This document shows positions 1 to 43,478 of a stretch of DNA of 43,478 nucleotides, in pieces; within the stretch, counting starts at the first letter, position 1; each line of letters opens with the position of its first letter. The position numbers were made by a program, and so were the translations under genes. Below the pieces are notes generated by a model. That model saw nothing but the letters and a program-made list of their open reading frames with translations, had not been told where the DNA came from and made no database searches. The DNA comes from Marinifilum sp. Its GTDB lineage: Bacteria > UBA9089 > CG2-30-40-21. Location of the stretch: assembly GCA_020717845.1 (NCBI GenBank), contig DYDG01000009.1, forward strand, positions 1 through 43,478, given 5' to 3'.

Positions 1-74
1 GATTGTTCCCCATCACGCAAGGTAGTATCAAAGATAAATACCTTTTCCATTCTTTTATTCTCCAAAGTTGACAT
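1..74 (-). CDS. leuA: 2-isopropylmalate synthase, N-terminal fragment (runs off the left edge)
   Basis: Reverse-strand translation from the CAT at 72-74 gives MSTLENKRMEKVFIFDTTLRDGEQ, the conserved FDTTLRDGEQ start of the IPMS/homocitrate synthase family. An alternative start at 50 (MEKVFIF) has an upstream GGAG. Not in the supplied ORF track because it is truncated. Confidence 0.8.
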   Translation of the reverse strand, partial: MSTLENKRMEKVFIFDTTLRDGEQ

Positions 75-84
75 AATCTCTATA

Positions 85-112
85 AGTATACACAAAAATG
101 ACAAAAAGTCAA
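85..112 (-). promoter_or_regulatory. predicted sigma70 promoter for leuA (TTGACT-16-TATACT)
   Basis: Motif match upstream of leuA on the minus strand. Confidence 0.5.
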
Positions 113-186
113 TCCTTTTCTTGCAAATCTTACAAAAAAAGTAGAAACACAACATGTTGAATCAACAACATCAAAATGATTTTTTA

Positions 187-215
187 TTGACATCTTCTTC
201 AATGTATGATATATT
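187..215 (+). promoter_or_regulatory. predicted sigma70 promoter (TTGACA-17-TATATT, extended -10 TGA)
   Basis: ttgaca tcttcttcaatgtatga tatatt, upstream of the TPR protein. Confidence 0.65.
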
Positions 216-235
216 GATTATACTAAAATAGCTAA

Positions 236-1750
236 ATGTCCTCCGCCGGAAAAGGAAAGAATATGAATTGGCAATCCATTATCCTTTGTTATCTATTTAT
301 AATTTGTTGTATTGCTGACAGTTTTGCTCAAGACAGCAGATCTGCACTGGATAAATTTACTCCTATGAATGAGCTGCAAAAAGAGACAGCAGGGGTGCTG
401 CCAGGCAGATATATGCTGATCATTGACTACAATGACCTTGCTCCGGATATTGTCCTCAGGTTAGAAAAATTGGATACATGGCTGCTTAAAAAAAGCGGCT
501 CCATGAACAGGGCAATTCGTGAAAAAACAAGGCTTGTGGCTGATCTAAAACAGGCTGCCAGAGAAGTAGAGCAGTTTTTGTCTGAAAAGGGTATATTAGA
601 GATGACAGAGAGGATAGAAAAAACTGATGCAAGGGATTATTTTGAGGCAGAACTATTTTTGAAAGAGGATGAGAAAGGAAGAAAAAACAAGTGGGAGTCC
701 CACCGCCATGAAAGGGCAGAGATTAATTATTGTCTTGGAAACATTAAATTTATCCAGATGGCATTTAAGCAGGCTGAAGTCAGCTATAAAAAGGCAAGTC
801 AGCTTGACCCGGACAACCCTGAGTATTTATATATGCTTGGGAGAACAAACGAATTGCTTGGAGATTATCGTCAGGCAATTCAATGTTTTGATAGGGTTAT
901 GTCCATCCATTCCAGGAGCTTTCCTAAAAACCACCCATGTATTGCACACGACTTAAACAATCTGGGGATTGCATATGACAGCCTGTGCCAACAGAGCGAT
1001 CTCAAAAAAGCGATTAAATGCTTTGAACAAAGCCTATCTATAACCTATAACCTTCCAGAGGCAGACCATCTTAATATTGCCAATAACTTGAATAATCTGG
1101 CCATATCCTATTTTTCCCTTGGTGAATATGAAAAAGCAATCCTTTACTATCAACAGGCTCTTTCTGTATTTCGAGGTATTCTAACTGAAGAGGATTCGCA
1201 TATTACCTGTATCCTGAATAATATTGCCTTATCCTTGTGTTCCCTTGAAAGGTATGAAGATGCGAAAAGATATTATCAGGAGGCACTGGAAATAAATATC
1301 AAGGTATGGGGAAAAGGAGGGAAGTATCACCCCTCAGTAGGTCAGAGCATGAATAATCTTGGATTAACATGCTACCTGCTAAAAGACTATTCACAGGCAA
1401 TTGAATACTATGAACAAGGATTAACTATCATCGGTAATAGCCTCGGACAGGATCATCCGGCTATGATTCAGACGATTAATAACTTAGGGCTTGCATGGTA
1501 TGGGCTTGGAGAATACAGAAAAGCTATCGGGTATTTTGAACAGGCATTATCCATTAATCGTAAGATTCTGGAAACAAACCATCCAGACATAGCCCTATCC
1601 CTGAAATATATTGGCATAGCTTTTTATTCACTGGGAGAGGTAGAAAAAGGGAAAGAATATCTGAAGAATAGCCTGAGTATCTTTCAACGCACACTCGGTT
1701 CAACACATGTCTATACAAAAAGCACTAAGGAATTGCTGGAAAAATTATAG
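236..1750 (+). CDS. secreted TPR (kinesin-light-chain-like) repeat protein; start probably at 263
   Basis: Signal peptide MNWQSIILCYLFIICCIADSFA; multiple TPR units such as LNNLGIAYDSL, NNLAISYFSLGEYEKAILYYQQAL and INNLGLAWYGLGEYRKAIGYFEQAL. Confidence 0.85.
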   Translation: MSSAGKGKNMNWQSIILCYLFIICCIADSFAQDSRSALDKFTPMNELQKETAGVLPGRYMLIIDYNDLAPDIVLRLEKLDTWLLKKSGSMNRAIREKTRLVADLKQAAREVEQFLSEKGILEMTERIEKTDARDYFEAELFLKEDEKGRKNKWESHRHERAEINYCLGNIKFIQMAFKQAEVSYKKASQLDPDNPEYLYMLGRTNELLGDYRQAIQCFDRVMSIHSRSFPKNHPCIAHDLNNLGIAYDSLCQQSDLKKAIKCFEQSLSITYNLPEADHLNIANNLNNLAISYFSLGEYEKAILYYQQALSVFRGILTEEDSHITCILNNIALSLCSLERYEDAKRYYQEALEINIKVWGKGGKYHPSVGQSMNNLGLTCYLLKDYSQAIEYYEQGLTIIGNSLGQDHPAMIQTINNLGLAWYGLGEYRKAIGYFEQALSINRKILETNHPDIALSLKYIGIAFYSLGEVEKGKEYLKNSLSIFQRTLGSTHVYTKSTKELLEKL

Positions 1751-2623
1751 CTGGGGTGTATCCTTCCACAACATCCTTGGAAATATCTTGGTTTGTAAGC
1801 TTAAATCCATGGGTTTATCCTCATCAATCCTTGAATCCCCATCATTATTTTTGCGATCTATAGGATCTTCACCCCACCTGTGATCATGGTCAAAATCAAT
1901 ATCCCTCTGCATATCTATCTTGATGCAGGCAATATCTCTTGCAGCTACGCTTGCAACAATATTGGCTGAGTTTATTACCTGCCCTGCTTTATTGTAATAG
2001 GTAAATAGATTATATGCCTTGCCAGTCCCATTACAGGAAGAACATGTCCCTGTACCATTACACATCCGACATATTCTATCTGTATTGCCTATTTCTTTCA
2101 AAATAACCTTAGACGAGGTTATTGTCCCGCTTTCAGAATCATAGACATCCTTTTTCAGCGACCATGAAGAATATGTCCCTTTATCAAGATAGTCAGCCAC
2201 CGTATAATAGCAAATAACCTCATCCCCAGTTGAACTGAATGTTCCTGGCGGGGTATTTGTTCCTACCTGCTGTTTATCATCCTTTATGAAATAAATCACG
2301 CTTGATCTTATTGTTCCATGATTGAGTTTTTGAGCATATACTGTTTCCGATGTTGTTCCAATAATAATCCCATTAAGCAATAATCTGGCAGACTGCAGAG
2401 AGCCTACTATTCCGCCTGACTTATCGCCTGCCTTTCCATAGATGGCAGCGGTTGTCTCCTGACGCATGGTTAATTGAGGCTCCATGGTTGTCCAGCTTTT
2501 TACCCCGCCAGAGAAAATGGCATAAACAGACAACATAATTATACTCAATCCAACAGTAGCTAATAATAACTCAATAAGGGTAAATCCAGCTGATGGTCTT
2601 TTGCTCATATTGCTTATCCCCAT
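1745..2623 (-). CDS. prepilin-type N-terminal cleavage/methylation protein (PilW/PulJ-like) with an embedded CxxCxGxG cysteine motif
   Basis: SAGFTLIELLLATVGLSIIMLSVYAIFSGG is a type IV prepilin leader/helix. Internal CRMCNGTGTCSSCNGTG. Confidence 0.85.
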   Translation of the reverse strand: MGISNMSKRPSAGFTLIELLLATVGLSIIMLSVYAIFSGGVKSWTTMEPQLTMRQETTAAIYGKAGDKSGGIVGSLQSARLLLNGIIIGTTSETVYAQKLNHGTIRSSVIYFIKDDKQQVGTNTPPGTFSSTGDEVICYYTVADYLDKGTYSSWSLKKDVYDSESGTITSSKVILKEIGNTDRICRMCNGTGTCSSCNGTGKAYNLFTYYNKAGQVINSANIVASVAARDIACIKIDMQRDIDFDHDHRWGEDPIDRKNNDGDSRIDEDKPMDLSLQTKIFPRMLWKDTPQL

Positions 2624-3390
2624 TAATAATACGACTCAGGCTTTGGGGCAACAATAGCCACCAATTGCCTTGAACTGGTCTTGCCGCCTGGTTTCCCGCA
2701 GGTAACCGCAACAGTAATTTTTTTATAATCATCAGGAAGAATGTCTCCAGCCCCAACACCCCCAACACCATCAGCCTCATCATCGACAAACGAGGCATTC
2801 ATGGTTATTGTCCCAATCATATCCTTATCTGCAATAGTTTCACCTTGTGAAGGGAAGATCATCAACCGTTGAAAACTTGTCCCATTAACAGAAAGTATAC
2901 CAAACAATCGTTGTGTTATGATGTTATTTGTGGTCAAGGTTATGGTAGCGGCAGTGATTCCATGTTCAACAGAAACATTTCCAGCTATGGTACTTGTTCC
3001 CTCATGCTCCCAGGTAATGGGCAATGAACCAAGATTATATCCAGTAGCAATGTAATCATCATCTGTATGGGCAATAACCCTTGCCTGTATCTCCACGCTT
3101 GTAGCTCCTTGAGGTATTATAACCGGATTGATAACACTTAAATGGAAGTGACTCGCCTGAGTACTTGTTGCAATTGCCTGATGAATATACTCATACCTGA
3201 GCCCCTTTACCTCTTCCAACAGCTCCTGTGACCTTGCCACAGCAACAGATTCATCCCATGATTTGATTATTGTTCGAGAACTGTTAAAAAAGATGGTAGA
3301 TGTTGTCAAGGAAACAATTAATAAAAGAAGCCCGGCAATCATTAATTCAACAAAACTCATTCCTGCTTCGGTTTTATTTTGCATACCCAT
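2623..3390 (-). CDS. prepilin-type protein (PilV/PulI-like)
   Basis: EAGMSFVELMIAGLLLLIVSLTTSTIFF prepilin helix; abuts the downstream prepilin gene. Confidence 0.8.
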   Translation of the reverse strand: MGMQNKTEAGMSFVELMIAGLLLLIVSLTTSTIFFNSSRTIIKSWDESVAVARSQELLEEVKGLRYEYIHQAIATSTQASHFHLSVINPVIIPQGATSVEIQARVIAHTDDDYIATGYNLGSLPITWEHEGTSTIAGNVSVEHGITAATITLTTNNIITQRLFGILSVNGTSFQRLMIFPSQGETIADKDMIGTITMNASFVDDEADGVGGVGAGDILPDDYKKITVAVTCGKPGGKTSSRQLVAIVAPKPESYY

Positions 3391-3429
3391 AGTTTATTCT
3401 CCTTTACAGATGGCAGGTTAAAGAAAGAC

Positions 3430-3459
3430 ATAGAGACGCAAAAAATTTTGCGTCTCTAT
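3430..3459. repeat. 30-bp palindrome of the TAGAGAC...GTCTCTA family
   Basis: ATAGAGACGCAAAA-AA-TTTTGCGTCTCTAT: 14-bp perfect arms. Confidence 0.85.
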
Positions 3460-3498
3460 GAAAGGATTCAAGAAGGTTAAACAAACACTTACTAACAA

Positions 3499-5526
3499 TT
3501 ATTGTGTACTCTTTTGAATATGAGGGGTAATAAAAATAACCAATTCTGTTTTTCGATTCTCACTCATGTCTAACCTAAAAAGTCTGCCGATAAAGGGCAA
3601 ATCACCAAACACTGGCACCTTACTTGTTTTGTTTGAGCCATGGTCATCTATTATTCCGCCAATAATTATAGTCTCTCCATCCTTGACCAATAACTGGGTC
3701 AGGGATGACTTGGTAGAAAGGATAGGTGTTTGAAATGCCCAGCCTTTGAAACTGCTTACCTCTGGTTTTACGGTAAGGGTAACACAATTATTGGGATTAA
3801 TAAATGGGGTTACTGTAAGCTGCACCCCAACCTGACGAAAAACAACATTACTTTGCACTATCCCTGCTTGAGATGTTGTTGTCTGTTGATAAGGGATCTC
3901 TTCTCCAACAACAATATTTGCCTCTTTCCCATGGAGGGTCATAATCCTTGGAGAGGACAAGACGTTTGCTTTACCCTCTGAAACCATAGCCGAGATCATG
4001 CCAGTGATATCATATCCGCTGGTTAGTTTTTTGTAAAAAAATTCTCCCCTATCCCCGCTCGGTGTAGTTTCTGTCATCAAGCTTGATCCACTAATCCCTT
4101 CTACCAAATCCCTTATTGACCACATAAATCCCAATTGATTTGTTTTATCTAAATAAACCTCAACAATCTTTGCCTCAATCATCACCTGTTTGGTCTCTGT
4201 GTCTACATCTTTTATCAGTTGCTCAATCCGTGGAAAATTACCAACAGTATCAGAAATAATAATTGCATTGGTTCGTGCATCAGCAGAAACCTTTCCAACA
4301 GGGGTTAACACACCAGCTACAATACCAGCAGCCTCATTAGCCATAGCATAGTTGAGATTAATAACCCTGATCATGGTCTCGCCAACAAGATTTTCTTTGC
4401 TATCAACACGAATAATATTCCCTTCTTTAAGATAGGTATATCCTTGAGTTTTCAAGATGATATCCATGGCTGTTTCCCATGGCACATTATCCAGTCGCAA
4501 GGTTACTATCCCCTTTACCGCTGCTCCTGGAACAATATTTATCCCTACCTTATGAGCAATCAATCTCAAGACATCAAGCAGATCAGCGTCTTTGAAATCC
4601 ATAGAAATAGTCTGTCCTGTAATTGTGGTTTTTTCTGCTGTTTTAGGAACAGCTACCTTTGGTTGTGATGTCTTTGATTTTTTATAAGCAACAGTTTTTG
4701 GCTTCTTCTTTACGGTTGTTTTTGATGGTTTAGATTGAGCAACATCCTTTTTCGCATCTTTTTTTTCTACAGCAGGTGCAGGTTTTTCAACAACCTCATA
4801 TTTTTTAAGGGTAAGAAGTACGGTTTTCCCTTGAGTTGAAACAGAATATGGAACTGATTCTGTTGTTTCAACGGTTATTCTGGCCACATTTATCGGGTCA
4901 ACACTTCTTTGTTGAACACTAATGCTGGTCACATATTTATCATCAGCCTTTATATCTGTCACCCTATCTGAAGTAGCATTGAGAAAGTCAAGAATAATCC
5001 GAGGTGGGTTCAGTGTTTCAAAATATTTATACTGAGGAGCTCCAGCAGTAGAGATAGCTACTATACTTCGGTCATCCTCTTCACGGATGTCAATTCCAGT
5101 GATAGCATAATCAACGTATGGATTTATAACGCTTAATTCAAGTCCATTTGGAATCTTGTTTATCTGATGTGGGATGGATTTTATCAATCCAACGATTATC
5201 CTTGTCTGACCCCCTTTTTGTTGAATTACCTGAACCCTGGTTATTCCGCCAGAAGAAACAGGGATCTCTTTTGGAGTACAGCTGGTTTTTGGCAGATCAA
5301 TAACTATTGACGGAGGCTCAGTTAATACCACAGAATCGTAATCTGTTATGGCTGCATCACCAACAAATACAATATTAACCTTATCCTGTAACCTTTCAAC
5401 CTGGACATCCAGCAGATTAACCTCTGCTTTTACTGTAGATATTAATACAGCATAGATACATATTGCCATGAAAACCTGATATAGCCTTTTCAATTTCAAC
5501 CACCTCTTCATTATTATATAGAACAA
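3499..5526 (-). CDS. pilQ: type IV pilus secretin PilQ with AMIN domains
   Basis: AMIN-like N-terminus, Lys/Pro linker, secretin core (GKANVLSSPRIMTLHGKEANIVVGEEIPYQ, VPVFGDLPFIGRLFR); sits in pilMNOPQ order. Confidence 0.95.
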   Translation of the reverse strand: MFYIIMKRWLKLKRLYQVFMAICIYAVLISTVKAEVNLLDVQVERLQDKVNIVFVGDAAITDYDSVVLTEPPSIVIDLPKTSCTPKEIPVSSGGITRVQVIQQKGGQTRIIVGLIKSIPHQINKIPNGLELSVINPYVDYAITGIDIREEDDRSIVAISTAGAPQYKYFETLNPPRIILDFLNATSDRVTDIKADDKYVTSISVQQRSVDPINVARITVETTESVPYSVSTQGKTVLLTLKKYEVVEKPAPAVEKKDAKKDVAQSKPSKTTVKKKPKTVAYKKSKTSQPKVAVPKTAEKTTITGQTISMDFKDADLLDVLRLIAHKVGINIVPGAAVKGIVTLRLDNVPWETAMDIILKTQGYTYLKEGNIIRVDSKENLVGETMIRVINLNYAMANEAAGIVAGVLTPVGKVSADARTNAIIISDTVGNFPRIEQLIKDVDTETKQVMIEAKIVEVYLDKTNQLGFMWSIRDLVEGISGSSLMTETTPSGDRGEFFYKKLTSGYDITGMISAMVSEGKANVLSSPRIMTLHGKEANIVVGEEIPYQQTTTSQAGIVQSNVVFRQVGVQLTVTPFINPNNCVTLTVKPEVSSFKGWAFQTPILSTKSSLTQLLVKDGETIIIGGIIDDHGSNKTSKVPVFGDLPFIGRLFRLDMSENRKTELVIFITPHIQKSTQ

Positions 5527-5669
5527 GGGACATGAGCCCTTGTTTCAATTCAAACATAGAACGCACCTAATGTATTCACTACAGTAACACACTTATCTTT
5601 ATTCCTTTCCTTGCTGCTTCACAGCCTCTTTTGCCAGACCCTCTCCAAATCCAGAGGCAAATGCTTTCA

Positions 5670-6263
5670 TTAATTCTTGCTTTTCTGCTTTTCTGCTGGT
5701 GAAAGATCTTCTTTTGATAAAAGATCTTGTTTTTCAGAAATATCTGCACCCTTTATCGTTACCTTTGTCTCAGACGCATCAAGCCCTATCATGGCTATCT
5801 TATCAAGCTGGGACAAGGAAATATATTTTTGATTAAGAATCCTTCCTCTCACACCCTTAATAGGATAATCTCCATAGAAGAGGATTCCATACCTTAAGAT
5901 AAAGGTATTCCCACCTGGTCCACGAACCAGGGCTATGGTCTCTTTTTTATCCCAGACAATACCAGTCAAAACAAGCTCAGTAATATCTACATCAGGGATA
6001 GCACTACCCTTTTTCGCCTGAACTACCTGTCCACTATCAACGATCAAGGGCATAAATGGATCTCTGCTATGAGCATTTTGATAAATGTAGTGTGGGGTTA
6101 TCGGTTTTTCTTTCAATGGTTCAGACAATATTTGCGGTGGTAACACAGCTACCTCTTTAGGCTTTTGCATAGTACATCCACTACAAACAACCATTCCCAG
6201 GACACCAATTATTATCGTTTTACCTATTAATTGCCACATAATTATATTCACCTGGTAATGCAA
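5670..6263 (-). CDS. pilP: type IV pilus assembly lipoprotein PilP; start probably at 6239
   Basis: Lipobox VVCSGC; DPFMPL and LTGIVWDKKETIALVRGPGG typical of PilP; operon position. Confidence 0.85.
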   Translation of the reverse strand: MHYQVNIIMWQLIGKTIIIGVLGMVVCSGCTMQKPKEVAVLPPQILSEPLKEKPITPHYIYQNAHSRDPFMPLIVDSGQVVQAKKGSAIPDVDITELVLTGIVWDKKETIALVRGPGGNTFILRYGILFYGDYPIKGVRGRILNQKYISLSQLDKIAMIGLDASETKVTIKGADISEKQDLLSKEDLSPAEKQKSKN

Positions 6264-6418
6264 GCATCCTGGCTTGCATATCTTTAAACATCTGACGAAA
6301 ACACATTAGCTTCATAGACAAGAATGTCTGTGTTACGTAATGCAAGCATCCTGCTTGCGTATCTTCAAGCATCTGCCAGAAACACATTAGCTTCACAGAC
6401 AGGAATGTCTGTGCACAA
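6255..6418. repeat. 82-bp tandem duplication (two copies), each containing two hairpins
   Basis: gtaatgcaagcatcctggcttgc...cacattagcttcatagacaagaatgtctgtg recurs at 6337 as gtaatgcaagcatcctgcttgcg...cacattagcttcacagacaggaatgtctgtg. Confidence 0.85.
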
Positions 6419-6973
6419 CTACGGTTTATACACAAACGCAGTAATAACCATACTTGCAGATATCGTTGACGCATCTTCCTTATTCGGTGTCCGATAATTT
6501 ATCTGCACCCCTGATGGTGTCAATATCCTTTCAAGATTACCGATTGCTGCCAGAAATTTTCCAAAATTATGAAAGGTAGCCTGAGTTGCCAGATTAATCG
6601 GGATCTCCTCATAAACATCCTTGTGAAATGGACCAGACGGAACAAAAGTAGAAAAAACAACATGATTCTCCTGAGCAAGGGTAGTAATTGTTTTTATCAA
6701 TTCAGGCATATTTACCTCTTTAGGCAGCCTTGTTTCCACATAAGAAAGCTCTTCCCTGAGCTTTCTTACCTCTGCCTTTCGTATCTCTAAGTTGGCGACA
6801 ATATCCTGAATTTGTTTTAATTCATCGGTTTTAACTGCTATCTCCCTATCCAATTCTGCTGATTTTAATTGAAGCGGCTTATATCCATAATTTACAAAAG
6901 CAAAGATAGTAAGCCCTATAAAAACAATAATCAACCCTGCGGCTTTTAATTCTTCCTGTGAAAACTTCATCAA
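6419..6973 (-). CDS. pilO: type IV pilus inner membrane protein PilO
   Basis: N-terminal TM plus coiled coil (ELDREIAVKTDELKQIQDIVANLEIRKAEVRKL); operon position. Confidence 0.9.
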   Translation of the reverse strand: MMKFSQEELKAAGLIIVFIGLTIFAFVNYGYKPLQLKSAELDREIAVKTDELKQIQDIVANLEIRKAEVRKLREELSYVETRLPKEVNMPELIKTITTLAQENHVVFSTFVPSGPFHKDVYEEIPINLATQATFHNFGKFLAAIGNLERILTPSGVQINYRTPNKEDASTISASMVITAFVYKP

Positions 6974-7021
6974 TTTTCTCCAGATAGAGTCACCTTGAAT
7001 TCAAGCGTTTCTATCTTTATC

Positions 7022-7561
7022 TTAAATATTATGCGTACAACTAAGTTGAAAACTTCTTGCCGGATACTTATCAATCGTAATATTGTTAATATGGGCAATG
7101 TTAACATTAGTAAACACCTGTGATTCCATGAGCTTAAGCATATAGTTGGCAATAGAAAAATTATCCATTGCCTTGCCAACTATTTGCAGATCCTTACCAG
7201 AAGGATTGGTTAAGCTCTCAAGCCAGACGCCCTGAACCAGACAATTAGTCGTCTGATCAAAGAGCTTTGCCCAGATAAATCTATCCTTATCTAATTGAGT
7301 AATAATATCAAGCCTTTTTCTAAGCTCCTGAATCTCTGCATCAATAGCCTTAATCTCTATTAGATACGGCTGCAACTTAACAATAGCAGCCTTTAATTCT
7401 TCTAACTTCTCTTCCTTTCTCTTAACCTCAAGCAGTTGGTTGCTCCAGAAAAAACCTATCACAATCACAAAAGCAGACAATACTACTATGACTAAAATAT
7501 TTCTCCATTGTATCTTCTTCTTTGCTAAGAGAACTGGAGGCATCAGGTTTATATTAGTCAT
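7022..7561 (-). CDS. pilN: type IV pilus assembly protein PilN
   Basis: INLMPP N-terminus, TM, coiled coil, GVWLESLTNPSGKDLQIVGKA. Confidence 0.92.
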   Translation of the reverse strand: MTNINLMPPVLLAKKKIQWRNILVIVVLSAFVIVIGFFWSNQLLEVKRKEEKLEELKAAIVKLQPYLIEIKAIDAEIQELRKRLDIITQLDKDRFIWAKLFDQTTNCLVQGVWLESLTNPSGKDLQIVGKAMDNFSIANYMLKLMESQVFTNVNIAHINNITIDKYPARSFQLSCTHNI

Positions 7562-8649
7562 TACTTTAGCCCCCTTAAAGCTAATCCTATGGCTACCGTA
7601 AATGCAGAACCATATTTCTTAATAGCATTTACATTAACCTTTGGAGATACCTTTATATTGACAAATGGATCAGCAATAATCACTGGAATACCAAGACCAG
7701 CTGCCAAAAACTCATCTAAATTCTTTAATCTTGCGGTTCCTCCACTCAAGTATACCTTATCAATATTTTTACGATATACAGGCAGCTGGGTATAATAATA
7801 AGCAAATGACCGCTCTAATTCATCCAGAAGCCTTGCCCCTACAGATTCAATGGCATAAGAGATATGAGATATTCGTTCAGAATATGTGCCTGATGACAAA
7901 TCTTCACTCTGAATAATTACCCCTTCTGCCTCTTTTATCTGTTCTGCTTCTAAGAAATTTACACCCAACTCTCTTTTTATTGTCTCGGTAAAATCATTGC
8001 CACCAACCAGGATGTCTCGATTAAAGCAAGAACATTTATTTTCGACTACATTAATATTTGTCATCCTTGCCCCAATATCTACCAGAGCCACTACCTCTTC
8101 TTCCTTTCCATCTGATACCAGAGCATCCTCTATTGAAAAGGTATCTACATTAATATGAAGGGTTTCTAATCCAGATCGCTGCAATATCTCCATATGGTCA
8201 TAGATAAGCTCCTCTTTAGCAGCTACTAAGAGAACAAGTATCATCCTTTCATCTTTTTCAATCATTTCCTTTATTATTTGAAAATCAATAATCACATGTT
8301 CAATATCAAAAGGGATATGTTCCTCAGCCTCAAACCTGATAACATCTCGCAACTCTGTTGCACTCATGTGCGGCAATTTAACATATCGGACTACCACGGA
8401 ATTTCCGGAAACAGAGGTGCGAACCTTTTTAGTATCAATGCCATTATTATAAAGCATTGTTTTAATAGCCTTTACGGTTAATTCATGCTTTGCTCCGACT
8501 GCATCTTCATCTAATGGTTCTGGAGCAATCTTTTCTAATCCGATTCCGGTTAACATAACATTGTTGCCTACCTTTTTCAATCGGACAACCTTAACCGCAT
8601 CACTGCTAATGTCTAAACCTATAGAACCTTTTCCGCCACCAAACAACAT
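7561..8649 (-). CDS. pilM: type IV pilus assembly actin-like ATPase PilM
   Basis: IGLDISSDAVKVVRL, VDIGARMTNINVVE, VYLSGGTARLKNLDEFL. Confidence 0.95.
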   Translation of the reverse strand: MLFGGGKGSIGLDISSDAVKVVRLKKVGNNVMLTGIGLEKIAPEPLDEDAVGAKHELTVKAIKTMLYNNGIDTKKVRTSVSGNSVVVRYVKLPHMSATELRDVIRFEAEEHIPFDIEHVIIDFQIIKEMIEKDERMILVLLVAAKEELIYDHMEILQRSGLETLHINVDTFSIEDALVSDGKEEEVVALVDIGARMTNINVVENKCSCFNRDILVGGNDFTETIKRELGVNFLEAEQIKEAEGVIIQSEDLSSGTYSERISHISYAIESVGARLLDELERSFAYYYTQLPVYRKNIDKVYLSGGTARLKNLDEFLAAGLGIPVIIADPFVNIKVSPKVNVNAIKKYGSAFTVAIGLALRGLK

Positions 8650-8690
8650 CCCATTCCTCCAATATACCAGACAAATTTACAACACTAAAA

Positions 8691-8719
8691 ATATTACCAC
8701 AGATGTTAATATTTGTCAA
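8691..8719 (-). promoter_or_regulatory. predicted promoter of the pil operon (TTGACA-17-TAATAT, TGG extended -10)
   Basis: Reverse strand TTGACA AATATTAACATCTGTGG TAATAT, about 40 bp upstream of pilM. Confidence 0.65.
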
Positions 8720-8746
8720 GCATAAATTACAATATTGTGTAATCAG

Positions 8747-10129
8747 TTATTTATGCTGCAATATTTCAGTTGCAATAAGAATATCAACTGCCCGCTGCAA
8801 TTGGGGGTCACATTTCAGATCACAAACTATTTCCTTGTCTACATTACGCCTGCTTGTTTCAATATTTACTGCTCTTCTAATGATCATCTCGCTTAATTCA
8901 ATCCCATTTTTAACCAGAGACCCCTGTAGTTTTTTGATATCTTCATCTGTATATGCTGGATGTTCTTTTGCAAATTCTTTCAAGTATGAGCTATCCTCTA
9001 ACTTTCGCCACATCTCCTGATCCCTGGGTGTAATCTCAGGCATCTCTACAATCACATCAGGGACAATCCCTTTTCCATGGATACATACGCCTGAAGGGGT
9101 AAAATACTTGGCTGTAGTTAGAGCAATCCCAGAGCCGTCAGGCAATGGAAGCAATGTTTGGACAGAGCCTTTACCATAGCTCTTTACTCCAAGAAGCAAA
9201 CCACGTTTATTATCCTTGATAGCTCCAGCCAATATCTCTGAAGCACTGGCACTGCCTTCATTTAAGAGGACAATAATCTGATTATCCAGATATAACCCAT
9301 TTCCAGTGGTTCGAAACTCTCTGTTCATCTCTTTCTGCCTGCCAGCAATAGAAACAATTAAAGAATTTTTTGCAAGGAGGTTATTGGTAACATCTATGGC
9401 TGATTCCAACAAACCGCCGGGATCGTTTCTTAAGTCTATAATAAGATTCTTCATTCCTTTCTTTTCCAATTTTACTAAGGCATCCTCAAACTCTTTGGGT
9501 GTCTTTTGAGTAAAATTAGTAATTCGGATATAGCCTATATTCTGCTGAATAATATCAGACTTGACACTATGAACCTCAATGATTGCTCGAGTAAGCGTTA
9601 CCTTAAAAGGTTCTTCTATGCCATCTCTTTTGATAGTAATAACTACCTGACTTCCCTGTGGCCCTCGAAGTTTCTGAACAGCCTCAGGCAAAGAAAGATT
9701 CTTGGTTGATGTTCCATCTATCTCAATAATATAATCCCCTGCCTTTATTCCAGCTAAATCTGCCGGGGTCCCCTCAATAGGCGAGATAACCGTAAGGGTA
9801 TCCTGTTTAATCCCGATAACAATTCCCAACCCAGAAAAACTCCCCTCGGTTTCTACCTTCATCTCCTTGAATAACTCAGGGGTTAGAAACCTTGTATGGG
9901 CATCACCCAGGCTCTTGAGCATACCATCAATTGCCCCATAAACCAGAGTTTTTGCGGGTATCTCTTCTACATATTGGGTATGAATCATAGAAAATGCCTT
10001 GCCAAACAGCCGTAACCCATCGTATAACTCAGGGCTCTCCTGCCCTTGAGAATTGGCATCCACACTCATCGAAATAATGATAGCCAACGCCAAAAACCAT
10101 AACACATTTCTTAACCTAAAAATCATCAT
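8747..10129 (-). CDS. ctpA: C-terminal processing peptidase, S41 family, PDZ-containing
   Basis: PDZ (GLGIVIGIKQDTLTVISPIEGTPADLAGIKAGDYIIEIDG) and S41 core (LRNDPGGLLESAIDV, NEGSASASEILAGAIKDNKRGLLLGVKSYGKGSVQ). Confidence 0.95.
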   Translation of the reverse strand: MMIFRLRNVLWFLALAIIISMSVDANSQGQESPELYDGLRLFGKAFSMIHTQYVEEIPAKTLVYGAIDGMLKSLGDAHTRFLTPELFKEMKVETEGSFSGLGIVIGIKQDTLTVISPIEGTPADLAGIKAGDYIIEIDGTSTKNLSLPEAVQKLRGPQGSQVVITIKRDGIEEPFKVTLTRAIIEVHSVKSDIIQQNIGYIRITNFTQKTPKEFEDALVKLEKKGMKNLIIDLRNDPGGLLESAIDVTNNLLAKNSLIVSIAGRQKEMNREFRTTGNGLYLDNQIIVLLNEGSASASEILAGAIKDNKRGLLLGVKSYGKGSVQTLLPLPDGSGIALTTAKYFTPSGVCIHGKGIVPDVIVEMPEITPRDQEMWRKLEDSSYLKEFAKEHPAYTDEDIKKLQGSLVKNGIELSEMIIRRAVNIETSRRNVDKEIVCDLKCDPQLQRAVDILIATEILQHK

Positions 10130-10553
10130 CTGCCTCCTTGTCTGTTGTTGTTTTATTTTTTTGTGGTTTCTTTACCACACAAGCACTCAACTCTTTGCCT
10201 TTCTTGATAAAATCATTATCAAACGTATACAATTCATCACAATGCTGACTGCAAGCAAGGTGTAACGCATCCGCAAAATCTAAACCTGCCCGGTGCCACT
10301 GTAATACGATAGCAATCATTTCAGGCTTTTCTACCTCTATATTAGGAAGACCTGACAACATTGTAAATGCTCGAATAATATCTATTGGTTGATATTCATA
10401 GGCATATCGCAACACCCATTCTGTTTCCAAAAACACTGTATTCGAGATGTAAATCCGATGATACTGAAACACAGTATACGCTTGTTGATATTGCTCATCA
10501 TCATCATGCGTTAGAAAACGCACCAAAATATTCGTATCAACAGCGACCTGCAT
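10116..10553 (-). CDS. vapC: PIN-domain toxin, VapC-like
   Basis: MQVAVDTNILVRFLTHDD...; LDFADALHLACSQHCDELYTFDNDF, the PIN acidic residue pattern. Confidence 0.9.
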   Translation of the reverse strand: MQVAVDTNILVRFLTHDDDEQYQQAYTVFQYHRIYISNTVFLETEWVLRYAYEYQPIDIIRAFTMLSGLPNIEVEKPEMIAIVLQWHRAGLDFADALHLACSQHCDELYTFDNDFIKKGKELSACVVKKPQKNKTTTDKEADDDF

Positions 10554-10800
10554 ATGTTTTTCTCACCCCTTTTGCAATCGATTGTTTCATGTCTTCTAAT
10601 GTTTTAGCGGTTCCTGTATACTTCAAACATCCAGCAACCTCGTTTAACGTTGTTGGCTTAAATAAAGTTTTTGATGTTAAAAATACCCCTTCCCCAATAT
10701 TTACAATCATTAATTCCTGCCCAACATTCCAGTTATGAATACGTCGAATGAATTCAGGCAAAACAACTTGACCATGCTCTATTACCCGTGCTGTCTCCAT
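10537..10800 (-). CDS. vapB: AbrB/VapB-type antitoxin
   Basis: GQVVLPEFIRRIHNWNVGQELMIVNIGEGVFLTSKTLF is a swapped-hairpin AbrB fold; overlaps the PIN gene. Confidence 0.85.
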   Translation of the reverse strand: METARVIEHGQVVLPEFIRRIHNWNVGQELMIVNIGEGVFLTSKTLFKPTTLNEVAGCLKYTGTAKTLEDMKQSIAKGVRKTYAGRC

Positions 10801-10849
10801 ATTTACCTCTTTGTATCCACTTAAGTGGACTTATGTTACCACACATGCT

Positions 10850-12082
10850 TTATCCCCGTCTCAACCACCCGGCTGGATTAACCGGCTGTCCATCAACCCT
10901 TAACTCAAAGTGCAGGCACGGTTCTGTAGCAAAACCTGTCTCGCCTACCGTACCAAGCGGAGTGCCGGCATTAATCGTTTGCCCTTTTCTGACTAAGATA
11001 TTTGCCAGATGGGCATAAAGGCTATAGATACCATTACCATGATCCATCATGACCAGCATCCCATATCCCTTAAACCAATCAGCATAAACCACGCTTCCAG
11101 CTTTTACAGCAACAACGGTTTGCCCTGAGGGAGCGGTGATATCTACACCCTTATTTTCCACATAAGTATCAAACTTTGGACTCTTATATCGTCCAAATTC
11201 CTTAATAATCCGTCCACCAGCCACAGGCCAGACAAATGTCCCTTTTTCAGGATAGTATTTTTTCTCTATTTCATGCGGTGTTTTCTTGTTAATAACCTTT
11301 GCCTGTGCTTTTTTCTGTGCCTCTAACCTATTAATTAATGAGGTTAATTCTGTCGACGACCTGTTAAGCTGAGCAATCTGCTGGCGATAAAGTTTTTCTT
11401 CCTCCTGAACACGAGAAAGCAGCCCATGATAGCTCTTTTCCTGTTTTTTTTGAACAACAAATTCCTGTTTATACTCATTCTGAACACCTGAAAGTTGTTC
11501 TTGCTTTTTTTGCAAGACCTGCTTCTGATAATTCAGCATCTCTTTCTGTTGTCGTATCTGTCGAATCAAGACATTGTCATTTTGAGCAATCATGGTCATA
11601 AAGTAAATTTGCCTTGACAGATCTGAAAGGTTTGGGCTGGAACAGACAACATCTATGACACCATTCTTTCGATATTTATATATTGCCCTCAATCTATTCA
11701 TTAATTCATTCTGTTTCTGGCAAAGTCTATCATGGGTTTCAATCAAAACCATCTTTTTAACAATGATATCCTTTTGGGTCTTTTTTATTACCACACCCAA
11801 TTCGTTGACCTTTCCTTGTGTCTGGTTCAGCTGTCGATTTATTTTATCTAATTCGTTTATCACCCTTTTTTCTTTTTTGGCTGACTCCTGCAACAAAGCC
11901 TTTTTTTGCTGCAAATCTTTTTGTATTTTCAAGAGCCTTTGCTTTTCTGTAGATACATCTGCAAAGCAGAGGCAGGCACAAAAGCACAAGGGCACAAAGA
12001 CACAAAGACAGCAGGCAAAGATGTATTGCCATATACCACTACATCCTGGTTTGACCATTTTCTCCACTCTCCCACCATCCAC
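10850..12082 (-). CDS. EnvC-like murein hydrolase activator, M23 peptidase
   Basis: Long coiled coil plus LytM/M23 C-terminus (GVDITAPSGQTVVAVKAGSVVYADWFKGYGMLVMMDHGNGIYSLYAHL, LHFELR); downstream of ftsX. Confidence 0.93.
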   Translation of the reverse strand: MDGGRVEKMVKPGCSGIWQYIFACCLCVFVPLCFCACLCFADVSTEKQRLLKIQKDLQQKKALLQESAKKEKRVINELDKINRQLNQTQGKVNELGVVIKKTQKDIIVKKMVLIETHDRLCQKQNELMNRLRAIYKYRKNGVIDVVCSSPNLSDLSRQIYFMTMIAQNDNVLIRQIRQQKEMLNYQKQVLQKKQEQLSGVQNEYKQEFVVQKKQEKSYHGLLSRVQEEEKLYRQQIAQLNRSSTELTSLINRLEAQKKAQAKVINKKTPHEIEKKYYPEKGTFVWPVAGGRIIKEFGRYKSPKFDTYVENKGVDITAPSGQTVVAVKAGSVVYADWFKGYGMLVMMDHGNGIYSLYAHLANILVRKGQTINAGTPLGTVGETGFATEPCLHFELRVDGQPVNPAGWLRRG

Positions 12083-13036
12083 TTATTCCCTATTAGACCT
12101 CAAAAAATAATGCAAGGAAAGCAAGCTTCCGAGGCATCCAAGAAACCCGCTGGATATAATCAGACTGCCCATCATCTGCCAGGATATAAATTTTATTTGC
12201 GGCAAAAACAAAAAAATAGGATTTGCGGCAAAGGTTTTAAGCAAACCAAAATGATAGATCAGCCAGAGAAGACCAAGAGATAATATCCCGCTTATTAATC
12301 CATGTATCATCCCTTCTAAGAGATAGGGACAGCGAATAAACCATGGTGTTGCACCAACCAATTTCATTATCTCTATCTCTTCCTGCCTGGCAAAAAGAGC
12401 CAGCTCAATCGTATTTGAGATAATAATCAATGTAGCCAGCCCAAGGATAAAGCCGATACCAATGATAAACATCCTTAGGACATCAGTAATCGCACCAATA
12501 ACCTCAACCGCTTTCTGACCATAGTTTACGCCTTCTATCCCCTCCATTTTTTCTATGGCTATGGCAATATTTTTCAGCCTTTCCCATGAAAATATCTTAG
12601 AGGGTGTCAGTTTTATCTCAAAATAGGCTGGCAATGGATTTCCAGATACCCCGGCAAGAATATCCTCATACTGACTTAATTCTTTCTTAAACCCTTCCAG
12701 AGCATCTTGTTTGGAGATATATACTATTTGACTTGCCTGATTAACCTGTCTGCTAATGTTTGTCTGAATAGATTGGACAGTCTCAATTGGCAAGTTATCT
12801 TTTAAGTAAACGATAATGGATGCCTTTTTAATCAAAGCGTCCTGAACCAGACGTAGATTGACAATTAATAGCAAAAAAATACCCATGATAAAAAGGGTAA
12901 CCGTGATAACTCCAATGCTGGCATAGGTCATTGCCCCAGCCCGCTTAAAGTTTATCATTGCCTCTTTACAAAAATAACCAAGGGTTTGTGGATGTATCAT
13001 ATCGCTGCAATTCCTTCGAAATAATGTAGTGAGCAC
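12083..13036 (-). CDS. ftsX: cell division permease FtsX
   Basis: FtsX ECD pattern (IVYLKDNLPIETVQSIQ) and TM region EEIEIMKLVGATPWFIRCPYLLEGMIHG. Confidence 0.93.
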   Translation of the reverse strand: MLTTLFRRNCSDMIHPQTLGYFCKEAMINFKRAGAMTYASIGVITVTLFIMGIFLLLIVNLRLVQDALIKKASIIVYLKDNLPIETVQSIQTNISRQVNQASQIVYISKQDALEGFKKELSQYEDILAGVSGNPLPAYFEIKLTPSKIFSWERLKNIAIAIEKMEGIEGVNYGQKAVEVIGAITDVLRMFIIGIGFILGLATLIIISNTIELALFARQEEIEIMKLVGATPWFIRCPYLLEGMIHGLISGILSLGLLWLIYHFGLLKTFAANPIFLFLPQIKFISWQMMGSLIISSGFLGCLGSLLSLHYFLRSNRE

Positions 13037-13102
13037 CTTTAGGTGCGTCTTAAAAGCATCTCGCAGTTGAGTCTAAATTATGGGTCCAAAGACCCTCACT
13101 AC
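13026..13102. repeat. multi-hairpin element between ftsE and ftsX
   Basis: Outer arms GTAGTGAG (13026) and CTCACTAC (13095) enclose GCACCTttAGGTGC and GGGTCcaaaGACCC hairpins. Confidence 0.75.
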
Positions 13103-13108
13103 CACAGA

Positions 13109-13762
13109 CTACCCAACTATCCTACCCGAATCCAGCTGAATAACATGCGTATTCATCTTTAATGCCTTTTCCCTGTCATGGGTAGCAACAACCAATGTTG
13201 TTCCCTGACGATTGGCTTCCATGAAAAAATCCATGATATTTGCGGCTATACCGGCATCTAAATTGCCTGTAGGCTCATCTGCAAGGATAAGGACAGGATC
13301 ATTGACTATGGCTCTGGCAATAGCTACCCGCTGCTGTTCTCCGCCAGAAAGCTGGTGCGGAAATGCCTCTTTTTTATGGGTTAATTCAACAATATTTAGC
13401 ACCTTAAGGGTTCGCCTATAAATCTCTGCTGAAGATAATCCAATAACCCGCAAGGCAAAAGCAACATTTTCAAATACGGTTTTCTGGTATAAGAGCTTAA
13501 AATCCTGATAAACCACCCCAATCCGTCTCCGAAGATAGGGCACATCTCTTGACGGCAAACTGCTGACATTTTTCCCGCTAACAAAGAGCAGCCCTGATGT
13601 TGGCTTTATCTCTGCATAGATCAACTTCAGAAAGGTGGTTTTCCCTGCCCCAGATGGACCCGTAATAAAAACTACCTCACCTCGATCAATCTCTACATTA
13701 ATATCATTTAATGCCTGAATCCCTTTTTCATATACCTTGGTGATATGACGCATCTGAATCAT
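13109..13762 (-). CDS. ftsE: cell division ATP-binding protein FtsE
   Basis: Walker A GPSGAGKTT, LSGGEQQRVAIARAI, Walker B LILADEPTGNLD; next to ftsX. Confidence 0.95.
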   Translation of the reverse strand: MIQMRHITKVYEKGIQALNDINVEIDRGEVVFITGPSGAGKTTFLKLIYAEIKPTSGLLFVSGKNVSSLPSRDVPYLRRRIGVVYQDFKLLYQKTVFENVAFALRVIGLSSAEIYRRTLKVLNIVELTHKKEAFPHQLSGGEQQRVAIARAIVNDPVLILADEPTGNLDAGIAANIMDFFMEANRQGTTLVVATHDREKALKMNTHVIQLDSGRIVG

Positions 13763-13779
13763 GATTATGCTCCATAGTT

Positions 13780-13847
13780 AGGTTATTAGGCTGAAGACTA
13801 TTAGATTCAGATTCCTTCCGACCTAACAGTCTTCAGTCTAATAACCT
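13780..13847. repeat. inverted repeat with 25-nt arms overlapping the 3' end of the transketolase gene
   Basis: AGGTTATTAGGCTGAAGACTATTAG / CTAACAGTCTTCAGTCTAATAACCT, 23 of 25 complementary. A related arm lies near 33867. Confidence 0.8.
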
Positions 13848-14782
13848 TTCCTTCCCATTCCCCGCACTACTGCCTCAACAATAGCATCGGCATCTATCTT
13901 AAACAGCTTTAATAATTCTTCCGGGTTGCCAGACTGACCAAAGGTATCAGCTATTCCGACCATTTCTACTGGACAGGGAAGATTTGTTGACAAAACCTCA
14001 GAGACAGCACTTCCAAGTCCGCCGATAATCGAGTGTTCCTCAGCCGTAATAATTACCCCTGTTTCTTTTGCCGCCAGGATAATTGCTTCTTTATCAATTG
14101 GTTTAATGCTGCTGGCATTAAGGATTCTTACCTCAATCCCTCTATCAGATAATATTTGAGATGCCTTAATAGACTCGTTAATCATCAATCCACAGGCAAT
14201 AATCGTTGCATCCTTCCCCTGTCTCAAGGTAGACATTCTGCCCAGAACAAATTCATAATTATCATCAAAAACAAGTGGAAGCTTTAATCGTCCCAACCGA
14301 ATGTAAAATGGTCCATAGTTCTCAAGGGCATATTGAATTGCCTTCTCTGTTTCTATCCCATCAGCTGGCACAATCACGGTCATATTTGGCAATACCCTCA
14401 TCAGATTGATGTCGTCCACAGCCTGATGTGATGCTCCATCTTCTCCTACAGAAACACCAGCATGGGTAACAACGATCTTTACATTTAATCTTGGCCAGCA
14501 GACAGATATCTTTACCTGTTCAAAAACCCTTCCACTCCCAAAGCAGGCAAAGGTGGAAACTACTGGTATCTTTCCACAGGTGGATAAACCGGCTGCATAG
14601 CCGATCATATTTGCTTCAGAAATGCCAAAGTTAAAAAATCTTTCCGGGAACTCATTGTAAAACCACTGGGTTCTGGTAGAGGATGATGTATCTGCATCAA
14701 GCACAACCATCTCAGGATACATCTTGCCAAATTTGATTAAAGCCTTGCCATAGGCATCCCTTGTCGCTACCATTTCTGCCAT
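13838..14782 (-). CDS. transketolase C-terminal subunit
   Basis: DADTSSSTRTQWF, GEDGASHQAVDDINLMRVLPNMTVIVPAD, EEHSIIGGLGSAVSE. Confidence 0.93.
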   Translation of the reverse strand: MAEMVATRDAYGKALIKFGKMYPEMVVLDADTSSSTRTQWFYNEFPERFFNFGISEANMIGYAAGLSTCGKIPVVSTFACFGSGRVFEQVKISVCWPRLNVKIVVTHAGVSVGEDGASHQAVDDINLMRVLPNMTVIVPADGIETEKAIQYALENYGPFYIRLGRLKLPLVFDDNYEFVLGRMSTLRQGKDATIIACGLMINESIKASQILSDRGIEVRILNASSIKPIDKEAIILAAKETGVIITAEEHSIIGGLGSAVSEVLSTNLPCPVEMVGIADTFGQSGNPEELLKLFKIDADAIVEAVVRGMGRKGY

Positions 14783-14876
14783 TTATCTGCTCCTTGAAGT
14801 AGGGTTGTTCGAATCCCCTCTTCTGTCTAACAATCTACAACCTATTTATTTACAGACACAGACAGGAATGTCTGTG

Positions 14877-15698
14877 CTATCTTAACTCACTCAAAGCCTG
14901 CTGCTCCTGCTCACGGGTAGGTGCTACCCCATGGAAACCAACCCTGCCCTCCATAAAAGAAACACCCTTACCCTTAATGGTATCGGCCACAATCATGGTT
15001 GGTTTACCCTTAGTTTTATGGGCAATCCCTACTGCTTCGATTATCTGTTCAATTGAATGCCCATCAATCCGCAATGTATTCCATCCAAAAGCCTTCCACT
15101 TATCAACCACAGGCTCGATATTCATTATCTTTTCTACCTCACCATCAATCTGAAGCTTATTAAAATCAAGAAAGGCGCAGAGGTTATCCAATTTATAATG
15201 GGCTGCAGACATGGCTGCCTCCCATACCTGTCCTTCCTGACTCTCGCCGTCACCGATAATGGCATAAACCCGATAATTCTTTTTGTCAATCTTCCCAGCC
15301 AGAGCCATACCACAGGCTGCGGAGATCCCCTGACCCAGAGAACCAGTGGAAAAATCTACACCAGGGGTTACCTTGCGATCAGGATGTCCCTGGAGCATGC
15401 TTCCCAATTTTCTTAAATTCATCAGCTCTGATACTGGAAAATATCCGCATAAGGCTAAAACAGCATAAAAAGCAGGACATGCATGTCCTTTAGAAAGGAC
15501 AAACCTATCCCTTTTTTCCCATGCTGGATTGGCAGGACGATGATTCATGATTGAAAAGTAAAGGGTTGTAATTATATCAGTCATGGAAAGCGAGCCGCCT
15601 GGATGACCTGAATTTGCCTCAGCTATCATCTGGATAATAAGCCTTCTTACCTCTTTGGCCTTTTCGGCCAGTTCTTTGAGATTGGCAATATCTTGCAT
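14877..15698 (-). CDS. transketolase N-terminal (TPP-binding) subunit; start corrected from 15785 to 15698
   Basis: AEANSGHPGGSLSMTDIITTLYF, IGDGESQEGQVWEAAM. MQDIANLKEL start preceded by GGAGGGA; sequence upstream of it is promoter and palindrome. Confidence 0.93.
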   Translation of the reverse strand: MQDIANLKELAEKAKEVRRLIIQMIAEANSGHPGGSLSMTDIITTLYFSIMNHRPANPAWEKRDRFVLSKGHACPAFYAVLALCGYFPVSELMNLRKLGSMLQGHPDRKVTPGVDFSTGSLGQGISAACGMALAGKIDKKNYRVYAIIGDGESQEGQVWEAAMSAAHYKLDNLCAFLDFNKLQIDGEVEKIMNIEPVVDKWKAFGWNTLRIDGHSIEQIIEAVGIAHKTKGKPTMIVADTIKGKGVSFMEGRVGFHGVAPTREQEQQALSELR

Positions 15699-15714
15699 TT
15701 TCCCTCCAAAGATT

Positions 15715-15754
15715 AAACAATAGGTCATATTAAGTCTCATATGACCTATTGTTT
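15715..15754. repeat. 16-bp-arm palindrome at the predicted transcription start of the transketolase operon
   Basis: AAACAATAGGTCATAT-taagtctc-ATATGACCTATTGTTT, immediately downstream of a predicted -10 box. Confidence 0.85.
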
Positions 15755-15756
15755 TT

Positions 15757-15785
15757 AGTATACCAGAAAATATTGGAAATTGCAA
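15757..15785 (-). promoter_or_regulatory. predicted promoter (TTGCAA-17-TATACT, TGG extended -10) for transketolase
   Basis: Reverse strand TTGCAA TTTCCAATATTTTCTGG TATACT. Confidence 0.6.
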
Positions 15786-15936
15786 GTAGAAAGTGAGAAT
15801 GTTTGCAAAAATCGCATATTTTATAGCTACAGGATAGCTTGAAACAGGAGATATGCTGCAATTGATAGTAAAAGTTGCTGCTGCTCACATTTTTCAGGTT
15901 TTTCATGCAGGATTACAGTAATGTTATGAAAAAATG

Positions 15937-15965
15937 TTGACAGATAAGGGTATGTGGGGTATAAT
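15937..15965 (+). promoter_or_regulatory. consensus sigma70 promoter (TTGACA-17-TATAAT) for pyk
   Basis: ttgaca gataagggtatgtgggg tataat. Confidence 0.75.
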
Positions 15966-16042
15966 GTATTCAAACATCAGGTTGTTCATGCTGAAGGCTG
16001 TTCACCTGAATAGTTACCTTCACTTTTACAGGGGGTTAAGGC

Positions 16043-17440
16043 ATGAAAAAAGCAAAGATTATTTGTACCATTGGACAGGCAACAAATCAGCAGAAGATAC
16101 TTCGAGAGATGATTGATGCTGGGATGGATATGGTAAAACTAAATTTCTCTTATGGCAGCTATGCTGAACATCAGGAGACCATTGAGCATATTCGGGGTAT
16201 ATCCAAAGAAACAGGTAAGCATATTGGCATTATTCAAGAGATTAGCGGACAAAAGGTCAGGATTGGACAGCTGTCAGACACTATTACCCTGAAAGAAGAT
16301 TTTGTCTTTACCCTGACTACAGAGGAGAATGCCCAAGGTGATAATATTATCCCTATAACCTATTCCAATCTGCCCAAAGAGATGCATCCAGGAGAACTTA
16401 TTTATCTTAATGAGGGACTGATACGCCTGAAGGTTATTCGCACATCCCTGTCAGAGATTATATGTAAGGTAATAAGAGGCGGCAAGATCCAGTCAAATAA
16501 AGCCATGAACCTCCCTATGACAAACCTGAAACTTCCTGCGATTACAGATAAGGATGAGGAAGACCTTCTCTTTGGAATAAAAGCAGGGGTGGATATGATT
16601 AGCCTTGGCTCTGTCCGTACCGCAAATGATGTTCAAACTGTCAGAGCATTCTTAAAGAAAAATGGGGCAAACATTCCCTTGATTGCCGGAATAGAAAGGG
16701 CAGAGGCAATTAATCACTTAGATGAGATTATTAAAGCCTCTAATGGGATAATGATTGTTCGTGGTGAATTAGGGGTTGAAATTCCTATAGAAAGACTGCC
16801 ATTGGTCCAAAAAGGGGTTATCGCTCAGGCAAACTTGCTTGGCAAACCAGTAATTACAACCACAGGAATATTAAACTCTATGGTTGAAAATTCGTTTCCC
16901 TCAATGATAGAAGTAGCTGATGTGGCTAATGCTGTTTTTGACATGACCGATGCCTTTATGCTTTCAGAAGAGACATCTATAGGCAAGTATCCTGTGGAAT
17001 GCATTAAAACGCTGATCAAGATTATTAATGGAGCAGAGTCATCCCTTGAATATGAAGGCATCCTGCGGGACAGATCAGAATTGAGAAAGCTAAGTAGTCA
17101 GGATGCTGTTGCTTATGCCACCTGTCAGATTAGTGCGGATTTGCGGCTGCCAGCAATTATTACTTATACCAAAACAGGGGCAATTGTGCAGCAGATTATC
17201 AAATACCGTCCAAAGGCAGCGATTATTGCTCTCAGCCCAAATGAGAATGTGTTAAGAAGAATGGCTCTTTGTTGGGGTGTTTTACCACTAAAAACAGAGG
17301 AATTAAATAATATAGAAGAGATGATAGAAGCAGCGAAAATTATCGGCTGTTTCCATTCAGGGGATAGAGTGATTGTGACTGGCAGTCTTCCTATGGGGTC
17401 AAGAGAATTAACCAATTTCTTGCAAGTGGTTATGGTGTGA
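16043..17440 (+). CDS. pyk: pyruvate kinase
   Basis: AKIICTIGQAT..., DMVKLNFSYG, GIMIVRGELGVEIPIERLPLVQK, TTGILNSMVENSFPS. Confidence 0.93.
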   Translation: MKKAKIICTIGQATNQQKILREMIDAGMDMVKLNFSYGSYAEHQETIEHIRGISKETGKHIGIIQEISGQKVRIGQLSDTITLKEDFVFTLTTEENAQGDNIIPITYSNLPKEMHPGELIYLNEGLIRLKVIRTSLSEIICKVIRGGKIQSNKAMNLPMTNLKLPAITDKDEEDLLFGIKAGVDMISLGSVRTANDVQTVRAFLKKNGANIPLIAGIERAEAINHLDEIIKASNGIMIVRGELGVEIPIERLPLVQKGVIAQANLLGKPVITTTGILNSMVENSFPSMIEVADVANAVFDMTDAFMLSEETSIGKYPVECIKTLIKIINGAESSLEYEGILRDRSELRKLSSQDAVAYATCQISADLRLPAIITYTKTGAIVQQIIKYRPKAAIIALSPNENVLRRMALCWGVLPLKTEELNNIEEMIEAAKIIGCFHSGDRVIVTGSLPMGSRELTNFLQVVMV

Positions 17441-17459
17441 TTGAAATGCGGAAGTAAGA

Positions 17460-18365
17460 ATGCGGAAATATATGCTGAATAATAGTATCATCAAACAGAG
17501 GGTCAAAGAAGCATATGCACTACTGGAAAAATGTCGGGTGTGCCCAAGAGAATGCGGTGTTAATCGATTAAAGAATGAACAGGGATTTTGCCGCTCAGGG
17601 CTGCTGCCTGTTGTTTCAAGCTATAACTTCCATCATGGTGAAGAGCCGCCAATATCTGGTTATCGTGGCTCGGGCACTATTTTCCTTACCAATTGCAATC
17701 TGCGATGTGTCTTCTGCCAGAATTATCCCATCAGCCAGCTTGGTGTAGGTAATGAGGTTACCATTGAAGAACTGGCAAGAATGATGTTAAAGCTCCAGAA
17801 GATGGGTTGTCATAACATAAACTTTGTCACACCAACGCATTTTACCCCCCAAATCCTTAAGGCAATAGGGTTAGCCCTAGAAGATGGTCTAACTATCCCG
17901 CTTCTCTGGAACTCCAATGGTTATGATAGTGTAGAGATGTTGAGGCTGCTGGATGGGATAATCAATATCTACCTTCCGGATGCCAAATACATAGATCCTC
18001 AAATGGCACAGAGGTATTCAAATGCCCCGCCCAATTATATAGATCTCAATCTTGCAACAATAAAAGAGATGTGGAGACAGGTAGGTTCATTGGTTGTTGA
18101 TAACGATGGAATTGCTCAAAAAGGGTTGATTGTGCGACATCTGGTGCTGCCAGAGGGGATTGCTGATACAAAACAAGTATTAAAGATACTGGCTCAAGAA
18201 ATATCTACAAATGTGTCCGTCAGCCTCATGTCTCAATATTTTCCGGCAAATAAAGCCTCGTCTTACCCTGAGATCAATCGGAAGATTAGTCATGAGGAAT
18301 ATAATGATGCCCTCAATTGTCTGGATAAAGAAGGGTTGCATGAGGGATGGATACAGCCATATTAG
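17460..18365 (+). CDS. radical SAM protein, PflA-like (COG1313 type)
   Basis: CNLRCVFCQNYPIS radical SAM CxxxCxxC; CRVCPRECGVNR N-terminal cysteines. Confidence 0.9.
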   Translation: MRKYMLNNSIIKQRVKEAYALLEKCRVCPRECGVNRLKNEQGFCRSGLLPVVSSYNFHHGEEPPISGYRGSGTIFLTNCNLRCVFCQNYPISQLGVGNEVTIEELARMMLKLQKMGCHNINFVTPTHFTPQILKAIGLALEDGLTIPLLWNSNGYDSVEMLRLLDGIINIYLPDAKYIDPQMAQRYSNAPPNYIDLNLATIKEMWRQVGSLVVDNDGIAQKGLIVRHLVLPEGIADTKQVLKILAQEISTNVSVSLMSQYFPANKASSYPEINRKISHEEYNDALNCLDKEGLHEGWIQPY

Positions 18366-18519
18366 ATGGGCAAACTTTAAGCTCTTGTGTGTCCCTCGTT
18401 GAACATCGAGTGCAAGAGCTATTAAACGAATGCTACATAATTATAAAGTTGCGGTTACCTACTGAGAAATGATGTTAAATTGGAAATGGCTAACATTTTT
18501 CTCTTAGGGAGTTACCAGA

Positions 18520-18879
18520 TCAGTATCTTCCTCTACCGCCGCCGCTGCCGCTGCCACCGCCATAATCTCTTCTTGGTGGTCTGTCTGAGCCACCGCTTCT
18601 ACCGCCGCCGCCGTAGCTGCCGCCGCCTCTTTCATCTCTGCTTTTTGGTGGTCTCGCTTCATCAACTCTTAATGTCCGTCCTATAAAATCAGAACCATTC
18701 AAGGCTTCTTTAGCCTTTGCTGCTTCTTCTGGGGTAGACAACTCAACGAAACCAAACCCTTTCCCCTCAATAATATTAACTTGATTGACCTCGCCATAAC
18801 TAGAGAACAATTCTCTTAATTGTTCATTTGTTACAGAATATGTGAGGTTACCGACATACAATCTTCCGCCCATTCTCAT
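18520..18879 (-). CDS. glycine-rich RRM-domain RNA-binding protein
   Basis: RNP2 LYVGNLTY, RNP1 GKGFGFVEL, C-terminal GGGSYGGGGRSGG...GGGRGRY. Confidence 0.95.
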   Translation of the reverse strand: MRMGGRLYVGNLTYSVTNEQLRELFSSYGEVNQVNIIEGKGFGFVELSTPEEAAKAKEALNGSDFIGRTLRVDEARPPKSRDERGGGSYGGGGRSGGSDRPPRRDYGGGSGSGGGRGRY

Positions 18880-19022
18880 TTCCTCCTTAACGTAACTTAA
18901 AAAATCGGCTTAATAATGTTTCTGTATAGCTGTTCTAATTCTCTACGAAGGACACTATTAATAACCATAACTTTGAAAAACTTTCACCCCCTATATATTT
19001 GTTAGCCATTTCCTCATTAACT

Positions 19023-19051
19023 ATAATATCATAAAATAAAGGGAAAGTCAA
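19023..19051 (-). promoter_or_regulatory. predicted promoter of the RRM gene (TTGACT-17-TATTAT, TGA extended -10)
   Basis: Reverse strand TTGACT TTCCCTTTATTTTATGA TATTAT; implies a 5' UTR of roughly 135 nt. Confidence 0.6.
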
Positions 19052-19061
19052 GTAAAATATG

Positions 19062-19090
19062 TTGACAATTTATAAATAATATGATATATT
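19062..19090 (+). promoter_or_regulatory. predicted promoter of rpsT (TTGACA-17-TATATT, TGA extended -10)
   Basis: ttgaca atttataaataatatga tatatt. Confidence 0.7.
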
Positions 19091-19134
19091 ATAGCTATTC
19101 CATTAAAAAAAATAAAAAGGAGAGGTGAAAAGGA

Positions 19135-19404
19135 ATGCAAGTACATAAGTCGGTAATCAAAAGAGCAAGGCAAAATAAAAAGCGGTGCCTTAGAAATGCA
19201 GCCACAAAGTCAAGGATGAAAACCTTGATAAAGAATGTCCATACAGCTGTGGTTGCAAAAGAAGGGGTTGAAATTAGCCTGTCTGAAGCCATTTCTGCTA
19301 TTGATAAAGCAGCAAATAAAGGGATTATCCATAAAAATACTGCTAACAGAAAAAAATCAAGGCTTTGTCAGAATGTTCAAACTACAAAACAACAGACAGG
19401 ATAA
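19135..19404 (+). CDS. rpsT: 30S ribosomal protein S20
   Basis: SVIKRARQNKKRCLRNAATKSRMKTLIKNV...NKGIIHKNTANRKKSRLCQ. Confidence 0.95.
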   Translation: MQVHKSVIKRARQNKKRCLRNAATKSRMKTLIKNVHTAVVAKEGVEISLSEAISAIDKAANKGIIHKNTANRKKSRLCQNVQTTKQQTG

Positions 19405-19429
19405 CAGGATAAGATGGGGGTAGGACAGA

Positions 19430-19657
19430 ATGACTATGGAAAAATTAGAACAATTAGAACAATATGTTAATAGGCTTATTGGTGAGATAGAACGCCTTAC
19501 AAAAGAAAATCAACAGTGTCGGGAACAAATCGCTGATTTTCCATATGAGGATCTGGAATCTTTGCGATCAGAGAATGAATCCCTGAAAAACGAACAATAT
19601 CAGCTTAAATCAAAGATAGAGATGATGCTGGCTTTGATAGAAAAGGTAGCGATATAG
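19430..19657 (+). CDS. short coiled-coil protein, ZapB-like
   Basis: EKLEQLEQYVNRLIGEIERLTKENQQCREQIAD, continuous coiled coil; directly upstream of zapA. Confidence 0.7.
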   Translation: MTMEKLEQLEQYVNRLIGEIERLTKENQQCREQIADFPYEDLESLRSENESLKNEQYQLKSKIEMMLALIEKVAI

Positions 19658-19691
19658 GAATCTATCCGCAACAAGCAAAAGAAGCAAGAAA

Positions 19692-19724
19692 AAATAGAGG
19701 TGCAATACATTGCACCTCTATTTG
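19692..19724. terminator. hairpin between the zapB-like gene and zapA (terminator or attenuator-like)
   Basis: AAATAGAGGTGCAAT-ac-ATTGCACCTCTATTT, about 15-bp perfect stem ending in T's. Confidence 0.6.
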
Positions 19725-19739
19725 CGGAAGGAGAAGGAT

Positions 19740-20063
19740 ATGTCTCAATATCCACATAGGATAGAAATAAAGATTTGTGGGAATACCTATCGAATTCTTG
19801 GAGATGAAAATCCTGAACATATAAAAAAAATATCCGAATATGTTGATACTAAAATGCGGGCAATCACTACAGATTCTGATACGGTTTCAACGGGTAAGGT
19901 GGCTGTATTAACTGCTCTTCATATTGCTGATGAGCTTTTTAAGACAAGGGATAAGGCAGAAGAAAAACTATCCTCTCTGATAAACAAAATGGAATCCACC
20001 TTAAAAAAGATCGAAGGAATATCCGCCCCTCCACAATGCGCGTCTGTAAATGCCCATGTATAG
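19740..20063 (+). CDS. zapA: cell division protein ZapA (ORF-track start 19710; likely start MSQYPHR)
   Basis: RIEIKICGNTYRILGDENPEHIKKISEYVDTKMRAI...KVAVLTALHIADELF; GGAAGGAG RBS upstream. Confidence 0.9.
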   Translation: MSQYPHRIEIKICGNTYRILGDENPEHIKKISEYVDTKMRAITTDSDTVSTGKVAVLTALHIADELFKTRDKAEEKLSSLINKMESTLKKIEGISAPPQCASVNAHV

Positions 20064-20090
20064 GACAATCAGGTAAATAGACTGAAGTTG

Positions 20091-20121
20091 TAGGATGGGT
20101 ATTAACCCATCTATCCTTTGA
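20091..20121 (+). terminator. terminator-like hairpin after zapA
   Basis: aggatgggt-atta-acccatctatcctttg hairpin. Confidence 0.5.
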
Positions 20122-20137
20122 AGGCTTTTAGGAATAA

Positions 20138-20707
20138 TTGGTTATGAATTTTCATCTCATGTTTCTGTGCTTTTGCATCCTTGCCCCTTTCTTACTTACT
20201 ACTGGCTGTATCCAGAGTAAGTCTTATATTAAACCCTATGATTATCAGGCTAATCGCGAAGCAGTTCTTGTCTATGAAAAGGCTATTGTGTATGAAAAAG
20301 AGGGTAATCTTGAGCTGGCAATAGCTGAATTTCGACATTATCTTGACTACTATGGCTCACTTTATCATGCCAATGAGGCACAGCTCAAGATAGCTGAAAA
20401 CTATAAAACCCTTTCCCAATGGGATGAGGCAATCAGTAATTATAAGATTTACATAAAAAAATATAAAGAATCTGAAAAAATACCAGAGGCTATGTTCCAA
20501 TTGGGCGGATGCATGGAAACCGCTAATCAATGGCAGAAAGCTGTTTCTGTCTATAAAAGTTTAATCAAAAACCACTTTTCAACTGTTTGGTCACAAAAGG
20601 CTCAGGATCGCATTGTAGAGATATTGAAAAAATTCCCAAAAGCACAGTGGGCAAGAAAGGAAAAGATAGCTGTTAGAACATTGGTAAGGACTATGTCGAG
20701 AAAGTAG
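20138..20707 (+). CDS. BamD/YbgF-like TPR outer membrane lipoprotein
   Basis: Lipobox LLTTGC; TPR YEKEGNLELAIAEFRHYLDYYGSLYHANEAQLKIAENY. Confidence 0.8.
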   Translation: MVMNFHLMFLCFCILAPFLLTTGCIQSKSYIKPYDYQANREAVLVYEKAIVYEKEGNLELAIAEFRHYLDYYGSLYHANEAQLKIAENYKTLSQWDEAISNYKIYIKKYKESEKIPEAMFQLGGCMETANQWQKAVSVYKSLIKNHFSTVWSQKAQDRIVEILKKFPKAQWARKEKIAVRTLVRTMSRK

Positions 20708-20846
20708 TGCTGAAATATGAAAGAAACCACAGAGGGCACGGAGATAAGGAAGTGTAATTAATTAAAACCTTTGTGAACTTTGTGGCTACTCTGTGTTCTT
20801 TGTGGTTAGTTTTTGACAGAACCGAGCTATATACAAGGAGGAAATT

Positions 20847-22100
20847 ATGTCCGGATTTGAGTATGTTGATAATGAACTATGTTGTGATGGTGTTAGTATT
20901 TCAGAGATTGCCTCTAAGGTAAAGACGCCTTTTTATCTTTATAGCTATGATATGCTGAAGAAAAATTATCAATCATATGTGGATGCCTTTCAAACCGTAG
21001 ATCTGCTGGTTTGTTATGCCTGTAAAGCTAATTCTAACCTGTCGATTCTTCGAGCATTGGGGAATATGGGTTCAGGCATGGATGTTCTTTCTTCTGGCGA
21101 GCTTTTTAAGGCATTAAAGGCTGGTATTTCTCCTGAAAAAATAGTCTACAATGGAAATGGCAAGACAAGGGCAGATATGGAGTATGCCTTGCAATCTGGG
21201 GTATTTGCCTTTAATGTAGACTCTCAAAATGAGCTTTTTCTTCTTAATGAGGTTGCTGGTGCAACAAATACTGTAGCCAGGATAGCCTTGAGGGTGAATC
21301 CGGATATAAATCCATTAACCCATCCCTATGTAGCAACTGGATTGGCAAAAAGCAAGTTTGGTATACCCATTCATGAGGCAAAGGATGTTTATCAGACAGC
21401 AGCCAGCCTTGAAAATATTAATGTTGTCGGGATTCATTCCCATATTGGGTCGCAATTGAGCAAGGTTGACCTTTATCTCGAAACACTTAAAAAGATTATG
21501 GCTCTGGTTAATGATCTGCGTAACATTCAGATCCATCTTGAATTTATCAACATAGGGGGAGGAATCGGTATCCCTTATCAGGATAATGAATCCATGCCGC
21601 ATCCAAAAGACTTATCAAATCTAATCAGTCCATGGATCAAGGATTACAAACTTATCTTAGAGCCTGGACGAAGCATTGTCGGACCAGCTGGAGTTCTGGT
21701 TACTGATGTTCTTTACATCAAACATACCCATAAGAAAAACTTTATTGTTGTAGATGCTGGCATGAATGATCTTATCAGACCCTCTATTTATGGGGCGTAT
21801 CATCATGCAGTATTAGCCACAAAGCATATATACCCTGAAGAGATGATGTATGATATTGTGGGACCAATCTGCGAAGAGGGTGATTTCATTGCCAGGGATA
21901 GGAATATGCCCAGGGTTAAACAGGGTGATTTGTTGGTAATCAAAGACGCTGGAGCCTATGGGTTCAGCATGTCTTCTAACTATAACTCAAGACCACGTGT
22001 GCCAGAGATAATGGTTGCTGATGGGAAGGATTATATTGTTCGGGAACGAGAGACATGTGAGGATATGATTCGCGGGGAAAGCATACCAACTGGATGGTAG
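20847..22100 (+). CDS. lysA: diaminopimelate decarboxylase
   Basis: PFYLYSYDMLKKNYQSY, CYACKANSNLSILRAL, GIHSHIGSQ, LEPGRSIVGPAGVLV. Confidence 0.95.
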   Translation: MSGFEYVDNELCCDGVSISEIASKVKTPFYLYSYDMLKKNYQSYVDAFQTVDLLVCYACKANSNLSILRALGNMGSGMDVLSSGELFKALKAGISPEKIVYNGNGKTRADMEYALQSGVFAFNVDSQNELFLLNEVAGATNTVARIALRVNPDINPLTHPYVATGLAKSKFGIPIHEAKDVYQTAASLENINVVGIHSHIGSQLSKVDLYLETLKKIMALVNDLRNIQIHLEFINIGGGIGIPYQDNESMPHPKDLSNLISPWIKDYKLILEPGRSIVGPAGVLVTDVLYIKHTHKKNFIVVDAGMNDLIRPSIYGAYHHAVLATKHIYPEEMMYDIVGPICEEGDFIARDRNMPRVKQGDLLVIKDAGAYGFSMSSNYNSRPRVPEIMVADGKDYIVRERETCEDMIRGESIPTGW

Positions 22101-22174
22101 TAGCACAGACATTCCTGTCTGTCCTTTCTGTTCGCTGTTTAAGAAATTTTGCCCTACAAGCCTGATACAATTTA

Positions 22175-22259
22175 TGGTGCGAGGAGCGGGACTCGAACCC
22201 GCACAGGTTACCCCACCAGATCCTAAGTCTGGCGCGTCTGCCAACTCCGCCATCCTCGC
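22175..22259 (-). tRNA. tRNA-Leu (anticodon TAG), 3' CCA encoded
   Basis: Reverse complement GCGAGGATGGCGGAGTTGGCAGACGCGCCAGACTTAGGATCTGGTGGGGTAACCCGTGCGGGTTCGAGTCCCGCTCCTCGCACCA; acceptor GCGAGGA/TCCTCGC, T-arm GCGGGTTCGAGTCCCGC, class II variable arm. Confidence 0.95.
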
Positions 22260-22286
22260 TAATAGTAGAAGCTGCTTGCTTCTATG

Positions 22287-22318
22287 CAGCTGCAGGGCTT
22301 GTCCCTGCCTTTTCCCAA
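22287..22318. repeat. MITE fragment (same core as the 27434 element) in the tRNA-Leu leader
   Basis: gcagctgcagggcttgtccctgccttttccca is the reverse complement of tgggaaaaggcagggacaagccctgcagctac at 27491, apart from the final bases. Confidence 0.75.
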
Positions 22319-22326
22319 CAGGCTAT

Positions 22327-22356
22327 AGGATAGCATATATACTATGAGTTTGTCAA
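22327..22356 (-). promoter_or_regulatory. predicted tRNA-Leu promoter (TTGACA-18-TATCCT, TGC extended -10)
   Basis: Reverse strand TTGACA AACTCATAGTATATATGC TATCCT. Confidence 0.65.
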
Positions 22357-22370
22357 GGATTTTATGTATA

Positions 22371-22472
22371 GAATGCGGAAGTAAGAATGCAGGATACGGA
22401 ATGTAAGGAAGTAAATCGTAAAAAGGCTGTCTCTTAATTCCGCATTCTCACTTCTGCATTTCGCATTTCCTT
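22371..22472. repeat. AATGCGGAA-type inverted intergenic repeat
   Basis: gaatgcggaagtaagaatgcaggatacggaatg ... aattccgcattctcacttctgcatttcgcattt. Related copies at 17447-17468, 30770-30812 and 41283-41300. Confidence 0.65.
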
Positions 22473-22488
22473 AGAACGGAGGCAGCCT

Positions 22489-23187
22489 ATGCGATTTCTT
22501 ACATTTACCCGGCTTCAGCAGGTAGGGATAATTGTACTTTCGTGTACTGCACTGCTGGCAAGCGGTATCACTATCTGTCAGAGTATGGCTGAAAAAGGTG
22601 AAAAAAGGGGTGCGGAGGTAAGGTTTATTCCTGAAGGGACAGTCACCCATACAGCTAAGAATGAGGTGTTTCAACGCATAGATATAAACACTGCCTCGAA
22701 ACAAGAGCTTATGACATTGCCAAGAGTAGGGTCATATACCGCTGCCAGGATCATAGAGTATCGTAAACGGCATGGTAAATTTAGTTGCGTGAAAGAATTG
22801 TTGGATGTTAAAGGGATTGGACCAAAAACACTGGCAAGGATGCAGGAAATGGTATGCGTGGGAACAGGCAGCGTAAAGGCTGGTTCCCTATCAACCATTA
22901 CGACTAAAGCCGTAAAAATAACAACCGTAGCAGATGCATTGCCAACCCCTACAACCATGTGCAGAAGTTCTCTTGTCAACATCAATACTGCCTCAGCTTC
23001 TGAATTGGAAGAATTACCTGGCATCGGTCCTGGAAAGGCAAAGGCAATCCTTGATTACAGAAGCAGCCACGGTCTATTCCAGAAGATAGAGGATCTAACC
23101 ATGGTTAAGGGAATAGGCGAAAAAATACTTGAACGAATAAAGCCATTGATTACTGTAGAGGAAAAAACAGGTAGTGTTCAGGAATAA
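22489..23187 (+). CDS. ComEA-like protein with two helix-hairpin-helix domains
   Basis: INTASKQELMTLPRVGSYTAARIIEYRKRHGKF and INTASASELEELPGIGPGKAKAILDYRSSHGLF; N-terminal TM. Confidence 0.9.
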   Translation: MRFLTFTRLQQVGIIVLSCTALLASGITICQSMAEKGEKRGAEVRFIPEGTVTHTAKNEVFQRIDINTASKQELMTLPRVGSYTAARIIEYRKRHGKFSCVKELLDVKGIGPKTLARMQEMVCVGTGSVKAGSLSTITTKAVKITTVADALPTPTTMCRSSLVNINTASASELEELPGIGPGKAKAILDYRSSHGLFQKIEDLTMVKGIGEKILERIKPLITVEEKTGSVQE

Positions 23188-23206
23188 CAGAATTTACCAC
23201 GGTTTT

Positions 23207-23235
23207 GTAGAGATAAGGCAATGCCTTGTCTCTAC
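23207..23235. repeat. GTAGAGA...TCTCTAC hairpin (AAGGCA core)
   Basis: gtagagataaggca-atgccttgtctctac. Confidence 0.8.
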
Positions 23236-23255
23236 TATTAAAAGGAGAATAAAAG

Positions 23256-24854
23256 ATGTCGACTCAATCACCAGATATATTGCCTCACAAAGTATTTATT
23301 TATGATACAACCCTTCGGGATGGAACACAGATGGAGGGGATTAATTTTTCTCTCGAGGATAAGCTACGGATTGCCAAAAGATTGGACCACCTTGGGGTTC
23401 ATTACATCGAGGGTGGCTGGCCTGGCTCAAATCCAAAGGATATCAGATTTTTTGAAGAGATGAAGAATGTCCAATTAACCTCTGCCAGGCTGACCGCATT
23501 TGGCAGCACCAGACGGGCAAAGATAGATGTCGATAAAGACCCAAATATTCAGGCATTGTTAGCCGCACAAACAGGGACAATCTGTATCTTTGGTAAAACA
23601 TGGGACTTGCATGTCAAAGAGGCATTAAATATTTTCTTGGAAGAAAACCTTGACATGATAAAGGAATCTGTTGCTTACTTAAAGAAACACAACAAAGAGG
23701 TTATCTATGATGCTGAGCATTTCTTTGACGGTTATAAGGCAAATCCAAGATATGCCTTAAGTACCCTTGAAACAGCTATGGATGCTGGGGCAGATACCAT
23801 AGTCCTCTGTGATACCAACGGTGGGAGTATTCCTCAGGAGATAGAAGCAGCTATTGTTATGGTTAAAAAGGTAGTTAAGATACCACTGGGTATCCATAGC
23901 CATAATGATTCTGACCTGGCTGTGGCAAATACTATTACTGCTGTTAAGATGGGGTGCTGTCATGTCCAGGGAACAATAAACGGATATGGTGAACGATGCG
24001 GAAATGCAAACCTATGCTCAATCATTCCTAACCTGAAGCTAAAGCTGGGGATTGATTGCATCTCAGATGAACAATTAAAAAACATTACTGAGGTTTCAAG
24101 GTATGTTTCTGAATTGGCTAATATGGTTCCACAGACACATCAGCCCTTTGTTGGGGCATCAGCCTTTGCTCATAAGGGAGGCATTCATGTAAGTGCGGTA
24201 AGAAAAAATCCGCTTACCTATGAACACATTCTGCCTGAATTGGTAGGAAATGCAAGAAAAATTCTTATCTCAGAGCTTGCTGGACAGAGCAGTATCCTGC
24301 ATAAGGCAGAAGAATACAAGATAGATCTGTCCAAAGATACTGAGGATGTAAAAAAGATATTGAATAAGGTAAAAGAGCTTGAGGATGAAGGGTATCAGTT
24401 TGAGGGAGCAGATGCCTCATTTGAACTGCTGATGAAAAAAACAGTGGGAGATTACAAGCCATTCTTCACCCTGAAAAGTTTTAGGATAATTGTAGAAAAA
24501 AATGGGCATGAAATGCTTAATTCAGAGGCAACCATAAAGGTAGAGGTTGATGATGAGGTAGAATATACCGTAGCTGAGGGTGATGGACCTGTAGATGCTC
24601 TGGACAAGGCATTGCGAGAGGCTCTGGAAGGGTTCTATCCTATCCTGAAAGGTGTTCACTTGACAGATTATAAGGTCAGGGTGCTTGATGCCAAGGATGG
24701 CACTGCAGCTAAGGTAAGGGTGTTGATCGAATCCTCAGATATTAACGAAACATGGAGCACGGTTGGAGTGTCTGAAAACCTGATCGAGGCATCTTATCAG
24801 GCATTAAGGGATAGTATTGAATATGTTTTGTATCGAAAGGGAACGAAAAAATAA
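23256..24854 (+). CDS. cimA: citramalate synthase
   Basis: [51 protein letters not shown]-terminal LeuA-type regulatory domain. Confidence 0.93.
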
Positions 24855-24883
24855 GTATCCAGGTGTTTGAGGGCAAACTCAAT

Positions 24884-24972
24884 AATAGAACACGGATGAC
24901 ACAGATTTGACGGATTTTCACAGATTTTTATCAGTGTTTATCCGTCTCATCCGTGTAAATCCGTGTTCTATT
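24884..24972. repeat. 89-bp inverted repeat (AATAGAACACGGAT family) downstream of cimA
   Basis: aatagaacacggatgacacagatttgacggat ... atccgtctcatccgtgtaaatccgtgttctatt. Confidence 0.8.
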
Positions 24973-25226
24973 GCAAATTTTTATGTCTTTATGTTTCCCT
25001 CAACCACTGCCAAAATTCTTATCCCGTAACAGCCTGTTGACAATTTTCACATTTCGACTTTGCTCAATGACCACCTGCCACTTCTGGCAAACAATTCAAA
25101 ATCAATAGCAAACATTCCTCCCGTGTTTTTCCCTCAAATCCTGCACTTCTCATCTCCTTTAACAGTTGTCGCTTCAGGCATCAGAGCAAGATAATGTTAA
25201 AAAACGCAAGAAAAGATAAAATAACA

Positions 25227-25255
25227 TTGACAAAATCAAAAAAATGTGGTATATA
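25227..25255 (+). promoter_or_regulatory. predicted promoter (TTGACA-17-TATATA, TGG extended -10)
   Basis: ttgaca aaatcaaaaaaatgtgg tatata. The ORF-track start at 25244 lies inside this promoter. Confidence 0.6.
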
Positions 25256-25318
25256 TTAAGTGTAGACATTCAACAGTCGGCTATCAAGCGACTGATTATT
25301 ATAAATAAGGAGGCTATG

Positions 25319-25960
25319 ATGGAACAGGGATTTTACATGAAAAGAGGAAAAAGAGGTTTGGACGTCATGATTGCTGTCACGGGTTTGTTGATGTCGTTTC
25401 CGTTTTTTATAGTTATTCCTATCTTGATAAAATTGGTATCACCCGGTCCTATATTTTATAAACAGGAAAGGGTAGGGAAAAAGGGACAACTATTTCATGT
25501 CTATAAGTTTCGCACTATGATTAACGATGCAGAAAAACATACCGGCCCTGTAGAGGTTGTAACCAATGACTCAAGAATAATACCTTTTGGCAATTTATTA
25601 AGAGGGTTTGGTCTGGATGAAATTCCTCAATTCATTAATGTTTTGATAGGTGAAATGAGTGTGGTGGGACCAAGACCTGAGAGACCATTTGCAGTGGAAC
25701 AACATGAAATCCTTCAAGGAAAAAGATTGCACGTAAAACCAGGACTCTTTGGTCCATCTGAAATTCAATATGGTTTTTCAGATGATTCCCCTCATGTGAC
25801 GATAGCAGAAAAGGTATTCTGGGATTTGAAGTATGTTCATAAGCCTTCATTAGTGCATGACATACAGCTTATGTTTTTTGTAATGCTGAAGATAATGTTT
25901 CGTAAATATTGCTTTGCAGAGGTTCTTTATTGTCAAAACAAAAACCTTCCAATTTTATAA
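25319..25960 (+). CDS. polyprenyl-phosphate sugar transferase (undecaprenyl-phosphate glycosyl-1-phosphate transferase family); start corrected downstream of 25244
   Basis: KRGLDVMIAVTGLLMSFPFF, SPGPIFYKQERVGKKGQLFHVYKFRTM, GLDEIPQFINVLIGEMSVVGPRPE; RBS aaggagg before ATGGAACAG. Confidence 0.92.
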   Translation: MEQGFYMKRGKRGLDVMIAVTGLLMSFPFFIVIPILIKLVSPGPIFYKQERVGKKGQLFHVYKFRTMINDAEKHTGPVEVVTNDSRIIPFGNLLRGFGLDEIPQFINVLIGEMSVVGPRPERPFAVEQHEILQGKRLHVKPGLFGPSEIQYGFSDDSPHVTIAEKVFWDLKYVHKPSLVHDIQLMFFVMLKIMFRKYCFAEVLYCQNKNLPIL

Positions 25961-25990
25961 GGAAGGAAAATTATTAGAGGAGGCAGAACA

Positions 25991-26692
25991 ATGTTAAGGT
26001 TAACAGTAAGTTTTCTGATTGGAATGTTTCTTGTTTCTATGGCTACAGCTGAGACTATAAGTTATCAGCCAAAAAATGGTCTGGATACTATGATAATGAG
26101 TAAGGTAAAGACGACATATGGCAGTTATCCATATATCCAGATGGGAAGTAATGGTTGCAGTGATCTGGGTGGATTGCTCAGATATGATCCTATTGAGGTT
26201 AATATTCCCAAAAATGTAACGATTGAAAAAGCAACCCTGAGTATGTATCGAGTCTGTGGAAATAGCTTTAATGTTCCTGTTGGTGCCTACAGACTGACAG
26301 AGGATTGGAGTGAGGCAAAGGCTACTTATACTAATAATGGATATGGTCTTGCCTGGAGTGGCGGGGCGTATGCTCCTGATGTATATGACATAACCCTTGT
26401 TAATGGCAAACAGCAGTGGTATGACTGGGACATTACCTCAATGGTTCAGACATGGACAAATGAAACAAACAAGAATTATGGTGTGCTGTTGAGGGAAGAA
26501 AATGGTGGTCCGGCTGGATATGTAAGTTTTGTTTCCAGCGATAATAGCTGTATGGGTCAAAAGTATGCTCCTAAGTGGGATATTACCTATTCTGTTGAAC
26601 CAGATGCGGTTCCCGAACCATGCACCCTGCTTCTTCTGGGAAGCGGGCTTGTAGGTATGATAGGGGCAGTCACAAGAAGGAAGAGGCAGTAA
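25991..26692 (+). CDS. secreted DNRLRE-like protein with PEP-CTERM sorting signal
   Basis: C-terminal VPEPCTLLLLGSGLVGMIGAVTRRKRQ (PEP-TM-basic); N-terminal signal peptide; TATLSMYRVCGN...WDITSMVQTWTNETNKNYGVLLRE. Confidence 0.88.
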   Translation: MLRLTVSFLIGMFLVSMATAETISYQPKNGLDTMIMSKVKTTYGSYPYIQMGSNGCSDLGGLLRYDPIEVNIPKNVTIEKATLSMYRVCGNSFNVPVGAYRLTEDWSEAKATYTNNGYGLAWSGGAYAPDVYDITLVNGKQQWYDWDITSMVQTWTNETNKNYGVLLREENGGPAGYVSFVSSDNSCMGQKYAPKWDITYSVEPDAVPEPCTLLLLGSGLVGMIGAVTRRKRQ

Positions 26693-26799
26693 CTGATAGT
26701 TCTCAAATAAAATGCTGAAGATGAAAGAAACGACATCGCAACAATAATGTTACAGTAATTATGGCTGCAAGAAATGTAGAAGGCTGAAGGCAAGGGTAA

Positions 26800-27414
26800 T
26801 TAATACCCTTGCCTTTGGTGTTTATCAGACACTTTACCTGCCTGAATAGCTGCATTTGATCTCACTGCCTCGGCATAGGCATCAAACACACTTGAGTTAA
26901 ACAGAACAAATCTTATCACTAAAGGTATATAGCAATACGTCTCTATTAAAGAATTCATAATAGCATTAACAGCCACTGGAGCAGCAAGGTTTAGCGGATA
27001 TCCATAGGCACCGGTACTGATAGATGGGAAGGATATGGATCGACATCCATTGGCTATGGCTATCTTCAGGCTTTCGAGATAACAACTGGCAAGTATTTCT
27101 GGTTCATTCTTGTCACCGCCATGCCATATTGGACCAACAGTATGGATAACAAACCTGGCCTTCATATTGCCGGCAGTAGTGATTACTGCCTGACCAGCAG
27201 GGAGCTGACCTATTTTTGCCCGAATCTTTTTACACTCCTCCAGTATCTCTGGACCACCTGCTCGATGGATAGCACCGTCCACCCCTCCACCGCCCATAAG
27301 CCCGGAATTAGCCGCATTAACAATCGCATCTGTTGTCTCCTGCGTTATATCTCCCTCAACTAAGCTAAAAACTGACTGATTAACTTTTTTTTCCATCTTT
27401 TCCATATCTATCAT
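26800..27414 (-). CDS. macro-domain protein (O-acetyl-ADP-ribose deacetylase-like)
   Basis: GDITQETTDAIVNAANSGLMGGGGVDGAIHRAGG, ISFPSISTGAYGYP. Confidence 0.95.
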   Translation of the reverse strand: MIDMEKMEKKVNQSVFSLVEGDITQETTDAIVNAANSGLMGGGGVDGAIHRAGGPEILEECKKIRAKIGQLPAGQAVITTAGNMKARFVIHTVGPIWHGGDKNEPEILASCYLESLKIAIANGCRSISFPSISTGAYGYPLNLAAPVAVNAIMNSLIETYCYIPLVIRFVLFNSSVFDAYAEAVRSNAAIQAGKVSDKHQRQGY

Positions 27415-27433
27415 AATCTGTAAACACTCCTAC

Positions 27434-27563
27434 TGTCGCGTCAAGCTTAATCTGTCGCATGTAGTAGAGACGCGATTAATCGCGTCTCTACATTGGGAAA
27501 AGGCAGGGACAAGCCCTGCAGCTACATTAATAAACCATTTGACACTTGAGACTTGACACGACA
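27434..27563. mobile_element. MITE-like element, copy 1 (130 bp, TIR TGTCGYGTCAA, flanking CTAC/CTAC)
   Basis: TGTCGCGTCAA...TTGACACGACA ends; CTAC at 27430-27433 and 27564-27567; internal perfect palindrome GTAGAGACGCGATTAATCGCGTCTCTAC; near-identical to 33553-33699. Confidence 0.8.
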
Positions 27564-27699
27564 CTACTGTGCCTTGTCCGTCTCTGTGATAAATTCTTGT
27601 TTGCACTGGTTAAATTATATCACGAATTTGAATTTTTGCCAAGAAGTATTTCTTCCATATTTTTTCACTGACTCGTCATGGATAACACAAGGAAATATA

Positions 27700-27728
27700 T
27701 TGACAAAACACAAATGTTATGATATAAC
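27700..27728 (+). promoter_or_regulatory. predicted promoter of the etfA-like gene (TTGACA-17-TATAAC, TGA extended -10)
   Basis: ttgaca aaacacaaatgttatga tataac. Confidence 0.65.
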
Positions 27729-27757
27729 TATAACCATTAAAAAAAATATCAAAAGAG

Positions 27758-28948
27758 GTGTTTGGAATGGGGATTTCTGTATTAAAAGAAAAATGTATTG
27801 GTTGCGAAGCCTGTCTCTCGTCCTGTCCGTTTGGGATAATCCAGATGGAGGACGATATAGCCATGATTGGAGAGGGGTGCAGCCTGTGCGGCAGTTGTGT
27901 TGATGTCTGCCCGGTAGAGGCAATTGTTATCGAAAGAGAAACCCCTGCTGAGAAAATGAGCGGATATAAAGGGGTCTGGGTGTTTGCTGAGCATCGGGAT
28001 AATAGATTGGTCTCAGTAACCTATGAACTTGTCTCTGCTGGAAGGGTATTGGCAGATAAGCTTAATCAAAGGTTGGGTGTAGTCTTGATAGGCAAGGATG
28101 TTTCAGGATTTGCTCAGGAATTGATTGGTTATGGAGCAGATGAGGTTTATGTTGCAGAGGATCCATTGCTTGAGTCTTATTCAGATGACGGCTATACAAA
28201 GGTTATGGTTGACCTGATAAGGAAGCATAAACCAGAGATTCTTCTGATAGGGGCAACAATTGTCGGCAGGTCATTATCTCCCAGGGTTGCTGCCCGCCTG
28301 CAAACAGGCTTAACCGCAGACTGTACTGGATTGGATATAGATGAGAATAACAACCTGCTTCAGACAAGGCCAGCCTTTGGCGGGAATATTATGGCTACTA
28401 TTATTTCTCCAAATACACGCCCACAAATGGCTACTGTGCGGCCAAAGGTGATGAAAAAGGCTGAATTTAATCCAGATAGAGCCGGAACAATAATTCCAGT
28501 AGAGGTTAATCTTTCTTCTGGAGATATTCACACCAGAATATTAGAGGTGGTTAAAGAGGTAAAGGAAAGGGTAAACCTGGATGAGGCAGAGATAATTGTA
28601 TCTGGTGGCAGAGGGCTGCAGAACAAGGAAAACTTCAAGCTGATCAGGGAATTGGCTGATGTCCTGAATGGAACGGTTGGCGCTTCTCGGGCAGCAGTAG
28701 ATGCTGAATGGATATCCCATCATCATCAGGTTGGACAGACAGGCAAAACCGTTTGTCCAAAGCTTTATATCGCCTGCGGCATATCTGGGGCAATCCAGCA
28801 TTTAGCCGGTATGCAGTCAAGTGATTGCATTGTCGCTATCAATAAAGACCCTGATGCCCCAATCTTTGATGTAGCCACATACGGAATAGTCGGCGATCTC
28901 TTTGAGGTTGTGCCCAAATTAATCTCAAGATTAAGCGAGACGGTGTAA
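27758..28948 (+). CDS. etfA: electron transfer flavoprotein alpha subunit with N-terminal 2x[4Fe-4S] ferredoxin domain
   Basis: CIGCEACLSSCPFGI...CSLCGSCVDVCPVEAI; ETF-alpha FAD motif GGRGLQNKENFKLIRELADVLNGTVGASRAAVDAEW...QVGQTGKTVCPKLYIACGISGAIQHLAGM. Confidence 0.95.
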   Translation: MFGMGISVLKEKCIGCEACLSSCPFGIIQMEDDIAMIGEGCSLCGSCVDVCPVEAIVIERETPAEKMSGYKGVWVFAEHRDNRLVSVTYELVSAGRVLADKLNQRLGVVLIGKDVSGFAQELIGYGADEVYVAEDPLLESYSDDGYTKVMVDLIRKHKPEILLIGATIVGRSLSPRVAARLQTGLTADCTGLDIDENNNLLQTRPAFGGNIMATIISPNTRPQMATVRPKVMKKAEFNPDRAGTIIPVEVNLSSGDIHTRILEVVKEVKERVNLDEAEIIVSGGRGLQNKENFKLIRELADVLNGTVGASRAAVDAEWISHHHQVGQTGKTVCPKLYIACGISGAIQHLAGMQSSDCIVAINKDPDAPIFDVATYGIVGDLFEVVPKLISRLSETV

Positions 28949-28951
28949 TCT

Positions 28952-30355
28952 ATGCGTGAAGAATGTGGAATATTTGGAATATGGAAGCATCCCGAGCAGG
29001 ATGCTTGTGTTGCAACAGGGGAGCATGATGCCTTATCAGCAGCAAGGTTGACATACCTTGGCTTATTTGCCCTGCAGCATCGTGGACAGGAGAGTGCCGG
29101 GATAACCTCTCTTCAGGAAGGCAAGCTGAAAACTATTAAAGGGATGGGTCTTGTCTCAGAGGTTTTTTCGACCCAGAACATTGAGACCTTTCCTGGAACA
29201 GCAGCCATTGGTCATGTGCGATATTCTACTACAGGCTCGTCGATATTAGAAAATGCCCAGCCAATCAGTGTTACCTATGCCGGTGGACAACTTTCGGCTG
29301 CTCATAATGGAAATCTTGTAAATACTGACCTGCTTCGAGAAATTCTGGAGAGGCAAGGGGCTGTCTTTCAAACAACATCTGATAGTGAGGTTATTATCCA
29401 GACTATTGTTTCTCATACTGCCTCTTGTGACTTGTATCAAGGAATTATCAGAGCCATTTCTTCTATCAAAGGTGCTTATGCCCTTATTCTCCTGACAAAC
29501 AATGAATTGATTGGCATAAGGGATGAGTTTGGATTCAGACCGCTATGTATAGGAAAGCTGAACAACAGCTTTGTCCTTGCCTCAGAAAGCTGTGCCCTGG
29601 ATATTATCGGTGCAGAATACATAAGAGAGGTAGAGCCTGGAGAGATAGTTATTATTAATAATTCTGGCATAACCTCTCAGAAACCTGCGAAACAGCCAGA
29701 AAGGTATAAGCAATGTGTTTTTGAATACATCTACTTTGCCAGACCAGACAGCAAGGTATTTGGTAAAAGCGTGTATGATGTCCGCAAACAAAGCGGCAGA
29801 TACTTAGCTAAGGAATCACCTGTATCAGCAGATGTGATTATTCCTATTCCTGATTCAGGTGTGTCTGCAGCCCTGGGATATGCAGAGGCGTGTGGGATTA
29901 AATATGAACTTGGGTTAATCAGAAATCACTATGTTGGTCGGACATTTATTAATCCAAAGCAGTCTATCAGAGAGTTTGGGGTTTCCATGAAGTTGAACCC
30001 GGTAAGAGAGATTATTGCCGATAAAAGGGTGCTTTTGGTGGATGATTCTATCGTTCGAGGCACTACCTGTAAAAAGATAATAAAAATGATTCGGAATGCC
30101 GGGGCAAAAGAGGTGCACCTGAGAATAAGCTCTCCGCCAATCAAGCATTCATGCTTCTATGGTGTAGATACACCAGACCCTGCAGAATTGATTGCCTCAA
30201 CCCATAGCCTTGAGGAGATAAGAGATTTTATTGGGGTAGACAGCCTTAGTTATTTGAGTATCGAAAATCTTCTGTCTGCTGCTTCATCATCTATCGAAAA
30301 TGATAGATTTTGCACAGCATGTTTTGATGGTGCATATCCTATTCTACAAGGATAA
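28952..30355 (+). CDS. purF: amidophosphoribosyltransferase
   Basis: MREECGIFGI, GLFALQHRGQESAGI, LLVDDSIVRGTTCKKII. Confidence 0.96.
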   Translation: MREECGIFGIWKHPEQDACVATGEHDALSAARLTYLGLFALQHRGQESAGITSLQEGKLKTIKGMGLVSEVFSTQNIETFPGTAAIGHVRYSTTGSSILENAQPISVTYAGGQLSAAHNGNLVNTDLLREILERQGAVFQTTSDSEVIIQTIVSHTASCDLYQGIIRAISSIKGAYALILLTNNELIGIRDEFGFRPLCIGKLNNSFVLASESCALDIIGAEYIREVEPGEIVIINNSGITSQKPAKQPERYKQCVFEYIYFARPDSKVFGKSVYDVRKQSGRYLAKESPVSADVIIPIPDSGVSAALGYAEACGIKYELGLIRNHYVGRTFINPKQSIREFGVSMKLNPVREIIADKRVLLVDDSIVRGTTCKKIIKMIRNAGAKEVHLRISSPPIKHSCFYGVDTPDPAELIASTHSLEEIRDFIGVDSLSYLSIENLLSAASSSIENDRFCTACFDGAYPILQG

Positions 30356-30360
30356 AAGGC

Positions 30361-30735
30361 TTTGTTGTCAGACGCAATTATCTGTCGCGGCAAGTATGCG
30401 AGTGGCTGGATTGGCGTTCGTCGAGAGGAGGCTGGCAGGAGGGCAGTTGTCGTAAGTCCTTGGCCGAGTTGAATCGGCGTAGGGTGTGGAGTGTGGGGCA
30501 TTAAACCTTCCACCTGTTGGGGAGTATGCCTTCCAGAGGCATAAGGGGGTTTCTGCAGAGTAGACTCTCCTCTGCTTTCGTGCTCGTTGGCCAAAATAGG
30601 CCCGATAGAGGTACTGCCTGTAACAAGCCGATATTGCCGACATTCACAGATATGGCGAGCCTTGTTGGAAAAGTATCATTATCTGGGCAGTGTATCACCC
30701 TGTGATGCACAGCTACGTTAGTCCACAGCGCGGAA
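30361..30735 (+). pseudogene. decayed DUF4338 (DruA-like) family gene
   Basis: Frame from 30361 reads FVVRRNYLSRQVCEWLDWRSSRGGWQEGSCRKSLAELNRRRVWSVGH*. A frame shifted by one, 30545-30715, reads GGFCRVDSPLLSCSLAKIGPIEVLPVTSRYCRHSQIWRALLEKYHYLGSVSPCDAQLR*. Together they fit the LSR-x-C..W...G..k.msCR...L and W..ll..yHYLG......lrY signatures, broken by a frameshift and stops. Confidence 0.7.
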
Positions 30736-30833
30736 GTAACAGAGTATATGAGCAAGATAAACTTGTTTTGAATTCCGCATTCTCAGTTCCGTCTCAGTTC
30801 CGTATTCCGCATTTGATTTATAGGTAAACAAAC

Positions 30834-31442
30834 ATGATTAACGCAATATTAGTTCTTAGTATTCCATTTATTATTATCGTTGTAATGGTTATTGTTACCA
30901 TTCATCGGACTGATACCTCGGATATAAAAATAGGGAAAATGGGGAATGTGAAGCAAGCTGTTGAGGTAGGAGCAATTGGCGGCTTGGTTGTGGTCATAGC
31001 CATTTGTGCTGTCTTTTTGTATTTTCTTATGATTCCTCCAATTCCCCAAATAGAGATAGGCCATGTAGATAAAAATACGGCTAAGGGAATTATCTGCTCG
31101 AAAGGCAAAATAAACTGCCTGTTTAATCCATTTTACAACCTATTATACAGGGTTGGGGTTTATGTCGAACATCCTGATAAACCAGGTGTCCTATCTCGGG
31201 TTAAAAAGAATGTCCTTAAACTGAACTGGTGGACTGGAGAGTGGAATGTTCAGGCAATGAATATTAGGAAATCAGATACGGTTCATGTTTTGCTGATTAA
31301 GAGGGATGCTGTAAAAAATAATACCTATCATAATAAACTTGAAAAAGAAAAGGGCTATTTTATGTTTGAGGATGAACAAATCCCTTATGGGAAAGACGAA
31401 GAGGCAGAGATTATTAATTATGATGCCAGGGTGTTGGAGTAG
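30834..31442 (+). CDS. hypothetical membrane protein (two N-terminal TM helices)
   Basis: MINAILVLSIPFIIIVVMVIVTI and VGAIGGLVVVIAICAVFLYFL TM segments; soluble C-terminal domain with no family I recognise. Confidence 0.7.
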   Translation: MINAILVLSIPFIIIVVMVIVTIHRTDTSDIKIGKMGNVKQAVEVGAIGGLVVVIAICAVFLYFLMIPPIPQIEIGHVDKNTAKGIICSKGKINCLFNPFYNLLYRVGVYVEHPDKPGVLSRVKKNVLKLNWWTGEWNVQAMNIRKSDTVHVLLIKRDAVKNNTYHNKLEKEKGYFMFEDEQIPYGKDEEAEIINYDARVLE

Positions 31443-33049
31443 AAGGGAGCATTAGAGAAGAGGGGAATAGGAGAAACACGATAAGTCAATAGTTTTTTAA
31501 CCGCTTCCGCAATACCATCTAAGACATCTGAGGCAATAAGAGACAATGTTCCCTTTTCTTCTGCCTTTATATCACCGGCTAATCCGTGCAGGAATACACC
31601 AAGCCTTGCTGCTTCTGGAACAGACAACCCTTGAGCTATCAATCCACTGATCATCCCGCTAAGCACATCCCCGCAGCCGGCTGTAGCCATACCCTGATTA
31701 CCGGTTGGATTTATCCAGATATGTCCTGAAGGATCAGCGATAATGGTTCTGCTACCCTTGAGCACCACAATAGTATCATGCTCCTCTGCAAATTTCTGGG
31801 CAACATCTATTCGATTATCCAGAACATCCTTTGTCCGACATCCAAGCAAATAAGCCATCTCCCCTGGATGAGGGGTGATAATTGCTGGTGCGTTTTTGTG
31901 TTTTAAGACATCTATCTGTCCGGTCTGCCCGGCAATAGCAAATAGGGCATCTGCATCTATCACCATTGGGGTTTTTAGATGAAGGATAAGACGTTCCAGC
32001 AGCCTTTTAGTATCCTCATCTCTGCCAACACCAGGTCCTATAGCGAGGACATCCATATTCTCGCAATAGCGGACTATCTTTTCATACCCTTGCTGACTGA
32101 ATGCAGCCGAAGATGTCTGTGGCAGAGGCAGGGTCATAACCTCGGTTAGCTTTACCTCCATGATTTGATTCAGGCTTTCAGGGATACCCAGTGTTACCAG
32201 CCCAGCTCCAATTCGTAAGGCAGCTTCACTGCAAAGGGCAGCAGCTCCGGTCATGCCTATAGAGCCTGCAAGAATAAAGGCTTTGCCGCACAGTCCCTTA
32301 TGAGCATCAACAGGATGATGAGGGATATGCTCTGTCATATTCTTTGGGGTGAGGAGATTTATCTTGATGCTTTCTTGGGTAAGAAGCTCTTTGGGAAAGC
32401 CTATGTTGGCAACAAGTAGTTTTCCCGTGTATTTAATTCCAGGTGGAATGGTCAATCCAATCTTAGGAAGTCCAAAGGTTACGGTTATGGTTGCCTGAAC
32501 TGTGTGCCCAAGTGACATGCCAGTATCAGCATCAAGTCCAGAGGGGATATCAATAGCAATTATTGGAATAGCAAGGCTATTGATAATATCGATTATCCCT
32601 GCAAATAATCCCTTTACCTCTCCAGAGGCTCCAGTTCCAAGCAGGGCATCTATGATTAATCCGACATGTTTTAGCTCAAGGGCAACAGCATTCAGTTCAT
32701 CCTCAGAGGTAATAACCTGGATAGGAACACCAAATTGTCTGGCAGCATTCAGGTTAAGTAGGGCATCGCCCTTTACCTTCTCCTCTGGAACAAGGAGATA
32801 TATTTTTACCCTTGCTCCATGATTTAAAAGGTGTCTGGCAACAACAAACCCATCCCCGCCATTATTGCCACTACCGCATAAAACAGCTATTTTTATCCCC
32901 TCTACCTGTCCGAGGTATTCCTTTATGGTTAAAAATGCCTGTATCCCGGCATTTTCCATCAAGATAGCACCTGATATACCATATTGCACTGGGACAACTC
33001 GATCAATCTCCTGCATCTGTTTGCGAGTGACAATCTTCATAGATACCAC
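31418..33049 (-). CDS. nnr: bifunctional NAD(P)H-hydrate epimerase / ADP-dependent dehydratase
   Basis: LCGSGNNGGDGFVVARHL (epimerase); KAFILAGSIGMTGAAALCSEAALRIGAGLV and TGNQGMATAGCGDVLSGMI (dehydratase). Confidence 0.95.
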   Translation of the reverse strand: MVSMKIVTRKQMQEIDRVVPVQYGISGAILMENAGIQAFLTIKEYLGQVEGIKIAVLCGSGNNGGDGFVVARHLLNHGARVKIYLLVPEEKVKGDALLNLNAARQFGVPIQVITSEDELNAVALELKHVGLIIDALLGTGASGEVKGLFAGIIDIINSLAIPIIAIDIPSGLDADTGMSLGHTVQATITVTFGLPKIGLTIPPGIKYTGKLLVANIGFPKELLTQESIKINLLTPKNMTEHIPHHPVDAHKGLCGKAFILAGSIGMTGAAALCSEAALRIGAGLVTLGIPESLNQIMEVKLTEVMTLPLPQTSSAAFSQQGYEKIVRYCENMDVLAIGPGVGRDEDTKRLLERLILHLKTPMVIDADALFAIAGQTGQIDVLKHKNAPAIITPHPGEMAYLLGCRTKDVLDNRIDVAQKFAEEHDTIVVLKGSRTIIADPSGHIWINPTGNQGMATAGCGDVLSGMISGLIAQGLSVPEAARLGVFLHGLAGDIKAEEKGTLSLIASDVLDGIAEAVKKLLTYRVSPIPLFSNAPFYSNTLAS

Positions 33050-33059
33050 CAGTTTTTGT

Positions 33060-33107
33060 AAGCGTTCAGGTATCAGCTGACAGCTGTTAGCTGATACCTG
33101 AACGCTT
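33060..33107. terminator. 19-bp perfect stem palindrome between acpS and nnr
   Basis: AAGCGTTCAGGTATCAGCT-gacagctgtt-AGCTGATACCTGAACGCTT. Confidence 0.55.
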
Positions 33108-33109
33108 CC

Positions 33110-33499
33110 TTAATACCCTGTCTTTCTCTCAACCACGGCAAAGGCAGTAGCAAAATGCTCTGAATGAGAAAGGCTGATATGGATGGTATGAGCTTGAAGG
33201 CTGGCAGCCAGATATTTTGCTTTCCCATGAAGTTGAATCTCTGGAGCACCTGTGAACGGGTCATTTACTACTTCAATATGTTTCAAGGGTATTATTGGCC
33301 AACCAACCCCAAGGGATTTTAATACCGCTTCTTTTGCAGCAAATCGTGCAGATAGATGCTCGTAGCTTCGTTTCTTGCTTTGACAGTATTTAATTTCACG
33401 GTCTGTGAATACTCGCTCAAAAAATCTTCGACCAAATCGTAAAGAACTCTTTTTCATTCGCAGAATCTCTACCACATCCACACCAATTCCACAAACCAT
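33110..33499 (-). CDS. acpS: holo-[acyl-carrier-protein] synthase
   Basis: GIGVDVVEILRMKK, RFFERVFTDREIKYCQ, SARFAAKEAVLKSLG, HISLSHSEHFATAFAVVE. Confidence 0.95.
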   Translation of the reverse strand: MVCGIGVDVVEILRMKKSSLRFGRRFFERVFTDREIKYCQSKKRSYEHLSARFAAKEAVLKSLGVGWPIIPLKHIEVVNDPFTGAPEIQLHGKAKYLAASLQAHTIHISLSHSEHFATAFAVVERKTGY

Positions 33500-33552
33500 A
33501 TTCCCTCCTTCAGGAAGTCTATCCTATTATCAACAACGCTATTTTGAAATAG

Positions 33553-33699
33553 TGTCGCGTCAACCTTAATCTGTCGCATGTAGTAGAGACGCGATTAATC
33601 GCGTCTCTACATTGGGAAAAGGCAGGGACAAGCCTGCCAGAGGGGCTCCCTCCTGTAGCTACATTATAAACTATCAGACACTTGAGACTTGACACGACA
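33553..33699. mobile_element. MITE-like element, copy 2 (147 bp)
   Basis: TGTCGCGTCAACCTTAATCTGTCGCATGTAGTAGAGACGCGATTAATCGCGTCTCTACATTGGGAAAAGGCAGGGACAAGCC...GACACTTGAGACTTGACACGACA; same TIRs as copy 1, flanks ATAG/TTAG. Confidence 0.8.
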
Positions 33700-33743
33700 T
33701 TAGTACATTACCAGTAAAATTCTTGCACAAAAAGCAAGAATTT

Positions 33744-33803
33744 TGGTAATCGGTAATCAGTGATCGGTATCCTACATTACCTGATCACCGTTTACCGATC
33801 ACC
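33744..33803. repeat. inverted repeat of GGTAATCGGTAATCAGTGATCGG type
   Basis: ggtaatcggtaatcagtgatcgg ... ctgatcaccgtttaccgatcacc. Confidence 0.6.
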
Positions 33804-33891
33804 TGTTCCTGTTTGGTTCTGGCTCGTCCAGGTTAGGTTATAATACTCCCTTCCTACCTAACAGTCTTCAGTCTATCTACCTTCAGCCTTA

Positions 33892-35187
33892 TTAATCAAA
33901 CCTTATCTCTACTGCTCTGGCATGGGCATCAAGCCCTTCTATTTTTGCTATTCTCATGATATCATCCTTGAATGTCTCAAGCTCTTGTTTGCTCCAGCAT
34001 ACCAGACTGGTCTTTTTAACAAAGTCATCTACTGTAAGTGGAGAAAAGAATCTTGCTGTTCCTGAGGTTGGCAGGACATGACTTGGTCCGGCAAAATAAT
34101 CTGCTACAGATTCAGGGGTATGCTCACCAAGGAGAATACAGCCAGCATGTTCTATCCTGCCAAGCAGTTCCCATGGATTTTTAGTATGAATTTCTAAGTG
34201 TTCACTGGCAAAGGTATTAGCCATAGATATTGCCTCATCAATATTTTCAACAACAATAACGGCACTATTGTTTAAGGCTTTTTCTATAATCTTTCTGCGG
34301 CTTAAGTCTTGTATCTGTTTTTCTATTTCCTCCATCACCTTTGAAGCAATCTCTTGAGATGTAGTCAGCAAGATAGAGGAGGATAATGGATCATGCTCTG
34401 CCTGAGCCAATAGATCAGCTGCCAAAAACCTCGGGTTTGATGTTTCATCAGCAATGATAGCTATCTCGGTTGGACCAGCAATCATATCTATAGACACATG
34501 TCCATATACTGCCTTTTTGGCTAAGGTAACATAAATATTCCCTGGACCAACTATCTTATCTACCTTTGGAATAGTCTGTGTTCCAAAAGCCATGGCTGCA
34601 ATTGACTGGGCACCGCCAACCTTATATATCTCGTTGATCCCCATGACATGGGCAGTAGCCAGAATATAAGGGGATACCTGTCCATCCTGTCCTGGCGGAG
34701 TACAAAGAACTATCTGGTTTACCCCGGCTACCTTAGCTGGCATGGCTGTCATTAAGACAGTAGATACCAATGGTGCACTTCCTCCAGGGATATAGATGCC
34801 TACGCGTTCAATAGGCCGATATAATTGGGCAAGTGTCCCGCCATTTGTCTCTACCACCATCCATGAATTCTTCAACTGTTTAATATGGAATTTGGTAATA
34901 TTTGTAGAAGCAAGCCTAATGGTATCTAAAAATTCCTTTTCTACCTGGGCATAAGCATTTCGTATCTCTGTGGGGCTAACCTTGAGAGCTTTTGGGGTTA
35001 ATTTCACCCCATCAAACCTCTGGGTATATTTTATCAATCCCTTATCCCCGGTAGTGGCTATGTCATTGATTATTTCATGAACAACAGCATTTGCCTCTGT
35101 ATCTCGAAGCAAAAGATTTGTTCGGCTGAGTAGCTCACTAATCCTTCCTTTTTCTTTATCATCCCATGAATGCAAGATATTTATCAT
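33892..35187 (-). CDS. hisD: histidinol dehydrogenase
   Basis: VGIYIPGGSAPLVSTVLMTAMPAKVAGV, GPGNIYVTLAKKAVYGHVSIDMIAGPTEI, ASEHLEI. Confidence 0.96.
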   Translation of the reverse strand: MINILHSWDDKEKGRISELLSRTNLLLRDTEANAVVHEIINDIATTGDKGLIKYTQRFDGVKLTPKALKVSPTEIRNAYAQVEKEFLDTIRLASTNITKFHIKQLKNSWMVVETNGGTLAQLYRPIERVGIYIPGGSAPLVSTVLMTAMPAKVAGVNQIVLCTPPGQDGQVSPYILATAHVMGINEIYKVGGAQSIAAMAFGTQTIPKVDKIVGPGNIYVTLAKKAVYGHVSIDMIAGPTEIAIIADETSNPRFLAADLLAQAEHDPLSSSILLTTSQEIASKVMEEIEKQIQDLSRRKIIEKALNNSAVIVVENIDEAISMANTFASEHLEIHTKNPWELLGRIEHAGCILLGEHTPESVADYFAGPSHVLPTSGTARFFSPLTVDDFVKKTSLVCWSKQELETFKDDIMRIAKIEGLDAHARAVEIRFD

Positions 35188-35285
35188 TGTGGCAGCTCCT
35201 TGTAAGTTTTAGCAGTTAGTCATTGCAAAAATTGCAAAAAAGGAGTAACAAACCCCCTAACCACCTTTGTTAAGTGGGAATTAGG

Positions 35286-35474
35286 TCATCCCAGGCACAA
35301 GGGACATTTTTGATAAGGATGATGTGCAATATCCTTATGATCTTTTTCCTGTTTTGTTGTTAGGCTTGGACATGTGCTTAAATGAACAAGCTTCTCCTGT
35401 GGATCAATAACAAACTTTTTGTCTGTGATCGGAGAAAAAACAACAAACAACTCATTCTTTCCGTGATTATACAT
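35286..35474 (-). CDS. small hypothetical protein with C-terminal cysteine pair
   Basis: 62-aa ORF with RBS-like gggaagaa; HLSTCPS...HPYQKCPLCLG. Confidence 0.45.
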   Translation of the reverse strand: MYNHGKNELFVVFSPITDKKFVIDPQEKLVHLSTCPSLTTKQEKDHKDIAHHPYQKCPLCLG

Positions 35475-35547
35475 TTTCTATTCTTCCCAAATAGGCTAAC
35501 GAGTAGCTGCAAAAATCACAAGTTATGCCCGTGTTAAGTATAACAAA

Positions 35548-36003
35548 CTATTCCTCGCTCGTTATTATTTTCTGCCTTGATGCAGCAATTACCTCTATCA
35601 CATCAGAGATAGAAATGATGCCACATGGAAACGCAGTCGGGTGATCTCCATTTCCGCTAACACTTGTTTCCTCACTCAAGACCACTATACGATGAATATT
35701 TTTCCCCTGCATTATCTGGCAAGCTGTTTTAAGGCTTTCGTGCTTTCCAATGGTTACAGCGGGTGAGGTCATAATCTCTTTAACCGTCACATCATCAAAA
35801 CATTGGTCTAACACCTTAACCACATCTATCTCTGCTACTACGCCAACAACCCTGTCCATAGATGATGTTACCACAAGCCCTGAAATATCATAATCAGCCA
35901 TTATTTCTATGGCATCCCGAACACTTGCTTTTTCATGAATAGCCACCACACCCCTGGTCATGACATCACATACCTTTAATCTTTCCATAAACATAATGTG
36001 CAA
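35548..36003 (-). CDS. CBS-domain-pair protein
   Basis: VCDVMTRGVVAIHEKASVRDAIEIMADYDISGLVV...VKEIMTSPAVTIGKHESLKTACQIMQGKNIHRIVV. Confidence 0.92.
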   Translation of the reverse strand: MHIMFMERLKVCDVMTRGVVAIHEKASVRDAIEIMADYDISGLVVTSSMDRVVGVVAEIDVVKVLDQCFDDVTVKEIMTSPAVTIGKHESLKTACQIMQGKNIHRIVVLSEETSVSGNGDHPTAFPCGIISISDVIEVIAASRQKIITSEE

Positions 36004-36082
36004 CCTCCGTTTTATATTCTTATATGCATAGGCTAAACGGTTACCATATCCTTTAGGCTACCGTTACATCAACCATAAACAT

Positions 36083-36139
36083 GTAGAGACAAGGCAGTAG
36101 AGACAAGGCAGTAGAGACAAGGCAGTGCCTTGTCTCTAC
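36083..36139. repeat. three direct copies of GTAGAGACAAGGCA followed by one inverted arm
   Basis: 36083, 36097 and 36111 each begin gtagagacaaggca; inverted arm TGCCTTGTCTCTAC at 36126-36139. Confidence 0.9.
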
Positions 36140-36142
36140 AAC

Positions 36143-37336
36143 CTACAACCTCCCCAAAAAGCTTTCTCCATTCTTCAATCCCTTGACACCAAATATATCA
36201 GCAATGGTTTGCCCTACATCAGCAAAGGTTTGACGGATACCTAAGTTTACTCCTCGTCTGATGGCTGCACCATACACTAATAGGGGAACAAACTCCCTGG
36301 AATGGTCAGTAGACAATGTGGTTGGGTCACATCCATGATCAGCTGTCAAGATAAGCAAATCTGTTTCCCTCATAGCCTTAATTATCTCTGGCAAAGCCTG
36401 ATCAAATTCCTCCAATGCCCTCTTATAGCCTTCAACATCATTTCGATGTCCATAAAGCATATCAAAATCTATCAAGTTGGTGAATACCACACCCTCAAAA
36501 TACTGTTTAAGGCATTCAATAGTCTTAGCTATACCATCAGCATTACCATGGGTCAGGATGCTTCTGGTTAAACCAGAGCCTCCAAATATATCCGATATTT
36601 TACCAATCCCAATGGTTTCATATCCTGCCTTACAAACAAAATTAAGAACAGTTTCCTCTGGTGGCAGAACAGAAAAATCCCTTCTATTTACTGTCCGCTG
36701 AAAATTATTTTTTTGTCCAATCTGTCCTTTCTGTCCGATAAATGGTCTGGCAATTACCCTGGCTACTTGATGTTGTCCAACCAATATCTTTCTGGCAATC
36801 CTGCAAATATCATACAACTCATCCAGAGGGATTATCTCCTCATGTGCAGCAATCTGAAACACACTATCGGCTGAGGTATATACAATTGGATAACCTGTTC
36901 TGACGTGTTCTTCCCCCAGCTCCTGAATAATTTGTGTGCCAGAGGCAGGCTTGTTCCCCAGTATTTTACGTCCAATGGATACAGTAAATGCCTCAATCAC
37001 CTCTTCAGGGAAGCCCTGAGGGTAGACAGGGAATGGTTTTTGGCTGATAATGCCTGCTATTTCCCAATGTCCAATGGTTGTATCCTTGCCCATCGATGCC
37101 TCGGCCATCTTTCCAAAGCATCCCTGGACATGATCACATGAAGCCCCTGAAACCCCTGACAAAGAAACTATATTGCCCAGTCCGAGCCCTTGCAGGACAG
37201 GCAGATTCAACCCTCCAACAGCTGTAGCTATGTTCTGCAGGGTATTGCTCCCCTTATCCCCATAATCTGCTGCATCTGGAAGCTCTTCTATGCCAACGCT
37301 GTCAAGGACAATAATTAATATACGGTTAAGATTCAT
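36143..37336 (-). CDS. deoB: phosphopentomutase
   Basis: [66 protein letters not shown]. Confidence 0.95.
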
Positions 37337-37355
37337 CTAAGTCTATATCCATAGA

Positions 37356-37541
37356 TTAAAATTCCTTCTTAGTAAGACCAAACACTTCCTGATATATATT
37401 GCATTCTTTGCATCTTTCCTTATCATTCCTTTTGCAGCATGGAATATCTGTAACATCCCAACAATCCTTGCCAGAGGTATAAGCTGCACACCTTAAATAA
37501 TGGCTTGCTGGACAACCTCTGACATCATAACATTTTTTCAT
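37356..37541 (-). CDS. small cysteine-rich protein, two-CW-domain type
   Basis: CYDVRGCPASHYLRCAAYTSGKDCWDVTDIPCCKRNDKERCKECNIY; overlaps the upstream HD-GYP gene. Confidence 0.75.
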   Translation of the reverse strand: MKKCYDVRGCPASHYLRCAAYTSGKDCWDVTDIPCCKRNDKERCKECNIYQEVFGLTKKEF

Positions 37542-39576
37542 TCCCTTTTCCTCCTCTTTGCTTTTTTAGACGCTTTTTGCTTAAGTAGTCCTTTTCCAAA
37601 ACATGGATAAGGGCATCAACTATCTTAGAATCAAGCTCACATCCACCAGAGGCATTACTCTTATTTTTTAATTCAACAAGGGCATTTTCCAGAGAAAATG
37701 CTTTTCGATACGGCCTATCTGTTATCAGGGCATCAAACACTTCTGCTACAGCCAATATTCTTGATATTAATGGAATATCTTTGCCTGACAGATTAAATGG
37801 ATACCCTGAGCCGTTCAATCTTTCATGATGATACCGTATCCCATCAACAATCTCAGAATTAAGACCCATGAATTCAACAATCCTTGTCCCAATAGCGACA
37901 TGTTGTTTGACATGCCTGAATTCACCCTTGTTTAGCCGTGTAGTTTTTTGAAGTATCTGCTCTGATACCCCGATATTACCCAGATCATGAAAAAACCCAG
38001 CTATGTTTGCTGCCACTATTGCCTCTTTATCCAATCCCAGCTCTTGGGCAATCGAGGAGGCATAACTGGCAACCCGTTTTGAATGATCCTGAAAGTATTT
38101 ATCCTTTGATTCTAAAACAACGATTAATGAAAAGATACTATCTGTAAAATTTCCTATGCACTCCTGATAATAGGATATATTTTTAAGAGCCATAGATACC
38201 TTTGTTCCCAAGATAGATAATATCCGGACATCTTCATCCCGATAAGCTTCTCCTGAAAATTTTTCACCCAGGATTAATATCCCTGATAATTCCTCCTCAT
38301 TCAGTAATGGAATACATGCCATACCATCTATCTTTTCTATATCCCTTTTTATCTCTCTCCACTGATTATTTTGCAGCTTAGACCTTGAGACCTCATTCTT
38401 TAAGAGTACTTTTTTTTTATCAGTCAGGGACAAAGCCAGTCCTTCATCCTTTTTAAGCCGCAGGGTCTTTTTTTTTGCCAAATTTACCCCTAACCCCAGA
38501 CCAATGAAATATTCCTGTTTTTCTCTATCCAGAAGGAGAATAGCTGCCTTATCTGTGCAGACAAGATTTGCTGCAGCATTAAGCAGGGTATTCATCAACA
38601 TGTTTTTGTCAAATATAGAGGCAATCTGATTAGAAATGCCTTTTATTGGATGCCATTGACAGGCGATTTGTCTGAAAAGGTATTGATTGATAAATATCTG
38701 CAATTGCTGTCGTGCCCAATTAAGGCATAATGCAACTATCAAAATCACCCCTATACTTAAGGATGATGACCCTTTGCCAATAAATTTTTGAAACAAGCTT
38801 TCAATCTCAATAGCCAGAACAAAGATAATAATTATTGGTATCGTATTTGCAAGGAAATAAAAAAACTTTCTTTTATAAAAAACTAATCTGCTAATCTCTA
38901 CCCCTATCAGACGATGCTCTATAATTGCATAAGAAGTAATAAAGGAATAGATAATTGTTGCTGCATGTCCGGATGGATATACCCATATTCCAAGAGAACA
39001 AAGGAGATTGGTAGCAATGCCTGCAAATAGTATTAATCCTCCGACTAAAAAATATCCCAATTGCTGTCTTTCTACAAAATTAACGGTTTTTAGTCCTCTA
39101 TGAATGAGCAGGCAGCAACCATATCCTCCAAGTGATAATATGAACATCAAGAATATGTTCCCTATCTTGCCAAGGGTTGGATAATAGTAATCCCCAATAT
39201 AGGCAATATCCTGACCAAGAAACCCTGTGCCTGCAAATAAAAGAAATAAGTAGCTGATTCCATATCCCAGGCTATACACCCTTCTGTTTAAGAGGCTGTG
39301 ATCATCGATTACAGTTAAAACAAAATGAAAAAACAATGATGGAATAAATACCAGTCCAATATAAAATAACTTTATCCAGACAATAGCATCCTTATCGCTT
39401 GAAGCACAGTATACGCCTAAAGAAGCAAGGTTCCAAACGACAAGAGATAACCCTAAGAGAAAAAAAATCCTGTTGGGCTTTTTCTTTGGTTCTTTTAGAA
39501 AAACAAAAAGTCCTATACCAAGACTGATAATCCCGGCTATAATCGGAATAATAGTGAAAGTCATTATTTGCTCCAC
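37525..39576 (-). CDS. membrane sensor with GAF and HD-GYP domains
   Basis: N-terminal multi-TM region, GAF-like LLNAAANLVCTDKAAILLLDREKQEYF..., HD-GYP FFHDLGNIGVSEQILQKTTRLNKGEF and RYHHERLNGSGYPFNLSGKDIPLISRILAVAEVFDAL. Confidence 0.92.
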   Translation of the reverse strand: MEQIMTFTIIPIIAGIISLGIGLFVFLKEPKKKPNRIFFLLGLSLVVWNLASLGVYCASSDKDAIVWIKLFYIGLVFIPSLFFHFVLTVIDDHSLLNRRVYSLGYGISYLFLLFAGTGFLGQDIAYIGDYYYPTLGKIGNIFLMFILSLGGYGCCLLIHRGLKTVNFVERQQLGYFLVGGLILFAGIATNLLCSLGIWVYPSGHAATIIYSFITSYAIIEHRLIGVEISRLVFYKRKFFYFLANTIPIIIIFVLAIEIESLFQKFIGKGSSSLSIGVILIVALCLNWARQQLQIFINQYLFRQIACQWHPIKGISNQIASIFDKNMLMNTLLNAAANLVCTDKAAILLLDREKQEYFIGLGLGVNLAKKKTLRLKKDEGLALSLTDKKKVLLKNEVSRSKLQNNQWREIKRDIEKIDGMACIPLLNEEELSGILILGEKFSGEAYRDEDVRILSILGTKVSMALKNISYYQECIGNFTDSIFSLIVVLESKDKYFQDHSKRVASYASSIAQELGLDKEAIVAANIAGFFHDLGNIGVSEQILQKTTRLNKGEFRHVKQHVAIGTRIVEFMGLNSEIVDGIRYHHERLNGSGYPFNLSGKDIPLISRILAVAEVFDALITDRPYRKAFSLENALVELKNKSNASGGCELDSKIVDALIHVLEKDYLSKKRLKKQRGGKGNEKML

Positions 39577-39593
39577 AACAATATATGTCTTTT

Positions 39594-39622
39594 AGGATAC
39601 CATAACATAACCTGGTTGTCAA
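39594..39622 (-). promoter_or_regulatory. predicted promoter of the HD-GYP gene (TTGACA-17-TATCCT, TGG extended -10)
   Basis: Reverse strand TTGACA ACCAGGTTATGTTATGG TATCCT. Confidence 0.65.
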
Positions 39623-39671
39623 GCAAAAATATGTTATATCTCAGGGCAAACGCGGTGAGCGTTGCATAGCA

Positions 39672-39914
39672 ACATTTCAACTCTGCTCAATGACCACCAA
39701 AGCCATATCTACACTCGTAAGCACTGATTGACTTCCTTTCCTTTCATGTTTTGGTATTGCTTGACATTTTGGAGTCCCAAGAGACATCCAAACGGGTCAT
39801 TTATCAGTTGATAGAAGCAGCACAATATCTCTATAGGCATACAGCATGTGGCTATTTGATGGACATGAAGCACAATATGTGGTATGATGATCATTGAGCA
39901 ATGTCGAAATGTGG
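39672..39914. repeat. inverted-repeat-bounded segment (~243 bp), MITE-like
   Basis: acatttcaactctgctcaatgaccacca at left; tgatcattgagcaatgtcgaaatgtgg at right, inverted. A related arm acatttcgactttgctcaatgaccacc lies near 25051. Confidence 0.6.
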
Positions 39915-39929
39915 TCTCGCAAAAATTGA

Positions 39930-40154
39930 CTAAATCAACAAAGTCATAAATGATCGTCTTCCAGTAATCATTTCTTCAATACATTGGAAAAGAAGCCCCC
40001 ACTGGTCTTTAGGAAGGTTAAAGCTTGTTCCGAGATTAAGGATAGTGCGTTGACGTGGACCCTGCTCAGTACGGTGTGATTCGACAATTTTATGGGTAGA
40101 ATACATTAAGATTTGCTTACGACTTTTCTCCTTTTTCCCCAACAAACCAGCCAC
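39930..40154 (-). pseudogene. N-terminal remnant of an IS1634-like transposase
   Basis: YSTHKIVESHRTEQGPRQRTILNLGTSFNLPKDQWGLLFQCIEEMITG resembles the N-terminus of IS1634-type transposases; stops after 74 aa with no recognisable catalytic region following. Confidence 0.6.
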
Positions 40155-40506
40155 TCTTTCGCTTGAAAAGCAGGTTAAAGGTGGTCAAACTGCCGTAGAT
40201 ACGAGTAATATACTGCTGCATATCAATCTTTTCTTCATCCTCAAGCTTTGGATGAGCATTTATCTTTTGCTCCAGAACCCTTAATCGGTCACGAATCATA
40301 ATTATCTTATGAAAAAATGCTTCCAGAGGAATCCTCTTTTCTGCAAGGGTATCACTTTGAGGCTTGATAATCAGCTCTCCACCAGCCCATTTCTCTCCCA
40401 TCTCCATCTCTGAATCACGTAACGCATACCCTTCCTCTAATAATGCCTGCTTGACTGCCTTTTTTATCAATTCATAATCCATGTCATGCTCACTCATTGT
40501 ATACAC
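40117..40506 (-). CDS. conserved hypothetical protein (likely start MSEHDMDYEL)
   Basis: RBS aggaggtgtatacaatg; helical protein HKIIMIRDRLRVLEQKINAHPKLEDEEKIDMQQYITRIYGSLTTFNLLF. Confidence 0.65.
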   Translation of the reverse strand: MYTMSEHDMDYELIKKAVKQALLEEGYALRDSEMEMGEKWAGGELIIKPQSDTLAEKRIPLEAFFHKIIMIRDRLRVLEQKINAHPKLEDEEKIDMQQYITRIYGSLTTFNLLFKRKSGWFVGEKGEKS

Positions 40507-40597
40507 CTCCTATCTAAATTGCAACTTATGTCCTATGCAAGTATAACTGAGCACTCAAGCCCTGTATGGGCTATCTGACCTGCACAGATGGCTAATT

Positions 40598-41260
40598 CTA
40601 ATTGCATAGCTTAAAAAAACTTGAGCATCGAGTATCAACAATCTGTCTTGAATTCTCTATCAGCATCTTAAAATCTTCTATCCCTGCACCATGAGCAATC
40701 TTTTCTGCCTTTTCAAGGGTAATCAAATCAGTATCTGTATGGGCATCGGTATTAAGAACAAGCTTTGCTCCAACTTTTTGTGCTATCTTTGCCACAAGCC
40801 CATTGGTTAGGCAATGTCCTTTTCTGGCAGTAATCTCTAAGGCAACACCTCTTTGTTTTGCCAGTTCTGCCTCTTCCTGTGTCAAAAGTCCCGGATGAGC
40901 AAGAATATCAATATCACTATTAATAGCTGCAAGATTTGTTCCCAAAGGAACTGGCTCAGAAATGGTTTCACCATGAACAATTACAAGCATTGCCCCTAAT
41001 TCCCTTGCCTTTTCAACCAATGATGCAATTAATTCCGGCGGAACATGGGTTATCTCTGCTCCTGGGATAAGACAAACCCCCTGTCCCTTTAGATGCTGGC
41101 AAACATTTACCAGCCGCGGTATTACCCAGTCAATGTTTGATAAATCGACATGGTCAGTAATAGCAAGAGTCGTTATCCCTGTGCTTTTTGCCTGTTGAAG
41201 CATTTCAGAAGGTAAAAGTATCCCATCAGAAAGCAAAGAATGGGTATGCAGGTCTATCAT
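40598..41260 (-). CDS. PHP-domain phosphoesterase (histidinol phosphatase family)
   Basis: MIDLHTHSLLSDGILLPSEMLQQAKSTGITTLAITDHVDLSN, LVLNTDAHTDTDLI. Confidence 0.93.
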   Translation of the reverse strand: MIDLHTHSLLSDGILLPSEMLQQAKSTGITTLAITDHVDLSNIDWVIPRLVNVCQHLKGQGVCLIPGAEITHVPPELIASLVEKARELGAMLVIVHGETISEPVPLGTNLAAINSDIDILAHPGLLTQEEAELAKQRGVALEITARKGHCLTNGLVAKIAQKVGAKLVLNTDAHTDTDLITLEKAEKIAHGAGIEDFKMLIENSRQIVDTRCSSFFKLCN

Positions 41261-41519
41261 AAAACACCGCCTTAGTTAAAAAAATGCGGAATGTGGAAAG
41301 CAAAGATGCAGCATTTCTGATTTTGAAGTTTAACACATTTCTGAAAAGATGTCAAGGAAAATTCTGGGCAAGCAGCAATTCTCATTATGAAATAACTTTG
41401 CCATTTATGGCGAAGTTACCAATAACACAGACAAACTGGCTTGAGCTCGCTTTGGAGAGTTCTTCTCTGTTCCGCTCTAAAGAGCGAAGCTTCAGAACTC
41501 CTGATATATTCACAGGAAA

Positions 41520-41549
41520 TGGGTTGAACTTAAATTAATAAGCTCAACC
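41520..41549 (-). terminator. hairpin downstream of the porin-like gene
   Basis: Reverse strand GGGTTGAGCTTATTAATTTAAGTTCAACCC. Confidence 0.5.
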
Positions 41550-41591
41550 CACTTTGCTTTGTTTAATCGTCGTTGTTAAAACACACTCAGA

Positions 41592-42647
41592 TTAGAAGGC
41601 AACAGCTACGGCTGCTTTAATACCCTTATAATCATTAAAATCCTTTACATTTGGTTTGTCGTCAACCTTATTATCAACATATTCTAACTTGAAGAGTGTA
41701 TTATCTGCTAATTTATAGTTGACACCGGCTTGCAGTTTTGTTACTTCAAAGTTATCTGTTTCATCTGCTTTTACTGTACTCCGTCGCACAGCCAGTGAGC
41801 AGGCATCACTTATAGCATAGATAGCTTCGATTGATAGACCACCTACCTTTATTTTAGCTGCTCCTTCTTTGAGTTCACTATCTCCATAAGCAACGCCCAG
41901 GGTAAATGCATCCATTACATACCCTGCATCAATAACCATTCCTGTTGCTTTATCTGTCTCATTCGAATTAGACGGAGTTGCATCATGTATCCCATAGCTT
42001 GCGGCTAATGATAATCCTGGAACTGCTTTGACATCACCATCCAACCTTAGCCCTATCGCCTTCTTGCTGTTATTATCACTTGAGTCACCATAATTACCAT
42101 TGGTGATAGCTAACAGACAATTGACTGCTCCCATTGCTGTCTTTAAAGCCATTCCATAGTCTACTATTTGACCTGTTAGTTCTATATCGAAGAGGGCTGA
42201 GTCCCCAATCATAACATTTTTCATCATATTCGCACCCTCGGTTTGAGAGTCGGCTTCTTTGCCCATAGGAAATACCACCTTACCAACCATCAGCGTAGCA
42301 TTTGGAATCAGGTTAGATAGCTCAACAGCAACCTTCCTTGTTTCTAATCCCCACTCTTGCCGAATTTGAGCAACAACTGTTACCCCATCTGCTATCTCTA
42401 CCTTTGCATCCAGATTGACCTTAGCATCAGTGAATTGAAGTTTATCCTGTGCATATTCAGTGCTTGTACCTGTAGTTGTACCTGTTTCGTCTCTGTAAGT
42501 CCATGGAACCTCAATCTTGTCAACGCCATACTTCGTCTTCTCAATCCCCACGGCGATATTGCCACTCCACTCTATCCCTGCAAAAGCCGGCATAGCCACA
42601 AACACCACTACCAGGCTTGCCACTAAATAACTTAAAGTCTTTTTCAT
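41592..42647 (-). CDS. porin-like outer membrane beta-barrel protein
   Basis: Signal peptide MKKTLSYLVASLVVVFVAMPAFA; alternating amphipathic strands; C-terminal ...KAAVAVAF ending in Phe. Confidence 0.75.
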   Translation of the reverse strand: MKKTLSYLVASLVVVFVAMPAFAGIEWSGNIAVGIEKTKYGVDKIEVPWTYRDETGTTTGTSTEYAQDKLQFTDAKVNLDAKVEIADGVTVVAQIRQEWGLETRKVAVELSNLIPNATLMVGKVVFPMGKEADSQTEGANMMKNVMIGDSALFDIELTGQIVDYGMALKTAMGAVNCLLAITNGNYGDSSDNNSKKAIGLRLDGDVKAVPGLSLAASYGIHDATPSNSNETDKATGMVIDAGYVMDAFTLGVAYGDSELKEGAAKIKVGGLSIEAIYAISDACSLAVRRSTVKADETDNFEVTKLQAGVNYKLADNTLFKLEYVDNKVDDKPNVKDFNDYKGIKAAVAVAF

Positions 42648-42868
42648 TTCTTTGTTCCTCCTTAAAAAGATTTTATTCTTTCAGGTGTGGACAATGACAA
42701 GGTATTTTACCTTAGAAAAGTCTCACCCTTAAGATTTAATTTTACCTTGTACCTATAAATTTTTTTGCCCGGCAAAACAGTTTGGAGGAAATTTTTCACC
42801 ACCTTTCTTTGCAAGATTGGACAGGTACCAAGGTAGCCTTTCTTTTATATCCTATTTTTTTAACTGTA

Positions 42869-43113
42869 ACTCGATGTTCAAGTTTTTTAGTAATGTCTTA
42901 ATTATCGCTAATTGGATTCCTGCTGAAGTTTATCTCTGTGAAAGCAGGGGCAGGAATAACACATTTTCACAAAAATGACAAGATACGCATAACTCTCATT
43001 CATACAATTAGTTGCGAATATTCTTATTACTATTCGATGCTTTGCAGAAATAGCAAGATACGCATGCATGTCATTCCTGCGAAAGCAGGAATCCAAAAAC
43101 TTGAACATCGAGT
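42869..43113. mobile_element. MITE-like element with 19-bp perfect terminal inverted repeats
   Basis: ACTCGATGTTCAAGTTTTT (42869-42887) inverted at 43095-43113; inner ggattcctgc...gtcattcctgcgaaagcaggaatcc hairpin family. Confidence 0.75.
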
Positions 43114-43169
43114 AATAGAATAATTATAAAACTAATAGCTACTTTTCATACTTATTTTGCCTCCATTTT

Positions 43170-43199
43170 ATCTTATCACATCTCTCCCTTATTTGTCAA
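43170..43199 (-). promoter_or_regulatory. predicted promoter reading toward the porin gene (TTGACA-18-TAAGAT, TGA extended -10)
   Basis: Reverse strand TTGACA AATAAGGGAGAGATGTGA TAAGAT. Confidence 0.6.
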
Positions 43200-43412
43200 G
43201 TGTTTTTTGCATATTCTGAATATTCGATAAAGCAAAACTGCTTCATAATGCCTGAGAAAGGCAGGCAAAAGCTATTTACAGCGAAATTGCAGAGGATTCT
43301 TGAAGATTTATTACACAGATTATAAAAGCAAAAAATAGGAAAAAGTCAAGAAACGACCGAAAAAACCGAAAAATCGAAAAAGCAGTGAAGGAGCGAAGGG
43401 ATTAACCCAAAA

Positions 43413-43446
43413 AATTCCGTAACATTTCGACAGGCTGTTACGGAAT
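43413..43446. repeat. hairpin ATTCCGTAACA...TGTTACGGAAT
   Basis: attccgtaaca-tttcgacaggc-tgttacggaat. A related half-site ccgtaacagcctgttgacaa lies near 25025. Confidence 0.75.
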
Positions 43447-43478
43447 AAGAATTTGGCACAAGAGGCACACAATATGTT

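Follow-up and report, generated by a model that had tools for sequence, protein, structure and literature searches.

A CxxCxGxG cysteine hairpin in a predicted minor type IV pilin of a Candidatus Desantisbacteria genus

The pilus gene run and its terminal prepilin-like protein

The window analysed here, 43,478 nucleotides of contig DYDG01000009.1 (assembly GCA_020717845.1), belongs to a 2.55 Mb draft genome in 181 contigs, which is of the Candidatus Desantisbacteria lineage. It encodes a pilMNOPQ/pilV-like/pilW-like run that ends with a prepilin-like gene. According to profile matches, the type IV pilus machinery (pilM, N, O, P-like and Q) is encoded immediately upstream of the prepilin-like genes on the same strand. 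The features, with positions in the window, are:

236-1750, TPR protein gene, convergent to the prepilin-like gene
1745-2623, minus strand, prepilin-like minor pilin in PilW/J position, 292 amino acids, with a four-cysteine hairpin (open reading frame; N_methyl match; orthologues)
1817-1897, minus strand, Asp-rich segment of that protein, residues 243-269 (kept in six of six aligned homologues)
2021-2071, minus strand, CxxCxGxG-T-CxxCxGxG hairpin, residues 185-201 (kept in the orthologues L029 and L030, absent from L031)
2510-2623, minus strand, class III signal peptide in residues 1-13 and, as far as residue 38, the N-terminal hydrophobic helix (sequence and profile; helix 16-38 in a low-confidence model)
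2623-3390, minus strand, prepilin-like gene in PilV/I position, 255 amino acids, one cysteine, no CxxC
3499-5526, minus strand, PilQ secretin (Secretin 162.5 bits, AMIN, STN)
5670-6263, minus strand, PilP-like lipoprotein (PilP 17.9 bits, sub-threshold, and position)
6419-6973, minus strand, PilO (93 bits)
7022-7561, minus strand, PilN (52 bits)
7561-8649, minus strand, PilM (194.8 bits)

The open reading frame at 1745-2623, which an earlier note had listed with no strand, exists and reads on the minus strand. Its ATG shares bases with the stop codon that ends the preceding prepilin gene (TAATG). The gene order, PilV-like before PilW-like, fits minor pilins of the I and J types, the J assignment being taken from this order; the PilW/GspJ family profiles gave no match beyond the N-terminal helix, where matches were sub-threshold (for example T2SS J, E = 0.01). 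The TPR gene adjoins the pilin gene in L029 as well, whereas in L031 another gene comes after the pilin.

The prepilin N-terminus proposed in the earlier note was borne out by the class III signal peptide, an N_methyl match just under the cut-off and the pilus gene context. GFTLIELLLATVGL starts at G13, cleavage is predicted at G13|F14, and E18 is Glu5 of the mature pilin. The Pfam profile N_methyl matched the protein with E = 6e-4 and 19.7 bits, and with 21.1 bits in the whole-genome search (cut-off 21.2), while the orthologue of the congener G001, with its frame neighbours, exceeds the cut-off. Judged by its sequence, with G|F, Glu5, the hydrophobic helix and the type IV pilus gene context, the protein qualifies as a type IV prepilin; it is predicted to be extracytoplasmic and would probably be cleaved at G13|F14 and exported.

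Towards the C-terminus, the Asp-rich segment follows the pattern DxDxDxxxxxGEDPxDxxNNDxDxxIDEDKP, which is kept even in order-level relatives that have no hairpin and is partly common to very large proteins of other genomes. It resembles extracellular Ca2+-binding loops and may have a role in binding Ca2+.

The double motif and its distribution

The hairpin, CRMCNGTGTCSSCNGTG, has cysteines at residues 185, 188, 194 and 197 and glycines at 190, 192, 199 and 201, and DRICRMCNGTGTCSSCNGTGKAYNLF was confirmed as exact in the protein translation. Its spacing is CX2CX5CX2C with a one-residue linker. With the composition of the protein itself and linkers of 0-15 residues allowed, about 5e-8 occurrences of the double motif are expected by chance. 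At the DNA level, the double motif had 16 matches in ten related genomes, compared with none for a reversed control pattern. As the hairpin recurs in two congeneric orthologues, it is not an artefact of assembly or reading. With linkers of up to about eight residues, the double motif was found in the ten genomes only in DnaJ, in three pilins, in one PilB/GspE-type ATPase and in small multi-motif proteins of the congener G002. No CxxC was present in any other prepilin readable from the loci examined in four congeneric genomes, nor in the neighbouring PilV-like proteins of the congeners.

Of 386 genomes, 16 contained the one-residue-linker form and four the reversed control pattern; two or more of the forward matches are of low complexity. 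The window's protein is the sole prepilin among those with this form. Several of the other proteins are small and cytoplasmic-looking, and a few, including lipoproteins, are apparently exported. The short form is thus a recurrent natural motif with extracytoplasmic precedents. The earlier note went too far in calling the motif unexpected in exported proteins: arrays of this kind occur in unrelated genomes, in lipoproteins and in further proteins that seem to be exported. A c-type heme site (CxxCH) was ruled out by the Asn that follows each CxxC. No relatives were found in viral contigs.

Three orthologues were compared. Those at L029 (JASEHA010000005.1, 81-82% identical) and L030 (JAHIZN010000381.1, 72-74%) keep all four cysteines and all four glycines; their hairpins, CLSCNGTGLKGTATCPACNGTG and CTPCNGTGLKGTETCSVCGGTG, have a six-residue linker. 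The third, at L031 (MNYI01000089.1, Candidatus Desantisbacteria CG2_30_40_21, 62-68%), comes from the most divergent congener and has ARTGTGSYRIF without cysteines at the hairpin position. The congeners G001-G003 carry the same sequences as L029, L030 and L031. In the order-level relatives G005 and G006 (38 and 37% identical), the alignment likewise places no cysteines there. Of the two findings that the earlier note had named as refuting its reading, the first is partly borne out, since more distant homologues align without the cysteines (G003, G005, G006). The second, that this genome alone acquired the motif by a recent insertion, is refuted by the two congeneric orthologues. Compared with L029 and L030, the window copy lacks 15 nucleotides, five linker codons, exactly in frame and with both motifs intact.

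In a tree of PilV-like and PilW-like proteins, the three hairpin-bearing species group together (support 0.975) and the hairpin-less G003 falls outside. As G003, G005 and G006 have no cysteines at this position, a single gain within the genus is probable; the simplest reading puts it in the common ancestor of the three species, in preference to a gain followed by loss in G003; the 15-nucleotide linker loss would then have taken place in the window lineage after the gain. The hairpin is not a fresh insertion, since dS among the three carriers is 0.31-0.49. Because G003 retains the pilin without it, the hairpin is dispensable for the general role of the pilin.

How strongly the hairpin is maintained bears on the possibility that it is a selectively near-neutral loop insertion. 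On that view the hairpin was captured once, or was built where a Gly-Thr turn of the ancestor underwent local duplication, and has since been tolerated while it slowly drifts; the window lineage shortened it, and G003 lost it or never had it. The absence from G003, G005 and G006, the linker indel and the GT or TGTG that hairpin-less relatives have ahead of the next strand agree with such a history, as does a hairpin dN/dS like that of the rest of the protein. However, all eight defining residues are retained over a dS of 0.3-0.5. They are invariant in the three species, compared with four of the nine other hairpin columns (five vary; Fisher p = 0.02, with columns picked after the motif was seen and three sequences) and 43% of the flanking columns, and one cysteine codon has a silent TGT/TGC change among the carriers. 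Since the columns were chosen post hoc from three sequences and hairpin dN/dS is no lower than in the remainder of the protein, selection on the hairpin is weakly shown and suggestive. We consider the near-neutral history unlikely.

Zinc, disulfides or redox chemistry

The earlier note had described the motif as DnaJ-type. The CxxCxGxG pair is indeed exact and is the same repeat unit as in the DnaJ/Hsp40 cysteine-rich domain (PF00684), but the protein has two motifs, whereas DnaJ is a cytoplasmic chaperone with four motifs, two zincs and a J domain. PF00684 did not match the window protein, and the L029 and L030 orthologues reached 20.6 and 17.8 bits, below the cut-off of 32.7. A full DnaJ cysteine-rich domain was rejected on the number of motifs and for want of an over-threshold PF00684 match.

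In DnaJ, motifs 1 and 4 and motifs 2 and 3 share zincs, so that a pair standing alone is better modelled on Anti-TRAP. Anti-TRAP (RtpA, PF15777; PDB 3lcz) has two CxxCxGxG motifs with a start-to-start spacing of 14, and the pair binds zinc (PMC2896485). The same spacing of 14 is found in the L029 and L030 pilins (gapless alignment with 3lcz, E = 0.12) and in motifs 3-4 of the source genome's own DnaJ. Unlike these pilins, Anti-TRAP is a cytoplasmic regulator of 53 amino acids, and the PF15777 matches of the two orthologues are insignificant, scoring 12.9 and 7.2 bits where the cut-off is 32 (E = 0.11 and 6.7). The short form of the window had its best PDB match in BSD2 (PDB 6ekb, E = 0.16), a plastid DnaJ-type zinc-finger protein which differs in being a chloroplast chaperone with four motifs and a three-residue linker. 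The PDB search found no solved structure with the exact CX2CX5CX2C spacing; for this reason, and because of the one-residue linker, within-chain tetrahedral coordination in the window's form is putative.

AlphaFold2 gave low-confidence models (pLDDT 36.4 for the whole protein, 47.3 for the L029 orthologue trimmed to a globular part), of which strand order is the sole usable feature, and in both the hairpin lies between two strands. Foldseek with the trimmed L029 model gave no match in the PDB at E ≤ 0.001, and a PDB profile search with a six-homologue alignment returned mitochondrial bL32 alone (E = 0.38).

Many proteobacterial pilins have loops stapled by disulfides, in the D-region. Since the prediction places this pilin outside the cytoplasm, an exposed loop could be held in the same manner by C185-C188 and C194-C197 bonds or by crosswise pairs. 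However, ten genomes of the phylum (G000-G008, G013) yielded neither DsbA nor VKOR, and four congeners no DsbD_TM, while positive controls were detected. This suggests a lineage without a classical disulfide-forming pathway, in which thiols beyond the membrane may plausibly stay unpaired or bind metal, and favours metal over disulfides. The glycine spacing of CxxCxGxG is also that of metal hairpins, and CxxC is absent from all other prepilins read in the genus. We therefore regard a disulfide staple as rather improbable. The likeness to the DnaJ motif, for which the L029 orthologue scored 20.6 bits with PF00684, would fit a site of the kind proposed for DnaJ zinc centres, with redox or chaperone-like activity towards substrates in the periplasm or outside the cell. 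To this reading we give hardly any weight: the pilin has two of the four motifs and neither a J domain nor a domain for binding substrates, and no thiol pathway that could keep such a site cycling in the periplasm was found.

On balance we favour, with some confidence, a minor type IV pilin in which, in a single Candidatus Desantisbacteria genus, a CxxCxGxG pair has replaced a globular-domain loop, binds one Zn(II) and has a structural or contact role. From these comparisons we infer zinc binding, the hairpin fold, the geometry of the shortened loop, the location in the pilus and the function. The two-motif hairpin would have taken the place of the loop between two strands, and its four cysteines would most likely fold round one Zn(II), by analogy with the Anti-TRAP pair. 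Such a Zn(II)-stapled hairpin would form a small, rigid, exposed knob. This knob probably has a role in structure, in display or in contact, be it with an adjacent minor pilin, with PilQ or with a partner outside the pilus, and probably none in chaperoning or redox catalysis. That the hairpin is a reversible Zn(II) switch or a ligand-binding knob at the pilus tip seems to us very doubtful; equally speculative is the extension that the metal controls contact with a minor pilin or partner and that the pilus senses metal or redox state in anoxic groundwater or sediment.

Precedents and related CxxCxGxG proteins

C. difficile PilJ, which is left out of the argument here, is a zinc-containing pilin. 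Modular pilins are widespread, with 264 architectures in InterPro (PMC8179133), and in Streptococcus sanguinis PilB and PilC (PMC8179133) a minor pilin bears a module that is not pilus-specific, as here; in those proteins, however, a whole domain is linked C-terminally, whereas here the module is a loop within the globular domain, about 22 residues long and in the window 17. Pilins with grafted modules are thus already known, and the CxxCxGxG loop in a pilin is apparently new as far as we found; within a partial coverage of the literature, no paper on a CxxCxGxG pilin was found. The hairpin is a small, real graft, apparently undescribed, in a minor pilin of a small uncultured bacterial group only. 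The known pilin grafts thereby gain a very small, putatively metal-binding module, and one genus offers a natural series of no hairpin, full hairpin and shortened hairpin. If zinc is bound, this would mean that exported CxxCxGxG hairpins work where classical disulfide-forming machinery was not found.

The one-residue linker of the window is identical in L083/L115, L090, L092, L095, L098, L099, L101-L103 and L105. No prepilin is among these proteins, some of which appear exported; they are mostly small or multi-hairpin and have no assigned function. L083/L115 (genome G118) are two lipoprotein-like proteins with CxxCxGTG runs at a nine-residue period, apparently an exported zinc-knuckle array. 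L102 and L103 (G021, G308) are proteins of about 600 amino acids with a dozen or more CxxCxGTG motifs and are possibly surface-exposed. In G002, three loci (L033, L040, L046) encode proteins of 107-137 amino acids with about six CxxCxGxG motifs each, in apparent gas vesicle clusters with GvpN-like and ArsA-like neighbours, as read by eye. The source genome itself encodes a PilB/GspE-type ATPase (L041; G000 contig C38:4375-4421) with a compact CSNCKGSGCKECNGGG, presumably standing where such ATPases usually have a tetracysteine site with a longer loop.
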